A stretch of 64,000 nt of DNA, taken from Glaciimonas immobilis (lineage in GTDB: Bacteria > Pseudomonadota > Gammaproteobacteria > Burkholderiales > Burkholderiaceae_D). The notes beneath the pieces are model-generated. The model had not been told where the DNA came from. It saw only the letters and a list, made by a program, of their open reading frames with translations, and ran no database searches. The stretch covers positions 62,001 to 126,000 of the forward strand of contig NZ_JAAOZT010000004.1 of NCBI RefSeq assembly GCF_011947285.1, read 5' to 3'. The position numbers and the translations under genes were made by a program. Shown one piece after another: positions 1 through 64,000 of this stretch (within the stretch, counting starts at the first letter, position 1; every line of letters begins with the position of its first letter).

Positions 1-25
1 CAACTATTTGAAAGCCTTCCCATTA

Positions 26-668
26 ATGCCTTTGCCCAGGCTGACCGCCTGTTTTTTTTCTATGCACGTCAATGGCGTTTTCTGCTCAGGCAACTGATGT
101 CGGCGTGGTTGGCTTATTTCCCGGAAAAGCCGTATTGGTCATCAATGGAGCCGCACCCAAGACCTACTCTGTCGGTGACAAAATCGACGCCAATGTGCGC
201 CTGACCTCGGTCACAGGATCGACTGCCACCGTGGACGTAAAAGGGAAACCCCAAATTATCGGTATCGGGGAGTACGTCAGCCGCAGCGCGCCAGGTATCA
301 GCGCCAGCGTGACATTGAAGGTAAACGGTGCAGGACACTTCGTCGCCCAAAGTCAGGTAAACAGGGGAACAATAAAGATGCTGGTAGATACCGGTGCCAC
401 CGTTATTGCCATACCGGCAGCAGACGCCATCAGACTAGGCATAAACTACCAGCAAGGCCAGACCATCACCATGAGCACGGCAAACGGACCCGCTTTAGCC
501 TATCGCGTCCGCCTGGATACCGTAAAAGTCGGCGATATCGAATTGCGCCAGGTCGATGCCGTAGTAATGGAAAGCGGTCTATCGTTTGCCTTACTAGGCA
601 TGTCGTTTCTGAATCGCACCGAGATGCGCCGCGAAGGCGACATGATGGTACTGACCAAACGCTTTTGA
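26..668 (+). pseudogene. retropepsin-like clan AA aspartic protease, exported; start region apparently frameshifted
   Basis: Retropepsin-like protease of the TIGR02281 type, predicted periplasmic. The open frame from ATG 72 has the catalytic motif LVDTGATV near residues 104-111 and the C-terminal LLGMSFLNR hairpin of the family; this part is intact. As read, ATG 72 leaves only a fragment of a signal peptide (MAFSAQA-TD). An ATG at 26, one frame off, encodes MPLPRLTACFF and runs into eight T residues (52-59). Removing one T joins it to LCTSMAFSAQA, giving a normal signal peptide with an AQA cleavage site. So either the T tract holds an indel (mutation or sequencing error) or translation slips there. 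Downstream coding is full length. The protease identity is firm; whether the gene is broken is inference. Confidence 0.75.
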
Positions 669-815
669 TCCTGAACCAGTTCAGATGTAAAAATCATCGT
701 TTTGCCCGCCCCCCCCATCAGGCCCATCCACACACCGCACCCGTGTCAACTGACCTTTTCTGCCGACATACCGAGCCAGTGAAAACCAAAGCACGTCAAT
801 CATAAAGGCGGCGGC

Positions 816-1245
816 TGTTGAAGTAGCAGTTGCAGTTGCAGTTGCAGTTGCAGTTGCAGTTGCAGTTGCAGTTGCAGTTGCAGTGGCAGTGGCAGTTGAA
901 CTGGCCGTTGAAGTTGCAGTTGCAGTTGAACTGGCCGTTGAAGTTGACCTACCCCGTCATGGGCGTTACCGGTTATTTCGGCTATCAGTCGGGAATTATC
1001 GGAATACATGTCTGAGCCGAAGGCGAGTTGGTATTTCGACCCGACTGATAGTCGAAATAATCGGGGACCCGCCAACGGCGGGCGACGCCTCTGCGGTCGC
1101 CTTTTTGTTGGTTACTTATTTTGCGGGGGCGCCTAGCCAAGCAAAAAAAGTGACTGGGTGTCGGGCCACTCCCGACCAGCATCCACGGAGCACCAACCGT
1201 TTCATTTACCGGTCAACCGAACAACCAATCGCCCCCGCCACCAAT
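816..1245 (-). repeat. dispersed structured repeat, copy A, with (GTTGCA)n tail
   Basis: First of three long copies of a repeat family (others at 51051-51345 and 55061-55434; half copy at 13976-14070). Read on the minus strand it contains a GTGCTCCGTGG block, a GTCGGG/CCCGAC hairpin, a GTNACTT..AAGTAAC hairpin, then two inverted arms at 969-993 and 1040-1064 that are complementary at 23 of 25 positions, and a GACGGGGTAGGTCAAC block. A hexanucleotide tract follows: nine perfect GTTGCA units at 829-882, then GTGGCA and GTTGAA variants to about 950. It lies between the convergent protease gene and aroG. Open frames inside it encode only VAVAVE or QLQLQL strings and are not considered genes. Confidence 0.85.
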
Positions 1246-1303
1246 AACACCTCCTAATAAAATTTCCAACCAAGAAATTCAAATACCGCCCCTCTAAATC
1301 CAA

Positions 1304-1344
1304 ACAAAAAAAAGACCCATTCAGATAACTGAAAAGGTCCTTAA
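1304..1344 (-). terminator. probable rho-independent terminator of aroG
   Basis: On the minus strand GACC-TT-TTCAG-TTAT-CTGAA-TG-GGTC is followed by eight T residues. It lies about 85 nt past the aroG stop, between aroG and repeat copy A. Confidence 0.6.
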
Positions 1345-1429
1345 ATTTGCCGACCATACCACGACTCAAACGCACTCCCTATTCAACGCCATACGTCGAA
1401 CAAGAAAAAACGCCCGATAATCTATTTAC

Positions 1430-2494
1430 TTAAGGCGCCCGCTTAAACAAGCGCCGCTGCTTAACAGCCTCAGCCAATCCGTCCAGCACAGCAATGCTCT
1501 GCTCCCAACTAATACACCCGTCAGTAACCGATTGACCATAAGTCAATTCCTTACCCGGCACCAGATCCTGACGACCTGCCACCAGATGTGATTCAATCAT
1601 CACCCCCACGATACGATCATCACCGGCAGCAACCTGACTGGCGATATCGGCGCAAACGGGAATTTGATTTTCCGGCTTCTTGGAACTATTCGCATGCGAA
1701 GCATCAATCATCAAGCGTTGTGCCAGACCGTTGCTTGCGATGTCCTTGCACGCCGCATCAACGCTCACTGCATCATAATTAGGCGCTTTGCCGCCGCGCA
1801 GAATGATGTGGCAATCTTCGTTTCCGTTGGTCGACACGATCGCCGAGTGACCGCCTTTGGTAACCGACAGAAAATGATGTGGCTGCGATGCGGCCTTCAT
1901 GGCATCGACCGCAATTTTGACATTGCCATCGGTGCCATTCTTAAATCCGACCGGGCAGGACAAACCGGAAGCCAGCTCGCGATGCACTTGCGACTCGGTA
2001 GTCCGTGCACCAATTGCGCCCCAGCTAATCAGGTCAGCCACATATTGTGGACTGATCACGTCCAGAAACTCGGTACCGGCTGGCAAACCTAGCTCGTTGA
2101 TGTTTAATAACAATTCGCGCGCCATGCGCAAACCGTCGTTGATGCGGAAACTGTTGTCCATGTACGGGTCATTAATCAGACCTTTCCAGCCAACGGTGGT
2201 GCGCGGCTTCTCAAAATATACACGCATCACAATTTCAAGCTCGCCCTTAAGGCGGTCACGCGCAACAACCAGCAGACGCGCATATTCCATCGCTGCCTTG
2301 GTGTCATGGATCGAACAAGGTCCAATCACGACCATCAGGCGGTCGTCTTGGCCATGCAAAATGCGATGCAATGCAATGCGCGAGTCGGCGGCAGTGGTAG
2401 CACCTTTTTCAGTGCAGCCAAATTCACGGATTAAATGGGATGGTGGTGTTAATTCTTTCATTTCTCGTATGCGCAAGTCGTCGGTGCGTGGCAT
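1430..2494 (-). CDS. aroG: 3-deoxy-7-phosphoheptulonate (DAHP) synthase, class I AroG type
   Basis: Condenses phosphoenolpyruvate and erythrose 4-phosphate to DAHP, the first step of the shikimate pathway; cytoplasmic. At 354 residues it is full length for class I alpha enzymes. By position the metal ligands are C60 (GPCS), H267 (SHAN), E301 (IESH) and D325 (TDGC), one less than the E. coli AroG numbering. The substrate-binding KPRTT and RTTESQVHRELASG segments are also present, including the serine that in AroG lines the Phe pocket; Phe feedback is therefore likely but not shown. A GGAGAG ribosome site precedes the ATG. The 5' leader carries a Phe/Tyr-rich peptide and a terminator (see 2527-2720), so transcription attenuation by aromatic amino acids is likely. 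It lies downstream of tldD and elaA on the same strand, but with its own promoter candidate. Confidence 0.96.
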   Translation of the reverse strand: MPRTDDLRIREMKELTPPSHLIREFGCTEKGATTAADSRIALHRILHGQDDRLMVVIGPCSIHDTKAAMEYARLLVVARDRLKGELEIVMRVYFEKPRTTVGWKGLINDPYMDNSFRINDGLRMARELLLNINELGLPAGTEFLDVISPQYVADLISWGAIGARTTESQVHRELASGLSCPVGFKNGTDGNVKIAVDAMKAASQPHHFLSVTKGGHSAIVSTNGNEDCHIILRGGKAPNYDAVSVDAACKDIASNGLAQRLMIDASHANSSKKPENQIPVCADIASQVAAGDDRIVGVMIESHLVAGRQDLVPGKELTYGQSVTDGCISWEQSIAVLDGLAEAVKQRRLFKRAP

Positions 2495-2526
2495 TTTTCT
2501 CTCCGGGCTAAAAAGTGACTGGGAAT

Positions 2527-2556
2527 AAAAAAACCGCCATTAGCGGCGGTTTTTTT
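2527..2556 (-). terminator. attenuator: perfect terminator hairpin in the aroG leader
   Basis: Arms A7-CCGCC (2527-2538) and GGCGG-T7 (2545-2556) are perfect 12-bp complements with a 6-nt loop. It sits 32 nt upstream of the aroG ATG and 21 nt downstream of the leader-peptide stop codon. The leader block GGCGGT at 2600-2605 (minus strand) can pair with the ACCGCC arm at 2545-2550, so an antiterminator is possible. The A and T runs on both sides would let it stop transcripts from either direction. Confidence 0.8.
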
Positions 2557-2577
2557 GAATTTCGGTTTGTTCCGTAA

Positions 2578-2658
2578 TTACGAACGCTTACCGCTTTTCA
2601 CCGCCGTGGGGCTGGAATAGCTAAAGTAAAAATAAAAATAAGCGTTTGAAAAAGTCAT
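2578..2658 (-). CDS. aroG leader peptide, Phe/Tyr-rich, predicted attenuation peptide
   Basis: A 26-codon frame on the minus strand, reading MTFSNA, then YFYFYFSY, then SSPTAVKSGKRS and a TAA stop. Eight of the residues are Phe or Tyr, seven of them within eight consecutive codons. It lies between a promoter candidate (2692-2720) and the terminator hairpin at 2527-2556, just ahead of aroG, whose product starts Phe and Tyr synthesis. This is the arrangement of ribosome-mediated attenuation as known for pheA and trp operons. The ribosome site is weak (GAAGAC directly before ATG), which is the main reservation. The peptide itself presumably has no function beyond being translated. Calling it regulatory is inference from content, position and structure. 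Confidence 0.75.
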   Translation of the reverse strand: MTFSNAYFYFYFSYSSPTAVKSGKRS

Positions 2659-2691
2659 GTCTTCGGGTAATTAGTTGGAGCTCTGGGCAAG

Positions 2692-2720
2692 ATAATGCAA
2701 CAGTTTTGAAAATTAAGCAA
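2692..2720 (-). promoter_or_regulatory. candidate promoter of the aroG leader transcript
   Basis: Minus-strand TTGCTT (2715-2720), 17-nt spacer, CATTAT (2692-2697). It would start RNA some 25 nt ahead of the leader-peptide ATG. The match to the sigma-70 consensus is modest (3 of 6 and 4 of 6). Confidence 0.35.
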
Positions 2721-2860
2721 GCTTCGCTAAAAAACACTTCAAAAGTCAAGTGCGCTTAAAAGAATTTAGCGACCCAACTTCATTAAAATGTGGTCTTTTA
2801 ATTAATAAAATTAAGCGCAACCTAAAGATCATTAACCCTATAACATTCTTCGTGGTTCGA

Positions 2861-3382
2861 CTATGCGATGCTTTTAGCAATCATGTGAACATGCGCTATG
2901 CCCTCCTCATCATAGACATCCCCCACCGGCACAAACCCAAAGCGTCTATAGAATTGCTGCAGATGCGCCTGCGCGCCGATCTGGACGTCTAAACCTGGAT
3001 AAAGCCGCGCTACTTGCGCCATTGCCTGCGACATTAAAGCATGCCCGACATTGACGCCGCGCAGGTTGGAGGCGGTCACCACTCTACCGATGGATGGCTG
3101 CGGATACGACACACCGGGCGGCACGATGCGCGCATATGCGCTCAAATCACCATTAGCTAAATAACCAAGCCCATGCCAGCATTGTCGATCGATACCATCC
3201 GCGTCCAGAAAGACACACGCCTGTTCGACCACAAAAACCCGCTGCCGCAAAGCCAACAAGTCATACACCTGCGTCGCACTTAATCCCGCAAACGGCACCC
3301 ACATCCAGTCGAGTCCAAGTGGATCGCCAGACTGAGCAGTCCCGGCGCCAACCGATGGCTTCACTGTAATCATCGCCAACAC
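2861..3382 (-). CDS. GNAT family N-acetyltransferase, ElaA-like
   Basis: A 173-residue protein of the ElaA branch of the GNAT fold. Visible features are the N-terminal LDWMWVPFAGL, the LLALRQRVFVVEQ helix-strand pair, the central beta strand DLSAYARIVP, the acetyl-CoA loop region IGRVVTASNLRGVNVGHALM, and the C-terminal FYRRFGFVPVGDVYDEEGIAH typical of ElaA. It transfers an acetyl group from acetyl-CoA; its substrate is unknown. It begins 6 nt after the tldD stop on the same strand, so the two are probably co-transcribed. The ATG three codons later (MITVKP) is an equally possible start. Confidence 0.85.
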   Translation of the reverse strand: MLAMITVKPSVGAGTAQSGDPLGLDWMWVPFAGLSATQVYDLLALRQRVFVVEQACVFLDADGIDRQCWHGLGYLANGDLSAYARIVPPGVSYPQPSIGRVVTASNLRGVNVGHALMSQAMAQVARLYPGLDVQIGAQAHLQQFYRRFGFVPVGDVYDEEGIAHVHMIAKSIA

Positions 3383-3388
3383 CAGCGC

Positions 3389-4849
3389 TTAAGCAGTACC
3401 GCCCACGGTCACACCGTCGATCCGCAACGTCGGCTGCCCCACGCCCACCGGCACGCTTTGCCCTTCTTTACCGCATACACCTACGCCCGGATCCAGGCGC
3501 ATGTCATTGCCGATCATCGATACGCGATTCAGCACATCGGGACCGTTACCGATCAACGTTGCGCCCTTGACCGGGTAAGTGACCTTACCATTCTCGATCA
3601 TGTAGGCTTCGCTTGCCGAAAATACGAATTTTCCGTTTGTGATATCGACCTGACCACCGCCAAAGTTGACCGCGTACAACCCGTTTTTGACGGAGGCCAG
3701 AATTTCAGCCGGGTCCTTGTCACCCGCCAGCATGTAGGTATTGGTCATGCGCGGCATCGGCAAATGCGCAAACGATTCACGGCGCGCATTGCCGGTTACC
3801 GGCATCTTCATCAAACGCGCGTTCATGGTGTCCTGAATATAACCTTTTAAAATACCATCCTCAATCAGCGTGGTGCACTGCGTTGGATTGCCTTCATCAT
3901 CAATATTCAGCGAACCGCGCCGATCCGCCAACGTGCCGTCGTCCACCACTGTCACGCCTTTTGCAGCCACCCGCTCGCCAATACGACCGGAGAAGGTGCT
4001 GGAACCCTTACGGTTAAAGTCGCCTTCCAGCCCGTGACCAATTGCTTCATGCAATAAAATACCGGGCCAGCCGTTACCAAGAACGACAGTCATCGGCCCA
4101 GCAGGTGCAGGACGCGCGTCCAGATTCACGCATGCAGAAGCGACTGCTTCCGCAGCATATTTCTCCAGCAATTCATCAGTGAAATAGCTGTAGCTATAAC
4201 GACCGCCACCACCGCTGCTACCGGACTCGCGGCGACCGTCTTTCTCTGCAATCACGGTGACCGACAACCGCACCAGAGGACGAATATCGGCAGCGATTAC
4301 ACCGTCACTGCGCGCCACCAGTACAACATCGTATTCACCGGCCAGCCCTGCCATCACCTGCACCACACGCGGATCTTTCGCCCGTGCAATACGCTCTATG
4401 CGTTCCAGTAACTTCACCTTTTCCGTGGCGTCCAGCGAAGTCAGCGGATCATTAGGAAGATATAGCGAGCGTCCACCTTTTTGCTCCATGACACTGGCAA
4501 TTTTGATCTTGCCCGCACCCTGACGCGCAATTGTGCGAGTGGCAATCGCCGCGTCGTGCAGCGCACGCTCGGAAATTTCATCAGAGTAAGAGAAGGCTGT
4601 TTTATCCCCAGAAACCGCACGAACACCGACGCCTTGATCAATCGAAAAGCTACCGGTCTTGACGATACCTTCTTCCAGACTCCAACCTTCGCTCTTGGTG
4701 AACTGAAAATAAAGATCCGCATAATCGACCTTGTGCGTGAACATTGTTGCCAGTGCTTTTTGCAAACTGGATTCGTCCAGGCCAAACGGCGTCAGCAAGA
4801 CATCGCGCGCGACAGCTAGTGCATGGAGGTTGGGTTCAAATGGTTTCAT
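3389..4849 (-). CDS. tldD: TldD metalloprotease subunit
   Basis: Subunit of the TldD/TldE (PmbA) zinc metalloprotease, which degrades unfolded peptides and matures peptides such as microcins and CcdA; cytoplasmic. The zinc site HEAIGH is at residues 267-272, the last ligand is expected from the Cys of VGVCGKEGQ near the C-terminus, and the glycine-rich GSSGGGG stretch precedes it. I place the start at ATG 4849 (MKPFEPN), giving 486 residues against 481 in E. coli; the open frame extends 45 codons further with unrelated sequence. Downstream are the elaA-like gene (6 nt) and aroG. The partner gene tldE/pmbA is not in this window. Confidence 0.96.
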
Positions 4850-5530
4850 AGTGTTGAGTGCCTTGCAATGTGGACAGATTAAGAGTGATTGTAGAGCATC
4901 CAATTGCGTGCTGCAGTAAAACGACCAAAACAGGCATCGACTTGACGTCAATGCAGATAAAACTTGTGGGTACGCTAACTTCAAGGTTCAAGGCAAGGGG
5001 AATGGCGTAGTTATCCCGAACCGACCGCGATAGTACTATTCTCGTTAGCGTTCCATAACAATGTCAGAAAATATCGGAATCAGTCGTTTTTTGATTGAAT
5101 TTTATGGTTACCATGCAATCTGATGCCTAGATTAAATTCAGAATGTTGGTTCTGGAATTTATAAGTTTCAGTTCGTAGGTGGATGGAGAAATAATAATTA
5201 AATGCCATGGATACAAGCGACTTTATTTAAAAATTCGAAGAGGTTTTGATGGTGTTAGCTGCGTGCAGTCATGATGGCTTTTCAAGCTGAACGTCGGTTC
5301 GGTTCGATGAGCGGTTAAAAATCCCATTGGGAGTGTTAAAAAGCAAGGGGTACCAATAGATATCATTAGGTTTTGCACACTCTCTTGTCGTTTCTCCCCC
5401 GGTATTTATACGAGCAAAAGGTGCAACTAATAAAGTGATGGATGGCGTGGCTTTATTAAGGAAGTGCCCAAACATCGATTTCGGTGCTCGTTTTAGATGC
5501 TATTGTAAAGATGTACACTGGACATATCAA
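4850..5530. other. AT-rich intergenic stretch between divergent tldD and a FlgO/TolB-like gene
   Basis: About 680 nt without a credible gene; short frames here lack family character. The DNA is clearly richer in A+T from about 5040 on than the flanking tldD gene. It must contain the promoters of both divergent genes. It also marks the probable left edge of the inserted block that separates tldD from the nitrilase-family gene. Confidence 0.5.
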
Positions 5531-6346
5531 ATGAGTCTGATGTTTTTACCGAAAGCTATCGATACCAAATTTTTGCCGGTATCTGTTGAACCAATTTCTT
5601 ACAATGCCACAACCTTTTTACCCAAAGACGTCCATTTAGCTCTCAGCCTTGTCCTGGCCAGTCAGGAATTCCACAAAGCTAAAAGAACCAGCCGCTTATT
5701 ACGATTTTTGGTAGAGAAATCTTTGACCGGTGAAGTGCGAGAAACAAGCGAATACGCTATCGGAATCGGCGTGTTTGACCGGGACCCAGCAACGTATAGC
5801 ACCGATCATGATCCTATCGTTCGCGTTCAAATAGGTCGGTTACGTGAAAAACTAAAAGCGTACTACGCGGTTAAGGGAGCGCATACAGATATAAGCTTCG
5901 ATATACCGCTTGGCAGCTATATGCCGTTGATTCATAAAACTGTGGTTCCAGACATCGTGGGTCCGCCTGAATCATTACTGACCGTGGTACCGCTACTTTC
6001 CGTTTCAAGCGATACACAGGGTGCGGTTTTTACTTCTGGTTTGACCGAAGAGTTGACATTTCAATTATTTAAAATGTTTGGAACTAAAATAGTGCCCCCT
6101 TTATTTTATGGCGTTTCCGATCTCGCTTCACCCAAAAAGCGCCACTTATTAGAAGGCAGTATCCGCGTTGAAGGTGTTTTTGTTCGTGCCGCGCTAAGGC
6201 TAATTGATGTGGAAAAGAGTTCTATCGCATGGGCTGAGCAATTTGATCACAAGGGACCACTCTTAATTTCTGCACAACAGGAGCTCGCATCGAAGATGTG
6301 CATGGCGTTAAAGTTGCACTTTTTGTCAATCACAGCAACGTGCTGA
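5531..6346 (+). CDS. FlgO/TolB-like domain protein with N-terminal regulator-type domain
   Basis: I read 271 residues from ATG 5531. The first half has the pattern SRLLRFLVEKSLTGE, then SEYAIGIGVFDRDP, then DPIVRVQIGRLREKL and PLGSYMP. This is the domain often placed ahead of TolB/FlgO-like modules in putative regulators and adenylate-cyclase-like proteins. The second half, with LTVVPLLSVSS, SGLTEELTFQLFKM, LEGSIRVEG, LRLIDVEKSSIAWAEQFD, matches the TolB N-terminal/FlgO-like fold. Usual relatives carry further TPR repeats; this one stops after the FlgO-like part. No signal peptide or clear DNA-binding helix is visible. It faces the dUTPase-P450-methyltransferase operon tail to tail, and could regulate it, but that is a guess. 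An upstream ATG at 5435 would add 32 atypical residues. Confidence 0.65.
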   Translation: MSLMFLPKAIDTKFLPVSVEPISYNATTFLPKDVHLALSLVLASQEFHKAKRTSRLLRFLVEKSLTGEVRETSEYAIGIGVFDRDPATYSTDHDPIVRVQIGRLREKLKAYYAVKGAHTDISFDIPLGSYMPLIHKTVVPDIVGPPESLLTVVPLLSVSSDTQGAVFTSGLTEELTFQLFKMFGTKIVPPLFYGVSDLASPKKRHLLEGSIRVEGVFVRAALRLIDVEKSSIAWAEQFDHKGPLLISAQQELASKMCMALKLHFLSITATC

Positions 6347-6415
6347 TTAACCAGCGATTAAAATAGACGAACAACTGCCATGATTGTTTGCGACGGTCCG
6401 TGCGGTACGGTCCAT

Positions 6416-7222
6416 TCAACGCTTTTTCAGATGCAACTGAATGACACGTAAGCCGCCAACAAGTGATTGCGGATCACTGGATATCCCATGTAGATCGGTC
6501 ATAATTTGCTGAACCTCGCATACCGTGGCTAACTTCGTTGCAAGCAAGGCATCTTTGATTTGATAAAACGATCGCCAGAGCAGGCTTTTTTCGCGGGACG
6601 AGATTAGCGCGGGTTGACTAAATCCGACCGCACAAATATCCACGTCGATATTTTGAATATAGCGCCAAAGCGGACTGATGCAATCGAAGTTCAGCCCGAG
6701 CTTGGTGCTTAACTGATTGCCCAAAAAATTTGCCCGATGAAGCGACGCACTCTCTGGATAACAAAAGAAGGGAAATGCTGGCTCCTCGATAAAGATGGAA
6801 CCGCCTGCTTTACAGGCCGCCAATGTGTTTTGAAAAAAACATTCCCAGCTTTTGACATGCATCAATAAAAAACGGCAATACGCGACATCAAACGGCGCAA
6901 AATCCGGCTTGTCGGAGACAATATCGTGATTAAAAAACTGCGCATTGCAGACATTTTCGGCGGCTTTATTTTCAGCACAAATCACCAGTTGTTCATCTGA
7001 AATGTCGATGCCGACCACGCTGCCGCGCGGCAGCTCCTGCGCGAACCAATTGCTCATTTGCCCGTGGCCGCAGCCAAGATCCAGGATAGACGTCGCATCT
7101 GTCGGCATGTGTGTCTGCAAAAATTCTTTGCTGCCGGGATTATAGAGTTCAGCTAAAATTTCCAGGCGTTCACGGTCTGGGTCACCGACTTGAAGCAAAT
7201 AAGAGGGAATATTTTTTGTCAT
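6416..7222 (-). CDS. class I SAM-dependent methyltransferase
   Basis: A 268-residue soluble methyltransferase. Motif I is ILDLGCGHGQ (residues 46-55), followed by the acidic strand end VVGIDIS, motif with NHDIVSD, and the strand FDVAYCRFLLMHV. It transfers a methyl group from S-adenosylmethionine; the acceptor cannot be told. The C-terminal third (WRYIQNIDVDICAVGFSQP onwards) resembles small-molecule methyltransferases rather than rRNA enzymes. It is the last gene after the dUTPase and P450 genes on the same strand, with a 151-nt gap after the P450, so all three may act in one pathway or response. Confidence 0.8.
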   Translation of the reverse strand: MTKNIPSYLLQVGDPDRERLEILAELYNPGSKEFLQTHMPTDATSILDLGCGHGQMSNWFAQELPRGSVVGIDISDEQLVICAENKAAENVCNAQFFNHDIVSDKPDFAPFDVAYCRFLLMHVKSWECFFQNTLAACKAGGSIFIEEPAFPFFCYPESASLHRANFLGNQLSTKLGLNFDCISPLWRYIQNIDVDICAVGFSQPALISSREKSLLWRSFYQIKDALLATKLATVCEVQQIMTDLHGISSDPQSLVGGLRVIQLHLKKR

Positions 7223-7373
7223 AAGAGGGCGTTCTTCAGTTAGATAAAGTGCGGATTGCGTTGCAGGTCAAATTGCGGAAGAATTTCCGATTAACGCAAA
7301 TGGCATGATGCCGAATTATTTTCAAAATGACCGTTGGATAGGTCATAAAAAAATAACCCCGCCCAACCGAATT

Positions 7374-8774
7374 TCATGTTCGCGATTCAAGGTTGACGAT
7401 CAAATGCGTCGGACATAACGTAAAGGCGTAATGTTCTAGCGTCGGCAACGCATCGGGAGACGATGTCACGGTAAAATTTTTTACCAGCATCGCGAGGACC
7501 ATCTTAATTTCCAGCATGGCTAAACGCTGTCCCGGGCAATATCGCAGACCGGCGCCGAATGGCACCGATCCTTTCGGGTTATGTTGCGGTCTATCGGCCC
7601 CGCCCGTATCCAGCCACCGCTCCGGTTTAAACAGATGGGCATCAACGAAGTTTTTCTGCTGCCGTCCTAAATGTCCGGTGAGCAAGAATAAAGGCGTTCC
7701 TTTGAGAAACGTAACGCCGTTTAGCTCAACATCCTCGGTTGGCTCTAGTGTGATGATTGGGAACACTGGCTTTTGTCGTAAGGCCTCTTTTACGACAGCT
7801 TCAATATAAGGCAACCGGTCCAGACTATTAATGCTTGCCGGGCGCGTGGCACCCTCCAGAACATGATCGATTTCTTGCTGCATCCGCTGCTGCACTTCTG
7901 GATACTGGGTCATAAAATAAACCACCCAGGAAATCGTGTTCGCAGTGGTGTCTTCACCGGCCAGCAGTAAAGTCAGTACGTTACCAACGATTTCGCCATC
8001 AGTAAAAGACCCCTGCTCGTTACTCTGCCCAACCACTAGTGCTTCCAGCAAATTAGAAGGTGCGGCCTGAAGCGCAGGGTTGTCGGTAAGCCGGTCACGC
8101 GCCTTGCTTATCATGTTGCGGATAATTTTATTGACTTCGACAAGCGCAAAATCCAGCTCGCGATCATGCTTGAACTTCACATAGCGCCAATACGGAAATA
8201 ATGCGGTTTGTCGGCGCGCGGCGGCTTCAAAAATTTTGGCCAGATGTTCCTGTATCGGGTGATGCAAATCCTCCAGCGTATTAAGGTCGTGGCCGAACGC
8301 AAAACCGGATACAACGTCGACTGTATACCGCATCAAATCATGCCGCATATCTAATGGCGTTCCAATATTGGCGAGCGCTTCCCAGCGTGCTTGCAATCTG
8401 GCAGTGACCACCTCCAGACGGCCCCAAAACTGTTTCACGTGATGATGATTTAGTGCATACATCACCATCTTGCGATGGCGCCACCATTTTTCGCCCTCGG
8501 CAATGAAAACGCCATCCGCACCGATTTCCATAGCGAGTTCTTCGATCTTTTGCCAGCGCCTGAATTTCTCTGGACGTTCCCGCAATAGCCTGTCAATAAG
8601 CGCTGGGTCGGAGAGCACTACAATCCGGCGGTGTGCGATGCGGAAGAAGTACATCGACCCGTGCTGATCGGCCCAGTCACAAAGGGTCTGATAAGTGCGG
8701 TCCGGTCGCAGTTGCAAGAGATTACCAATCAAAGGCAGGCCGCCAGGACTCGGAATATTCTGTATTGTATGCAT
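7374..8774 (-). CDS. cytochrome P450 monooxygenase
   Basis: A 466-residue P450 with all hallmark motifs: proline-rich start PSPGGLPLIGN, I-helix oxygen-binding AGEDTT (272-277), ExxR at E330-R333, PERW, and the heme loop PFGAGLRYCPGQR with the iron ligand C413. There is no N-terminal membrane anchor, so it is probably soluble and needs separate redox partners; no ferredoxin or reductase is encoded nearby. It starts 7 nt after the dUTPase stop, so the two are almost surely co-transcribed. The substrate is unknown. Relatives with the LLAGEDTTANT I-helix oxidise fatty acids, terpenoids or other lipophiles, but this cannot be narrowed from sequence. Confidence 0.93.
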   Translation of the reverse strand: MHTIQNIPSPGGLPLIGNLLQLRPDRTYQTLCDWADQHGSMYFFRIAHRRIVVLSDPALIDRLLRERPEKFRRWQKIEELAMEIGADGVFIAEGEKWWRHRKMVMYALNHHHVKQFWGRLEVVTARLQARWEALANIGTPLDMRHDLMRYTVDVVSGFAFGHDLNTLEDLHHPIQEHLAKIFEAAARRQTALFPYWRYVKFKHDRELDFALVEVNKIIRNMISKARDRLTDNPALQAAPSNLLEALVVGQSNEQGSFTDGEIVGNVLTLLLAGEDTTANTISWVVYFMTQYPEVQQRMQQEIDHVLEGATRPASINSLDRLPYIEAVVKEALRQKPVFPIITLEPTEDVELNGVTFLKGTPLFLLTGHLGRQQKNFVDAHLFKPERWLDTGGADRPQHNPKGSVPFGAGLRYCPGQRLAMLEIKMVLAMLVKNFTVTSSPDALPTLEHYAFTLCPTHLIVNLESRT

Positions 8775-8781
8775 TGGCGAT

Positions 8782-9522
8782 CTATGAGTGAGTACCGGGC
8801 TGATGCGTTCCTGGCTGCAGCGCTAACGTGCAGGACGCATAACGCTCCTCCAGATGACTGTAAAGCTGGGCCGAAAAATCAGTCGCGTCGGGATCAAGGG
8901 GAGCGGCAAGCTCAACCAAATGAATATTGTCTTCCTTTGTGCTCCATATCTTGGTGTAGCACCCTTCCGCATAACCATGATTCTGACGAAATATGCTCAA
9001 CACATGCTTGGACATATATCGCACCACGACCGCGCTCCAGCTGAGCCCGCAGGCATGAAACGTAGCCTCAAGTAATGGCAATTCGTTGCGTCCGCTGGCC
9101 GCAGTCGCAGCCAGCAACTGCAACAGTTGCGGAACATCACAATGGGCGAGCTGATACTCTTTACCGTCTAGACGACAATTCTTTAACGTCGGGTTGGAGC
9201 GCGTTGATAGCGCAAGAGCGGATGCATTTAAGTCGCCGTCGCATTCGCCGATGAGATGCGACAAACTGAAATGCAAAATATCAATCAGCTCGCTTTGTAC
9301 CTGAGAAATTTCTCGCGGTTGGTAACTCCACCATTTCCAGCCATAATGATCCAGTGCCTCGACCGCCTCCACTAACACACCGCGCAAATAAGGATAATCC
9401 GCGCTCACCCAATTTTCATCTACTTTTCGATTGATTTTATCTTGCAGCCCGACCATGATTACCGCTTGATCAAAATTGATTTTTTTCACCGCGGGCGACC
9501 TCTGGTTCCCATTAAATTCCAC
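8782..9522 (-). CDS. dimeric all-alpha dUTPase (dUTPase_2, MazG-like superfamily)
   Basis: A 246-residue protein matching the dimeric dUTP/dUDP pyrophosphatases of kinetoplastids and some phages and bacteria. The metal-binding pairs are E52xxE55 and E78xxD81, around the hallmark GWKWW (61-65), the helix LIDILHFSLSHL, and a late motif GYAEGCYTKIWSTKEDN. It would hydrolyse dUTP to dUMP and pyrophosphate. It bears no relation to the trimeric Dut encoded at 49321-49770, so this strain has two unrelated dUTPases. It is the first gene of the P450/methyltransferase operon and has a strong inverted repeat at 9559-9592, 37 nt ahead of its ATG. Family assignment is by motif; a role on a modified or different nucleotide is possible. 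Confidence 0.8.
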   Translation of the reverse strand: MEFNGNQRSPAVKKINFDQAVIMVGLQDKINRKVDENWVSADYPYLRGVLVEAVEALDHYGWKWWSYQPREISQVQSELIDILHFSLSHLIGECDGDLNASALALSTRSNPTLKNCRLDGKEYQLAHCDVPQLLQLLAATAASGRNELPLLEATFHACGLSWSAVVVRYMSKHVLSIFRQNHGYAEGCYTKIWSTKEDNIHLVELAAPLDPDATDFSAQLYSHLEERYASCTLALQPGTHQPGTHS

Positions 9523-9949
9523 CGACTATAAATGACATGGAACGTTATGCAACGTTAAAACCAAGACTATTCTGTTAAGAATATTCTTGGTTCGTTGGCA
9601 GATTTGTTTGTGAATAGCGCACGGGCCGGTCGACCAAGCCGATTATTTTTAAAAAGAAAAAATAATAATGAATTTTTCGCGTCAAAGTGCTTTATCGCGA
9701 CCCAATATTTTTTTATTATTTCAATGCTAAATAACGATTGATTTGTAAATTAGGTCGAACGCGTTGCTAAACCGCACAAAATCGACGAGAGGCGCCTGGA
9801 GGGTGATTTGATGTCGCAACCCCAGGTAGCAAAAAAAATCATGCCACCTGGTATGGATTAAGTACACATAGCTTGCCACAAGTGTCGCAAGGGGTTGGTA
9901 CAGAGATTATAAAACGCTCTTAAATTTTGTCTGAAAATTCAAAAAAATT
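9523..9949. other. AT-rich intergenic region between bdhA end and the dUTPase operon
   Basis: No gene is visible in 427 nt. The stretch 9640-9730 is extremely A+T rich. It contains the inverted repeat listed at 9559-9592 and the short palindromes AACGTT at 9541 and 9551. The promoter of the dUTPase operon should lie here. Confidence 0.5.
9559..9592. promoter_or_regulatory. 15-bp inverted repeat ahead of the dUTPase-P450 operon
   Basis: Arms at 9559-9573 and 9578-9592 match at 14 of 15 positions around a GTTA loop (left arm AACCAAGACTATTCT). It could be an operator for the operon, or a terminator for bdhA read on the minus strand, although only four T residues follow there. Two AACGTT palindromes lie between it and the start codon. 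Confidence 0.55.
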
Positions 9950-10732
9950 CTACTGCATGAACCAGCCGTGGCTCACGACTATCGATTGACCAGTTAGTGC
10001 ATTGGACTCAAATCCGCCAAGAAATATCGCCGTCTGGGCGACGTCATGGACGGTCGTGAACTCGCCGTCCACGGTGTCTTTTAACATCACTTGTCTGATT
10101 ACCTGATCTTCGGTAATACCCAGTTCTCTGGCTTGTTCCGGAATCTGCTTCTCTACCAGCGGCGTGCGGACAAATCCCGGACAGATAACGTTTGCACGAA
10201 TGCCGTTTTTGGCACCTTCTTTAGCTACCACTTTTGCCAAACCGATCAGGCCGTGCTTTGCAGTGACATACGGCGCTTTAAGGGGCGAAGCTTCATGCGA
10301 GTGCACCGATCCCATATAGATGATTGATCCACCTTTGCCGGACTTGATCATCTCACGCATCGCTGCGCGCGTCGTAAGGTAAGCGCCATCGAGGTGAATC
10401 GCCAGCATTTTTTTCCAGTTATCAAGCGTCGAATCCACAATGGAGGCAATGATCTGAATCCCTGCATTGCTGATCAATATGTCGATGCTGCCAAAGGTGG
10501 CCACTGTATCCGCAATACCCTTGTCAACCTGGGCTTCATCGGTGACATTCATCGCGACAGCAATCGCCGTACCACCGGATTGATTAATCTCGTTAGCAGT
10601 TGCCGTAGCGGCATCCAGCGCCAGATCGGCGATGACAACCCTGGCACCAGCCTGTGCATATTCAATCGCGATTTGTTTACCGATACCGCTGGCTGAACCG
10701 GTAATTAGTGCGACTTTATCTTTAAGAGACAT
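9950..10732 (-). CDS. 3-hydroxybutyrate dehydrogenase (short-chain dehydrogenase)
   Basis: Interconverts 3-hydroxybutyrate and acetoacetate with NAD(H), in polyhydroxybutyrate and ketone-body turnover; cytoplasmic. From ATG 10732 ([12 protein letters not shown]) it is 260 residues, the usual length for BdhA. The nucleotide motif TGSASGIG, the NAG motif (ISNAGIQ), the catalytic Ser in GSVHSHEA and the YVTAK (YxxxK) pair are present, as is the C-terminal [15 protein letters not shown] seen in this subgroup. AAGGA lies 7 nt ahead of the start. It follows acetoacetate decarboxylase by 10 nt on the same strand, which supports acetoacetate as the shared metabolite. Confidence 0.9.
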
Positions 10733-10742
10733 GGCATTCCTT

Positions 10743-11489
10743 TTAATTTGAATTAGCGAGATAATCGTAAGCAACGGTACCGTGGGGCAACGTTAAATCA
10801 GACATGATGTGTACTGCAGAAATGACCTCAAGCACCGGCAAATCAGCGATCGGTGCCAACGCATGGGGGCGCAAATCAAGCGCACCAGGACCACTCCACG
10901 CGCCTTTAATCGTTACGTCCGTCAAACTGTACTGGACAATCTCACAGATGCGCGGGGTTCCGTCAACATGCGGAATTATTTTTAATAGAAAAGTAGGCGA
11001 TTCAAGTGACTTCTTGATGACATCGTGATCAAGCGAATTATGCTTATAACCCATCGTCCCGGTGGCAATCTGAATGTCACTGTAGGACAAGGTCCCGACC
11101 ATCGTGTCCTTATGTACTCTGAGTGCTGGTTCGCCCATCTTCTTTGGAAATCCCCATAGTTCACGGCCACCCGCGATCGGCGGTTGATCGTTCAGATACA
11201 TGCTGTGAACGTAACCGCCTGCCACACCATTCAGCGTCACAGGAATTACCTGACCTGACTCGTAATAATGGCCGAAACCGGTGGAGTCGGGCATTTTGAT
11301 GAATTCAAATTTAACGATAGGCGCAACAAACTGTAACGGCGCGGGGATGATTTTTTTGAGCGCTTCTGGATCGGTGCGATAGGTGATGATCAAAAATTCA
11401 CGATTCACAAATCGATAAGGACCGGGAGGAAATGCAGGATTATGAAATGGCATCGCAAATGCATTACGGCGAATTTCTTCTTCAGTCAT
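10743..11489 (-). CDS. adc: acetoacetate decarboxylase
   Basis: Decarboxylates acetoacetate to acetone and CO2 through a Schiff base. The 248 residues contain the signature [14 protein letters not shown], with the Schiff-base lysine at about position 116 and its neighbouring lysine that lowers its pKa. Length and overall pattern match the clostridial and Burkholderia enzymes. It is the first gene of a two-gene operon with the 3-hydroxybutyrate dehydrogenase. Together they could control the fate of acetoacetate derived from stored polyhydroxybutyrate: to acetone or to 3-hydroxybutyrate. Some family members have other decarboxylase or aldolase-dehydratase roles, so physiology remains inferred. 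Confidence 0.93.
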
Positions 11490-11766
11490 ATGGCTTCCTG
11501 TTGATAAAATAAACTACACCAATGATGCTGGCGATATGCAGCGCTTGCAATATGTCGACGTGAAGCTAACCAGTCAATCCGCTGCGACTAACCAGGCAGC
11601 CAGCCGATACAATTAATGTATATGCTTTAGCTTCCCATGAACCTGGCGATGAAATTCAATTATTATGCCTCATAAGGTGCGCCCAGAAATCTCATCTCCA
11701 AATGCGGATTCCCCCACTAAGGGCGCGAGAGAATTTACATTCGATACTGCTACCGCTAGTACAGAA

Positions 11767-12825
11767 TTAACGGGCGGTCTCCGCTATCGAGGCTTTACCG
11801 GTTTGATATCCGGCAAGCCATTTCAGCAACACCTTGTGAAAGTTATCCGGATCTTCCATTTGCGGCGCATGACCCAAACCCGGAAACTCCACCAAGGTTG
11901 ATTGGGGAATCACACCCGCAATTTGCTTACCCAATACCGCATAATGCCCTATAACCGCCTTGACTGCGGGTGTCGCCACGTCGCTTCCGATAGCGGTCGT
12001 ATCAGCGTCGCCGATCAACAGCAAGGTTGGCATTTTTAAATTCTTGAACTCGTACACAACCGGCTGCGTAAAAATCATGTCATAGATAAGCGCAGAATTC
12101 CACGCCACCAATTTTTTCCCGGGTCCTTGGTTCAGTCCTGCTAGCATGTCCACCCAGCGCTCATATTCTGGCTTCCATCGACCCACATAGTATGTGCTTA
12201 GCTCATACTTGCGGACTCCGTCTGCTGTCATTTTAAGTTCTCGCTCATACCATTGATCAACGGAACGATAAGGAACCCCAAGCGCTTTCCAGTCTTCCAG
12301 ACCGATAGGGTTGACCATCACCAATTGATCAACCGCGTCCGGGTACATAAGCGCGTATCTGGTTGCCAGCATGCCGCCGGTCGAATGGCCGACAATCGTC
12401 GCTTCGGATATGCCAAGGTGACGTAACAGAGCATTGGTATTCATCGCCAATTGTTGAAAAGAATATTGATAATGCGACGGTTTGGTGGAAGTACAAAATC
12501 CAGTCTGATCCGGGGCGATGACGCGATATCCCGCGCTGCTAAGAGCCTTGATGGTTGACTCCCAGGTCACGCCGCAAAAATTTTTACCGTGCATTAAAAC
12601 GATGGTGCGGCGATTTGGCCCGGTGAGCGCGGGGACATCCATGTATCCCATCTTCAGGCTCATCCCCTGCGATTCAAAATCATAGTACAGCAATGGATAA
12701 GGATAGGCAAAGCCCTGTAGTTCCGCACCATAAGCGGGCGCGGCTTGCGCAGACTGCATCAACCCACCAAAAAGGCACAACGCTAACAGCCAACGCGTCA
12801 ATTTAAAATTAAGCGAATCAAGCAT
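11767..12825 (-). CDS. exported alpha/beta hydrolase
   Basis: A 352-residue alpha/beta-hydrolase with a signal peptide (RWLLALCLFGGLMQSAQA, cleavage near residue 28). The oxyanion region HGKNFCG is at 79-85, the nucleophile elbow GHSTGG has S148, the acid is probably in LLIGDADTT, and the catalytic His is in GLGHAPQ. It should be a periplasmic or secreted esterase, lipase or related hydrolase. It is a lone gene on the minus strand; 278 nt separate it from adc, and no functional partner is evident. It resembles proteins annotated as proline iminopeptidase-like or haloalkane dehalogenase-like hydrolases, which does not fix a substrate. Confidence 0.85.
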   Translation of the reverse strand: MLDSLNFKLTRWLLALCLFGGLMQSAQAAPAYGAELQGFAYPYPLLYYDFESQGMSLKMGYMDVPALTGPNRRTIVLMHGKNFCGVTWESTIKALSSAGYRVIAPDQTGFCTSTKPSHYQYSFQQLAMNTNALLRHLGISEATIVGHSTGGMLATRYALMYPDAVDQLVMVNPIGLEDWKALGVPYRSVDQWYERELKMTADGVRKYELSTYYVGRWKPEYERWVDMLAGLNQGPGKKLVAWNSALIYDMIFTQPVVYEFKNLKMPTLLLIGDADTTAIGSDVATPAVKAVIGHYAVLGKQIAGVIPQSTLVEFPGLGHAPQMEDPDNFHKVLLKWLAGYQTGKASIAETAR

Positions 12826-12894
12826 AAGATTTTATGTATTTACAGGTAAAGCGATTCAATCGTGAGGAACTTTTTTTCTTGTCAGAACCTGATC

Positions 12895-12951
12895 GCTGCA
12901 AGTTACCCGCTGCATGTTACCCGCTGCAAGTTACCCGCTGCTACGTTGCCC
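12895..12951. repeat. 14-nt tandem repeat, about 4 units
   Basis: GCTGCAAGTTACCC, GCTGCATGTTACCC and GCTGCAAGTTACCC follow one another at 12895-12936, then a degenerate fourth unit. They lie upstream of the exported hydrolase gene and past the end of the nitrilase-family gene. Confidence 0.8.
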
Positions 12952-13052
12952 GCCGCTCACACCGCGTCTCAACGGGCGCCTTGCGTTGCATCCTGCCAAG
13001 GCCGCCTCTGTTCACAAAAATTTTCGAGAGCTACTTAGCGTTTTTTACAACG

Positions 13053-13868
13053 TTACAACTTCCGGTGCTGCAACGCAGGCAAACTGTCTCGCACGCCGCG
13101 CATGAATTGCGTATCAATGACACCGCTGACCACGCCCTCGCCTTCCACCAGTACGTCTTTGATTTCGCCCCACGGATCAACGAGCATGCTGTACCCCCAG
13201 GTGCGGCGTCCATTGGGATGCTCGCCACCCTGTGCCGCGGCAAGAACATAACATTGGTTTTCTATTGCGCGCGCACGTAATAAAATTTCCCAATGCGCTT
13301 TGCCTGTGGTGTAAGTGAACGCTGCGGGCATCACGATCAGGCTGCACTCGCCCATGGCGCGGTATAGCTCTGGAAACCGCAGGTCATAACATACCGACAG
13401 GCCCACTCTGCCGCAGGGTGCTTCGAAGGTGGTAACGTCGTTTCCGCATAAAATAGTACGCGCTTCGTCGTATGATTCTGCGCCGCGGGTAAAGTTGAAC
13501 AAGTGAATTTTGTTGTAATGGCTGATTTGCTCGCCACTTTGATCGTAGACTAGTGTGGCGTTGAGTACCTTACCGGACTCTTGCGAAATCAATGGAAGAG
13601 TACCGCCAATTAAGTGGATTTTGTGTTCTTTTGCCAAGCCTGCCATAAAGGCCTGGATGGGGCCGCCACCTGGCGCTTCCGCGATGGTTAATTTATCGCT
13701 ATCGTGGCGTCCCATAATGGGCCAATACTCTGGGAGCAAGATTAATTGCGCGCCTTGCTGTGCGGCTTGTGCTACCAGGCGGCGGGCGGTGACGAAATTC
13801 TCTTCTACCACCGGAGTCGATATCATTTGGATGGCGGCTACTTTGCAGGGTACAGCTTGGTTGGTCAT
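13053..13868 (-). CDS. carbon-nitrogen hydrolase, Nit/omega-amidase type
   Basis: A 271-residue cytoplasmic amidase of the nitrilase superfamily. The catalytic triad is E47 (LLPEYWP), K120 (YNKIHLF) and C160 (GLSVCYDLRFPELYR). The pattern fits the Nit1/Nit2 branch, which includes deaminated-glutathione amidase and omega-amidase, i.e. metabolite repair. It follows yhdP on the same strand, and in many Burkholderiales the order glnE, yhdP, this gene, tldD is kept; here tldD is some 8 kb further on. The gap to yhdP holds a half copy of the dispersed repeat. The Nit1 versus Nit2 activity cannot be settled from sequence alone. Confidence 0.92.
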   Translation of the reverse strand: MTNQAVPCKVAAIQMISTPVVEENFVTARRLVAQAAQQGAQLILLPEYWPIMGRHDSDKLTIAEAPGGGPIQAFMAGLAKEHKIHLIGGTLPLISQESGKVLNATLVYDQSGEQISHYNKIHLFNFTRGAESYDEARTILCGNDVTTFEAPCGRVGLSVCYDLRFPELYRAMGECSLIVMPAAFTYTTGKAHWEILLRARAIENQCYVLAAAQGGEHPNGRRTWGYSMLVDPWGEIKDVLVEGEGVVSGVIDTQFMRGVRDSLPALQHRKL

Positions 13869-13975
13869 GTGGCGCTCCGGCGGACGGTTTAATTATGGCT
13901 TGTTGGCATTTAACTTTATTGCATTAAGTGCATGTTCGCTCTACTGCTAATGGCTTGCAATAAACCATAGAATCT

Positions 13976-14070
13976 CAAACATGTACTCCGATAATTCCCG
14001 ACTGAAAGCATATAACCGGCAATGCCTATGACGGGGTACGTCAACTTTAACTGTCACTTCAACGGCTTCC
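13976..14070 (+). repeat. dispersed repeat, copy D (right half only, degenerate)
   Basis: Matches copies B and C from the ACATGTATTCCGA block through one inverted arm and the CTATGACGGGGTA block to a few CAACTT-type units. The left half, including the partner arm, is missing. It lies between yhdP (end) and the nitrilase-family gene (start), which point the same way. The rest of 13869-14245 shows no gene. Confidence 0.7.
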
Positions 14071-14245
14071 GCGTCCACCGCTATCGTAATGATGGATTCA
14101 ATTCATTTCTGAAAGCACTTCATACACGTTTTGAATTTCAATAACCTTTAGATTCACGCGATGTTAAAACGGATTGCCGTATGTTTGATTATCATACGAT
14201 AGAATTTTTCCGTGAGATTAATTGAGCGTACGGTTTGCGTGGTTC

Positions 14246-17200
14246 TTAATGGGTTCCACCTGCTGTCGTAGTATTTGGTCCAGTATCGGCCAAGCGTTCT
14301 TTATGACCGACTTTGCTTACTACCGGATTTTTCCAAGGGCCGGTAATGTCGTATTCAAAGGTAAAGGCGCGCATTAAAGGATCGCGTAAAAATAATTGTG
14401 CCAGAAAGGTGCCGACGCCGACTACCGGATTGATCGCCAGCACTGCTAATGACGCCGCACCGGCGTTGATTTCTGGTAGTACTGCTACGTGTAAATTTTG
14501 TGTTTCTTGCGCTATGTCGGCGCTGCCGCTGAGTAAAACCGTGGCAGCGACGCCGCGCATTTTAAAATTATCGGTGGTGGCTTTTCCTTGCGCGATCACT
14601 GCCGTGGCAGTGACGCTGTCGAAAGCAAACCCTTCAGAAAATACATCACGGAAATCTAGCGTCAATCTACGCGGCAAGGATTGCAAGCTCAGTACGCCTA
14701 GCAACTTGGCTACACCTGGGTCCACCTTAAGAAATTGTCCGGATTGCATATCGAGATTGATCTGACCGGTCAGTGAAGGCACATCGATTGAAAACGGCAG
14801 GCCCTTCCAGGTAACATCGCCATCCATGCGACCTTTCGCGGCTTTTAAAATGTGCGCGAATCCAAAACGTTCCAGCAATTTTCCCGCATCATGTACGTCT
14901 AGCGCATAGGTCAGATTAGTCACGTTGCTATCGTTGACCGTGGTCCATTTTCCTGCGGCTTTCAGTTCTGCATCAGGATTGCGAATCGATAGTTTGCGGA
15001 TGCGCCATTCACTGCCGACCGGGGCGTGTACGTTATCCGCAACCAACTCTAGCCGTCCTAATTTTTTCCCCATTAACTGAAAGTCTTCTGCCACAATATC
15101 CAGACCGGGTATTTCGGTCGCTGCGTCTTTGCTTTCCAGTAATTCTTTGACGTCTGAAGTAGCGTTCTCAGGGATGATCAATGACGATAGCCGTGCTGTC
15201 ACTTTGCTAAGACCATGACCAGAACCGACCGTATTCCAGGTTACATAACCCGACGCCTGAGTCGAGTCAATGTTCGCCTGCCAGATGTTTTTAAGGTGCG
15301 AGGCACCCACCATTACGTTGTTCAGTTTTTTGCCCATCAGGACCAGTTCGCCGGTCCGCACCGTTACTGCATCGGGTTCAATATATTGCGCAATCCCTGG
15401 CAATTGTGCGGGACTGACAGCACCGCTATTATGCTGCGACGGATCATTAGCGGCGCTGGCCAGTTTGCTCCACTCATCGAGGTTGAGTGATTTCGCGTTC
15501 AAATTAATGGCCAATCCGCTGTCGGGGTCCAGTGCTGGCGCGTTGACGCCGATCGCGCCGCGCAGTACTTTCCATTGCGCATCTTTATTGACAGATTTTT
15601 GTCGCTGATAACGCGCTGCGATGCCTGCGCCCAGACTGATGCGAATTTCGTCTCGCAAAAATAATGGATCGGGGGACGCTGCGCCCACCCATTCAAATTT
15701 CAGCGGCAAACTGTCGTTCGCATTCTTGCGCAGCGGTGCCGGGAAATTTAAGGCGATCCCCTGCAGACTAGAATCCACCAGCAATTCAATATGATGCTCG
15801 CGGACTGTCAAGGCCGCGGTATAGTGACTGCCGCCGCTGGCGTGGCCCAGAATATTCTGCACATTCGCGCTCGGATAGACTGCTTTTAATCCATCCATCG
15901 ACGCATTGCCATCAATCTTGATTTTACTTTGGCCGTCCGGTTGCGTGCCGCCGCTGGCCTGTACCGGACCGCCGAGAAATGCGCCTTTGAAGCCGTTTAA
16001 ATTGAAACCTTTTTGGTTGAATTCAAGCTTTCCGGTCACGTTTTGCAGCGGTGGAATTACCTTTTGCAGAACGACATCGTTATTCAAAAACTGTAATGTG
16101 CCGTTGACTTTAGAATCAAACGCGTGCGTCAAAGGGATGCGCAGGTCAAGCTGCAATTGCGCATTGCCCCTACCTTGAGACCCGTTGGTAAAGCCGCCGA
16201 TCCAATGTTCAACCGGGCTATTATTGACGAACGTCAGAAAGTCCGGCAATGCTCCAGCGCCCTTCCCCTGAATGCTCAACAGTCCGTCATGCGACATCAG
16301 GTCGGGCACCGTTGCGACAACGCTGCTGAGCGCGACGTTAGTCGTTCTGGCGCTGTCGGCCTTGATTTGCAGTCGTGTGTTCTCCACCGATATGGTGCCG
16401 TTGATATGTTCCAACAAGGGCCATAAGGGTTGCTTGCCGTTCTGACCAAAAATACCGGGATTGTATTCCATCCTGCCGTTATCGATCTTCCCGAAAACGC
16501 TAAATTCGCCTTTGGCTTTTGCCTTCGGATCGGTCGGTGACACCGCAAATGGAAAATGGCTGAGCTCGCCTTTTAGCTTTATGCTGACCTCGCGCGCGGT
16601 CCCGTCCTGCAAAGCACCCACTAACCATTTCCGCAAATGTTCAGGCGTATGAAGCGGTAGATAGTTACCTATTTTATTGACCTGAAATGTTGTAATTCTT
16701 CCCGTCAAATCAATCATGCCGAGGCCTGCACCGTGCTTCTCACCCAGTGGCAGCAGGTGCGTACCCGACAAGGAGCCGGATAATCCATCTTGCACAAAAT
16801 GCATACTATCTATTTGCAACAGCAGATTTTTTGCGTGGGCTGGAGAGGGTTGTGCTGGTTGTGCTGGTTGTGCTGGTTGTGCTGGTTGTGCTGGTTGTGC
16901 TTGCGCTAGGTGCGCTTGCGCTACCGGCATCGCTTTTAAAGCGCGTTTTTCCACTATTCTGTCCTGAATTTGCCAGCGCACTTTTAGGTCCAGGCGTTTA
17001 AAGGGCAAAACGGGTTCAGTAAAATAGCCCGGTAGCATCACACTCATTTTTTCCGATGCCAGATTTAGCGTGCCACCAGACTGGGTAACATCGATATTAC
17101 CCGTCAAATTATCGACGCCGGGTATCGCTGGCATGGCGGATTGTGCTGACTGGGTTGCCGTTTTGGACCGCGCAGCACGCGGTAGCTGTGCGGTCAGCGT

Positions 17201-18565
17201 CAAGCCTTTGAACTGGCCTTTAGCGCGATAGGCGATGGCGGGGTTAGCGCCCTCCCATTGGGCTGAAAAATTTTGAATCTGACCACGCGGGGAATAATCT
17301 CTTAACATTTGTGACTGCGATGTGGTCAACGGCAAACGTTGCGCAAAATCTGCGACGGTTTGCAGGTCAAGCTGGTCAGCGCTGAGCGTATACTTCTCAG
17401 GACGGCTACCTTTTGCCGGTAAATAAGATTCACTTACGGTGGTACGCGGGAGTACCAGTCCGTCAGTGGTTTCAAAGGAAAAATTCGTCAATGCAACATG
17501 ATGCCCATTGGCACCGAAAGTCGGTACGCCATCAGTCGGCATCGGACCGATTTCTTCCTGCGCTGAAACCCGACCGCGTACCTGACGCAACGTCAAGAGG
17601 TGCAGGTCTTTCCGCAAACGCATCGAAAGGTCGTTCAACTGTACGTCTGCATCAAAATCTACTACTTTGGCGTGATCCAGGTCTAACCATGCCCGTACTG
17701 AACCCTTGCCTTGATTCAGCTCGACAGGATAATCGACGTACGATTTCCACATGGTCAAATCCGTATTGCGTACGTCCGCGTAAAGCGTTCCTTTCCAGCG
17801 CGTCGCATCGGCCCGGTTTCTGGCAAATGCCGGAGTAGAAAATTCGGCACGGACATCAAGCGGCGCACCAAACGCTACAGGAGGCGTGGCCCGAGCGGAT
17901 AGTTGGTGGTGCCGCCAACGATTGCGTAACACCACATTGACGTCCGTAAGTGCTAATTCCGGTGCGCCACGCAATTTGTCGGTCCAGTTAATGCGGCCCT
18001 GACGGATGATAATTTGATGCTGAGATAACACCCAGTCGACCCCGCCGCCGCCTGTGTCGCTTTTGTTATTAACTGGTATGCCAGCGACCAGCAGGTTGCC
18101 TTGTATATCCCGCTCTATATAAAGGTCCGGGCGGTCTATTTCCAGCGATTCCAGATGCAACGTGCCCATGAGCAATGAACGCCAGGAGATGGTAGCGGCG
18201 ACCCGAGGCAATGTAAGCGCGGGAACGCTCTTCTGATCCCGTACGATGACATCGGTCAGGGTAAGCTGTGGGCGCAAACCTTGCCATGAGGCGACGATTG
18301 ATCCGATTGAAACCGGGGTTGCTATCGTTCCACTGACGATTTGTTCGACGTTGCTTTTGTAGTGGCTAATGTTAGGCAATACCACGTAACGCAGAGTTAG
18401 AATGAGCCCACAAAATAGGAAGTAAATTACTACCAGCGTTGTTAACAGCAACCCTACCAAGTGATGGGTCACCTGATTAACACGGTTATATGCGCCCCGC
18501 ATCGCACGCCACAATGAAGTGCCAGGACGAATGGACGCTAGGTTAGGTTCTTGCTCTTTAGGCAT
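14246..18565 (-). CDS. yhdP: YhdP family (AsmA-like) envelope lipid-transport protein
   Basis: A 1439-residue AsmA-like protein anchored in the inner membrane by one helix (about residues 37-60, LLTTLVVIYFLFCGLILTL), with the long remainder in the periplasm. YhdP, TamB and YdbH are bridge-like proteins that move phospholipids to the outer membrane. Typical pieces are ISHYKSNVEQIVSGTIATPVSIG near the start and the conserved C-terminal block GPWKNPVVSKV. A linker near residue 560 carries (AQP)n repeats encoded by a 9-nt DNA repeat (16849-16900). The length is slightly above E. coli YhdP (1266). It is divergent from glnE and followed by the nitrilase-family gene. Confidence 0.92.
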   Translation of the reverse strand: MPKEQEPNLASIRPGTSLWRAMRGAYNRVNQVTHHLVGLLLTTLVVIYFLFCGLILTLRYVVLPNISHYKSNVEQIVSGTIATPVSIGSIVASWQGLRPQLTLTDVIVRDQKSVPALTLPRVAATISWRSLLMGTLHLESLEIDRPDLYIERDIQGNLLVAGIPVNNKSDTGGGGVDWVLSQHQIIIRQGRINWTDKLRGAPELALTDVNVVLRNRWRHHQLSARATPPVAFGAPLDVRAEFSTPAFARNRADATRWKGTLYADVRNTDLTMWKSYVDYPVELNQGKGSVRAWLDLDHAKVVDFDADVQLNDLSMRLRKDLHLLTLRQVRGRVSAQEEIGPMPTDGVPTFGANGHHVALTNFSFETTDGLVLPRTTVSESYLPAKGSRPEKYTLSADQLDLQTVADFAQRLPLTTSQSQMLRDYSPRGQIQNFSAQWEGANPAIAYRAKGQFKGLTLTAQLPRAARSKTATQSAQSAMPAIPGVDNLTGNIDVTQSGGTLNLASEKMSVMLPGYFTEPVLPFKRLDLKVRWQIQDRIVEKRALKAMPVAQAHLAQAQPAQPAQPAQPAQPAQPSPAHAKNLLLQIDSMHFVQDGLSGSLSGTHLLPLGEKHGAGLGMIDLTGRITTFQVNKIGNYLPLHTPEHLRKWLVGALQDGTAREVSIKLKGELSHFPFAVSPTDPKAKAKGEFSVFGKIDNGRMEYNPGIFGQNGKQPLWPLLEHINGTISVENTRLQIKADSARTTNVALSSVVATVPDLMSHDGLLSIQGKGAGALPDFLTFVNNSPVEHWIGGFTNGSQGRGNAQLQLDLRIPLTHAFDSKVNGTLQFLNNDVVLQKVIPPLQNVTGKLEFNQKGFNLNGFKGAFLGGPVQASGGTQPDGQSKIKIDGNASMDGLKAVYPSANVQNILGHASGGSHYTAALTVREHHIELLVDSSLQGIALNFPAPLRKNANDSLPLKFEWVGAASPDPLFLRDEIRISLGAGIAARYQRQKSVNKDAQWKVLRGAIGVNAPALDPDSGLAINLNAKSLNLDEWSKLASAANDPSQHNSGAVSPAQLPGIAQYIEPDAVTVRTGELVLMGKKLNNVMVGASHLKNIWQANIDSTQASGYVTWNTVGSGHGLSKVTARLSSLIIPENATSDVKELLESKDAATEIPGLDIVAEDFQLMGKKLGRLELVADNVHAPVGSEWRIRKLSIRNPDAELKAAGKWTTVNDSNVTNLTYALDVHDAGKLLERFGFAHILKAAKGRMDGDVTWKGLPFSIDVPSLTGQINLDMQSGQFLKVDPGVAKLLGVLSLQSLPRRLTLDFRDVFSEGFAFDSVTATAVIAQGKATTDNFKMRGVAATVLLSGSADIAQETQNLHVAVLPEINAGAASLAVLAINPVVGVGTFLAQLFLRDPLMRAFTFEYDITGPWKNPVVSKVGHKERLADTGPNTTTAGGTH
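16849..16900. repeat. 9-nt coding tandem repeat (AQP)n inside yhdP
   Basis: Five to six in-frame copies of GCTGGTTGT (plus strand), coding for Ala-Gln-Pro. Gain or loss of units would only change linker length. Confidence 0.85.
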
Positions 18566-19041
18566 TAATTAATACAAAAAATAGTGATTTATAAAGTACC
18601 GCGTATGACCGCGTATTGACCACGTATGGGCGGCGGGATGACCGCGGGTTGACCGCATATGATCAAAGGTAAATCACAGCATAGAAGCCTCAAATGTAGC
18701 GCCAACAAAAAAATAGCGTAAAACGTGCCAAAACCGCCCTTAAACACTCAATTTCATGCCAATTTAGCCTCCATTAAGGCGTCCATTACATCATGAGTAG
18801 GGCCAATTGACTGTAGGTATCCCTGCCGCAACTGCCCCTCACGTCAAGGGCGATTGACGACGTCGGCACAAGCAGTCCTCTATGGTCGCATGGATTGTGA
18901 TTGATAAAGATTAAAAACCCGGATAAGCCGACAAAAGTATTTCAAATCGATCTCATCCACGTCATCATAACGCTATCCGAATACTTAATTTGTATTTGCG
19001 CATTTAAACGTTGCCTGTTCATTACTCGTGGAAAAAAAGCC
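18566..19041. other. divergent promoter region between yhdP and glnE
   Basis: No separate gene is seen. 18601-18660 has short repeated TGACCGCGTAT-like phrases. The glnE frame stays open upstream to 18901, but those residues do not look like GlnE. Confidence 0.45.
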
Positions 19042-21789
19042 GTGACGCCCTCTCTCATTAGCACATTAGACGCCTCGCATTTTTATACCCGTTGGGTCAA
19101 TGCCGAGGCCGGACGCCAGAAAAAAGTGTCTGCGCTTGCCCAATTATCCCTAACCCACACGCCATTTGCTAGTCTGTTACAAAATGAAACTGACGTTGGC
19201 ATGCCGTTACCGCGGGGCATGAGAAGATTGCGAAACCTAATCGTCTGTACGCTCATTGAGCGCGACTTAACCGGCCACGCCGATCTAGAGGAAGTCGTCA
19301 GCACTATGACCGCATTCGCCGATTTCGCGGTGGGTACTCACCTTACGCACCTCATGGGTGAAATGGTGGCTTTGCATGGGATGCCTACCGGCAAAGAATC
19401 AGGTTTGCCCCAGGCGCTGATTATTCTCGGCATGGGGAAGCTGGGTGGCGGCGAACTGAATGTCTCGTCAGATATCGACTTGATATTTGTCTATCCGGAA
19501 GATGGCGATACTTTGGTGGATAGCCCGGCACAGCGCCCGTTGTCAAATCATGAATTTTTTATACGCCTCGGCAAAAAGTTGATTGCCGCCATCTCCGACA
19601 TCACAGAGGATGGCTTTACCTTCCGGGTTGATATGGCGTTACGCCCAAACGGCGCATCGGGCTCTTTGGTAGCCAGCCTCAATATGGTAGAAACCTATCT
19701 GGTTATCCAAGGACGAGAATGGGAGCGCTACGCCTGGTGCAAGGCGCGCGCCATGACCGGAAATAGCGACGATATTGCGGCGCTTGAAGATATCTCGCGG
19801 CCTTTTGTATTCCGCCGCTATCTGGATTTTAGTACGATCGATGCGATGCGCCTGATGCACCGGCAAATCAGGGGCGAGGTATCGCGCCAGGAAATGTTGC
19901 ATCCGGAACGGAATAATAACGTTAAGCTAGGCCGTGGCGGCATCCGCGAAATCGAATTTTTGGCACAGGTATTCCAATTAATTCGTGGCGGACGCGAGCA
20001 TGATCTGCGCGACCGATCCACCCGCAAAACCTTGCATACGCTGGTTGAAAAGAATTTATTGAAAGAAGAGGTCGTAGAGCAACTTTTGGAAGCCTACGAC
20101 TTTTTACGTAATCTGGAGCATCGCCTGCAATATCTGGATGATGCGCAAACCCACACGCTACCGGTCAGCGATAGCGAGCGCCTGCTAATTGCGCAGGCGA
20201 TGGGATTTGGCGCGGTTGAAACCCTGCTAAGCGAACTAGAAAAACGCCGGGCGCTGGTTGCGGCCCAATTTGACGCCATTTTCAGCGACAAGCAGGATAA
20301 ATCCTCCGCGCGCGGCGATGATGCCGCGGCACTATGTGGATTAAGCGACAGAGATAGCGTCGAGGCCATCGAAAGCACGCTGACCTCGCTCGGATTTAGT
20401 GATGTTACCGAGAACGCCCGGCGTCTTGCGTCATGCTGGCAATCGGGGCGCATACAGCACTTACCCGAGATAAGCCGCAATCGCTTCACGGCGCTGATCA
20501 ATGTCGCGTTACCGATCATTGGCGGTTTGCCAGAATCTCATAGCAATGCGGAGTCAACCTCGCACCGCAATACGCTAGGTCGCTTGCTCGATTTTCTGGA
20601 AACGATTGCGCGCCGCGCCGCCTATCTGGCATTGCTGACTGAGTACCCTGTGACGTTACTGCGGGTTATCCGTATGATCGGGGCAAGCGACTGGGCGGCC
20701 AAATTTCTGACGCTGCACCCAATCCTGCTTGATGAGTTGCTCGATAATCGGTCGCTCAACACCGACCTCGACTGGCCCCAATTTGCGCAAGATTGTCGGC
20801 GCCAGATGGATGCGGTGGCGGGCGACACCGAGCGCCAGCTCGATCTGCTGCGCGAACTGCACCATGCGCAATTGTTCAGACTGTTAGCGCAAGATCTGGA
20901 AGGCAAACTGAGCGTTGAAGTATTGTCAGATCATCTCTCGTTGCTGGCCGACATTATGGTCGATACGACGATTCAATCGGTCTGGATGAGCTTTCCGAAT
21001 CGCCACCGGGAGGTACCGAAATTTGCCGTGATCGCTTACGGAAAACTCGGCGGTAAAGAACTGAGCTACGCTTCGGATCTGGACGTGGTCTTTTTATATG
21101 AAGATGACGATCAGGACGCCCCTGCGCTCTACGCAAAACTGGCGCAGCGTTTTATTACATGGATGACCAGTCACACATCGGCTGGCATCCTGTTTGATAT
21201 CGATATCGCTTTGCGCCCGGACGGTGCGAGCGGGTTAGTGGTATCGACGTTCGCCACCTTTGAAAAATATCAGCGCAATTCTGCCTGGCTGTGGGAGCAT
21301 CAAGCCCTGACCCGCGCACGGTTTTGCTCTGGCGATGCCGATATTGGTGAGCGTTTTGAGGCGCTACGGGTGGACGTGTTGCGACAGGTCCGCGACCCGA
21401 TCAAACTTGAACAGGAAGTACGCGCCATGCGGCAAAAGATGCGCGACGCCAACCGCAATCGTAGCGACTTGTTTGATCTTAAACACGATGAAGGCGGGAT
21501 GATCGACATCGAGTTTCTGGTACAGTTTTTAATTCTGCGCCATGCTGCGCTGCATCCTCGGCTAACCGATGACATTGGGAATATTGCGCTACTAAAGTTA
21601 TGCGGCGAACTGGGATTAATCGATGCCCCGCTGGCGACCGACACCGCGAACGCTTATCGCCTTTACCGTAAGCTGCAACATCAACGGCGTTTGCAAGGCG
21701 ACGAGCGCGCGCGCGTATCATGTGACTGGGTTATCGCTGAAATACCGGTGGTGAAGAAATTACTGGCATCAGTGTACAGCGCTGGTTAA
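19042..21789 (+). CDS. glnE: bifunctional glutamine synthetase adenylyltransferase/deadenylase
   Basis: Adenylylates and deadenylylates glutamine synthetase in response to PII and glutamine. Both nucleotidyltransferase halves are present: GMGKLGGGELNVSSDIDLIF (catalytic D144 and D146, adenylyl-removing half) and YGKLGGKELSYASDLDVVF near residues 667-685 (adenylylating half). PII-sensing parts such as GGIREIEFL and GGMIDIEFLVQ also occur. No ATG lies near the expected start. I choose GTG 19042 (reading VTPSLISTLDASHFY), with GGA 12 nt upstream, giving 915 residues; the frame runs on to TTG 18901, adding 47 unlikely residues. The start is uncertain; the function is not. Confidence 0.94.
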   Translation: MTPSLISTLDASHFYTRWVNAEAGRQKKVSALAQLSLTHTPFASLLQNETDVGMPLPRGMRRLRNLIVCTLIERDLTGHADLEEVVSTMTAFADFAVGTHLTHLMGEMVALHGMPTGKESGLPQALIILGMGKLGGGELNVSSDIDLIFVYPEDGDTLVDSPAQRPLSNHEFFIRLGKKLIAAISDITEDGFTFRVDMALRPNGASGSLVASLNMVETYLVIQGREWERYAWCKARAMTGNSDDIAALEDISRPFVFRRYLDFSTIDAMRLMHRQIRGEVSRQEMLHPERNNNVKLGRGGIREIEFLAQVFQLIRGGREHDLRDRSTRKTLHTLVEKNLLKEEVVEQLLEAYDFLRNLEHRLQYLDDAQTHTLPVSDSERLLIAQAMGFGAVETLLSELEKRRALVAAQFDAIFSDKQDKSSARGDDAAALCGLSDRDSVEAIESTLTSLGFSDVTENARRLASCWQSGRIQHLPEISRNRFTALINVALPIIGGLPESHSNAESTSHRNTLGRLLDFLETIARRAAYLALLTEYPVTLLRVIRMIGASDWAAKFLTLHPILLDELLDNRSLNTDLDWPQFAQDCRRQMDAVAGDTERQLDLLRELHHAQLFRLLAQDLEGKLSVEVLSDHLSLLADIMVDTTIQSVWMSFPNRHREVPKFAVIAYGKLGGKELSYASDLDVVFLYEDDDQDAPALYAKLAQRFITWMTSHTSAGILFDIDIALRPDGASGLVVSTFATFEKYQRNSAWLWEHQALTRARFCSGDADIGERFEALRVDVLRQVRDPIKLEQEVRAMRQKMRDANRNRSDLFDLKHDEGGMIDIEFLVQFLILRHAALHPRLTDDIGNIALLKLCGELGLIDAPLATDTANAYRLYRKLQHQRRLQGDERARVSCDWVIAEIPVVKKLLASVYSAG

Positions 21790-21853
21790 TCGAATTCTTG
21801 GCACCATGGGATCGTAAGCATGCGCGTGGGCTTTGAATCCGGAGGAAACAGCT

Positions 21854-24800
21854 TTATTCAACAAGAATGTCCTCTAGCGATACCGATTGCTCGGTATGGA
21901 TATTTTTTGCTTCGGTGATCCCAGGCGGCTTATCTATTTCCTTCAAGCCGATCACATTTATCTCCTTGCCATAGGGCAGACCATTGGTTAATTTTCGCAC
22001 TTTGGTGATGCTCGTCACAACAAAAAATGCGCCCGGACAAAATAGCCATTCATTTTCCTCCCCTGCCTGAGATGCAGTGCGCTTGACCAGTGGCTTGGCA
22101 GATTTTGCCTTAATATGATAAACCGCCAGTGCCTTACCTACTCCGTAAAGTTTTTCGTAATGTAGCGCAGTTTCGAGCATATTACCGTCAGCGGATGCGG
22201 ACATAAATGTAGGATGGTTGGTCACAGTATCGCCTATAGCCAGGTTCTTGGAATACGCTGCACCAACGTCGGAAACACGTAGCAATACGGTTTTTCCCGG
22301 TGGTGCGGGAAGTTTCTTCAACGCGCTGGATAAATTGATTGCCGCCGTTTTAAGCTCGGGCGTGAGCGGCCAGTCTCCGCGCAATCCTTTATTAATATAA
22401 AAGCTATTTTTGCTGAACCCCTGAATATGCTCACGTCCGAAAGATGTGCCATACCGCTCCTGTAAGGGGAGATAAGACCATCCCCTGACTGCCTCTTGTT
22501 CGGCGACAGGTAATCGGCTAAATTCAGTTTTATAATCTCTCGAAAACTTACGGCTCAGTACGGCTTTCCCGCCGACCCACTTTTTGGGATATTCCACCAA
22601 CGCCAACAGGGTTGCAATCCATTTATCTTCGTCGCGGCCCGCAGCAAGCGTGTACTCATAGCTAAAATTTTTTTCATCCATATGGCCGGTTATAAGTGAA
22701 CAGGCCGCACCTTCCATTCTCTTGCATCGGTTGCGAGCGCGATTCTGCTGGTGTCTGAGTCTTCTTTGCTTATTTTTCCTCCTGTGTTGCCTGATGCGCT
22801 CTGAAAGCTTGAACTTGTTCTTGCTGACGTTGATACGCTTAATGCCAGCTGGTTTTATTATTCCAGTATGCCGTAAGATTTTAGGACCGATGTTAGCTAA
22901 CGTTCGCCCCCAGTCTATCGGAGGGAGAATAAATCCGGCCACTTCCTTGATAGCTGTCAAAGCTGATTTTTTTAAGTATGGCCTGGCCGCGTTAAAAATA
23001 ATCTTGCGTAATCCTGCGCCGCCAATACCCGCCAGACGCGCAGCCTTGACTGCACCGTTCGTGGCCCTCAATCCGGCACTTCCCAACTTGAAGATGGGAA
23101 TGCCGATAGATGCTAGTGTGATCACCAGATCCAGACTATCAAAGAACAGTTCTTTAAACTCTGGGGTATAGTGCGGATCATAATGCGAACGCTGAATTAC
23201 ATCAAAAAATGGCATCCAGCTAGCTAGTTCTTCGGGCCACGCCCGGTCCATATTTTGCTCACGAAATAGCGTAATAAACTGCCGCAAAAGAAGCCGCTGA
23301 TCACTGCGTAAAAACGCTCCTAGTGAAACTCCTGCCGGCAACGAATAGCGCCACGGCGCGCGGATTTCGAGTCTCTTATTTTTGGGTAGCGGCGAATTAT
23401 TCGGCCAAAGCAAGTTACCGAGCGCTGGAATAGAAATCACCCTCTGAGGCCACAAATCCCGTCGCGCAAGTGCTTCGAATTGCGTGTCGTTAATTAGTGC
23501 ACTCGCATCTTCAATCACCAAAGCCCGGCCAAACGTACTGCTGGCGTAAATGGTCCCAGAGTCCCCCTTGATCAGATAGATTCGGTTATCGCCGGTTACC
23601 GGCCGCCTTATGATGTTAGGTGCCCCACCACGCAACGGCACACCGTCGTCCCGATAAGTAATGTCAAGTCCTATTACTGATCGATAAGGTCTTTCCAGAT
23701 CGAGGGCGTTGATGCCTATTGAAATTTGCTGAGCGATGCTAGCGGCATGTCCTGTGAGGTGATTTTGCAGATATTCATTTAGTTGCTCGTAATAACGTCT
23801 CAAGCCAACCTGCGCGCGCGGACTCAATACAGGAATCCCGGGATTATTAGTCTTTTCAAACTGTCTGCGATGAAACCTGTGTATGGTTTCAACATCCAAT
23901 ACGGCGTAATGTACCGAGATAAATTTATCAATAAGATCTGGGTCATTGATAGAGAGATGAAGTTGTTTAACCTTAGCAATAAAATAGTAATTTAGCGCCT
24001 CCAACTCTGCTAAACGTTTTGACACACTTCGGCTGTAAGTCGCGGAGGTGGGGTCATAACATTCATTAGCAAATCTTAACAACACATGGTCCGAGGTGGC
24101 TGCCGTTACATCCGGATCTGCTAATTCATAGGTGACGATAAACTGACGGATAGCTTCGACTCTGGACTGCACCAACGATAGCGGTTGCAGTAATGTAAAC
24201 TGCCTCAATTTCCCCCGTGCCTGACTTACCAGCACAGCCATATCTTTCTGCAACTGGAACTGGCTGTCATGCCGTTTTTTAACAGTCTTTATTTTGACTT
24301 CCAGGATTTCGATCAACCCTGCGGGGGCAATCTTACTGGTGCGGAGTTCGGTTAGTTCTCGCTTAAAGTTCTTGATGCGGGTTGCGTACATCACCAGAAT
24401 ACTCTCCGCAGAGAGCAGATCTCCTTGGTCCCTTAGTGCAAAAAACTCGTTCCGTTCTTCGGTGTATACGTCGTTTAAAATGGCGGCATATCGCTGCGAT
24501 GTTGATGGGATAGCATGCAGTTTTAACGTAGGTGCGGTCTCCAGGTTATAAAATATGGCAAGGTAGGCAGTCCTATACGGATTTGGTTCTACGCGAACCT
24601 GCGTGCTTGATTCACTTTTTGTTTTAACCGTCTGGCCATTCACCCAAAACCGAGAAAATAAAGCGGCGCCCAGCCGCTGCGTAGCGCGTTCAAATTCATG
24701 ATCCACATTTGCCAACAGGTTCGAAGAAAATTCACCGATCCCAGAAAATACAGGTGCGTTATTAATGTGTGTGGGCGCTGCCGCAACAGCAGGACTATTA

Positions 24801-26326
24801 ATAACGACTTGCGCTGGAAAGATTGCTTCAAGGCCTCTCTCAGGTAGCGACAGCCTGTTTGAGATCGGTGAGGGCGATGGACTCGCTACTGCAGAAGGCG
24901 TCGTCGCATCGATTTTATTTTCAAAAAATATCCGATCTGACCCAAAAGAATTTTCGCCAATCTGTACGATAAGATGTGCGCCATCGCTTTTTCCCTTCAG
25001 CCATAAAGGAGGAAGGTCCTGATCACCTTCTGCAGTCTGCCGATCTGCAAAACGGAGCTTTATTTTGTGATTGCCGAATCCATTATGATCAATCGCTGCC
25101 GCAATATGCAACGCGCCAGACTCCGGCTTGCTAGCGTTGGTGGACGCACTACCTCCGTCAAAAATAAATGATAGCGGATCACGGCAAACCTCCGTCCGCC
25201 ATAATGCCGGTGCAGTATGAATTTTTATTTCTGTCGCACTGTTTCTATTGAGGGGAATAAATTTTTCGGATAGTTGAAATTCACACCCTGCCCCCGGCAT
25301 CGACATCGAAAATAACGGCCTGAACCGAACAGCCTCGGCAGGCTTGCCCAAGTCGATCGGCGTGATCGATAGGATCGGCAACTTTATTGCACCCGATTCG
25401 CCATGATCCGTATGCCCGGCATATACCAAACCACGGCCAAACACTGCATGCACCAACGCAATAAAGTCTGCGGGATTGGCCGGACTCAGGGATGGTAGCG
25501 AATGCAAAAGCGGACTAACCTGCGCGATCAACTCAAGCAGTAATCCCCAAGAACTCATTCGTTCTAATGGTTGCCATATCGGATTGGCAGGGCCAAAGGT
25601 AGCGTGATCTTGTCTGCAAGCCTGTTGCTGACTTCTGTAAACCTCGAGGGATTCCTCAAATGGCAGGCTCTGTAAAGGGTCGTCATCCAAAGCAAGCGAT
25701 AAACCATAAGGCTCCAGTTCAAAGTCTATCAAGTGAATCAATGCTGCCACTGCGGCATGGTCGATCTCGTTACCGATCAAATGACTTAGCCATATTGTTA
25801 ACAACATTGATACAGCGTGCTTTTCGCCGCTGATTTTTTCACCGTTCATAGTAGGTTCGGTCCAGCCGCCCTGTACATCAAGGCCTAGCGTGATACACAG
25901 CATGTCATTCTCTTTTGTGACGTTATACGTCGGTCCTTCCAACAGGCGGCACATCCCACCATGACCGATAAAACAGCGACATAGCGCGACTAACATACAG
26001 CTGCATTGCATTATGGGTTCTAGCAAGCCCACGCACGTTTGGTCTGAGTCATAAAAGTACGTGTACAAGCTGCCATTAAAAGGGGGCAGATTATTGTTAG
26101 TTGCACTGTCATCCAGAAGGTCAGTGAAACGCTGTTGAAATCTCTCCATGCGTATCCCAGCCGCACAATCGTAGACATCGCGCTTAATTTCATCCAGCAG
26201 TTCCTGTAATGACGAAACAAACTGCTGCCGTGGTTTATTGGGAGTAGATGAACGCGGGCATGAAAATGCAAACGCATCTGCGCTGGGATTTTGCCTGCGC
26301 CACGCAGCGTTTGGGCCGGATATCAT
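21854..26326 (-). CDS. very large toxin/effector-like protein with C-terminal ADP-ribosyltransferase domain
   Basis: A 1490-residue protein. Its last 280 residues fit an arginine-type mono-ADP-ribosyltransferase: R1350 (LLRVSD), Ser-x-Ser at 1376-1378 (TFMSASAD) and ExE at 1424-1426 (GEENEWLFCPG). Spacing is close to that of ExoS-type toxins. A very basic stretch (about 1172-1206, rich in R, K, Q) and a hydrophobic patch (VITLASIGIPIF) precede it. The rest has no motif I can name with certainty, though the central part is reminiscent of large DUF6543/dermonecrotic-type effectors of pseudomonads. No classical signal peptide, so type III or another Sec-independent export is likely. AAGGTG lies 8 nt before the ATG. 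No immunity gene or secretion chaperone is evident beside it. Confidence 0.7.
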   Translation of the reverse strand: MISGPNAAWRRQNPSADAFAFSCPRSSTPNKPRQQFVSSLQELLDEIKRDVYDCAAGIRMERFQQRFTDLLDDSATNNNLPPFNGSLYTYFYDSDQTCVGLLEPIMQCSCMLVALCRCFIGHGGMCRLLEGPTYNVTKENDMLCITLGLDVQGGWTEPTMNGEKISGEKHAVSMLLTIWLSHLIGNEIDHAAVAALIHLIDFELEPYGLSLALDDDPLQSLPFEESLEVYRSQQQACRQDHATFGPANPIWQPLERMSSWGLLLELIAQVSPLLHSLPSLSPANPADFIALVHAVFGRGLVYAGHTDHGESGAIKLPILSITPIDLGKPAEAVRFRPLFSMSMPGAGCEFQLSEKFIPLNRNSATEIKIHTAPALWRTEVCRDPLSFIFDGGSASTNASKPESGALHIAAAIDHNGFGNHKIKLRFADRQTAEGDQDLPPLWLKGKSDGAHLIVQIGENSFGSDRIFFENKIDATTPSAVASPSPSPISNRLSLPERGLEAIFPAQVVINSPAVAAAPTHINNAPVFSGIGEFSSNLLANVDHEFERATQRLGAALFSRFWVNGQTVKTKSESSTQVRVEPNPYRTAYLAIFYNLETAPTLKLHAIPSTSQRYAAILNDVYTEERNEFFALRDQGDLLSAESILVMYATRIKNFKRELTELRTSKIAPAGLIEILEVKIKTVKKRHDSQFQLQKDMAVLVSQARGKLRQFTLLQPLSLVQSRVEAIRQFIVTYELADPDVTAATSDHVLLRFANECYDPTSATYSRSVSKRLAELEALNYYFIAKVKQLHLSINDPDLIDKFISVHYAVLDVETIHRFHRRQFEKTNNPGIPVLSPRAQVGLRRYYEQLNEYLQNHLTGHAASIAQQISIGINALDLERPYRSVIGLDITYRDDGVPLRGGAPNIIRRPVTGDNRIYLIKGDSGTIYASSTFGRALVIEDASALINDTQFEALARRDLWPQRVISIPALGNLLWPNNSPLPKNKRLEIRAPWRYSLPAGVSLGAFLRSDQRLLLRQFITLFREQNMDRAWPEELASWMPFFDVIQRSHYDPHYTPEFKELFFDSLDLVITLASIGIPIFKLGSAGLRATNGAVKAARLAGIGGAGLRKIIFNAARPYLKKSALTAIKEVAGFILPPIDWGRTLANIGPKILRHTGIIKPAGIKRINVSKNKFKLSERIRQHRRKNKQRRLRHQQNRARNRCKRMEGAACSLITGHMDEKNFSYEYTLAAGRDEDKWIATLLALVEYPKKWVGGKAVLSRKFSRDYKTEFSRLPVAEQEAVRGWSYLPLQERYGTSFGREHIQGFSKNSFYINKGLRGDWPLTPELKTAAINLSSALKKLPAPPGKTVLLRVSDVGAAYSKNLAIGDTVTNHPTFMSASADGNMLETALHYEKLYGVGKALAVYHIKAKSAKPLVKRTASQAGEENEWLFCPGAFFVVTSITKVRKLTNGLPYGKEINVIGLKEIDKPPGITEAKNIHTEQSVSLEDILVE

Positions 26327-26736
26327 AAAGGAACACCTTGCGTACTCGACGATAAACTTTCAGCGGGCGTTTTGCTGCAGCCTGCCCGGTATCCCAGTTG
26401 GGAGGGGATATAGTTTACGGTCATCTCCATCGGGTCAGCAATCAGTTTTCGATCATGCAGACGTAAAAATCGATGGCCCCCTCTTTTTTGCAAGGCTAAT
26501 TTTGATATTGTGTCGGGCAGGCGCGCTTAACGACATTCTGGAAAAAGGAAACGACTCTTATCGCTTTAAAACCGAAAATCGCACTTCGTTTAGCCATAAA
26601 GTGGAAAGTATTAGGCGCTGATTGAAGCCCTCCCTTAAAACCTTATCGAACTCGCGAGCGCCTAAAAATATCTAACCGAGCCGCATTGGAATTGACTGCG
26701 CCCCCTGCCAGGACGCGCGACTTCATAGCTTCAGGG
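26327..26736. other. intergenic region between the TonB receptor end and the large effector-like gene
   Basis: About 410 nt upstream of the effector-like gene. A plus-strand frame overlaps it but has no family features. No repeat or terminator stands out. Confidence 0.4.
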
Positions 26737-28827
26737 TTAATAAGCCGCAACCAGGGTCAGACGGAAAGATCGCGATTCAATAGGATGAAAATGGACGCCC
26801 AATGTCGATGCGCCAGCTGCCTCCGAGGATAAGCGTGACGGATAATAATAGTCAATCGCCGAGGCCTGGCGATTGGTCAGGTTATAGCCTTCAAGTTCTA
26901 CATGCATGTTCCGATTAATCTTGTACCCGATCCGGCCATTGAGTGTGGTTGTGCTGTTGGAACGAACGCTATTGTCTTCAATCAGAGGGCGGGGGCCGAA
27001 GTAGCGCAACTGTAACGCGCCAAAATAAGGGCCGACATGGTCTAAGGCCAATGCCACCGACGCTACCCCTTCAACGGCGCCCGGGATACGATTTCCGACC
27101 GGATCCGGGTCCCGAAAGTGCGCCCGGGCGAAAGCCAGGTCGGTATCTATGGTCAACCACTGCGTCACTTTGTAGTAATTGTTAAATTCAAACCCTACAC
27201 GCCGACTGGGCCGACTTGCTTGTGTCGTGCCAGCATCTCCGGAAAATAACAATTCTGACGCAAAATCCAGCCGATACAACGAGAATGAACTTTGCAGGCC
27301 GGGTATGATCTCTGTGCGCGCGCCGACTTCAAGTCCTTTGGAGCGCACAAGAGGTGGCACCCTAGCCGCAGGCGCGGCACTATTTTTAGGGTCTACCGTA
27401 ATCGTCGTGCCACGCGCGTCATTGCTGTGAAATCCTGCGCCAATGTTAAGGTAATACTCCGTCTTCGACCAAGGGCCAAAAATCATGCCTAGTTTCGGGC
27501 TGGCGATGCTGGAATGCACGTTTCCTGAATTCGCCGAGTTATCACTTTTTACATCGAAGCGGTAAACATCCTCGCGAATACCAACGACCGTTTTGAATTT
27601 CTCCGCCCAGGAAGTTTTGTTTTCGACATAAAATCCAGCGCTACTTTCAACTATATGATCCTCCCGCGTGGTCGAGAATCGTTGCCGCGCCACCGTGCTT
27701 AACAAGCCGTTGAAAATATTGTCATTTTGCAACTGTAGACCGATGGTAGTTTCCGACTCTTTTCCAAAGATAGGCGTTAAAAGCGCTTGGCTAGCATTAA
27801 AGCCCGTGGTCGTGCGCCGATCACGCTGGTTGAATTGGTCACCGTTGACAGGATTTTCCAAAAAATAGGTGAAATTTGAAAACAAATCCAGCTTGTTATG
27901 CAGAACGTACGCATTGATGTTGGTGGCTCCTTGCTCAGTCATTTGATGCCAGTCTGCCGACAGGCTGTATCGATGTGAAAGGCCGCCGTCGGTAGGGTCA
28001 ATCGCGTCAAACCGTCCTAATGTTCCTGCATCGACGGCACGTTTTGCAATTTGATCCGTTGCATTCCAGTGGCCGTGATATGCCATCGCGCTAATACCAA
28101 ATCCATTGGTTTTAGTTCCCTGGCTGTAGCGTAATACACCGTTTAATTTCTGGTAATCATCTGGGTGCGTGAACGGTCCGTCATTGTGAAATAGTTCAAG
28201 AGCGTAAAGTAGATTGCCGTAGCCGAACGCAGGAGAGTCGGCCAGCATGAGGCGCCGATAACCGTTTTGACCGAGGCCGACACTGGCGATACGGTGTTCC
28301 AGTTTATCCGCATAGACCACGCTAGCGGAACCGGCCGAGCTAAAATCGCCCTCCGAGGCATAATAGGGTCCTTTTTTGTAATCGAGCCTGGTGACGAGCT
28401 CCGGTATGAGAAAATTAAGGTCTGTCCACCCTTGCCCGTGGGCATGACTGCGTTGATTGACCAACATGCCATCCACCGTCGTCCTCAGATCTGTACCGTG
28501 ATCCAGATTAAATCCGCGCAGATAATATTGGTTGGCTTTACCTTCGCCGCTGTGTTGACTCACGATTAGTCCCGGCACCGCTTCTAGCGTTTCTCCGGGG
28601 CGGTAGACCGTTCTTGCTTCCAGTTGCTGCTGGGTTACCGTACCGGCGTTTGCAGAATCCGCTATGCCGATCTGACTTGTGCGCGAACTTTCGATGACGA
28701 TGCCATCCAGTACTTGGTCCGCCGCAAACACAGGGCCTAGCAGGCTCAACGACATCGTTCCCAGCACTGCGATGGACATCGAGAATCGCCAAAGAGCAGA
28801 AGGGTGTGCCTGGTTGTTTATTTTCAT
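26737..28827 (-). CDS. TonB-dependent outer-membrane receptor
   Basis: A 696-residue receptor with a signal peptide (cleavage near GPVFA-AD, residue 35), an N-terminal plug (VYRPGETLEAVPGLIVSQHSG, then YYLRGFNLDHGTDL, then VDYKKGP-type strand) and a 22-stranded barrel ending in the usual aromatic SRSFRLTLVAAY. It imports a ligand through the outer membrane with TonB energy. The His-rich HAHGQGW loop in the plug and conserved RGFNLDHGTD are seen in a subfamily of unknown ligand. It follows the gspGIJK cluster on the same strand after 470 nt that contain 10-nt direct repeats, so it may have its own promoter. The ligand (siderophore, metal or organic) is not determinable. Confidence 0.92.
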   Translation of the reverse strand: MKINNQAHPSALWRFSMSIAVLGTMSLSLLGPVFAADQVLDGIVIESSRTSQIGIADSANAGTVTQQQLEARTVYRPGETLEAVPGLIVSQHSGEGKANQYYLRGFNLDHGTDLRTTVDGMLVNQRSHAHGQGWTDLNFLIPELVTRLDYKKGPYYASEGDFSSAGSASVVYADKLEHRIASVGLGQNGYRRLMLADSPAFGYGNLLYALELFHNDGPFTHPDDYQKLNGVLRYSQGTKTNGFGISAMAYHGHWNATDQIAKRAVDAGTLGRFDAIDPTDGGLSHRYSLSADWHQMTEQGATNINAYVLHNKLDLFSNFTYFLENPVNGDQFNQRDRRTTTGFNASQALLTPIFGKESETTIGLQLQNDNIFNGLLSTVARQRFSTTREDHIVESSAGFYVENKTSWAEKFKTVVGIREDVYRFDVKSDNSANSGNVHSSIASPKLGMIFGPWSKTEYYLNIGAGFHSNDARGTTITVDPKNSAAPAARVPPLVRSKGLEVGARTEIIPGLQSSFSLYRLDFASELLFSGDAGTTQASRPSRRVGFEFNNYYKVTQWLTIDTDLAFARAHFRDPDPVGNRIPGAVEGVASVALALDHVGPYFGALQLRYFGPRPLIEDNSVRSNSTTTLNGRIGYKINRNMHVELEGYNLTNRQASAIDYYYPSRLSSEAAGASTLGVHFHPIESRSFRLTLVAAY

Positions 28828-29296
28828 GATGGCCTCAGAAGGACATTGAAGAACAAGTAGCGGAGAGACTAAAATTAACTTATTGAAAACGTTATTATAT
28901 TAACAATAAAGTATCATGAATTCCCCAAGGCTGATACTAAAACCAGATCACTTGGCAGCATTGAACCTTGTTGTGACACTTATCAACACTTATCGACACC
29001 TATCGACACCTATCGACACTTGCATGCAGTTTGTAGCCGAAGGGACTTTTTCCATGCGTTTTGGTCCATTTCGCATAGACGTTTTTTTGCGCCTGCTCGT
29101 GGGCCTTCCAGTCGATAGGCACGATGCTGTCTGGTCGGTAGCGGGGTCTTCGCGTTTGTTGCGTTGTCCTGCCACCTGCACCTGGGATGCGCCAGCAATT
29201 TTCCCAAAGCGCGCCACGTAACCGTGCGCCAATGTAAAACGGGTCGTGGTCCTGAAAGGTAATCGAATAAATGAGGTATGCAAAACCAGTTCCTCT
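28828..29296. other. intergenic region between gspK and the TonB receptor gene
   Basis: 470 nt with no convincing gene. It holds an AT-rich patch at 28870-28915 (TATAAT on the minus strand at 28894-28899) and four 10-nt direct repeats at 28976-29015, both placed for control of the receptor gene. Confidence 0.45.
28976..29015. repeat. four tandem 10-nt repeats (ACACYTATCG) upstream of the TonB receptor
   Basis: ACACTTATCA, ACACTTATCG, ACACCTATCG, ACACCTATCG in direct succession, about one helical turn each, some 150 nt ahead of the receptor start codon. The period suggests stacked binding sites on one face of the DNA, but no regulator is known. Confidence 0.75.
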
Positions 29297-30289
29297 TCAT
29301 TGTTCTCTTATCCACAAGATGCTGGTGCCGGTACGATTATTGGTGCGCTGTATGAGTGATACTGTATTAAGTGCAGCGCGGCCCAGACTAATTTTGCTGT
29401 TTACCAGAAAAAAGTTACTGGAAACCCCGACATTGGCCGTCACTGGGGATTGCGTGGCAAATAACTGTGTCACCCGCGCTAACACCTGTTGCATGTCTAC
29501 AAACGGTGTTCCTCGGCGACTAGAAACCAGAATTTGCGCGTCCGCCACTGATAGTTTTCCAAAGCACGCTGCCAGTACCTCAGCCGGGGCGGTATTAACA
29601 TTGATCGGCGTCGGAACCGGTAACACGACGACAAAATCCTTCACTTGACGCAGCATGTCTAGCGTAAAGTTGGGTAAAGACAGCAGATCGTCAGGCTGCA
29701 AAATAGGAAGTATCTCAACCTCGGCGTGCCGCGTTTGCTGTCCTGATGCTATCAAGGGTATGGTGACCGGTTGCCCGGCGGCGATAGCCTGCGCTACAAC
29801 TGTGGCCACACTGACAGGAACATGCAAGTTGTCCAGAAGGCGTTTAAAAATTTCCAGCTCCTCAGGATTAACGAGGCCATTGGCACTGAGATTATTCAGG
29901 TTGTAGCGTGATTGGGCATCAATGATATGACCGGAAAGGACAGCGCCACCGGCATCCACCACTTCGGCGCTGGATCGTCCGTCGTCAATATATTGGTCAA
30001 GGCGCGTGTCCACCAGCGGAGTAGCCCAGGGCTGGTCCAGATGATCCACCAGCGATTGGCGTCCGCCTGTGCGCAAAATCAGGCTAGCCCAATCCATCGC
30101 GCCACGCATTACCCAACTTTTTTGTAGTTGCATGCGCTGGTTTTCGATGGAGCGAATCTGCACTTGCTGTTGCCAGAACAGGCTGGCTACGATGGTGACT
30201 GCCAGCGTGGTCAGCAGCAAGGCGGTAACCACCGCTATACCACGCTGCGAAAAACGGGAGCAAAACGGGGGAACGGCAGATGCGCTCAT
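29297..30289 (-). CDS. gspK: type II secretion minor pseudopilin GspK
   Basis: A 330-residue GspK, the large pseudopilin at the tip of the type II secretion pseudopilus. The N-terminal QRGIAVVTALLLTTLAVTIV membrane helix with the Gly before the processed residue, and the RYNLNNL and NVNTAPAEVL segments of the GspK globular domain are visible. In this family the residue at mature position +5 is not Glu, as here. Its ATG overlaps the gspJ stop by 4 nt (ATGA), indicating coupling. It is the last gene of the pseudopilin group; no gspL, M, C, D, E or F follows. Confidence 0.92.
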   Translation of the reverse strand: MSASAVPPFCSRFSQRGIAVVTALLLTTLAVTIVASLFWQQQVQIRSIENQRMQLQKSWVMRGAMDWASLILRTGGRQSLVDHLDQPWATPLVDTRLDQYIDDGRSSAEVVDAGGAVLSGHIIDAQSRYNLNNLSANGLVNPEELEIFKRLLDNLHVPVSVATVVAQAIAAGQPVTIPLIASGQQTRHAEVEILPILQPDDLLSLPNFTLDMLRQVKDFVVVLPVPTPINVNTAPAEVLAACFGKLSVADAQILVSSRRGTPFVDMQQVLARVTQLFATQSPVTANVGVSSNFFLVNSKISLGRAALNTVSLIQRTNNRTGTSILWIREQ

Positions 30290-30984
30290 GTCGCGCCGAG
30301 CAAGAAAATTTTAACCATGCTGCCATCACGTCCGCGTGTTCGTAAATTGACTTCAAGTCCAGTCCATCGGTTAGCGCCTGGCCTGGGGTCCAGGCTAGCC
30401 CCTGCGGATGCTGCAGGTTGGCGCCAACCTAAACCGTCACTCCCCCACAATTGAAACTGCATAGCGGCGATATTCGATTGCAAGACCACAACCGTGTTCT
30501 GCGACACGTTATCGGTATTGTTGGTTGTGTCGCTAAGCGTTGCCTGCCACATCGCATCAAGCTCGTTTAAATTGCGGGTGGCGACGGACTCCTGGCGCGT
30601 CAGTACGCCATTGCGTAAGCGGTAATCGACTATTTGAACATGGCTTGGTGTCTGCTCGGCAAACACCAATCGCACCAGCAACAAGCGATCTTGGGCTGCG
30701 AGCAATGTAGGACGCGCCAATAGCGTATCGCCCGGTGCCAGTTGGGCACAGTCGCTTTGTAATTGCGCAAAGGTTAATTGCATAGCACGTGTTTGCTCCA
30801 TTTCTGTGACGAGCGCAACACGGGCGCGAACGATACCATCGAGTCCGCGCCAGCCCAGCACAGCAACCATCGCCAGTATGGTGATCGCAACGATTAATTC
30901 CACCAAGGTAAAACCACACGCTACGGATCGTAGATGGCACGGTCTGACTTCGACATGGAACTCATCAAGCTGCCTATTGCCCAT
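30286..30984 (-). CDS. gspJ: type II secretion minor pseudopilin GspJ
   Basis: A 232-residue minor pseudopilin. The prepilin signal is CGFTLVELIVAITILAMVAV with cleavage before Phe by the prepilin peptidase, and Glu at +5. Then comes the WRGLDGIVRAR helix and the GspJ-like LLARPTLLAAQDRLLLVRL and TRQESVATR strands. GspI, J and K form the tip complex of the pseudopilus. It overlaps gspI by 11 nt and gspK by 4 nt. The start could be later than MGNRQ because the leader of about 23 residues ahead of the Gly is long. Confidence 0.9.
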   Translation of the reverse strand: MGNRQLDEFHVEVRPCHLRSVACGFTLVELIVAITILAMVAVLGWRGLDGIVRARVALVTEMEQTRAMQLTFAQLQSDCAQLAPGDTLLARPTLLAAQDRLLLVRLVFAEQTPSHVQIVDYRLRNGVLTRQESVATRNLNELDAMWQATLSDTTNNTDNVSQNTVVVLQSNIAAMQFQLWGSDGLGWRQPAASAGASLDPRPGANRWTGLEVNLRTRGRDGSMVKIFLLGAT

Positions 30985-31360
30985 TGGGAACCACCTGCGT
31001 CAGATTGACGATGCGGCGGCGCTGTTTGGTAACATCGAATACTGAGACTTCAACCCGTCGGAAATACGGGTTCGGTGTGCCTGATACATACTCTTCGCAT
31101 ATGAGCTGCAACTCACCTTGCGAGCAACTGAAAGAACTATTCCCGATTGAAGGCCATTCGTGCCCCAGACGCAGTTGCGTTAATTTGTTTTCAGCTGACC
31201 AAGTAGCCATCATGGCAGCCCGCAGGGCAGTGCTGTTTTGCGTCAAGCTACCGACCGCACGCAGACTAGCGCCCAGAGATGTGGCGACAAGGACCAACGC
31301 CACCAGGACTTCCAAAAGGGTAAATCCTTTTCTAAAACTAAGCGCGCGCAGACTGGACAT
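30974..31360 (-). CDS. gspI: type II secretion minor pseudopilin GspI
   Basis: A 128-residue minor pseudopilin with the prepilin motif KGFTLLEVLVALVLVATS, cleavage before Phe, Glu at +5, followed by ASLRAVGSLTQNSTALRAAMMATWSAENKL, the usual GspI pattern. It has the paired late cysteines (SFSCSQGELQLICEE). Its ATG directly follows a TAA stop (TAA-ATG) of a 27-codon stretch that looks like a gspH remnant. It is co-transcribed with gspJ and gspK. Confidence 0.92.
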   Translation of the reverse strand: MSSLRALSFRKGFTLLEVLVALVLVATSLGASLRAVGSLTQNSTALRAAMMATWSAENKLTQLRLGHEWPSIGNSSFSCSQGELQLICEEYVSGTPNPYFRRVEVSVFDVTKQRRRIVNLTQVVPNGQ

Positions 31361-31444
31361 TTATTCGCCCCAAAAATGACCGATACCGTTAGCGCGGATA
31401 ATAACGCTGGTTTCACCGCTACCATTGTCGTTCGCACTCCGCGC
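31361..31444 (-). pseudogene. probable 3' remnant of gspH
   Basis: Between the gspG stop (31446) and the gspI ATG (31360), where gspH normally lies, 27 codons stay open and end in TAA directly against the gspI ATG: the string includes NDNGSGETSVII and RANGIGHFWGE. That resembles the last beta strands of GspH. No start codon or prepilin signal is left. I read it as what remains after deletion of most of gspH. The short length makes the identity tentative. Confidence 0.45.
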
Positions 31445-31445
31445 A

Positions 31446-31913
31446 TTACAGATCCCAGGAGCCAATATCCGCATCGATGCCCTCTCCCCCTGGACGACCA
31501 TCCGCACCGTACGTGAACACATCAATCTCGCCCTTGATGCCGGGCGACAAATATTGATACGGATTACCCCATGGGTCTTTAGGCAGCTTATCGATATAGC
31601 CGTTGGCTTTCCAGCCATTTGCAACAGGGCCAATAGTTGGTTTGTTAATCAAGGCCTGCAAGCCTTGTTCGGTAGTTGGATAGCGCTGGTTGTCGAGTTT
31701 GTACAGTTTCAGCGATGACATCAATGTCGCGATATCGGCGCGTGCAGCCATTACACGCGCATCGTCGGTCCGGCCCATCAATTTAGGCACCACCAGCGCC
31801 GCAAGAACGCCCATGATAACGACGACTACCATTATTTCAATCAGCGTAAAACCTCCCCGGAGATCAGAGCGAAGAGAATTATTACTCAGCAAATGTGCAT
31901 TCGGATCACGCAT
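31446..31913 (-). CDS. gspG: type II secretion major pseudopilin GspG
   Basis: A 155-residue major pseudopilin, the main subunit of the periplasmic pseudopilus. The signal GGFTLIEIMVVVVIMGVLAA has Glu at +5, followed by the LVVPKLMGR segment, the helix ARADIATLMSSLKLYKLDN, RYPTTEQGL and the calcium-loop C-terminus PWGNPYQYLSPG to GADGRPGGEGIDADIGSW. It is complete. It starts 24 nt after the HupE/UreJ-like gene, not after gspF as in a full gsp operon. Minor pseudopilin genes follow. Confidence 0.95.
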   Translation of the reverse strand: MRDPNAHLLSNNSLRSDLRGGFTLIEIMVVVVIMGVLAALVVPKLMGRTDDARVMAARADIATLMSSLKLYKLDNQRYPTTEQGLQALINKPTIGPVANGWKANGYIDKLPKDPWGNPYQYLSPGIKGEIDVFTYGADGRPGGEGIDADIGSWDL

Positions 31914-31937
31914 TTTATCTGCTCCCCCGATCGCTGC

Positions 31938-33077
31938 TTATGCAGAAACTGTAAAAATTCTCAGATCAAATAAGCGCTCTACGAGCCAAATCGTAGCAAT
32001 TAACACGATGAGACTAGAACCGAAAGAAAAAACGGCACTGCGATAAAACATCGTTCTGCGAATAGCATATGCCAAGGGCAAAAATACCGAAACAATGACA
32101 AGCTGTCCAATCTCAACACCGAGGTTAAACCCAACTAATGCCAGTAACAACGATGACTGTGGAAGTCCCAGATCTGTCAGCACACTGGCGAAACCAAATC
32201 CGTGAATCAATCCGAACGCAAACGCCACCATCCATCGCTTCCCTTGAAACAACGGGAACAGATTGTTAAGCGCGGCCAGTATCACTGATGCTGCAATCGC
32301 TGATTCGACCCAGCGCGACGGCAGCGATATCACCTGCAATGTCGCTAATGTGAGCGTGATTGAATGCGCTAACGTAAAAGCGGTAACGATTTTCAGCACT
32401 TCGACGAACGAAGCCTTGAAACTATCCGACGGGCGACGCTCCTTGTCGCCGAGCTTAAGCACGGCGGGTAACAGCAGTGATAACAAAAACAGAATGTGAT
32501 CGAAGCCATTCCAGATGTGCCAAATACCCGTCACCAGATAGTCGTGAAACTGTGCGAGCTTGCTGGCTTCACGTAACACCAGGGTCTGGTGAGGTGTATC
32601 CGGCGAAAAAATGGCGGTTGAGGTTTGACCACCAGACTGCAAGTTAAGTAAGCCACGATGCTGCGGATCGATGTCAAACAGGAGGCGATAATCAACATCA
32701 AGTTTTTCGATCTGCGCGCTACAACTTGCAGTAAAACGTAACACTAAATAAGCGCCATCGCTGTGCGTATCGATCAACTGCGGACCGCCCGCGATCAGAC
32801 ATTTGGTGCCAGCGTTGGAAAGCGTCAGGCGTCCCAATGCATAGGCTGCGATGTCGCGCTGACGGGCACGGATTTCACCCCATGTCAGCTCACCGTTGCC
32901 ATCCTGATCCAAACCGATGGCAAAATCAAGATCGCGTAGTGCGATATCCCACCGACCGTCAACTGTCTTATCGCTCACCATTAAGGTGAGATAGCTGTCA
33001 CTTGGCTTATGGGCGTGGGCAGTAGCGCAAAGCAATACAGTCGCTGCCAGCATAAGGGTAATTAAGAAGCGCTTCAT
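31938..33077 (-). CDS. HupE/UreJ_2-like membrane protein with N-terminal EF-hand-like loop
   Basis: A 379-residue protein, start at ATG 33077 (MKRFLITLM), 1 nt after the TPR gene stop. It has a signal peptide (ending CATAHA-HK), a periplasmic region of about 170 residues, then six or seven membrane helices with the family blocks GIWHIWNGFDHILFLL and FAFGLIHGFGFAS, whose histidines suggest metal handling. In the periplasmic part DQDGNGELTWGE fits a calcium-binding EF-hand loop exactly. HupE/UreJ relatives are linked to nickel or cobalt transport, but the longer UreJ_2 proteins have no settled function. It is between the TPR gene and gspG in one operon. Confidence 0.82.
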   Translation of the reverse strand: MKRFLITLMLAATVLLCATAHAHKPSDSYLTLMVSDKTVDGRWDIALRDLDFAIGLDQDGNGELTWGEIRARQRDIAAYALGRLTLSNAGTKCLIAGGPQLIDTHSDGAYLVLRFTASCSAQIEKLDVDYRLLFDIDPQHRGLLNLQSGGQTSTAIFSPDTPHQTLVLREASKLAQFHDYLVTGIWHIWNGFDHILFLLSLLLPAVLKLGDKERRPSDSFKASFVEVLKIVTAFTLAHSITLTLATLQVISLPSRWVESAIAASVILAALNNLFPLFQGKRWMVAFAFGLIHGFGFASVLTDLGLPQSSLLLALVGFNLGVEIGQLVIVSVFLPLAYAIRRTMFYRSAVFSFGSSLIVLIATIWLVERLFDLRIFTVSA

Positions 33078-33078
33078 T

Positions 33079-34254
33079 TCATGAACTCGCATTGACTTGG
33101 GCCACGAGCGCATTAATGACTTGATCCTCGAGCCTGGTCTTTTTTAGCCAATCGAGCACTGGTTCGGCCGCAGTCTTATTATTCGCAGCTAGCGCAGCTT
33201 CCAGAAATACGCGCACGTCGGCTGGCTCTTTTTGAATCGCCCAATTACGCTGCGCCAGTTTCAACGCTGACGGCGCGCGATGCATGAGCTGCAATTCAAA
33301 ACGTGACTGTTCACGCTGATGTACCGTGTCCATACGCAACATCGCCGCGGCGAAACGTGCATTAAGTACTGCGATCTGATCGGCGGCACGGTTGCCCGTT
33401 GACGCTAAAGCTAGCGTATAGCGCAGCAGCAACGCATCAACGCGCGTCTTATCTTTGAGCAAAGGGATCACCTCAGCGGCGCGGTGATGATCCAACAGAA
33501 AATCTGCATATGCGCCTAATAAATAACTGTCGGCATCGTCATAGGTTAACGCCGTTTTGAAATGTTTTTCTGCCGCTGAAAAATCACCTAGCCGTCCGGC
33601 CATTTCAGCAAGTAAAGTTACCACCCAAATCCTGATGCCGGGATCTACGTCCGTGGCGTTATCAAGCGTTGATTTAAGACGTAGGTAACTCTGACGGGCC
33701 TGTCCATTCAAACTAGAAACATTCGTCAGGCATGTAATGGTAATCAGCACAGGTGCTATTTCCCGTAACGCATTACAGCTCCGGGTGGCGCCCGAGTAGT
33801 CGCCCATCACCTGCAGCACCGTGGCCCGGGTTATCCATGCTTGCGCATTGCGCGGATCGGCCTTTACTACTGCGTCCAGATCAATTAGCGAGGCAGGGAA
33901 CTGATGTGTGCTTTGAAGTAAAGTGGCACGCAGGACACGCACTTCGGTCGGCGGATCGGCCTTGTTATACCAAGGCACGAGGGCCGCTTGGGCATAACCG
34001 AGATAGCGTGGATCTCCCTCGACACGCGACTGGGTGATATAACGACGGGCAAGCGTCAGTGCCAACGATATATCGCCGGGCGATGCAGCCAGACGACTAC
34101 GCAACGCTTTGAATTCAACCTGAGACGGATCAGTACTTCGCGGTAAATATTCAATCACTTCCGCGTCGCTAAGCGGAATATACGGCGCGCACAATGCTGG
34201 CAACCCAAAGCTTGCAAATAGTAATACCACCGCACGGGCCTTGAAAGATGTCAT
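33079..34254 (-). CDS. exported TPR-repeat protein
   Basis: A 391-residue protein from ATG 34254 (MTSFKARAVVLLFASF), with a signal peptide ending near GLPALCA. The mature part is helical with TPR-like units such as NAQAWITRATVLQVMGDYSGA, FSAAEKHFKTALTYDDADSY and a late PADVRVFLEAALAANNKTAAEP. It is probably periplasmic and binds another protein of the same operon. The open frame reaches 34347 with unrelated leader codons. It precedes the HupE-like gene by 1 nt and follows the lipoprotein gene by 160 nt. Specific function unknown. Confidence 0.75.
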   Translation of the reverse strand: MTSFKARAVVLLFASFGLPALCAPYIPLSDAEVIEYLPRSTDPSQVEFKALRSRLAASPGDISLALTLARRYITQSRVEGDPRYLGYAQAALVPWYNKADPPTEVRVLRATLLQSTHQFPASLIDLDAVVKADPRNAQAWITRATVLQVMGDYSGATRSCNALREIAPVLITITCLTNVSSLNGQARQSYLRLKSTLDNATDVDPGIRIWVVTLLAEMAGRLGDFSAAEKHFKTALTYDDADSYLLGAYADFLLDHHRAAEVIPLLKDKTRVDALLLRYTLALASTGNRAADQIAVLNARFAAAMLRMDTVHQREQSRFELQLMHRAPSALKLAQRNWAIQKEPADVRVFLEAALAANNKTAAEPVLDWLKKTRLEDQVINALVAQVNASS

Positions 34255-34414
34255 GGATATCCACGTTGCGCAAAAGGTCTTCAGACCCCCATTCGTTAAC
34301 CTCATAGCCATGGCAGAGGAGAAACCGCTGGCACAGCAAATCCTCACTGAAACGGGTCACCGCGACCTGACGCAATGAGGATTCGGCGTGCCTGCAGACT
34401 TGAAGTGACAACCT

Positions 34415-34684
34415 TTAAGTAAACGACAGCGGAGCAGTGTTATCCGGCGTAGTCGCCATAAGCGAATCAATAGAAGTTGGTTCGCTTACATCCGACGTCG
34501 TTGCGACGATTCCGTTGACGCTATCAATAAAGGCATCCTGCGCGGCGACCGGTTCGGCGCCATTATTCGCTCCGGTCAGGTCGACTGGCGCATGAAAATC
34601 ACCGCCGCCGCCGCCGCAACCACCCAAGAGCAGGGACAGGAGGAGCCCTGAACCAAGACCAAGCAAGATTTTTTTGGTAATCAT
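34415..34684 (-). CDS. small lipoprotein, 89 residues
   Basis: Begins MITKKILLGLGSGLLLSLLLGGC with lipobox LLGGC followed by five glycines, so lipidation of C23 is expected. The mature part of 67 residues is acidic and low in structure (many D, E, T, S, A). It lies 12 nt after the DUF4331 gene and before the TPR gene. I recognise no family. Poly-Gly after the lipid Cys is common in spacer-type outer-membrane lipoproteins. Confidence 0.75.
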   Translation of the reverse strand: MITKKILLGLGSGLLLSLLLGGCGGGGGDFHAPVDLTGANNGAEPVAAQDAFIDSVNGIVATTSDVSEPTSIDSLMATTPDNTAPLSFT

Positions 34685-34696
34685 GATGGCGGCTCC

Positions 34697-36190
34697 TTAA
34701 TTACTGCCAGGCAGCGGTGTGTTTAAATACGGAAACGCTGGCTGGAAGGTCGTCGCATCATTACGCACACCGTCGGTAAATGCCAGACCACCAGCCGCTG
34801 CGTCACTCGGCTTACATCCTACACCCAGCGTATCGGTTGCCCCAGTCAGCACACACAATGCGCCCATTGCCACACGTACGGATAGATCAACCACGTCATC
34901 TCCGGGACGACGGCCATTTGGGAACCCTGCGTTATCTCCACCAGCTACGCCAAGCGCATTTTGGGTGGCCCTAGGTGTTGGAGCAATTGCGGTATTCAGA
35001 CGCAGCATTTCGCTGGCTTTCACATTTGCCGGTTGGTTGACGCCTTTGATACCCGTTAAGAACGCCGCCACCAGGTCGGTCCGCGGAAAGTTTGTCGGCG
35101 CCAAAGCGGACGGAAATAACGTCTGTATTAGCGCAGGAAGCGAAGGGTTTGTGACGTAACCGGCAAACTGCTTGTCAGCGCCAGGTCGGGACGCATTGAA
35201 ACGATCCTTATCTTCCAATCCAATCACGACTTCATTGACCAATGGCATTCCCAGCCTTGACACCTGGGCCCACGGGCCACCTTCTTTCACGGCGTTATTG
35301 TTTCCACTTGCCGGATTCGGATTGATCAATCGGCCTTGGCGAACGCTTGCGGTTGTAAAGCCCCCAATAACTGGCTCAGTGCCATTAGTTAAGCAGGAAA
35401 CCGGCACTTCCATAGCCAGTGAACTGATATTTTTACCGGCAAGACTGTTAGGGGTACCGGTTTCTGGCCCTAATGGATTAAGGTTAAACAGGTCAAATAT
35501 CTTGCCGACGGCGATGTAAAATGATTCCTGACGCTGACCTACGAAGACCCGACCGTTGCCGCATCCAGGGATCGCCACGTTATAAATATGCTGGTTCGCA
35601 TAAGTTGTATAACCTGTCGCGCTGCCGAATGATTTGTCACCGATATTATCAACTGGCTTATCAAACACCTTAGCACCGTTAGCGGCATTGGTGACCGAGC
35701 TCACCGTGCCAACCCTACGGTCTCCGCGCACGATGTCCACAGTGTAGGTTTCACGCACATTTAAGGCAGCCGGATTAACCCCGCTGATAACACCAGAATT
35801 GATAAGCGGAATAAGAGTAGGTTGCCCCCCAACAGTCAATGCGGTGCGTTTGGAGGTATTCGTAAATTTAAAGCGAAAGGTAATATTTTCTTTACTGCCG
35901 CCGTCATTAACGACACTGATTTCGTATAGCGCATTGGCATCAAACTGATAGAAATTCGGCCCACCCTGAGGGTCCTGAAATGGAATGTAATTTGCGACCA
36001 GCGTTACATAGTCCTGCCTGCCTGGCTCGTAACTTCGAAACATATAAAAATCGGTGCCGTCGACCTTTGGCTGACCGCTGATAAATGGGGCTTCGCGATG
36101 ACTAGAGGCGGCGGCGGGCAAACAAATGATTGCACTAATTGCTGCTCCTATGGCGACTGTCGCTACTTTTTTGCTCAGGAATGCTTGCAT
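34697..36190 (-). CDS. DUF4331 family secreted protein
   Basis: 497 residues from ATG 36190 (MQAFLSKKVATVAIG; an ATG at 36226 adds 12). The signal peptide ends near LPAAASS-HREAP. The DUF4331 signature is clear: SSHREAPFISGQPKVDGTDFY, then RSYEPGR, VANYIPFQDPQGGPNFYQF, and the late RPGDDVVDLSVRVAMGALC. Several Cys (for example VPVSCLTNG and VGCKP) suggest disulfides, so a periplasmic or secreted location. The function of DUF4331 is not known. It heads an operon with a lipoprotein, a TPR protein, a HupE/UreJ-like membrane protein and pseudopilins, so it could be the substrate or outer-surface partner of that machinery. This last point is inference. Confidence 0.85.
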   Translation of the reverse strand: MQAFLSKKVATVAIGAAISAIICLPAAASSHREAPFISGQPKVDGTDFYMFRSYEPGRQDYVTLVANYIPFQDPQGGPNFYQFDANALYEISVVNDGGSKENITFRFKFTNTSKRTALTVGGQPTLIPLINSGVISGVNPAALNVRETYTVDIVRGDRRVGTVSSVTNAANGAKVFDKPVDNIGDKSFGSATGYTTYANQHIYNVAIPGCGNGRVFVGQRQESFYIAVGKIFDLFNLNPLGPETGTPNSLAGKNISSLAMEVPVSCLTNGTEPVIGGFTTASVRQGRLINPNPASGNNNAVKEGGPWAQVSRLGMPLVNEVVIGLEDKDRFNASRPGADKQFAGYVTNPSLPALIQTLFPSALAPTNFPRTDLVAAFLTGIKGVNQPANVKASEMLRLNTAIAPTPRATQNALGVAGGDNAGFPNGRRPGDDVVDLSVRVAMGALCVLTGATDTLGVGCKPSDAAAGGLAFTDGVRNDATTFQPAFPYLNTPLPGSN

Positions 36191-36469
36191 GACATGATCC
36201 AATCGTAGTAAAGGTGCTGGGGACATGAGGCTCGAATCGGGGCTTTGAAGTGGTTCGCAGTCACAGAGAAGTGAAAGCCGAACGCGATTTACATAATCAA
36301 TATAAGCGGCATAGTAACGCCGGTCAAGATAAATGTTGTCATTTATACTTCAGTCCAAATTTCCGTCGTTGGGGGTATTGTCGTGCCGCAATTTTTTGAC
36401 TTGTCGCCTCATTATGCATGGCGACGACACTCAACGCGACGCTGGCGTTGTATGCGTTACAGGCCACAG

Positions 36470-36683
36470 CGAGAAAGGTTGCGCGGCATCGCTCTGCACG
36501 CCGTATGATGCGCCGCGGCGCAAGCCTTCATGACAACCGTACACGACTGAAAAGTAGAAAAAAATCTAGCAACTGTTTGCGACTGAATTTATTGCGCAGC
36601 AAGCCATGGCCTTGCTTGTCCTGAGCGTGAAGTTAAAAGCTGTGCTTGCCAAGATCAATGCCAATGAGCGTAATGCTATCCAT
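36470..36683 (-). pseudogene. remnant of an IS110-family transposase
   Basis: On the minus strand ATG 36683 begins MDSITLIGIDLGKHSF, the usual N-terminus of IS110-type DEDD transposases, then a TAA stop, then LHAQDKQGHGLLRNKFSRKQ. After a frameshift, TVVMKACAAAHH matches the following conserved segment. The similarity fades after about 36500. The element is dead and truncated; no ends could be placed. The remainder of 36227-36805 has no gene. Confidence 0.75.
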
Positions 36684-36805
36684 GAGAGCCTCCAAAATGA
36701 AAACACCCTGTTAGCGTAAACCGCTTTCAGGGTGAGGGGGACCATCTCATTAAGCCCCGACTAGCAGGGCTTCAAAGTATGCTGGTTACGCTAGTAACTT
36801 TTAGT

Positions 36806-37816
36806 TTATTTAGCTTCCATCAGTGCCACGGTGGTATCCAACATGCGGTTCGAGAAACCCCACTCATTGTCATACCAGCTCGATACTTTGACCAGATTGC
36901 CAGACACTTTGGTCAGCGTTGAATCAAAATTGGAAGACGCTGGGTTGTGGTTAAAATCAACCGACACTAACAGCTCAGTGTTGTAAGTCAAGATACCCTT
37001 CAACGCACCTTCCGATGCCTCTTTCAGGATGGCATTGACTTCATCGACGGTTGTTTCGCGCGCAGAAACAAATGATAGATCGACCAGTGAGACGTTGATG
37101 GTCGGTACGCGAATTGCGAAACCGTCCAGCTTACCGTTCAGCTCTGGCAAGACCAGACCAACCGCGGCAGCAGCGCCGGTTTTGGCCGGAATCATGCTCA
37201 TAGTCGCCGAACGTGCACGGCGCAAGTCTTCGTGATAAACGTCAGTCAACACTTGATCGTTAGTATAAGAATGGATGGTTGTCATCAGACCATTCACAAT
37301 ACCAATTTTGTCATTCAGTGGCTTAGCCAAAGGTGCCAGACAGTTAGTGGTGCATGATGCGTTTGAAATGACAGTATCTGTCGATTTCAACACATTGTGA
37401 TTGACACCAAAAACGATAGTCGCATCGACATCTTTACCGCCTGGCGCCGAGATGATGACTTTCTTTGCACCGCCGTGGATATGCGCGCTGGCTTTTTCTT
37501 TGGTGGTGAAAAAGCCCGTGCATTCCAGAACGACGTCGACGTTCAGGTCGCCCCATGGCAATTCGGCAGGATTACGTTGCGCGAACACTTTGATGCGGTC
37601 GCCGTTGACGACAATGGCGTCACCGTCCACCGTAACAGTACCGGGAAACTTACCGTGGGCTGTATCGTATTGTGTCAAATGCGCGTTAGTTTTTGGATCG
37701 CCCAAATCGTTGATGGCGACGATTTCGATGTCGTGCTTTTTGCCGCCTTCGTAATGTGCACGAAGGATGTTACGGCCGATGCGGCCGTAACCATTGATTG
37801 CAACGCGAATAGTCAT
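36806..37816 (-). CDS. gap: glyceraldehyde-3-phosphate dehydrogenase, type I
   Basis: Oxidises glyceraldehyde 3-phosphate to 1,3-bisphosphoglycerate with NAD+ in glycolysis and runs backwards in gluconeogenesis. 336 residues. NAD-binding GYGRIGR near the start, the catalytic C155 in [10 protein letters not shown], the histidine partner region, and the late WYDNEWGFS are present. It is downstream of tkt and an acetyltransferase gene on the same strand. The tkt-gap pairing is normal in this group. Confidence 0.98.
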
Positions 37817-38017
37817 GCTTTTCTCCTAAGGTATGAACAATAATTTAATTGAGGTAATCATAAATACTCACCATCATTTGACTCTGCTTTAAAACTGAAT
37901 TAATGCTGAATTAAATTCTTCGTTAGTCCTGGATTTCTATTGCAACCACAGCGAGTGTCATCAAGACAAAGCGTACCAAGCAAAGTGGTTCCAAAAAAAA
38001 CCCACCGAAATTAGCAC

Positions 38018-38629
38018 TCAATTAACGCGGATAGTGCGCCAACCGTAACCAACTTCCTGCATCTCCAGATCATCCCACTGAAAGGTTTGCTCGGTTAGCA
38101 ATTCCGCGCCTAGTTTGGTATAAAACTGTCGTGCAATCTCGTTTTGAGCCAACACCCACGCCAGCATATTCCCGGCCCCGGCACTGGCCAAAGTGGTCGC
38201 CACATGTGCGACCAACCGACGACCAATACCAGCGCGCTGGACAGATGGAATCAGATAGATCGCGGTGAGTTCACTATCAAAGCCCAGTTTAGGTTCGGCC
38301 AGCGTCATGCCCGCAGCAAATCCGACAATCTCACCATTTATTTCTGCGACAAAAACACATGCGGCATCGGAGGCAGCTTGCAATATACGGGTCCAGATTG
38401 CGGTGCTCTGGTCGACTTTCATACCGTCCAGATAGGCAACTGGAAGGATGCCGCGATAGGTCGTGCGCCAGCTATCGATCCGAACAGCCGCAATGACTGC
38501 GGCATCGGCAACGGTTCCGCGACGCACCAAAAAATCACCAACTATGTTGGTGAAATCAGCGACCTCGTCCACGTCGGTAACATTAACTACCTTAGAAAGG
38601 TTTTTAGTCTTCTTTTTATCCACGCTCAT
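38018..38629 (-). CDS. GNAT family N-acetyltransferase
   Basis: A 203-residue GNAT enzyme. From residue 34 the fold begins with [30 protein letters not shown], then [34 protein letters not shown] (acetyl-CoA loop, pattern QRAGIG) and [13 protein letters not shown]. The first 33 residues are polar and lysine-rich. Its ATG overlaps the tkt stop (ATGA), so it is translated with tkt, and gap follows after 201 nt. Substrate unknown; the position between two sugar-phosphate enzymes hints but does not prove a metabolic target. Confidence 0.87.
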
Positions 38630-40620
38630 GCCAGCGTCAGTTTGACTTTAGCGACCACATTTTCGACGGTGAAGCCAAAGTGCTTGAACAAAACGCCAGC
38701 CGGGGCCGACTCGCCGAAGGTGTCAAGGCCGACCACTGCGCCCTCAAGACCCACATACTTGTACCAGCCTGAAGTAACGCCCGCTTCAATCGCTACACGC
38801 GGCAGGCCATGCTCAAGAACGCTGGCTTTGTACGCTGCTTCCTGACGATCAAAAACGTCCGTGCTTGGCATGGAGACCACGCGTACTGCAATGCCTTCTG
38901 CGGCCAAAACGTCAGCCGCTTTGACTGCCAGTTCTATCTCAGAGCCAGTGGCGATGATGATACCCTTCGCGCCTTTGGCGTCTTTCAAAATATAACCACC
39001 CCGCGCAATATTGGCAATCTGTGCAGCGTCACGTGGCTGAAACGGCAGATTCTGACGCGAGAAAATTAATGTACTTGGGCCGTCATGGCGTTTTACTGCG
39101 TAACCCCACGCTACCGCTGACTCAACGGTATCGCATGGACGCCAGTTGTCCAGATGTGGAATCAGGCGCAGGCTTGATACGTGCTCGACCGATTGATGGG
39201 TCGGCCCGTCTTCACCAAGACCGATTGAATCATGCGTGAAGACAAATATCGAACGAATCTTCATCAAGGCCGCCATACGCAACGCGTTGCGGCTGTAATC
39301 GGAAAATGTCAGGAACGTTGCGCCGAAGGGAATGTAACCGCCATGCAGCGTGATACCGTTCATCATCGCGCTCATACCGAACTCGCGCACACCATAATTG
39401 ATATGGTTACCCGCTACGTCGCGGCGTACGGCCACGCACTCTTTCCAGTTGGTCAGATTAGAACCTGTCAAATCGGCAGAACCTCCAAGGAACTCAGGCA
39501 GCACTTGCGCCAGCGCCTGAATCGCATTTTGACTCGCTTTGCGGGTCGCTATGGTTTCTTGCTTTTCTACACAGGTGGCGACGTAAGCGCTCAGCGTCTG
39601 GTCAAAATTGCCCGGCAACTCACCCTTCATGCGGCGAATCAGTTCGGCCGATTGCGCTGGAAATTCAACAGTGTAAGCCGCGAACAACAAATCCCACTGG
39701 GTTTCAAAGCGCTGGCCTTGTACTTTGGCATCCCATGCGCTGTAGACGTCTTCAGGAATCTCAAACGGTGCAGAAGTCCAGCCCAATGCTTCGCGCACGG
39801 CAGCGATTTCTTTATCGCCGAGTGCCGCGCCATGGACCTTATCGGTACCCGCGAGATTTGGTGAGCCTTTACCGATGACCGTTTTGCAGCAAATCAACGT
39901 TGGCTTATCGGCTAACTTGGCTTGATGAATGGCAGCATTGACCGCTTCGACATCATGACCGTCAACGCTGCGAATCACATTCCAGCCGTATGCTTCAAAG
40001 CGCTTTGGGGTGTCATCCTTGAACCAGCCTTCAACATGACCATCGATTGAAATACCGTTATCGTCGTATAACACGATCAACTTGGACAAGCGCAACGTGC
40101 CGGCCAGTGAGCAGGCTTCGTGCGAAATACCTTCCATCAGACAGCCGTCGCCCACAAAAGTGTAAGTGTAATGATCGACAATCGGAAAAGCTGGTTGATT
40201 GAATTCTGCCGCCAGCAATTTTTCTGCCAATGCCATACCAACCGCGTTGGTCAAACCCTGACCCAGTGGGCCGGTAGTAGTTTCAATACCTGGCGTGACG
40301 TCCAACTCTGGATGACCGGGCGTTTTTGAGTGCATTTGACGGAAGTTACGCAGTTCATCCATCGGCAAGTCGTAGCCGGTCAGGTGCAGCAATGCATATT
40401 GCAGCATCGAACCATGGCCATTCGAGAGCACAAAACGATCGCGATTAATCCATTTTGGATTAGCAGGATTATGGCGATAGTGCTTTGCCCACAGCGCTAC
40501 TGCGATTTCTGCCATGCCCATAGGCATGCCTGGATGGCCAGAGTTAGCTTTTTGTACTGCATCCATTGCCAAAGCGCGGATCGCGTTGGCCATCTTCGAA
40601 GTCGGGAGTGTGGAGGTCAT
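38626..40620 (-). CDS. tkt: transketolase
   Basis: A thiamine-diphosphate enzyme moving two-carbon units in the pentose phosphate pathway; it supplies erythrose 4-phosphate, the other substrate of AroG. 664 residues. The TPP motif [14 protein letters not shown] to [10 protein letters not shown] is near residues 154-190, and the early [14 protein letters not shown] and the late pyrimidine-domain [15 protein letters not shown] are complete. It is first in a minus-strand operon, followed by an acetyltransferase (ATGA overlap) and gap. The 500 nt before it are non-coding. Confidence 0.97.
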
Positions 40621-41121
40621 GGTTTTTTACGGTTAGGCAATAATTGATTGTGCGAAGAAGGAACAAACGGTGGCACCCGCTCATTGCAGATCGCGAACGG
40701 GTGCTGCACTGTTCGCGCATAGTCTGCGTGGATCGTAAACGGGTTCTTAAAAGTCTGCATCCAAAGAGTTGGCACTAAAGCGCAACATTTTACCAAAATG
40801 CTGCCCTTAACGCTGAATTTACGTGTCGAGGGCGTAGTTGACCTTGGGGGCTTGTTGCAAATTTGGAAAGAAAGCCGAAATCTGCTTATTTTCCCCTGCA
40901 TTAGCCGTTGCCTGTAAACTTGTGTTCGGCGGGCACAATCTTTCTTCGGCAAGGTGGGCTCCGCCATTTATCCGAGCCTACGCGTCACGAGAAACAGGGC
41001 CGCAATTTACATCGATCAAAATGGCGAATTAACGGATATTCCGTCATACTGCCTTTTCTCTTAAAAGATTAATTGCCAGTTAATGGCTTGAGCCGCTCAT
41101 ATTTATACTATTACAAAGCCT
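40621..41121. other. divergent promoter region between tkt and rsmE
   Basis: About 500 nt. An open frame on the minus strand (40617-40967) has basic, patternless residues and is rejected. AT-rich DNA at 41040-41120 fits the rsmE promoter. No other signal was identified. Confidence 0.45.
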
Positions 41122-41847
41122 ATGCCGCGTTTTTACATCCCCAATCCACTTGAAATTGGTATCACGGTGACGCTACCCGAAGCGGTGGCACACCATATCA
41201 ATGTGTTGCGCTTACCGCTCGACACGCCCGTTACGCTATTTAATGGCAGCGGCGGCGAGTTTATTGCGACTATTGCCAGCCTGGAAAGAAAACGGGTTAG
41301 CGTTGAGGTAAAGACGTTTTCACCGCGAGAAGCCGAATTGCCCTACGCCATCACGCTGGCCCAAGCCTTACCCGAATCGTCAAAACTGGACTGGATCATC
41401 GAAAAAGCCGTTGAATTAGGCGCTGCCGGAATTCAACCGTTATCAGCCCAACGCTGTGTCGTGCGGCTTGCGGCGGACCGGGTAGAGAAGAAGCAGGCGC
41501 ACTGGCAGGCGGTGATTATTTCGGCCGCCGAGCAAAGCGGCCGCAATCGGTTGCCGCATCTGGCGCCGCTAACCTCTCTCAGCGATTGGCTCGGGCAGAA
41601 GGATTTACATAAGCGAATTATCTTGTCGCCGCGTGGCGAAGCCTCGTTATCAGACTGGGCACGCCATCAGCCGCCGCAATCGGTTGCGTTATTAATCGGC
41701 CCGGAAGGTGGCTTTACCGATGCAGAAGAAAGCGCCGCCTGTGCTCAGGGAGCGTTAATGCTGTCTATGGGGGCACGTATTTTACGCACAGAAACAGCGG
41801 GCCTTGCCGCGTTAGCCGCACTGAATGCAATCTGGGGTGAAATGTAA
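41122..41847 (+). CDS. rsmE: 16S rRNA (uracil-1498-N3)-methyltransferase
   Basis: Methylates U1498 of 16S rRNA in the decoding centre. A 241-residue SPOUT enzyme with a PUA-like N-terminal part (HHINVLRLPLDTPVTLFNG), KLDWIIEKAVELGAAGIQPL in the middle, and the knotted SAM site LLIGPEGGFTDAEESAA and LSMGARILRTETAGLAAL. The length and ends are standard. It stands alone on the plus strand, divergent from tkt. Confidence 0.96.
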   Translation: MPRFYIPNPLEIGITVTLPEAVAHHINVLRLPLDTPVTLFNGSGGEFIATIASLERKRVSVEVKTFSPREAELPYAITLAQALPESSKLDWIIEKAVELGAAGIQPLSAQRCVVRLAADRVEKKQAHWQAVIISAAEQSGRNRLPHLAPLTSLSDWLGQKDLHKRIILSPRGEASLSDWARHQPPQSVALLIGPEGGFTDAEESAACAQGALMLSMGARILRTETAGLAALAALNAIWGEM

Positions 41848-42249
41848 CGCAGGGTGAAGTACGCTAACTATTTAATGCGGAACATATAAAACATGTCAGA
41901 TATGTCTGTCCTGCCGTGCATCTGAGGAGGGCCGACCAGCCTAATAGCAGTAAATAGGCTTAGTAAGCGTAAAATTGGATGCGGGGGTACAACCGATGCC
42001 TCTGCATATCCTGGTATCGTTGTCCTGAAAAATGGTGGCACTAATCACTAATCAGTACTCACGACTCATGGGCGATCGACGATACTTGTTAACGGTAATT
42101 TAGTTCGATGGTCGCACGCGCTTTGATTGCATACATTAACAGTTTATTGCATTAAAGCCGCTACCCCCGCTAAATAGTTCTATATTGAAAAATACGACCA
42201 TCTCAATATTCTTACCCCGTATGTTAGCGATTATTTTTAAGGAGAAATC
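41848..42249. other. non-coding stretch between rsmE and a yidB-like gene
   Basis: About 400 nt; no gene or repeat could be supported. The end (42230-42249) carries the AAGGAG ribosome site of the next gene. Confidence 0.4.
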
Positions 42250-42717
42250 ATGGGACTTTTTGATAGTGTACTTGGCGCGATCAGCGGTAATCAAGGGCAG
42301 TCGGCGCAGGCAAGCGACCCTAAAGCAATGCTTATACAGGCTGCATTGCGCATGCTGACCAGCCAATCCGCTACCGGCGCGACAGGCGCCACCGGCATCG
42401 AAGGTGGATTAAGCGGTCTGCTGGGTAAATTACAGGCAGCCGGGCTCGGTGATGCGGTGAGTTCATGGATTGGCAATGGTCAGAATCAGGCAATATCGCC
42501 GGCTCAGGTACAACAAGCACTGGGCGGCGGGCATCTTGAGCAACTCGCTCAGGCAACCGGACTTTCAGAAAGCGAAACCGCTAGTCATCTCTCTGAAATC
42601 CTGCCGGGACTGATTGATAAATTAACGCCAAATGGGCAGATACCCGACGCTGGCGGCGGTTTAGCGGGTATCGAGAGTATGCTTGGTGGATTTCTCGGTG
42701 GAAACAAGACTACTTAA
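42250..42717 (+). CDS. YidB family (DUF937) protein
   Basis: 155 residues with the YidB pattern: MGLFDSVLGAISG, then ALRMLTSQ, SGLLGKLQAAGLGDAVSSWIGNGQNQAISPAQVQQALG in order and late SEILPGLIDKLTPNGQIP. A glycine-alanine linker (ATGATGATGIEGGLSG) follows the first helix. No signal peptide. The biochemical role of the family is unknown. A very good ribosome site (AAGGAG, 6 nt spacing) suggests strong translation. It is monocistronic between rsmE and ribF. Confidence 0.88.
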   Translation: MGLFDSVLGAISGNQGQSAQASDPKAMLIQAALRMLTSQSATGATGATGIEGGLSGLLGKLQAAGLGDAVSSWIGNGQNQAISPAQVQQALGGGHLEQLAQATGLSESETASHLSEILPGLIDKLTPNGQIPDAGGGLAGIESMLGGFLGGNKTT

Positions 42718-42960
42718 CCTCAGGAGTGAGATACCGGCTCAGATACCGGCTCCCTCCAGTCGTTCGTCGGCGACCGGTGCGGCAGGCGGTCTGCGGCAGC
42801 CAGTGTGTTGCAGGACATCTGCCGCAGTTAATTATCTTTTTTGTGCGACTTATCTTGAAATAAAGGCAAGGAACAGCCAACCAATCGAACGGTAGGTGAG
42901 AGATGCGACGCGAAAGCATCTATAATCTACGGTTTTGCAACATCTATTGCGGTCACTTCC

Positions 42961-43938
42961 ATGAAGGTATTTCGCGGACTTCCCAACGCTGAGTCGCGTG
43001 CACCATGCGCGCTATCTATCGGCAACTTTGACGGCGTTCATCGCGGCCATCAGATTCTACTCGCCCACGTTCGTAAGGCGGCGACGGAATTAGGCATTGA
43101 TGCTGCCGTCATGACGTTTGAACCCCACCCACGCGAATTTTTTGCAGAGCATTCTCAATATCCTGTCATCTTGCCAACACGTGTCGCCAACTTACGTGAC
43201 AAGTTGCAATCTTTGGCGCAAGCCGGGATTGATCGCGTGATCGTTGAGCACTTCAACGCACATTTTTCTGCGTTGTCGCCGCAGGACTTTATCGAAAAAG
43301 TCCTCGTGCAAGGCTTGCATATTAAATGGTTGATGGTCGGCGAGGACTTTTGCTTTGGTGCGCGTCGGGCAGGAAACATTGTCACGTTGATTGAAGCGGG
43401 CAAAAAGTATGGCTTCCAGGTGGAGACGCTATCCAATGTCATGAATGCCGGCACCCGCGTCTCCTCGTCAGCTGTACGTGCAGCGCTGGCGGATGGCGAT
43501 TTTTCTGCGGCGCGGACGCTCCTGGGACATCCCTACTCCATCTCTGGACATGTGGTGCATGGCCAAAAACTCGGACGCACGATGGGCTTCCCCACGCTGA
43601 ATTTGAACGTTCACCATAAACAGCCTGCGTTGTCGGGGATATTTGTAGTGCGGGTGCATGGACTGTCCGAGTATCCTGTGCCCGCCGTTGCCAGTATTGG
43701 CACGCGTCCCACGGTCGACAAAAGCGGGCGTGTCCTGCTGGAAGCCTTCTTGCTCGACTATAGCGGCGACTGTTACGGAAAAATAGTGAAGGTGGAATTT
43801 TTGAAAAAATTGCGGGACGAAGAGAAGTACGTTGATGTACCTACATTATCCATAGCCATCGAACGCGACGTTGAGAATACGCGAGATTACTTCCGCCAGC
43901 ACGATAGCGCTGCGACTTCTGCGACGGATCGAATTTGA
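42961..43938 (+). CDS. ribF: bifunctional riboflavin kinase/FAD synthetase
   Basis: Phosphorylates riboflavin to FMN and adenylylates FMN to FAD. 325 residues. The N-terminal nucleotidylyltransferase half shows IGNFDGVHRGHQ and FEPHPREFF; the C-terminal flavokinase half starts at GHVVHGQKLGRTMGFPTLNL and includes SIGTRPTV and FLLDYSGDCYGK. It is first in the conserved order ribF, ileS, lspA, coaBC, dut. No FMN riboswitch is seen upstream. Confidence 0.97.
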   Translation: MKVFRGLPNAESRAPCALSIGNFDGVHRGHQILLAHVRKAATELGIDAAVMTFEPHPREFFAEHSQYPVILPTRVANLRDKLQSLAQAGIDRVIVEHFNAHFSALSPQDFIEKVLVQGLHIKWLMVGEDFCFGARRAGNIVTLIEAGKKYGFQVETLSNVMNAGTRVSSSAVRAALADGDFSAARTLLGHPYSISGHVVHGQKLGRTMGFPTLNLNVHHKQPALSGIFVVRVHGLSEYPVPAVASIGTRPTVDKSGRVLLEAFLLDYSGDCYGKIVKVEFLKKLRDEEKYVDVPTLSIAIERDVENTRDYFRQHDSAATSATDRI

Positions 43939-44116
43939 AGCGCGCCACCCGCCCAAGCGCCTACGCGCATCCAGTTGTGCTAAGCGCTTACACAAACCGT
44001 TTGCGCACTAAAAATAGTGCAAATTAGTGCAGTAGCAATATTGGTGCAGTCCAGATGCAGTCCAACCTGACCGCCACTTTGCCGCAGACACCCACCGAAT
44101 TCAATTGAAGAAAACC

Positions 44117-47020
44117 ATGTCCGATCAGCCAACCCAAGCACCGAAGCCAGAAAATACCAAAGCCCCAAAAGCCGCAAAGCCGCAAAGCAAATATCCCGTT
44201 AATATGACCGAGACTGCTTTTCCGATGCGCGGCGATCTTGCCAAGCGGGAGCCACAATGGGTCAAACAATGGCAAGATAAAAAGGTCTACGAGCGCATTC
44301 GTAAAGCGTCCAAAGCGCGCCCTAAATTTATTTTGCATGATGGCCCACCGTATGCAAACGGCGAGATTCATCTGGGTCACGCCGTGAACAAGATTTTAAA
44401 AGACATGATCGTCAAAGCACGCAATATGGCTGGCTTTGACGCGCAATATGTCCCGGGTTGGGATTGCCACGGTATGCCGATTGAAATTCAGATCGAAAAA
44501 AAATACGGTAAAAATTTGCCGGTAGCAGAAGTGCAGGCCAAAGCTCGCGCCTACGCCAACGCGCAAATCGACCTGCAGCGCAAGGACTTCATCCGTCTTG
44601 GCGTATTGGGCGAGTGGGACAATCCCTACAAAACCATGAACTTCAGTAACGAAGCCGATGAGTTACGCGCGCTCGGTACGATATTAGAAAAAGGTTACGT
44701 CTATCGCGGCCTGAAGCCGGTAAACTGGTGTTTCGATTGCGGTTCGGCATTGGCCGAAGCTGAAGTCGAATATCAAGACAAGCGCGATCCTTCTATCGAC
44801 GTCGGCTTTCCGTTCGCCGAGCCTGAAAAACTCGCCTCTGCATTTGGTCTGGCAGCACTGCCGCTTGAAAAAGGCTACGTGGTCATCTGGACGACCACGC
44901 CCTGGACCATTCCGTCTAATCAAGCGCTCAATGTTCATCCTGAAGTGGAGTATGCATTAGTACAAACTGTGCGCAACGGCGAACCGATTTTGCTGATTCT
45001 GGCGCAAGATCTGGTCACCGCTTCGCTTGAGCGTTTTGGGCTCGAAGGGTCCGTCATTGCCACCTGCAAAGGTGCGGCATTGTCACTGATCAGCTTTAAA
45101 CATCCGCTGGCGGGCGCGCATCCCGGCTATGACCGCTTGTCGCCGGTTTATCTGGGCGATTACGTTACTACCGATAGCGGCACCGGTATCGTTCACTCGG
45201 CACCTGCTTATGGTATTGAGGATTTTATCTCCTGCAAAGCGCATGGTTTAAAGGACGATGACATTATCAGCCCGGTCATGGGCGACGGACGCTACGCGTC
45301 ATCGCTGCCGCTGTTCAACGGCCTGACTATCTGGGAAGCATCCAAACCCATCTGTGCGACGCTGGAAGAAGTCGGCGCGTTATTCAAGCTGGAAATGTTT
45401 GATCATAGTTATATGCATTGCTGGCGTCATAAAACCCCGATCATCTACCGCGCCACGTCGCAATGGTTTGCCAGCATGGATAACCAGCCGAACGATGGCG
45501 GCGAAAGTCTGCGCAAGACGGCGATCCGTGCGATTGAAGAAACGTCTTTTTTCCCGGCATGGGGCAAAGCGCGCCTGCATGGCATGATCGTCAACCGGCC
45601 CGACTGGACACTATCCCGCCAACGCCAATGGGGCGTTCCGATGGCCTTCTTCGTACATAAAGAGACAGGTGACCTGCATCCACGCACGCCCGAATTGCTC
45701 GAGCAAATTGCGCAGCGCATCGAACAGGGCGGCATCGAAGCATGGCAGGCGCTGGATCCAAAAGAACTGCTCGGCGATGAGGCCGACCTCTACACCAAAA
45801 ACAAGGACACGCTGGACGTCTGGTTTGACTCCGGCTCAACGCATCAAACCGTGCTACGCGGTTCACATCATTTGCAATCGCAGTTTCCTGCCGATCTGTA
45901 TCTGGAAGGCTCGGATCAACATCGCGGCTGGTTCCATTCGTCACTATTAACTTCGTCAATGCTGAACGGCCGTGCGCCTTATAAGGCGTTACTGACCCAC
46001 GGGTTTGTGGTGGATGGCGAGGGAAAAAAGATGTCAAAGTCGTTAAAGAACGGCATCGAACCACAAAAAGTATCTGACACGCTCGGCGCAGAAATCCTGC
46101 GTCTCTGGGTTGCGTCTAGCGACTATTCTGGGGAAATCACGATTTCTGACGAGATTCTGAAACGTGTCACCGAGTCATATCGCCGGATTCGTAACACACT
46201 GCGCTTTTTGCTGGCAAATACGTCGGACTTCAATCCGCTGACCGATGCTGTGCCGATCGCCGAACTGTTAGAGATTGACCGTTACGCGATCGCCAGCATG
46301 ACCCAGTTGCAAGTCGACGTGTTGCAGCACTACGAGGGCTATGAATTTCATCCTGTGGTATCCAAACTGCAGATGTATTGCTCGGAAGATCTGGGCGGTT
46401 TCTATCTGGATATTCTGAAAGATCGCCTGTACACCGGCGGCGTGACTTCACACGCGCGGCGCTCGGGCCAAACGGCAATGTGGCACATCACGCAAGCCTT
46501 GTTGCGCCTGATTGCCCCGACATTATCGTTTACCGCCGAAGAAGCATGGTCGTTCTTCGCCAGTAAAGATGCCTATGCAGAAAGCGATGAGACGATCTTC
46601 ACGCAAACCTACTACACGCTTCCAGTGATCGACGGCGCTGCGACACTGATCGAAAAATTCAATGCATTGCGGGTATTGCGCGCCGACGTTACCAAACGCC
46701 TGGAAGAGGTTCGCGCCGCTGGCGGCATAGGATCGTCCTTGCAGGCTGAGGTGGAACTGAAGGTCACCGCGGGTAAATACGCATTGCTCGACAGCGTGGG
46801 CGACGACCTCAAATTTATTCTGATCACTTCAGCCGCGACCATCACCGAAGTTGCCTCGGACGCCGACGAGACCATTGTGGTGACACCTTCAACACAACAA
46901 AAATGTGAACGTTGCTGGCATTACCGCGCAGATGTCGGCAGCCATGCGGACCACGCCGGACTATGCGGTCGTTGTGTCACCAATTTGTTTGGCAGCGGCG
47001 AAGACCGTCATTTCGCCTGA
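44117..47020 (+). CDS. ileS: isoleucyl-tRNA synthetase
   Basis: Charges tRNA-Ile. 967 residues from ATG 44117 (MSDQPTQ, preceded by GAAGAAAA); a TTG four codons earlier is less likely. Class I motifs are [13 protein letters not shown] (HIGH) near residues 79-91 and [10 protein letters not shown] (KMSKS). The editing domain contains [14 protein letters not shown]. The C-terminal zinc finger has [12 protein letters not shown] and [10 protein letters not shown]. The first 30 residues are an Ala/Pro/Lys-rich extension typical of betaproteobacterial IleS. Confidence 0.98.
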
Positions 47021-47058
47021 TCGTCCCTTTGAAACGAGGCCTAAGCCAACTCCGCAGC

Positions 47059-47096
47059 GCGACCTGAAATCCATTGTCGTTCAGGTCGCATTTTTC
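47059..47096 (+). terminator. terminator-like hairpin between ileS and lspA
   Basis: Perfect 10-bp arms GCGACCTGAA (47059-47068) and TTCAGGTCGC (47080-47089) with an 11-nt loop, then ATTTTTC. It lies 39 nt after ileS and 130 nt before lspA. Confidence 0.65.
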
Positions 47097-47226
47097 TGCG
47101 CTGCGCTGGTCCAACTTATTGGGCAAACTTATTTTGCACACTTAGTCGGCACACCTAGTAATTTTAGTTGGCAGGTAAGCTAATTTACACCGGCACCACT
47201 CTTTTTTGTCTGCTGAAAAACCATTT

Positions 47227-47748
47227 ATGGCTACTAAAAAACGTTCTGCACCTTCCCGCTCACAGTCTTCCTCCCGGTTAAGCGCAGGGTTACTGCCCTG
47301 GCTAGGGATCGCCGGGTTAGTTATTTTGCTCGACCAGTTAACCAAGGTTACGATAACGCGCATGTTCAGTTACGGCGAGTCGCATCCGGTGACAGCTTTC
47401 TTTAATCTTGTTCTGGTGTACAACCCGGGCGCGGCGTTTAGCTTTTTGGGTTCTGCTTCAGGCTGGCAACGCTACTTTTTTACCGGGATCGGATTAGCGG
47501 CTGCAATTTTCATTGTTTTTCTACTTAAACGCCATGCAGGGCAGCGCCTGTTTTGTACTGCGCTGGCGTTAATTCTGGGTGGTGCACTGGGCAACGTAAC
47601 CGATCGTATCGCTTACGGACACGTTATCGATTTCATCGATATCTACGTCGCGCGCTGGCACTGGCCAGCATTTAACATCGCCGACAGCGCGATTTGCATA
47701 GGCGCCGTATTGTTTGTTATTGATGAGCTGCGTCGGGTTAATAAGTAG
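47227..47748 (+). CDS. lspA: lipoprotein signal peptidase II
   Basis: Cleaves lipoprotein signal peptides after lipidation at the inner membrane. 173 residues from ATG 47227 ([10 protein letters not shown]); the frame is open from TTG 47206. Four membrane helices. The two catalytic aspartates are in [17 protein letters not shown] and FNIADSAI, with [10 protein letters not shown] upstream. The first 25 residues are a basic, serine-rich extension. It comes after ileS as in most Burkholderiales, though with a terminator-like hairpin between. Confidence 0.96.
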
Positions 47749-47825
47749 AAAAGCACGTAAGCCAGTAAATAAGTGATTAAGTAAGCAACCAGCGTATTTT
47801 TGTAGTGTTTTAACCGGGGGTAACG

Positions 47826-49025
47826 ATGGATCTCACTGGTAAAAAAATTGTTCTTGGCTTGACCGGCGGCATCGCCTGCTATAAGGCGGCAGAATTCACG
47901 CGTGCGCTAATCAAGGCCGGGGCGACGGTGCAAGTCGTCATGACGCAAGGGGCACTGCAATTCATTACGCCGATTACGATGCAAGGACTATCCGGACTGC
48001 CTGTTTTTACCGACCAATGGGATGCACGTATCGGTAATAATATGCCGCACATTGATCTGACCCGTGACGCCGACGCCATCGTGATTGCACCTTGTTCGAC
48101 TGACTTTATGGCCAAGCTGGCGCATGGCGTCTGCGATGACTTATTGTCGACCCTATGCGTGGCGCGGCAGGCAACACTGCCGTTAATGATCGCGCCTGCT
48201 ATGAACGTCGAAATGTGGCAAAACCCTGCAACCCAACGTAACGCCAGACAGTTGCGAGAGGATGGCGTCCGGTTGCTGGGGCCCGCTGCAGGCGAGCAAG
48301 CTTGCGGAGAAGTCGGTTTAGGTCGTATGCTTGAGGCTGATCAGCTGCTGGAAGAAGTCATCGCAGCATTTCAGCCCAAGACGCTAACAGGCAAACACGT
48401 ACTACTCACCGCCGGGCCGACCTTTGAGGCAATTGATCCGGTGCGCGGCATCACCAATCTATCGTCCGGAAAAATGGGTTACGCCATTGCGCGCGCGGCA
48501 CGTGAAGCCGGTGCGGAAGTTTTGCTGGTTTCTGGACCAACTGCATTACCGCCCCCTTACGGCGTGCGCCGCATCGATGTCCTCAGTGCGCAGCAAATGC
48601 ATGACGTTGTCTTATCGCATGCGGCGGGTCAGGATATTTTTGTGGCGGTTGCCGCGGTCGCGGATTGGTACGTTGCCAACGCCAGCGACCAAAAACTCAA
48701 AAAGAACGCTGACGGTGACACCCCCGAATTAGTATTCGCACAAAATCCCGATATCCTTGCTGCCGTTGCTTCGCTACCTCTGCACCAGCGTCCCTACTGT
48801 GTAGGCTTTGCCGCAGAATCTGAAAACCTGCTGGAATACGCCGAAGCAAAACGTCAACGTAAAAACGTACCTCTGCTCGTGGGTAATATCGGTCACGATA
48901 CATTTGGAAAAGATGAGAACCAACTGGTGCTGTTTGACGTCAAAGGTCATAGCAGTTTACCGCGCGCGAACAAACTGCAACTCGCACGTCAGTTAATTGC
49001 AGAAATTGTGTCACGTCTTGGTTAA
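47826..49025 (+). CDS. coaBC: bifunctional phosphopantothenoylcysteine decarboxylase/synthetase
   Basis: Two steps of CoA synthesis: joining cysteine to phosphopantothenate (CoaB half) and FMN-dependent decarboxylation (CoaC half). 399 residues. The CoaC half has GLTGGIACYKAAEF, the catalytic His in MPHIDL, PAMNVEMWQNPATQRN and the flap Cys in GEQACGEVGLGRM. The CoaB half starts at HVLLTAGPTFEAIDPVRGITN. GGGGG lies ahead of the ATG. In many bacteria coaBC pairs with dut, as here. Confidence 0.97.
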   Translation: MDLTGKKIVLGLTGGIACYKAAEFTRALIKAGATVQVVMTQGALQFITPITMQGLSGLPVFTDQWDARIGNNMPHIDLTRDADAIVIAPCSTDFMAKLAHGVCDDLLSTLCVARQATLPLMIAPAMNVEMWQNPATQRNARQLREDGVRLLGPAAGEQACGEVGLGRMLEADQLLEEVIAAFQPKTLTGKHVLLTAGPTFEAIDPVRGITNLSSGKMGYAIARAAREAGAEVLLVSGPTALPPPYGVRRIDVLSAQQMHDVVLSHAAGQDIFVAVAAVADWYVANASDQKLKKNADGDTPELVFAQNPDILAAVASLPLHQRPYCVGFAAESENLLEYAEAKRQRKNVPLLVGNIGHDTFGKDENQLVLFDVKGHSSLPRANKLQLARQLIAEIVSRLG

Positions 49026-49320
49026 GTGATTTACTGTGACTGGTCGCACGTGGGTGGACATCCTTGAGTGGACATGCCGTACGACTTAGTTAGGTCGATT
49101 GAATAAGTAGGGTTGTGATGCGCTAGCTTGACGTCGTTTTACCCGCTTTTTTCGATTAATTTCTGGTGCTGTCGCTCTCAGAGCGGCTTGTCGGACTGAA
49201 CAACAAACGCTGCGAGAACATAACGGCAATCCGATCTCCATCGATGCATCATCGCCGTTCTAGCCCAGTTTTTCATCCTTAAGGCTGACACCTTCTTCAA
49301 CAGATTAATAAATTTATTTT

Positions 49321-49770
49321 ATGAAAACAATAGACGTAAAAATCCTTGATCCGCGCATGCAGGATCAGTTACCCGCATATGCAACAGAAGGCAGTGCCGG
49401 CCTCGATTTGCGCGCTTGCCTTGATGCTCCGTTGACCATTAAACCCGGCGAAACCCACCTGATTCCAACCGGTCTGGCAATTTATATTGGCGATCCTTCC
49501 TATGCGGCGATGATTTTGCCACGCAGCGGCCTCGGACATAAGCACGGCATCGTACTCGGCAATCTGGTCGGCTTAATTGACTCTGACTATCAGGGTCAAT
49601 TGATGGTATCGACCTGGAATCGCGGCGACACTGAATTTATTTTAACCCCTATGGATCGGCTTGCACAACTCATCATCGTGCCAGTTATGCGCGTGGGCTT
49701 TAACGTGGTGGCTGATTTTGACAACAGCGAACGCGGAACAGGTGGCTTTGGCAGTACGGGCAAACACTGA
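49321..49770 (+). CDS. dut: trimeric dUTPase
   Basis: Hydrolyses dUTP to dUMP and pyrophosphate, keeping uracil out of DNA and feeding thymidylate synthesis. 149 residues with all five motifs: [28 protein letters not shown] (with the catalytic Asp of motif III), the RLAQLI strand, and the mobile C-terminal [10 protein letters not shown]. It is 295 nt after coaBC and overlaps or nearly touches the next gene. It is the housekeeping enzyme; the second dUTPase at 8782-9522 is unrelated in fold. Confidence 0.98.
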
Positions 49771-49781
49771 TGGAAATATCT

Positions 49782-50885
49782 ATGAAAGCAATCAATTCTC
49801 GACGGTGGTTTTATGTAAAACGTTATGCCGCGACACTTCCCGTTTTATTGCTAGCGGCTTGTGCCACGCAAGAACCCGAAATGCCAGCGCCGATCGCAAA
49901 GGCGCCAAGCGCAGGAAAAGCCTACATAGCCCCCCGTCCGGTCAAGGCCCCGACCAATCCCCAAGAATCGGAACTCCGCGCAATCGTGACACAACAGGAT
50001 CGCCTGTATAACGTCGCCGCGCCGCTATTAGTCAGCAACGCCGACCTGTGCCGCAATAATGCGCGCAACCTTCTCGGCTTTACCGCAAAAACAAAATTTT
50101 CCTATTCAACAGAATTTATCGAGGCAGCGCAGACTTCTCTGGGCCTGTCCGATCAGCTTCAGGTGACCGGCGTATTAGCTGGCAGTGGCGCCGCCCAAGC
50201 GGGCGTAAAGCCCGGCGATCTGCTGTCCACGATCCAGGGCAAACCGGTTACCACCGGACCAAACGCCGAGCGACTGGCCGCGTTAATGCTAGGGCCGCTG
50301 GTCAACCGCAATGTGGCGATTGACCTGGGACTGGTTCGAAAAGGGAACAACGTTGACCTCAAGGTACTCCTCACGCGTGCCTGTGCCTTTGGTATCGAAC
50401 TGGGAAACACCGAGAACGTGAACAGTTTTGCCGATGGGCGCCGCGTGCTTGTGACGTCTGGAATGGTGAAGTTTGCCAAAACCGACGATGAGCTGGCGTA
50501 TGTCATCGCACGCGAGATGGCGCATAACTCCCTGATGCACGTAGTCAGACAACGCATGACCGCGACCATGAGCGGAATTATCGACAACCTGATACGTGTG
50601 CGTCCGGATACCAGTTCATTATCAGGTGGCGAAGGCGTCAAACCCTACACGCAGCAACTGGACCTCGCCGCAGACAAACTGGCGTTATACATGGTGGCGC
50701 GCGCAGGCTACAAGATAGACACCGCAGCCGCGTTCTGGCAGCGACTGGCAACCCAATATCCCGTCAACGTAACCAACGGCCACACCGCCATCCATCCTTC
50801 GACCTCGGCCCGCATGGACCTCATTCAAAAAACCATAGCGGAGATCAACGCCAAACAAGCAATCGGCGGTAATCTAATGCCGTAA
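49782..50885 (+). CDS. lipoprotein with PDZ domain and degenerate M48 peptidase domain
   Basis: 367 residues from ATG 49782 (MKAINSRRW; GGAA 6 nt ahead), or 371 from ATG 49770, which overlaps the dut stop. The signal sequence ends in a lipobox (LLLAACATQ; lipidated C27). A PDZ domain covers about residues 125-200 (GVLAGSGAAQAGVKPGDLL). The M48-type part that follows has IAREMAHN where the zinc site should read HExxH, so the first His is replaced by Arg. The third ligand segment reads LDLAADKLALYMVARAGY with Ala where the metal-binding Glu of EAD is expected. Two of three metal ligands are therefore absent, and I expect no protease activity. It may be a pseudoenzyme that binds envelope proteins. 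Its link to dut is probably positional only. Confidence 0.82.
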   Translation: MKAINSRRWFYVKRYAATLPVLLLAACATQEPEMPAPIAKAPSAGKAYIAPRPVKAPTNPQESELRAIVTQQDRLYNVAAPLLVSNADLCRNNARNLLGFTAKTKFSYSTEFIEAAQTSLGLSDQLQVTGVLAGSGAAQAGVKPGDLLSTIQGKPVTTGPNAERLAALMLGPLVNRNVAIDLGLVRKGNNVDLKVLLTRACAFGIELGNTENVNSFADGRRVLVTSGMVKFAKTDDELAYVIAREMAHNSLMHVVRQRMTATMSGIIDNLIRVRPDTSSLSGGEGVKPYTQQLDLAADKLALYMVARAGYKIDTAAAFWQRLATQYPVNVTNGHTAIHPSTSARMDLIQKTIAEINAKQAIGGNLMP

Positions 50886-51050
50886 GTAGAGCATAGCGCC
50901 ATATCTGTAGCGTGCCAGCAGTGGGCGCGCTGCAGACGTAAACATCTTGGAAATATATCCGGTGTAAGCTTGGGGTTGGGTTTTGTTCGGCCATGCGGTG
51001 AATATAAATTTAAGGATGTTAATGGAGCACCAACGACGTTGACCCGTTTG

Positions 51051-51345
51051 GGTTGGTTCGGTTAGTCGATAGCTAAAACGGTTAGTGCTCCGTGGAGGCT
51101 GGCCGGGAGTGGCCCGGCGGCCAGTTACTTGTTTCTTGCTTCGGCTAGGCGCCCCCGCAGAAAAAGTAACCAAAAAGAAGGCGACCGCAGAGGTGCTGCC
51201 CTCCCTTTGGTCGGGTACCCGATTATTTCGACTATCAGGCGGGTCGAAATACCAACTCGCTTCGCAAACATGTATTCCGACAATTCCCGACTGACAGCCG
51301 AAATAACCGGCAACGCCTATGACGGGTTAGCTCAACAACAACCGC
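51051..51345 (+). repeat. dispersed structured repeat, copy B
   Basis: Same order of blocks as copy A, but on the plus strand: GTGCTCCGTGG at 51086, a GCCGGG/CCCGGC hairpin, GTTACTTG..AAAGTAAC stem, the paired arms (CCGATTATTTCGACTATC and its partner with CCCGACTGACAGCCG), and the CTATGACGGG block. It runs into short CAAC-type units. It sits between the lipoprotein gene and clpA, which converge. Confidence 0.85.
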
Positions 51346-51435
51346 AACTGCCGCAGCCTTGTTAATTGGAGGGTTGCTTGTCTTGGCGATTAAGAGCCGG
51401 AATAGATTAGTACCTCTCTCATTGTCGTAGTTGCG

Positions 51436-51578
<143 letters not shown>

Positions 51579-51723
51579 CCGTTTTAATTACGGACCACCC
51601 GATCAACCGTCCAATCGATCAATCGAACCAAAACAATAGCACCTCACAAAAAATATAATGCCATACCGCTGAATATCAATAAACCCAAGAATTTCGCTAA
51701 TTTATCAAACAAAACCCAGCACA

Positions 51724-51765
51724 AAAAAAAAGCCCACCTCACCAAAGTGAACGTGGACTTTTTTT
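51724..51765 (-). terminator. rho-independent terminator of clpA
   Basis: Minus strand A7-G-T-CCAC ... TCAC-CAAA-type loop ... GTGG-GC-T7 stem (51724-51742 with 51747-51765), one G-U pair and one bulge, ending in T7. It is 75 nt after clpA. Confidence 0.7.
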
Positions 51766-51839
51766 AAAAATACTTCTTACCCTACCTCATATCATTTACG
51801 ATATTCATCATAGATGAATAGGCTGGATAGCCCCCAAAC

Positions 51840-54140
51840 CTACTCCACTTCCACCGTCTCCTGCGGCGTAGCAGGCTTATCCGGATTTTTAGCAGGAAAC
51901 TCCAGTTTAATCTGATCCTGCTCATCCAGATCAACCGTCACCCGCCCACCAGAGACCAGCTGACCAAACAACAATTCATCAGCAAGCGCCTTGCGGATCA
52001 TATCCTGAATCAACCGAGACATTGGTCTTGCCCCCATCAATGGATCAAACCCCTTCCGTGCCAGGAACTTACGCAAGTTCTCAGAAAAGACCGCTTCTAC
52101 TTTCTTCTCGTTGAGTTGTTCCTCAAGCTGCATCAAGAATTTATCCACCACCCGCAGAATAACGTCCTCATCCAGTGCACGGAAACTGATGATCGAGTCA
52201 ATACGATTGCGGAACTCCGGTGTGAACATCCGCTTGATATCCACCATCTCATCACCGGCTTCTTTCTTCTCGGTGAAACCGATGGTCCGTTTCTGTAAAC
52301 TTTCCGCGCCTGCATTAGTCGTCATGATAATGATCACATTGCGGAAGTCTGCTTTGCGCCCATTATTGTCTGTCAGCGTGCCGTGATCCATCACCTGCAA
52401 CAGAATGTTGAAAATGTCCGGATGGGCTTTTTCAATTTCATCAAGCAGTAATACCGCATGCGGCTTCTTGGTGACAGCCTCGGTCAATAAACCACCCTGA
52501 TCGAAGCCGACGTAGCCCGGTGGAGCACCAATCAATCGACTAACCGCATGACGCTCCATGTACTCTGACATATCGAAGCGAATCAAATCGATACCGAGGA
52601 TAAATGCCAATTGTTTTGCCACTTCGGTCTTACCAACCCCGGTAGGACCCGAAAACAAGAACGATCCAATCGGACGATCAGTCTTACCAAGGCCAGCGCG
52701 CGCCATTTTGATTGCCGATGCCAACGCGTCAATCGCGGGATCCTGACCAAACACGACATTGCGCAGATCGCGATCTATCGTCTTCAGCTTGGTACGATCA
52801 TCCTGATTAACCGTTTGCGGTGGAATACGGGCGATCTTCGAAATGATATCTTCGATCTCCGTTTTTCCGATGGTTTTCTTTTGCTTAGACTTTGGCAATA
52901 CGCGTTGCGCAGCGCCCGCCTCATCAATCACGTCAATCGCTTTATCGGGCAAATGACGATCGTTAATAAACCGTGCTGCCAATTCGGCTGCCGTGGTCAA
53001 TGCAATCGCAGAATATTTAACGCCGTGATGCTCTTCAAAGCGCGATTTCAAACCACGCAAAATCTGCACAGTTTGCTCAACTGTCGGCTCGTTGACATCA
53101 ATCTTCTGGAACCGGCGTGATAACGCATGATCCTTTTCAAAGACACCGCGGAACTCGGTATAAGTGGTCGCACCAATACATTTCAACTGGCCGCTAGACA
53201 AGGCTGGTTTCAATAGATTCGACGCATCCAGCGTACCGCCTGATGCCGATCCGGCACCGATGATAGTGTGGATTTCATCAATAAACAGAATGCCGTGTTC
53301 GCTGTCTTTCAACTGTTTGAGCACCGCCTTCAAACGCTGCTCAAAATCGCCACGATATTTGGTACCGGCTAGCAAAGCACCCATATCTAATGAGTAGACG
53401 ATTGCATTACTCAAAATTTCAGGCACGTCACCCTGCGTGATTCTCCAGGCCAGTCCTTCTGCGATAGCGGTCTTACCAACTCCCGCTTCACCGACCAGCA
53501 ATGGATTATTTTTGCGGCGACGGCATAAAGTCTGAATTACCCGCTCGACCTCAAACTCCCTGCCTATCAACGGATCAATCTTGCCCTCAAGCGCTAACTT
53601 ATTAAGGTTCTGCGTAAATTGGTCTAGTGGACTTTCTTTTTGCTGACCTTCCGGCTGCACTTCTTCCACACTCTCGGAAGATTTCTGCGCATCGCCGATC
53701 TGATCCTTGCGCACACCGTGCGAAATGAAATTCACGACATCCAGACGGGTCACGCCCTGCTGATGCAAGTAATAAACGGCGTGCGAGTCTTTCTCGCCAA
53801 AGATCGCTACCAGCACGTTTGCGCCGGTCACTTCCTTCTTGCCGTTAGATGCGGACTGTACGTGCATAATCGCACGTTGAATCACGCGTTGAAAACCGAG
53901 TGTCGGTTGTGTGTCAACCTCGCCAGAGCCAGGGACGGTCGGCGTGTTATCGCCGATAAAAATCGTCAACGTTTTACGCAGATCCTCAATATTGCCAGCA
54001 CATGCTCTTAATACCTCGGCCGCTGATGGATTATCCAGCAGTGCCAATAGCAGATGCTCAACAGTGATGAACTCGTGCCTTGCTTGTCGAGCTTCAACAA
54101 ACGCCATGTGCAAACTTACTTCCAGTTCCTGCGCAATCAT
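51840..54140 (-). CDS. clpA: ATP-dependent Clp protease ATP-binding subunit ClpA
   Basis: AAA+ unfoldase that feeds ClpP. 766 residues from ATG 54140 (MIAQELEVS), against 758 in E. coli; the frame is open 34 codons further up with unrelated residues. It has the Clp N domain (1-145), two nucleotide sites ([13 protein letters not shown] and [13 protein letters not shown]) and two Walker B motifs (LFIDEIHT and LLLDEIEK). A flexible tail rich in P, E and V follows. The clpS gene overlaps its start by 4 nt. The ClpP gene is not in the window. Confidence 0.98.
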
Positions 54141-54445
54141 GCTTCCTCCATCACGCATTGCAGGGGATGTCCTGCTTTTCGCGCGTGCGTTAATACTAGT
54201 TCGACTTTTGTCGACGCGATATCTTTCGAAAACACCCCACACATACCTTTGCCTTCGCGATGCACCTTAAGCATAATGTGCGTCGCGTTTTCTCGGTCCT
54301 TGTTGAAATACTCTTGTATCACAGCAACGACAAATTCCATTGGTGTGAAATCGTCATTCAACAAAAACACCTGGTACATAGGGGGCGGCTTGAGCTTTTG
54401 CTCTTGTCGCGTCGCTACCGTTCCATCTTCGTGCTTAGTTCCCAT
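54137..54445 (-). CDS. clpS: ClpS adaptor, N-end rule
   Basis: Adaptor that brings N-degron proteins to ClpA. 102 residues. Core pattern [21 protein letters not shown], then [22 protein letters not shown] and [12 protein letters not shown]31/D32-like acids and the pocket Met/Val are conserved. It is the first gene of the clpS-clpA operon (ATGA overlap). The cold-shock gene is divergent from it. Confidence 0.97.
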
Positions 54446-54816
54446 GCGTGTATTCTAAATCGTCCATGCGAATGTGCGGCAAAACACTGCGAGAAATTGC
54501 TCGATACCCTGAATTGGCATATCGAATTAAATCTCAATTAATTTAATAGTACGCGTTTTCTTCTTGTAGTGCAGATGACGTTACAACGACGGAATTCAAG
54601 GGCGCTCCTTTGAAGAAAATCATGCTCTAAATGAATGCATGCGTGATCGAAACAAACACTTGACTTTTAATTATTTATATAAAACAATAAAAATTATTGG
54701 TTGAGTTGTTCTTGTGAACAAAATGGGCGAGTCAAGAGGCAGAGAAAAAGCCGCAAGGGCTTTCCTGCTTTCGCTACTCGTACGGTAGATGGCGAACATT
54801 TAAGAGATGCGAATTT
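54446..54816. other. divergent region between clpS and a cold-shock gene; long AT-rich leader
   Basis: 370 nt without a gene. The part 54640-54816 resembles the long 5' leader of cold-shock genes and contains the short hairpin AAAGCC-GCAAG-GGCTTT near 54750-54767. Confidence 0.45.
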
Positions 54817-55022
54817 ATGTCAACAGGTACAGTGAAGTGGTTTAATGACTCTAAAGGCTTTGGCTTTATTACGCCGGATGAAGGGGCGAGGATTCGTTTG
54901 CGCACTTTTCAGCAATTCAGATGAACGGGTTTAAGACGCTTAAAGAGGGGCAGAAGGTTCAGTTTGAGATTACTGAGGGGCCGAAGGGGAAGCAGGCGTC
55001 GAATATTCAGAATCCGGGATGA
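54817..55022 (+). pseudogene. cold-shock domain protein gene with one-base deletion
   Basis: ATG 54817 encodes [23 protein letters not shown], a normal cold-shock domain start with RNA-binding KGFGFI. At GAAGGGGCGAGG (about 54877-54888) one base is missing relative to the family, so the frame goes to [12 protein letters not shown] and stops. In the next frame the protein resumes as [19 protein letters not shown] and ends [18 protein letters not shown], stop at 55020-55022. The span, 206 nt, is exactly one base short of 69 codons. The later part, including FAHFSAIQ, is otherwise clean, so the loss is recent or a sequencing error. A nucleic-acid chaperone function is expected only if the frame is restored. 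Confidence 0.85.
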
Positions 55023-55060
55023 TTTTTTGGGGATTTTTGCCACAATCCGGATAGGTGTAT

Positions 55061-55434
55061 TATTTTCGGTAACTAAGCCGGTTTGTGCTCCGAGGATGCT
55101 GGTCGGGAGTGGCCCGACAGCCAGTTACTTTATTTTGTCCCGCCAAAATAAAGTAACCAAACAAAAGGCGACCGCAGACGCGCTGCCCTCCCGTTGGTCG
55201 GGTCCCCAATTATTTAGACTATCAGTCGGGTCGAAATACCAACTCGCCTTCGGCTCAGACATGTATTCCGACAATTCCCGACTGACAGCCGAAATAACCG
55301 GCAACGCCTATGACGGGGTAGGTCAACTTCAAGGGCAACTGCAACTTCAACGGCAACTTCAACGGCAACTTCAACGGCAACTTCAACGGCAACTTCAACG
55401 GCAACTTCAACTGCAACTTCAACTGAAGCTGCTC
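55061..55434 (+). repeat. dispersed structured repeat, copy C, with CAACTTCAACGG tail
   Basis: Plus-strand copy: GTGCTCCGAGG block, GTCGGG/CCCGAC hairpin, a perfect 14-bp stem GTTACTTTATTTTG / CAAAATAAAGTAAC, the two arms (one containing TATCAGTCGGG, the other CCCGACTGACAG), the CTATGACGGGGTAGG block, then 12-nt units CAACTTCAACGG from about 55327. It lies between the frameshifted cold-shock gene and icd, which converge. Confidence 0.87.
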
Positions 55435-55574
55435 CGCCCTCATACTGCATATGATGCGGCTCTAATGAACCATCTATTTCAGCTTTATCCGCCTAAATAC
55501 CTTGATCGCTTGTTTAATTGTTTACGCAATTACTACTCAATTAAATTTTTCGCAATCAAGGCACGCATACGTCA

Positions 55575-56828
55575 CTACATGTTTTCGATCAAAACTTCCC
55601 CAAATCCTGAGCATGACACTTGTGTTGCGCCTTCCATCAGGCGGGCGAAATCGTAGGTTACTTTTTTCGATGAGATGGAGGTTTGCATCGAGGCGATGAT
55701 GATGTCTGCGGCTTCTAGCCAGCCCATGTGACGTAGCATCATTTCAGCGGAAAGGATCAGCGAACCAGGATTGACGTAATCTTTTCCGGCGTATTTTGGC
55801 GCTGTGCCATGGGTTGCTTCAAACATTGCTATCGAATCTGACAAGTTAGCACCGGGGGCGATACCGATACCGCCTACTTGCGCCGCTAATGCGTCCGAAA
55901 TATAGTCGCCGTTCAGATTGAGGGTTGCAATTACGCTGTACTCATTTGGACGTAGCAGGATTTGTTGAAGGAACGCATCGGCGATGGAGTCTTTGACAAT
56001 GATGTCGCGGCCTGTCTTTGGGTTCTTGAATTTCGCCCATGGGCCGCCATCGATCAATTCAGCACCGAATTCTTTTTGCGCCAGTGCGTAGGCCCAATCA
56101 CGGAATCCACCTTCGGTGAACTTCATGATATTGCCTTTGTGAACGATGGTCACGGATGGCTTATCGTTGTCGATTGCGTACTGGATTGCCTTGCGCACCA
56201 ACCGTTCGGTGCCTTCGCGCGAGACCGGTTTGATACCGATGCCGGAGCTGTCGGGGAAGCGGATCTTCTTGACGCCCATTTCATTGATCAGAAAATCGAT
56301 CAATTTTTTGGCACCGTCGCTGCCCTCTTGCCACTCGATACCGGCATAGATATCTTCCGAGTTCTCGCGGAAAATGACCATGTCGGTTTTTTCTGGCTCA
56401 CGTACTGGCGACGGGACGCCTTTGAAATAGCGCACCGGACGCAGACATACGTACAAATCCAGTTCCTGACGTAACGCTACGTTGAGCGAACGGATACCAC
56501 CGCCAACCGGGGTCGTTAACGGGCCTTTGATCGACACGACGTAATCTTTGATCGCGGCCAGCGTTTCTGCTGGCAACCAAACGTCGGGACCGTACACATT
56601 GGTCGATTTTTCACCGGCATAGACTTCCATCCAACTAATCTTGCGCTGGCCACCGTAAGCCTTGGCAACCGCAGCATCCACTACTTTAATCATGACCGGG
56701 CTTATATCAATCCCGGTACCATCGCCTTCAATGAAAGGAATGATTGGGTTATCAGGTACATTAAGCGAATAATCAGCATTAACGGTTATTTTTTGGCCAT
56801 CGGCAGGCACTTTGATGTGTTGGGACAT
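55575..56828 (-). CDS. icd: isocitrate dehydrogenase (NADP+)
   Basis: Oxidatively decarboxylates isocitrate to 2-oxoglutarate in the TCA cycle. 417 residues from ATG 56828 ([12 protein letters not shown]), against 416 in E. coli; the open frame is 34 codons longer upstream. Visible motifs: [28 protein letters not shown] with the phosphorylatable Ser, [24 protein letters not shown] and [20 protein letters not shown]. The gene is monocistronic. Confidence 0.97.
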
Positions 56829-56970
56829 GCAATATCTCCAGAGATGAAGCGAGAAGGCGGCCTCGGGTTTATCTTTAAAATTCAGCCAACTCTTATATAA
56901 GACATAAGACATTGATTTCACATTATGCACTAGTATTTTACTAGACGCTATGTTTTTGCGACACTACGGT

Positions 56971-57546
56971 ATGCCACTTATCCTATTCAATAAACCCTTT
57001 CAGGTCATGTGCCAATTTTCATCGCATCCTTCACGCGAGACCTTGGCCGACTATCTGACAATTCCCAACATTTACCCCGCTGGTCGGCTTGACGCCGACA
57101 GCGAGGGCTTACTTTTATTAACCGACGATGGAAAACTACAGCACCACATTAGTCATCCAGCCTTCAAGCAACCCAAAACCTATCTCGCCCAAGTCGAAGG
57201 CAGCGTTGACCAGAAGATGCTCACCCTCTTAAGAAGCGGTATCGATCTCGGCGACTTTGTGACCCAGCCGTGTGAGGTCAGGCAGATCGCAGCGCCTGAC
57301 TGGCTGTGGCCACGTGTTCCGGCGATTAGAGAGCGGCTCGACATACCCACCAGTTGGTTAGCGCTTACTATCACCGAAGGAAAAAACCGCCAGGTCAGGC
57401 GCATGACAGCCGCTGTTAATTTACCGACTTTGCGTCTGGTGCGTATCGCTATTGGCAAAATATCGCTAGAGAGTCATCCACTGTGGCCCGGCGAATTTAC
57501 TGAAATTGATCCCTCGGAGCTGACGCGGCTTAAGGCGAATAATTAG
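56971..57546 (+). CDS. rluE: 23S rRNA pseudouridine(2457) synthase, RluE type
   Basis: Converts U2457 in 23S rRNA to pseudouridine. 191 residues from ATG 56971 (MPLILFNKPFQVMCQF); the frame opens 7 codons earlier. It has the RsuA/RluE catalytic motif AGRLDADSEGLLLLTDDG with its Asp, and the late ITEGKNRQVRRM. No S4 domain is present, as in RluE and unlike RluB. It is divergent from icd. Confidence 0.9.
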   Translation: MPLILFNKPFQVMCQFSSHPSRETLADYLTIPNIYPAGRLDADSEGLLLLTDDGKLQHHISHPAFKQPKTYLAQVEGSVDQKMLTLLRSGIDLGDFVTQPCEVRQIAAPDWLWPRVPAIRERLDIPTSWLALTITEGKNRQVRRMTAAVNLPTLRLVRIAIGKISLESHPLWPGEFTEIDPSELTRLKANN

Positions 57547-57797
57547 GCAACTGATGCAACGTCTCGCTTAAGCGACTTGTATAGACGACTTGTATCAACG
57601 AACCGATATCAACGAATTGATAGGGCGGAATAATTTCTTAAGCCTCTATTCCACCCTCCCTTTCGGCACCGCTCAGAAACATATTTCTATTTATTTCAAA
57701 AAAGCGTGTCAACCATATGTTGCGGCTCTCGTTAATTGCAGTGATTCATATGAATCAACTATGCACTTACATGATTGAAAATCAAAAGGGTTCTAAA

Positions 57798-58007
57798 ATG
57801 TCTAAACTGATCGCTGTTTTGGTAGCTGGCCTGTTCGCAACTTCTGTTTTCGCTGCTGATGCTCCAGCTCCTGCAGCTGCACCAGCTGCCGCTGCTCCAG
57901 CCGCTTCAGCCCCTGCACCAGCTAAAAAAGCAGTTAAAAAGCACAAAAAAACAGCTAAAAAAGCAAAAGCTGAAGCAGCACCTGCTGAAGCTCCTGCTGC
58001 CAAGTAA
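57798..58007 (+). CDS. small secreted Ala/Pro/Lys-rich protein
   Basis: 69 residues from ATG 57798 (MSKLIAVLVAGLFATSVFA; AAGGG ahead); the frame opens 27 codons upstream but with no coding character. After signal-peptide removal the 50-residue mature chain is almost only Ala, Pro, Lys and Glu: an AP-rich part, a basic KKAVKKHKKTAKKAK part, then AEAAPAEAPAAK. That composition recalls acid-shock protein Asr or histone H1-like tails. It has its own perfect terminator at 58024-58052. Function unknown. Confidence 0.75.
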   Translation: MSKLIAVLVAGLFATSVFAADAPAPAAAPAAAAPAASAPAPAKKAVKKHKKTAKKAKAEAAPAEAPAAK

Positions 58008-58023
58008 TTCAGGCAATGGCGTC

Positions 58024-58052
58024 AAAAAGACAGGCATTGCCTGTCTTTTTTT
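58024..58052 (+). terminator. rho-independent terminator
   Basis: Perfect 12-bp arms AAAAAGACAGGC and GCCTGTCTTTTT with an ATT loop, then more T; 17 nt after the small secreted protein gene. Confidence 0.9.
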
Positions 58053-58190
58053 ATTTCCGAAACGTTTTAAAGATTCGCTTTGTCCTCGTAATTTCCACCC
58101 CTTCAGTACAGCCATACCTCCCCCTATAGGGCAGCGTCCGTCCGCTAAACCCTCTGTATAATCCTGTAAAACATAAAAGGATTTTATCAA

Positions 58191-58664
58191 ATGAGTAGAT
58201 ATCGCACACTTGGCACGCTGGCAAAGTTCACAGCTGCCACCCTGATCGCCAGCGCGTTCGGCCTCGTGTCCACTGCTTCCGCACAAGGCACACAACAGTT
58301 TCCGACGACCTCCCTGAATGCCGGCATTTACGTGATCAAGGCAGAAGTAGCAACAACAGAAGCGCAGCGAGAGCAAGGCTTGATGTTCCGCAAGCAATTA
58401 GCACCTAACGCTGGCATGGTTTTTCTATTTGATGCCCCTGCGGGCGTGTGCATGTGGATGAAGAACACGCTGATACCGCTGTCTGTCGCATTTCTGGACA
58501 AAAATGGTGCCATCATCAATATCGAAGAGATGAAAGCGCAAACGCTGGATTCGCACTGTGCTGACAAGGCGGCGCTGTATGCGCTGGAAATGAATCCGGG
58601 CTGGTTTAAGCAAAAGAATCTAAAAGCGGGAACAATCATTAGCGGCTTACCGCAGCCACAATAA
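58191..58664 (+). CDS. DUF192 family exported protein
   Basis: 157 residues with a signal peptide (TLIASAFGLVSTASA-QG, cleavage near residue 32). The DUF192 fold shows EVATTEAQREQGLMFRKQL, MVFLFDAPAGVCMWMKNTLIPLSVAFLD, and late ALEMNPGWF. The family is a small beta-barrel domain of unknown function found in bacteria and archaea. AAAGGA lies about 12 nt before the ATG. It is between the small secreted protein gene and rpsT. Confidence 0.9.
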   Translation: MSRYRTLGTLAKFTAATLIASAFGLVSTASAQGTQQFPTTSLNAGIYVIKAEVATTEAQREQGLMFRKQLAPNAGMVFLFDAPAGVCMWMKNTLIPLSVAFLDKNGAIINIEEMKAQTLDSHCADKAALYALEMNPGWFKQKNLKAGTIISGLPQPQ

Positions 58665-59089
58665 ATCTGCCTGGGTTTGATCCTTCATACGTCGGGACTT
58701 ACTGTGCCGGTGTAGGCGACACCTCTTGGCGTGAAGATGCATGGTGTAGCTTGAATGCGAATGGCTAAGCTTAAATAGTACGAGATTCAGGCGATTTTTT
58801 CGGAATAGCGGCAAGCGGGCAGCGCTAGCGGTTAGCGGGTAACAACGCCTTTTTGCTGCCGTCGCTTTTGCTATTTACCGCTGCTCGTCGTTAGGCTTCG
58901 TTAGGCGTTGCTGGCCTTTAACCGGCATTGCGTGCATCGAATGTATAGGTCTGCACAGTTAGCTGGCAAATGCTTAAAACAAAAAATCCCCGAACAACTA
59001 AAGTTATCCGGGGATTTTTTGTGAATTCTGTATATCCAGGCTGTCACGACCGCCAAAAAACTATCTGGCGGCCACCAACAGCGAACAAA
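58665..59089. other. non-coding stretch between DUF192 gene and rpsT
   Basis: 425 nt; no gene. Contains the convergent terminator at 58981-59020. The rest (58800-58930) has loosely repeated GCTAGCGGTTAGCGG phrases but no named element. Confidence 0.5.
58981..59020 (-). terminator. rho-independent terminator, rpsT (bidirectional)
   Basis: Perfect 12-bp arms AAAAAATCCCCG (58981-58992) and CGGGGATTTTTT (59009-59020). It is 69 nt after rpsT and could also end transcripts from the DUF192 gene. Confidence 0.9.
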
Positions 59090-59356
59090 TTAGGCTGACA
59101 GTGCTTTCAGAGCTGCATTCAAACGGCTCTTATGACGTGCAGCTTTGTTCTTGTGGATGATTTTCTTGTCTGCAATACGGTCGATAGTCGACACTGAATT
59201 TTGCAGAACCAGAGTTGCAGCAGCTTTATCGCCACCGGCGATTGCTTTGCGCGCAGCTTTGATAGCTGTACGCAGAGTTGAGCGCTGACTAGAATTGTGC
59301 AGGTTTTGAGCGACTGCTTGACGAGCACGCTTACGTGCTTGTGCGGTATTTGCCAT
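59090..59356 (-). CDS. rpsT: 30S ribosomal protein S20
   Basis: 88 residues, the standard length. Begins [18 protein letters not shown] and continues [17 protein letters not shown] to [20 protein letters not shown], the recognised S20 pattern. It binds the 5' domain of 16S rRNA and is rich in Lys, Arg and Ala. It is divergent from murJ, as in most proteobacteria. Confidence 0.98.
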
Positions 59357-59869
59357 TTATATATCCTAAAACGAGGTCGGGAATGCTTACGCGGCAAAAC
59401 TAACCAGACCGCGACGCAGAATTCTGTAAAGCCACGGATTATAACCACTTTTTCACGAATGAGCAAATCAATCTTGCTCTTGTCCCGCTGTTGTTCATCT
59501 AACCTTTGTGCTTGCAATGTGCAACAAGTCCGGTGTTCGCTAATTTACTGATTTATTGCCCGGCCCCGCCAGAAGCGTGTGCGAAATACTGCAATAAGTG
59601 CTTAGAATCCGTTCACGATCAGCAACAAGTGGGCGATGGTTGGTGGCTGGTGGTTGATAACATTTACGTGGCGGGGAGATATCAAAATAGTCTTGCGAGC
59701 ATGAGGTTTTTTTTGGTACCACACATCAAATCAAGTCCGCATCGACCGGCAGTAAACAGGTTCCTGACCAGTTCCCATACCACGCCGTTGCAGACCGAAT
59801 TGGGCTGCGGCGTGACAAAGATCTCCGGTAACAACCTCGCCACTACATCAACAGCTATAATGCCGCTCC
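59357..59869. other. divergent region between rpsT and murJ
   Basis: 513 nt. A plus-strand frame (59506-59883) and a minus frame are rejected for lack of family pattern. Promoters of both genes are expected here but were not pinned down. Confidence 0.45.
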
Positions 59870-61417
59870 ATGAACCTGCATAAAACGCTTGCTACCGTCT
59901 CTGGCATGACGATGTTGTCACGTGTTGCGGGATTGATACGCGAAATTCTATTTGCGTCTACGTTCGGCGCATCAGCCTTCACTGACGCTTTTAATATCGC
60001 CTTTCGTATCCCCAACTTATTGCGCCGCCTGTTCGCTGAAGGTGCGTTTTCCCAGGCTTTTGTGCCGATATTGGGGGAGTATAAGAACAAAAAAGGTGAC
60101 GCGGCCACCAAGCATCTGGTCGACCATGTTGGGATTGTGATGACGTGGGTGATGCTCATCACCTGTGTTATCGGCATCCTTGCTACACCATTTCTGATTT
60201 ACTTCATGGCCACCGGCTTAAAGAGTGATCCGGCGGCATTTAATGCGTCCGTAGTAATGACCCGCATCATGTTTCCGTATATCGGGTTTATGTCGTTTGT
60301 GGCGCTTGCCGGTGGGATTCTGAACACATGGCATGAATTCAAAATTCCGGCGTTCACTTCGGTCCTGTTGAATCTGGCGTTCATCATTGCGTCACTTTTT
60401 GTTGCACCTTATATGGCGCAGCCGATTTATGCGATGGCTTTTGCGGTACTGGTCGGCGGTGTGTTGCAAGTGGCAATTCAAATCCCTGCGTTACGCAAAA
60501 TCGGTATGATGCCGCGCATGTTCGGTAATCCTCTGGTTGGGCTGCGCGATAGTGGTGTTCGGCGGGTGCTGAAAAAAATGGGTCCGGCGGTCTTTGCTGT
60601 ATCCGCAGCGCAGATCAGCCTGATGATCAACACCAATATCGCGTCGCGACTGCCGCACGGGAGCGTCTCCTGGCTGACTTACGGCGACCGCCTGATGGAA
60701 TTTCCGACAGCGTTGCTGGGCGTCGCCCTCGGCACAATTTTGCTGCCGAGTCTGTCCAAAGCCAACGCTAACGCCGATCATCGCGAATATTCTTCGCTAC
60801 TGGATTGGGGTCTGCGCCTGACCTTTTTGCTCGCACTTCCTGCAGCCGTAGGGCTGGCAACGCTATCAATTCCGCTCACCGCAACGTTGTTCCACCACGG
60901 CAAATTCGATGCCATTTCAGTTGCCATGACGAGCAGAATTTTGATAGCTTATGGCGTCGGCCTGATCGGTTTGATCGTAGTAAAAATTCTGGCTCCCGGC
61001 TTTTACGCAAAGCAAGATATCAAAACACCGGTCAAGATTGCTTTTGCAGTATTGATCACGACGCAGTTATTGAATTCGGTTTTCGTTCCTGTTTTCGCCG
61101 TTGCCGGTTTGGCTTTATCGATTAGCTTCGGCGCTTGCATGAACGCCTCGCTGCTATTGTGGAGCCTGATGCGGCGCGGTATTTATACACCCGAAAAAGG
61201 ATGGCTACTATACTTTGCACGCTTGGTGGGAGCGCTATGCCTGATGGCGGGCGTTGCGCTTTGGAGCGCAGATCAATTTGACTGGATCGGCGTTTCAAGC
61301 TCGCTCGCGCGCATTGGCGCTTTGCTGGTCGTCCTGGCAGCTTGCGTCGTCGTCTATTTCGGGGCGCTACTCGCGATGGGTTTTCGCTTCCAGGATTTCA
61401 AAAGGACCTCGCACTAA
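59870..61417 (+). CDS. murJ: lipid II flippase MurJ
   Basis: Flips lipid II across the inner membrane for peptidoglycan synthesis. 515 residues with about 14 membrane helices; begins MNLHKTLATVSGMTMLSRVAGLIREI and has AFNIAFRIPNLLRRLFAEGAFSQAFVP with the essential arginines. A late LFHHGKFDAIS and LTYGDRLMEFPTALLGVALG are typical. It is followed 46 nt later by a SirB1-type gene. Confidence 0.97.
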   Translation: MNLHKTLATVSGMTMLSRVAGLIREILFASTFGASAFTDAFNIAFRIPNLLRRLFAEGAFSQAFVPILGEYKNKKGDAATKHLVDHVGIVMTWVMLITCVIGILATPFLIYFMATGLKSDPAAFNASVVMTRIMFPYIGFMSFVALAGGILNTWHEFKIPAFTSVLLNLAFIIASLFVAPYMAQPIYAMAFAVLVGGVLQVAIQIPALRKIGMMPRMFGNPLVGLRDSGVRRVLKKMGPAVFAVSAAQISLMINTNIASRLPHGSVSWLTYGDRLMEFPTALLGVALGTILLPSLSKANANADHREYSSLLDWGLRLTFLLALPAAVGLATLSIPLTATLFHHGKFDAISVAMTSRILIAYGVGLIGLIVVKILAPGFYAKQDIKTPVKIAFAVLITTQLLNSVFVPVFAVAGLALSISFGACMNASLLLWSLMRRGIYTPEKGWLLYFARLVGALCLMAGVALWSADQFDWIGVSSSLARIGALLVVLAACVVVYFGALLAMGFRFQDFKRTSH

Positions 61418-61463
61418 ACAATAAGCTGGTCTACATTGAATATTATTTGGTAGCATAGTTAAT

Positions 61464-62309
61464 ATGATCTCATCGCTAAACTACTTCACCACATTGGTTC
61501 AAGAGGCCAATAATGTGCCGCTGTTCGAAGCAGCCCTTGCCATCGCGCAAGATGCTTATCCGGCGCTGGATTTAAACGCCCCGCAAGTTACGATGGACCG
61601 ATTTGCTTACACGCTGCGCCAGCGCATGCCTGCGGAGGCTTCGCAAATAAAAAAGCTGCAGTTGCTGAATCAATTCTTTTTTAAAGAGCTTGGCTTTAGC
61701 GTTAACGTCAATAATTATTACGATCCAGACAATAGTTATTTGCAATGTGTCATCAACAAGCGGCGTGGGATTCCGATTTCGCTAGCAATTGTTTATATGG
61801 AACTAGCGCAACAAATTGGATTGCCGATACAGGGCGTTTCGTTCCCGGGTCATTTTTTGATGAAGTTGTCCGTCACGTCTGGCGATATCGTGATTGATCC
61901 GCTAAACGGCATCAGCCTGACGCACGAGCAGCTAGAGGAGCGATTAGAGCCCTACCTGCGCACGTCGCCCCTTCAAAGCAGAGAAAAGAAAGTCTCGCTC
62001 CAACCCTATTTGCAAGGTGCGCATCCGCATGAGATTTTGGTACGCATGCTGCACAACTTAAAAGTAGTATTCATGCAGAGTCAACAGTGGCAAAAATTGC
62101 TGACGCTTCAGCAACGCTTGCTTGTTTTATTACCGAATGATGCGATTGAGTTACGTGATCGCGGTGCAGCGTATGCACATCTGGACTGTCCCCAAGCGGC
62201 GCTGGACGACATTGAGAGTTATTTGATGCAACGCCCACATGCTGAGGATGCAGTGACGCTAAGGGAGCAAAGCAAAGAGTTGCGCAAGGCTTGTAAGCGG
62301 CTTAATTGA
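61464..62309 (+). CDS. SirB1 family protein (transglutaminase-like fold and TPR)
   Basis: 281 residues. N-terminal part has the inactive transglutaminase-like fold (YYDPDNSYLQCVINKRRGIPISLAIVYMELAQQIGLPI, GVSFPGHFLM, DPLNG), and the C-terminal part has TPR-like helices (MQSQQWQKLLTLQQRL, AQQRGAAYAH-type). The Cys-His-Asp triad of true transglutaminases appears only in part (a His and Asp are seen, PGHFLM and IDPLNG). The family is called SirB1 or YchA and has no settled role. It may form a transcript with murJ. Confidence 0.88.
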   Translation: MISSLNYFTTLVQEANNVPLFEAALAIAQDAYPALDLNAPQVTMDRFAYTLRQRMPAEASQIKKLQLLNQFFFKELGFSVNVNNYYDPDNSYLQCVINKRRGIPISLAIVYMELAQQIGLPIQGVSFPGHFLMKLSVTSGDIVIDPLNGISLTHEQLEERLEPYLRTSPLQSREKKVSLQPYLQGAHPHEILVRMLHNLKVVFMQSQQWQKLLTLQQRLLVLLPNDAIELRDRGAAYAHLDCPQAALDDIESYLMQRPHAEDAVTLREQSKELRKACKRLN

Positions 62310-62337
62310 TGCCCGCTTTTAATCGCAGCTTATTAAT

Positions 62338-62379
62338 GCAGGCTTGTTAATTCAGGCTTGTTAATGCAGGCTTGTTAAT
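62338..62379. repeat. three tandem 14-nt repeats
   Basis: GCAGGCTTGTTAAT at 62338-62351 and 62366-62379, with TCAGGCTTGTTAAT between. They lie just after the SirB1-like gene and before the convergent uup gene. Confidence 0.8.
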
Positions 62380-62540
62380 TGCATGCTTATTTGATGCTTG
62401 AAAGTCGGCTGACTGGCTGGGGCCAGTCTAGTACCTGAGGGCCAGATAAGGTCGTTAAAGCTTACTTTAGAATATACTTAATTTGAACGGCGGCGGGCCT
62501 TCGCAAAGCCGCACCACCGCCAATATCGCAGTAACTAATT

Positions 62541-64000
62541 TTATTTCCGCGCCTCAATCAATTCCCACTTTTCAAGCGCTTCCAGCAACAAACCATCCAA
62601 CTCACTAAAACGCAGATTCAGGCGCTTTACTTCGTCTGGCTTTTTAACGTAAATTTCCGGATCGGCTAGCTGAGCGGTAATCGTCTTTTGCTCAGCCTCC
62701 AACTTTGCAATTAACGCTGGAAGTTCATCGAACTCGCGTTGCTCCTTATAGCTGAGCTTCTTTTGCTTGACTGCCGGAGCCTGTATCACCTCTGCCTTGG
62801 CGTCAGCTTTCACTTTTGCCGCCAAAGCCGCAGGACTAGGACGTACCCGCTCCCAATCGCTATAACCACCCACGTATTCACGCCACAAGCCATCGCCTTC
62901 GGCAGCGATCACCTGAGTAACGACGTTGTCGAGGAAGGTCCGGTCATGACTCACCAGAAACACTGTTCCCTTGTAATCTTCCAGCAACTCTTCGAGCAGT
63001 TCCAGTGTATCGATATCCAGATCGTTGGTCGGCTCATCGAGCACCAGTACGTTGGCCGGTTTAGCAAACAAGCGCGCCAACAACAGGCGATTACGCTCGC
63101 CACCAGACAAAGACTTTACCGGCGACCGAGCGCGCTCAGGCGCAAACAAAAAATCGTTGAGGTAAGTCATCACGTGTTTACGTTGACCGTTGATCTCAAC
63201 CCAGTCACTACCTGGTGCAATGGTGTCGGCCAGACTGGCTTCATCGTCCAGCTGTGCGCGCATTTGGTCGAAGTAGGCAACCTGCAACTTGGTCCCTTGT
63301 TTGACGGTTCCGCTGTCAGGCTGATCCTCGCCCAGAATCAATTTCAATAGCGTCGTTTTACCCGCACCGTTATGGCCGATCAGACCGACCTTATCGCCGC
63401 GCAAAATCGTCGCCGTGAAATCACGCACGATGACTTTTTCACCGAAGGCGCGATTGACATCAGTCAGCTCGGCAACAATCTTGCCTGAGCGCTCGCCAGA
63501 AGACACGTCCAGCTTAACCTGCCCTTGCTGGTCACGTCGTGCAGTGCGATCTAGCCGCAATGACTCTAGACGCCGTACGCGGCCTTCGTCGCGAGTACGG
63601 CGTGCCTGGACGCCTTTACGAATCCAGATTTCTTCCTGTGCCAAAAACTTATCAAACTTAGCGTTTTCAACTTCTTCAATTTCAAGTTGCTCAGCTTTAC
63701 GGACCTGATACGCGGTGAAATTACCCGGGAAAGATAAAATGCGACCCCGATCAAGCTCCACGATACGCGTCGCCACGTTATCGAGAAAACTCCGATCATG
63801 GGTAATGAAGAGGACGCTACCTTTGTAGTCGCGCAGCAAGCCTTCCAGCCACATGATGGAGCTAAAATCGAGATGGTTGGTCGGCTCATCGAGCAACAAT
63901 ACGTCGGGGGCGCTTACCAGAGCACAGGCCAGCGCGACGCGTTTTTGCATCCCGCCTGACAACGTGCCCATCAGCGAATCTTTATTCAGATTCAAGCGAT
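62541..64000 (-). CDS. uup: ABC-F family ATPase Uup (5' end beyond window)
   Basis: Partial: the window edge cuts off the 5' end; at least 484 residues are seen. Two ABC units: the first has the LSGGMQKR signature, LLLDEPTNHLDF and the linker; the second has GHNGAGKTTLLKLILGEDQPDSG, SLSGGERNRLL and VLDEPTNDLDIDTLELLEEL. After the second unit comes the coiled C-terminal tail (YKEQREFDELPALIAKLEAEQ), which identifies Uup rather than EttA or YbiT. Uup acts on ribosomes and affects transposon excision and replication fork stability. Confidence 0.95.
   Translation of the reverse strand, partial: RLNLNKDSLMGTLSGGMQKRVALACALVSAPDVLLLDEPTNHLDFSSIMWLEGLLRDYKGSVLFITHDRSFLDNVATRIVELDRGRILSFPGNFTAYQVRKAEQLEIEEVENAKFDKFLAQEEIWIRKGVQARRTRDEGRVRRLESLRLDRTARRDQQGQVKLDVSSGERSGKIVAELTDVNRAFGEKVIVRDFTATILRGDKVGLIGHNGAGKTTLLKLILGEDQPDSGTVKQGTKLQVAYFDQMRAQLDDEASLADTIAPGSDWVEINGQRKHVMTYLNDFLFAPERARSPVKSLSGGERNRLLLARLFAKPANVLVLDEPTNDLDIDTLELLEELLEDYKGTVFLVSHDRTFLDNVVTQVIAAEGDGLWREYVGGYSDWERVRPSPAALAAKVKADAKAEVIQAPAVKQKKLSYKEQREFDELPALIAKLEAEQKTITAQLADPEIYVKKPDEVKRLNLRFSELDGLLLEALEKWELIEARK

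Follow-up and report, generated by a model that had tools for sequence, protein, structure and literature searches.

The aroG gene in the window (the whole 64,000-nucleotide stretch of DNA that was analysed) is very probably controlled by a ribosome-mediated transcription attenuator, as judged from sequence comparison and fold modelling. Attenuation had been proposed in an earlier note on this DNA, and the proposal is supported by the conservation in relatives of a leader open reading frame (ORF), its reading frame, a GGCGGT block and a terminator. The parts named in that note, namely a promoter candidate, a 26-codon frame containing YFYFYFSY, GGCGGT and the terminator, were confirmed where it had placed them on the minus strand, and the observation is thus real. 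The parts are as follows.

2715..2720, minus strand: proposed -35 element of the leader promoter, TTGCTT; the commonest equivalent in the family is TTGCCA
2692..2697, minus strand: proposed -10 element of the leader promoter, CATTAT, 17 nt after the -35 element and 33 nt before the leader ATG
2578..2658, minus strand: leader ORF of 26 codons, MTFSNAYFYFYFSYSSPTAVKSGKRS, with no clear Shine-Dalgarno (SD) sequence; read from the sequence and from comparison
2617..2640, minus strand: aromatic codon run YFYFYFSY, the proposed sensor; read from the sequence and from comparison
2583..2646, minus strand: 1:2 (protector) hairpin, in which some of the aromatic codons pair with GGCGGT and the bases 3' of it; from the MFE fold
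2600..2605, minus strand: region 2, GGCGGT, the 5' arm of the antiterminator, within the leader ORF (GGCGG lies within the leader in 141 of 143 cases)
2545..2550, minus strand: region 3, ACCGCC, common to antiterminator and terminator; from the sequence and from pairing in aligned leaders
2527..2556, minus strand: intrinsic terminator (regions 3:4), AAAAAAACCGCC / GCTAAT / GGCGGTTTTTTT, with a 12-bp stem and a T-run; from a terminator scan and the fold
2499..2504, minus strand: SD sequence of aroG, GGAGAG
1430..2494, minus strand: aroG, class I DAHP synthase, the gene under the proposed control (NCBIfam NF006723, 587.7 bits, cut-off 568)

About 33 nt separate the terminator hairpin from the aroG ATG, which begins at 2494, and the leader stop codon lies 20 nt after GGCGG. 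The terminator had been described as a perfect 12-bp stem with seven T; the stem stands, with 5 G-C and 7 A-T pairs, while the T-run is not separate from it but doubles as the tail, the seven T having been counted twice. The hairpin is symmetric and scores on the plus strand as well.

In a search of the genome with its own sequence, the AroG protein matched only its own locus. No type II DAHP synthase was found in the genome, and the single other PF00793 match is presumably kdsA, by its look and its neighbour; aroG is the only DAHP synthase gene found there. The closest named AroG proteins are those of Herbaspirillum and Collimonas (90-92%), in keeping with the Oxalobacteraceae named in the earlier note. 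On the far side of the gene, between aroG and an ORF at 72-668, lies a tandem array of the hexanucleotide GTTGCA (21.7 copies, 817-946) that yields Leu-Gln repeat ORFs on both strands.

The leader is distinctive in the genome and widespread in the family. A degenerate pattern of its codons occurs once in the 4.9-Mb genome, at this locus, and the reversed control does not occur. Of the 119 family leaders, 89 had an upstream ORF with at least 7 aromatic residues in 10, and 111 had one with at least 6, compared with 2 and 26, respectively, of 1190 Markov sequences; because the 119 had been preselected for having a leader, this comparison gauges the strength of the signal, and prevalence comes from other counts. 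Among the first 110 loci there were 100 distinct upstream regions, and 99 of these, all except L071, had an ORF with 4 or more aromatics in 10. A terminator together with a short ORF was found in 120 of 121 distinct upstream regions from the window's own family, and in 119 of these the ORF had 4 or more aromatics in 10. With duplicates set aside, 203 of 215 oriented upstream regions were distinct (L112, also leaderless, duplicates L071). Out of 149 rows, six that had at most 3 aromatics in 10 were left out, one of which, L107, carries a leader, the scan having chosen another hairpin.

A covariance model built from 25 leaders matched 135 of 145 genomes sampled evenly across the family, and in the 15 rows for which coordinates were compared with aroG the match lay directly before the gene each time. 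Eight of the ten genomes without a match, all but G009 and G064, were examined individually: aroG itself gave no match in two (G007, G044), it lies close behind tldD in G013 (the locus L112), and just 48 nt of contig precede it in G035 (L214). Three others (G008, G050 and G074; L205, L212 and L208) do carry a leader according to the ORF-and-terminator scan, and the last (G043, L202) has a hairpin with a weak leader. One strong second match (G121:C55, E 2.6e-15) was a contig ending inside the leader, and the match in G034 precedes an aroG truncated by the contig end.

Beyond the family, but within the same order, which we take to be Burkholderiales, a leader was found in 24 of 84 loci and in 8 of 23 families. 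One of the 8 positive families had it in 1 of 5 sampled loci, and the sampled members of the other 15 of the 23 had none. The 84 loci come from 141 matching genomes and are biased to the more similar ones; G209 is represented by its second-best copy, and of three pieces with no aroG start (L182, L189, L218) the first two were scored as misses among the 84. At class level, where 78 genomes had a match and 29 new loci were scanned, 2 of the 29 had a leader, one in the same order (L246) and one in another (L228). A third flagged locus, L238, was dropped, as it has no CCGCC terminator. The earlier note had called for an alignment of relatives in which the aromatic codons, GGCGGT and the terminator should be kept while the rest drifts, and this expectation was borne out across the window's family and for some other members of the order.

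The pattern of conservation within the leader points to a coding sequence on which RNA pairing is superimposed. With codon positions numbered from the in-frame GCG of GGCGGT in 105 family leaders, codons -10 to -7 are nearly always aromatic, and both Phe/Tyr exchanges and synonymous changes occur among them; aromatic codons also predominate, though less strongly, at -13 to -11. Position -10, for example, is occupied by Y in 63 leaders, F in 33, H in 7 and W in 2, and by the codons TAT (49), TTT (25), TAC (14) and TTC (8). Codons -9 to -6 are nearly invariant in nucleotides (TTT 93, TAC 85, TTT 100 and AGC 94 of the 105), as is TCC at codon -4 (92/105), and in the RNAalifold consensus these fixed codons fall partly inside the 1:2 hairpin. 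Conservation at the nucleotide level extends to non-aromatic bases, namely AGC, TCC and GGCGGTGG. Aromatic residues over the whole leader amount to 583 F, 309 Y and 19 W in the family and to 111 F, 48 Y and 15 W in the other families.

The reading frame is maintained from the start codon to region 2: in 124 of 141 leaders ATG and GGCGG stand in one and the same frame, although the distance between them varies from 38 to 71 nt, and the distance from GGCGG to CCGCC follows no 3-nt rule. Translation therefore appears to matter as far as GGCGG, and the leader ORF is probably translated; the occurrence of GGCGG in other frames in the remaining 17 of 141 leaders indicates that this motif itself is conserved as RNA. 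The last aromatic codon lies 11 nt from GGCGG in 81 of 141 leaders and 17 nt from it in 30. Four leaders from Janthinobacterium, Duganella and Massilia (L041, L045, L076, L084) have a variant form, FFT-xxYFYFSNSN, with the stop right after AVE, and the leader of L041 contains an ACCGCC, resembling a second region 3, to which GGCGGT is paired in the MFE structure.

Mutually exclusive pairings were found in most leaders. In every one of the 25 aligned leaders, regions 2 and 3 can form five G-C pairs, and in 24 a sixth pair as well; GGCGG is paired upstream, as 1:2, in the MFE structure of 119 of 128 segments. On sequence and fold model alike, the antiterminator is predicted to exclude the terminator, and its 5' arm to lie just beyond a ribosome stalled in the aromatic run. 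Statistical signals for these pairings are modest. Covariation in 2:3 is nearly nil because the bases are invariant, and in 1:2 it is weak, with a small excess at most (e.g., 61 paired vs 52.7 when dealt out, in a fixed register). One flanking position, a base before region 2 and a base after region 3, shows compensation, being a Watson-Crick pair in 51 of 141 leaders vs 35.3 in shuffles, none of 5000 of which reached as high, kinship being uncorrected; the tool's own count was 8 paired of 25 leaders. Complementarity of regions 2 and 3, taken locus by locus, exceeded shuffles at p<=0.05 in 61 of 143 only, and fold z-scores of the 1:2 segment fell below -1.5 in 42/105 and 9/23. RNAalifold returned the terminator only from 109 aligned leaders, no structure from ungapped 40-nt blocks, and both hairpins, the 1:2 hairpin in a smaller version, from the alignment of 25 relatives.

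The effect of a ribosome was followed in a fold model in which the transcript was cut before region 4 for calculating the probability of 2:3. With a ribosome on the aromatic codons, P(2:3) exceeded 0.5 in 135 of 141 leaders, compared with 27 without a ribosome and 45 with a ribosome at the stop codon. For the whole transcript at equilibrium, the terminator wins in 137-140 of 141 across the three states, including 137 with a stalled ribosome, which means that the switch would have to be kinetic. In the 85 leaders with no more than 14 nt between GGCGG and the stop codon, a ribosome halted there prevents 2:3 (above 0.5 in 2 of 85, at a 15-nt rearward footprint). The window leader behaves otherwise, with P(2:3) at 0.81 when ribosome-free and 0.99 with a ribosome at the stop, and thus has no clean off-state in the model, there being 20 nt between GGCGG and its stop codon; 2:3 is shut off only when the rearward footprint is widened to 24 nt (P 0.0005). 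The same applies to most of the 43 leaders whose stop is at a distance of 15-22 nt: no clean off-state is reached in 37 when the footprint is 15 nt and in 35 when it is 18 nt. The model implies that in this group the off-state must come from a ribosome passing over region 2, a wider footprint, or kinetic competition by region 4, and this is the main difficulty for the attenuator reading. The case is less clear-cut than the earlier note implies in the window's group, where a ribosome at the stop does not clearly mask GGCGG.

The promoter candidate ahead of the leader is also backed by comparison. The window sequence TTGCTT-17 nt-CATTAT is its copy of a pattern that 107 of the 119 family leaders share, compared with 243 of 2380 shuffles; the site was found by family comparison and is absent from the list given by a generic promoter scan of the window. 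In L002 and L005 the comparative scan puts another site first. An SD-like 4-mer precedes the aroG ATG in 112 of 119 family loci and 21 of 24 others (133/143 overall) and the leader ATG in 6/119 and 0/24, being absent before 137 of 143 leaders. The weak ribosome site of the leader, which the earlier note regarded as its main doubt, thus finds an answer in the lack of such a site before nearly all leaders.

How translation might start without an SD appears to differ among families. Outside the window's family, 13 of 24 leaders, vs 52 of 1200 shuffled, have a TANNNT hexamer resembling a -10 element whose end lies 5-9 nt ahead of the leader start, 6 nt being commonest. A TTG-plus-minus-10 pattern occurs in 11 of 24 vs 11 of 480 shuffled, and in eight of these 11 leaders the gap between its end and the start is 6 or 9 nt. 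Transcription starting about 7 nt after such a -10 element would make these leaders leaderless. In the window's own family the leaderless pattern is not enriched (11/119 vs 804/5950 shuffled), and the -10 element ends mostly 25 or 33-34 nt before the ATG (47/107), a spacing that gives the leader a short, SD-less UTR.

The attenuator would operate as follows. RNA polymerase would start about 26 nt before the leader ATG in the window, and roughly 0-3 nt before it in many leaders of other families, and a ribosome would begin the leader without an SD. When charged Phe or Tyr tRNA is scarce, the ribosome would stall in the aromatic run and open the 1:2 hairpin, GGCGGT (region 2) would pair with ACCGCC (region 3), no terminator would form and aroG would be transcribed. 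When charged tRNA is plentiful, the ribosome would cover region 2, the 3:4 terminator would form and transcription would stop about 33 nt before aroG. By analogy with the Corynebacterium system described below, Phe is the better guess for the main signal. A broader version of this model is speculative and rather unlikely: the attenuator would be ancestral to the order, with an SD-less sensor peptide that, in several families though not in the window's, is leaderless; ribosomes would load at the very 5' end of the RNA while it is being made; entry into the pathway would be set by the pooled charging of Phe, Tyr and Trp tRNAs; and the terminated leader would be a leaderless mini-mRNA, possibly with a role in trans.

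An attenuator whose terminated leader RNA or peptide additionally acts in trans, like rnTrpL/peTrpL of Sinorhizobium meliloti, would have a precedent in what PMC7298713 proposes for that system, and the anatomy is alike, i.e., a terminated, SD-less, peptide-coding RNA that in places is apparently leaderless. Conservation of the peptide outside the aromatic run is, however, largely explained by RNA constraints, and such a function is considered improbable.

Far less credence is given to a leader that senses a metabolite or binds a regulatory protein, with the ORF incidental. Several non-aromatic bases are indeed conserved as nucleotides (the AGC, TCC and GGCGGTGG noted above), but they lie mostly within the 1:2 and 2:3 pairings, and a riboswitch would not be expected to retain codon identity and frame. 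Moreover, no Rfam family reached its gathering score in the whole window or in 20 loci, and nothing appeared at E<=0.1 in 8 loci. The best-scoring family at the window leader was Phe_leader (RF01859), at 29.3 bits (E 0.0091 in a 701-base search) against a gathering cut-off of 55, a sub-threshold result that leans towards the attenuator.

Least credible of all is that the hairpin merely terminates a unit formed by tldD and a GNAT gene, both of which do lie upstream on the same strand as aroG, and that a T-rich stretch has given rise to the ORF by chance, since the aromatic ORF is far above chance, its frame is kept to GGCGG, GGCGG lies inside nearly every leader and the promoter pattern stands shortly before the leader ATG in most of the family. 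The 12 leaderless loci tested (L071, L112, L122, L125, L132, L138, L139, L142, L147, L153, L155, L171), which could be cited in favor of a tldD-unit terminator, all have a tldD-like stop 36-190 nt before aroG, as if aroG were part of the tldD unit where the attenuator is missing. In L113 a tldD-like stop lies 260 nt before aroG with a leader in between. The GNAT acetyltransferase gene of the window (2861-3382), between tldD and the aroG leader, scores under the NCBIfam cut-off.

The attenuator reading would provide a regulatory mechanism for the committed step of aromatic amino acid synthesis in a large bacterial group. It yields an alignment of leaders and a testable RNA switch, as well as natural comparisons between apparently leaderless and short-UTR leader peptides, and between genomes with the leader and those with a leaderless aroG close behind tldD. 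An aroG leader in this group appears to be undescribed, in agreement with the earlier note: no description was found in the open-licence literature, among the matches listed.

The closest known system is aroR of Corynebacterium glutamicum, an attenuator of the aroF operon with a Phe-Tyr-Phe leader peptide at which stalling raises transcription; limitation of Phe acted there and availability of Tyr did not (Neshat et al. 2014, as described in the review PMC11802643). It likewise places an aromatic leader peptide ahead of a DAHP synthase operon, but in an actinobacterium and with a shorter aromatic run, the two leaders being compared by description only. The same review names pheA (pheL) and pheST of Escherichia coli as Phe-sensing attenuators (PMC11802643). 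These, and Phe_leader, concern another gene, whereas here Tyr and sometimes Trp codons are mixed in and SD-like sites are missing before nearly all leaders. For aroF of E. coli and Shewanella, a DAHP synthase gene with suggested attenuation although a different gene in a different group, PMC2659441 gives "Attenuator sensing tyr-tRNA", citing Camakaris et al. 1980, and lists aroF with the genes for which no RNA structure had been proposed. Leaderless attenuator peptides have a precedent in trpL of S. meliloti, where, according to PMC7298713, the 5' end of the RNA is the leader ATG and trpE(G) is attenuated during growth. That system differs in sensing Trp, in its gene, trpE(G), and in belonging to an alphaproteobacterium, and its leaderless start is experimental, whereas here a leaderless start is suggested mainly for families other than the window's. 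Attenuation by a leader peptide is already known for a DAHP synthase operon (aroR), as is a leader peptide that is itself leaderless (trpL); what distinguishes the aroG leader is its spread at the level of an order and its independence of an SD.
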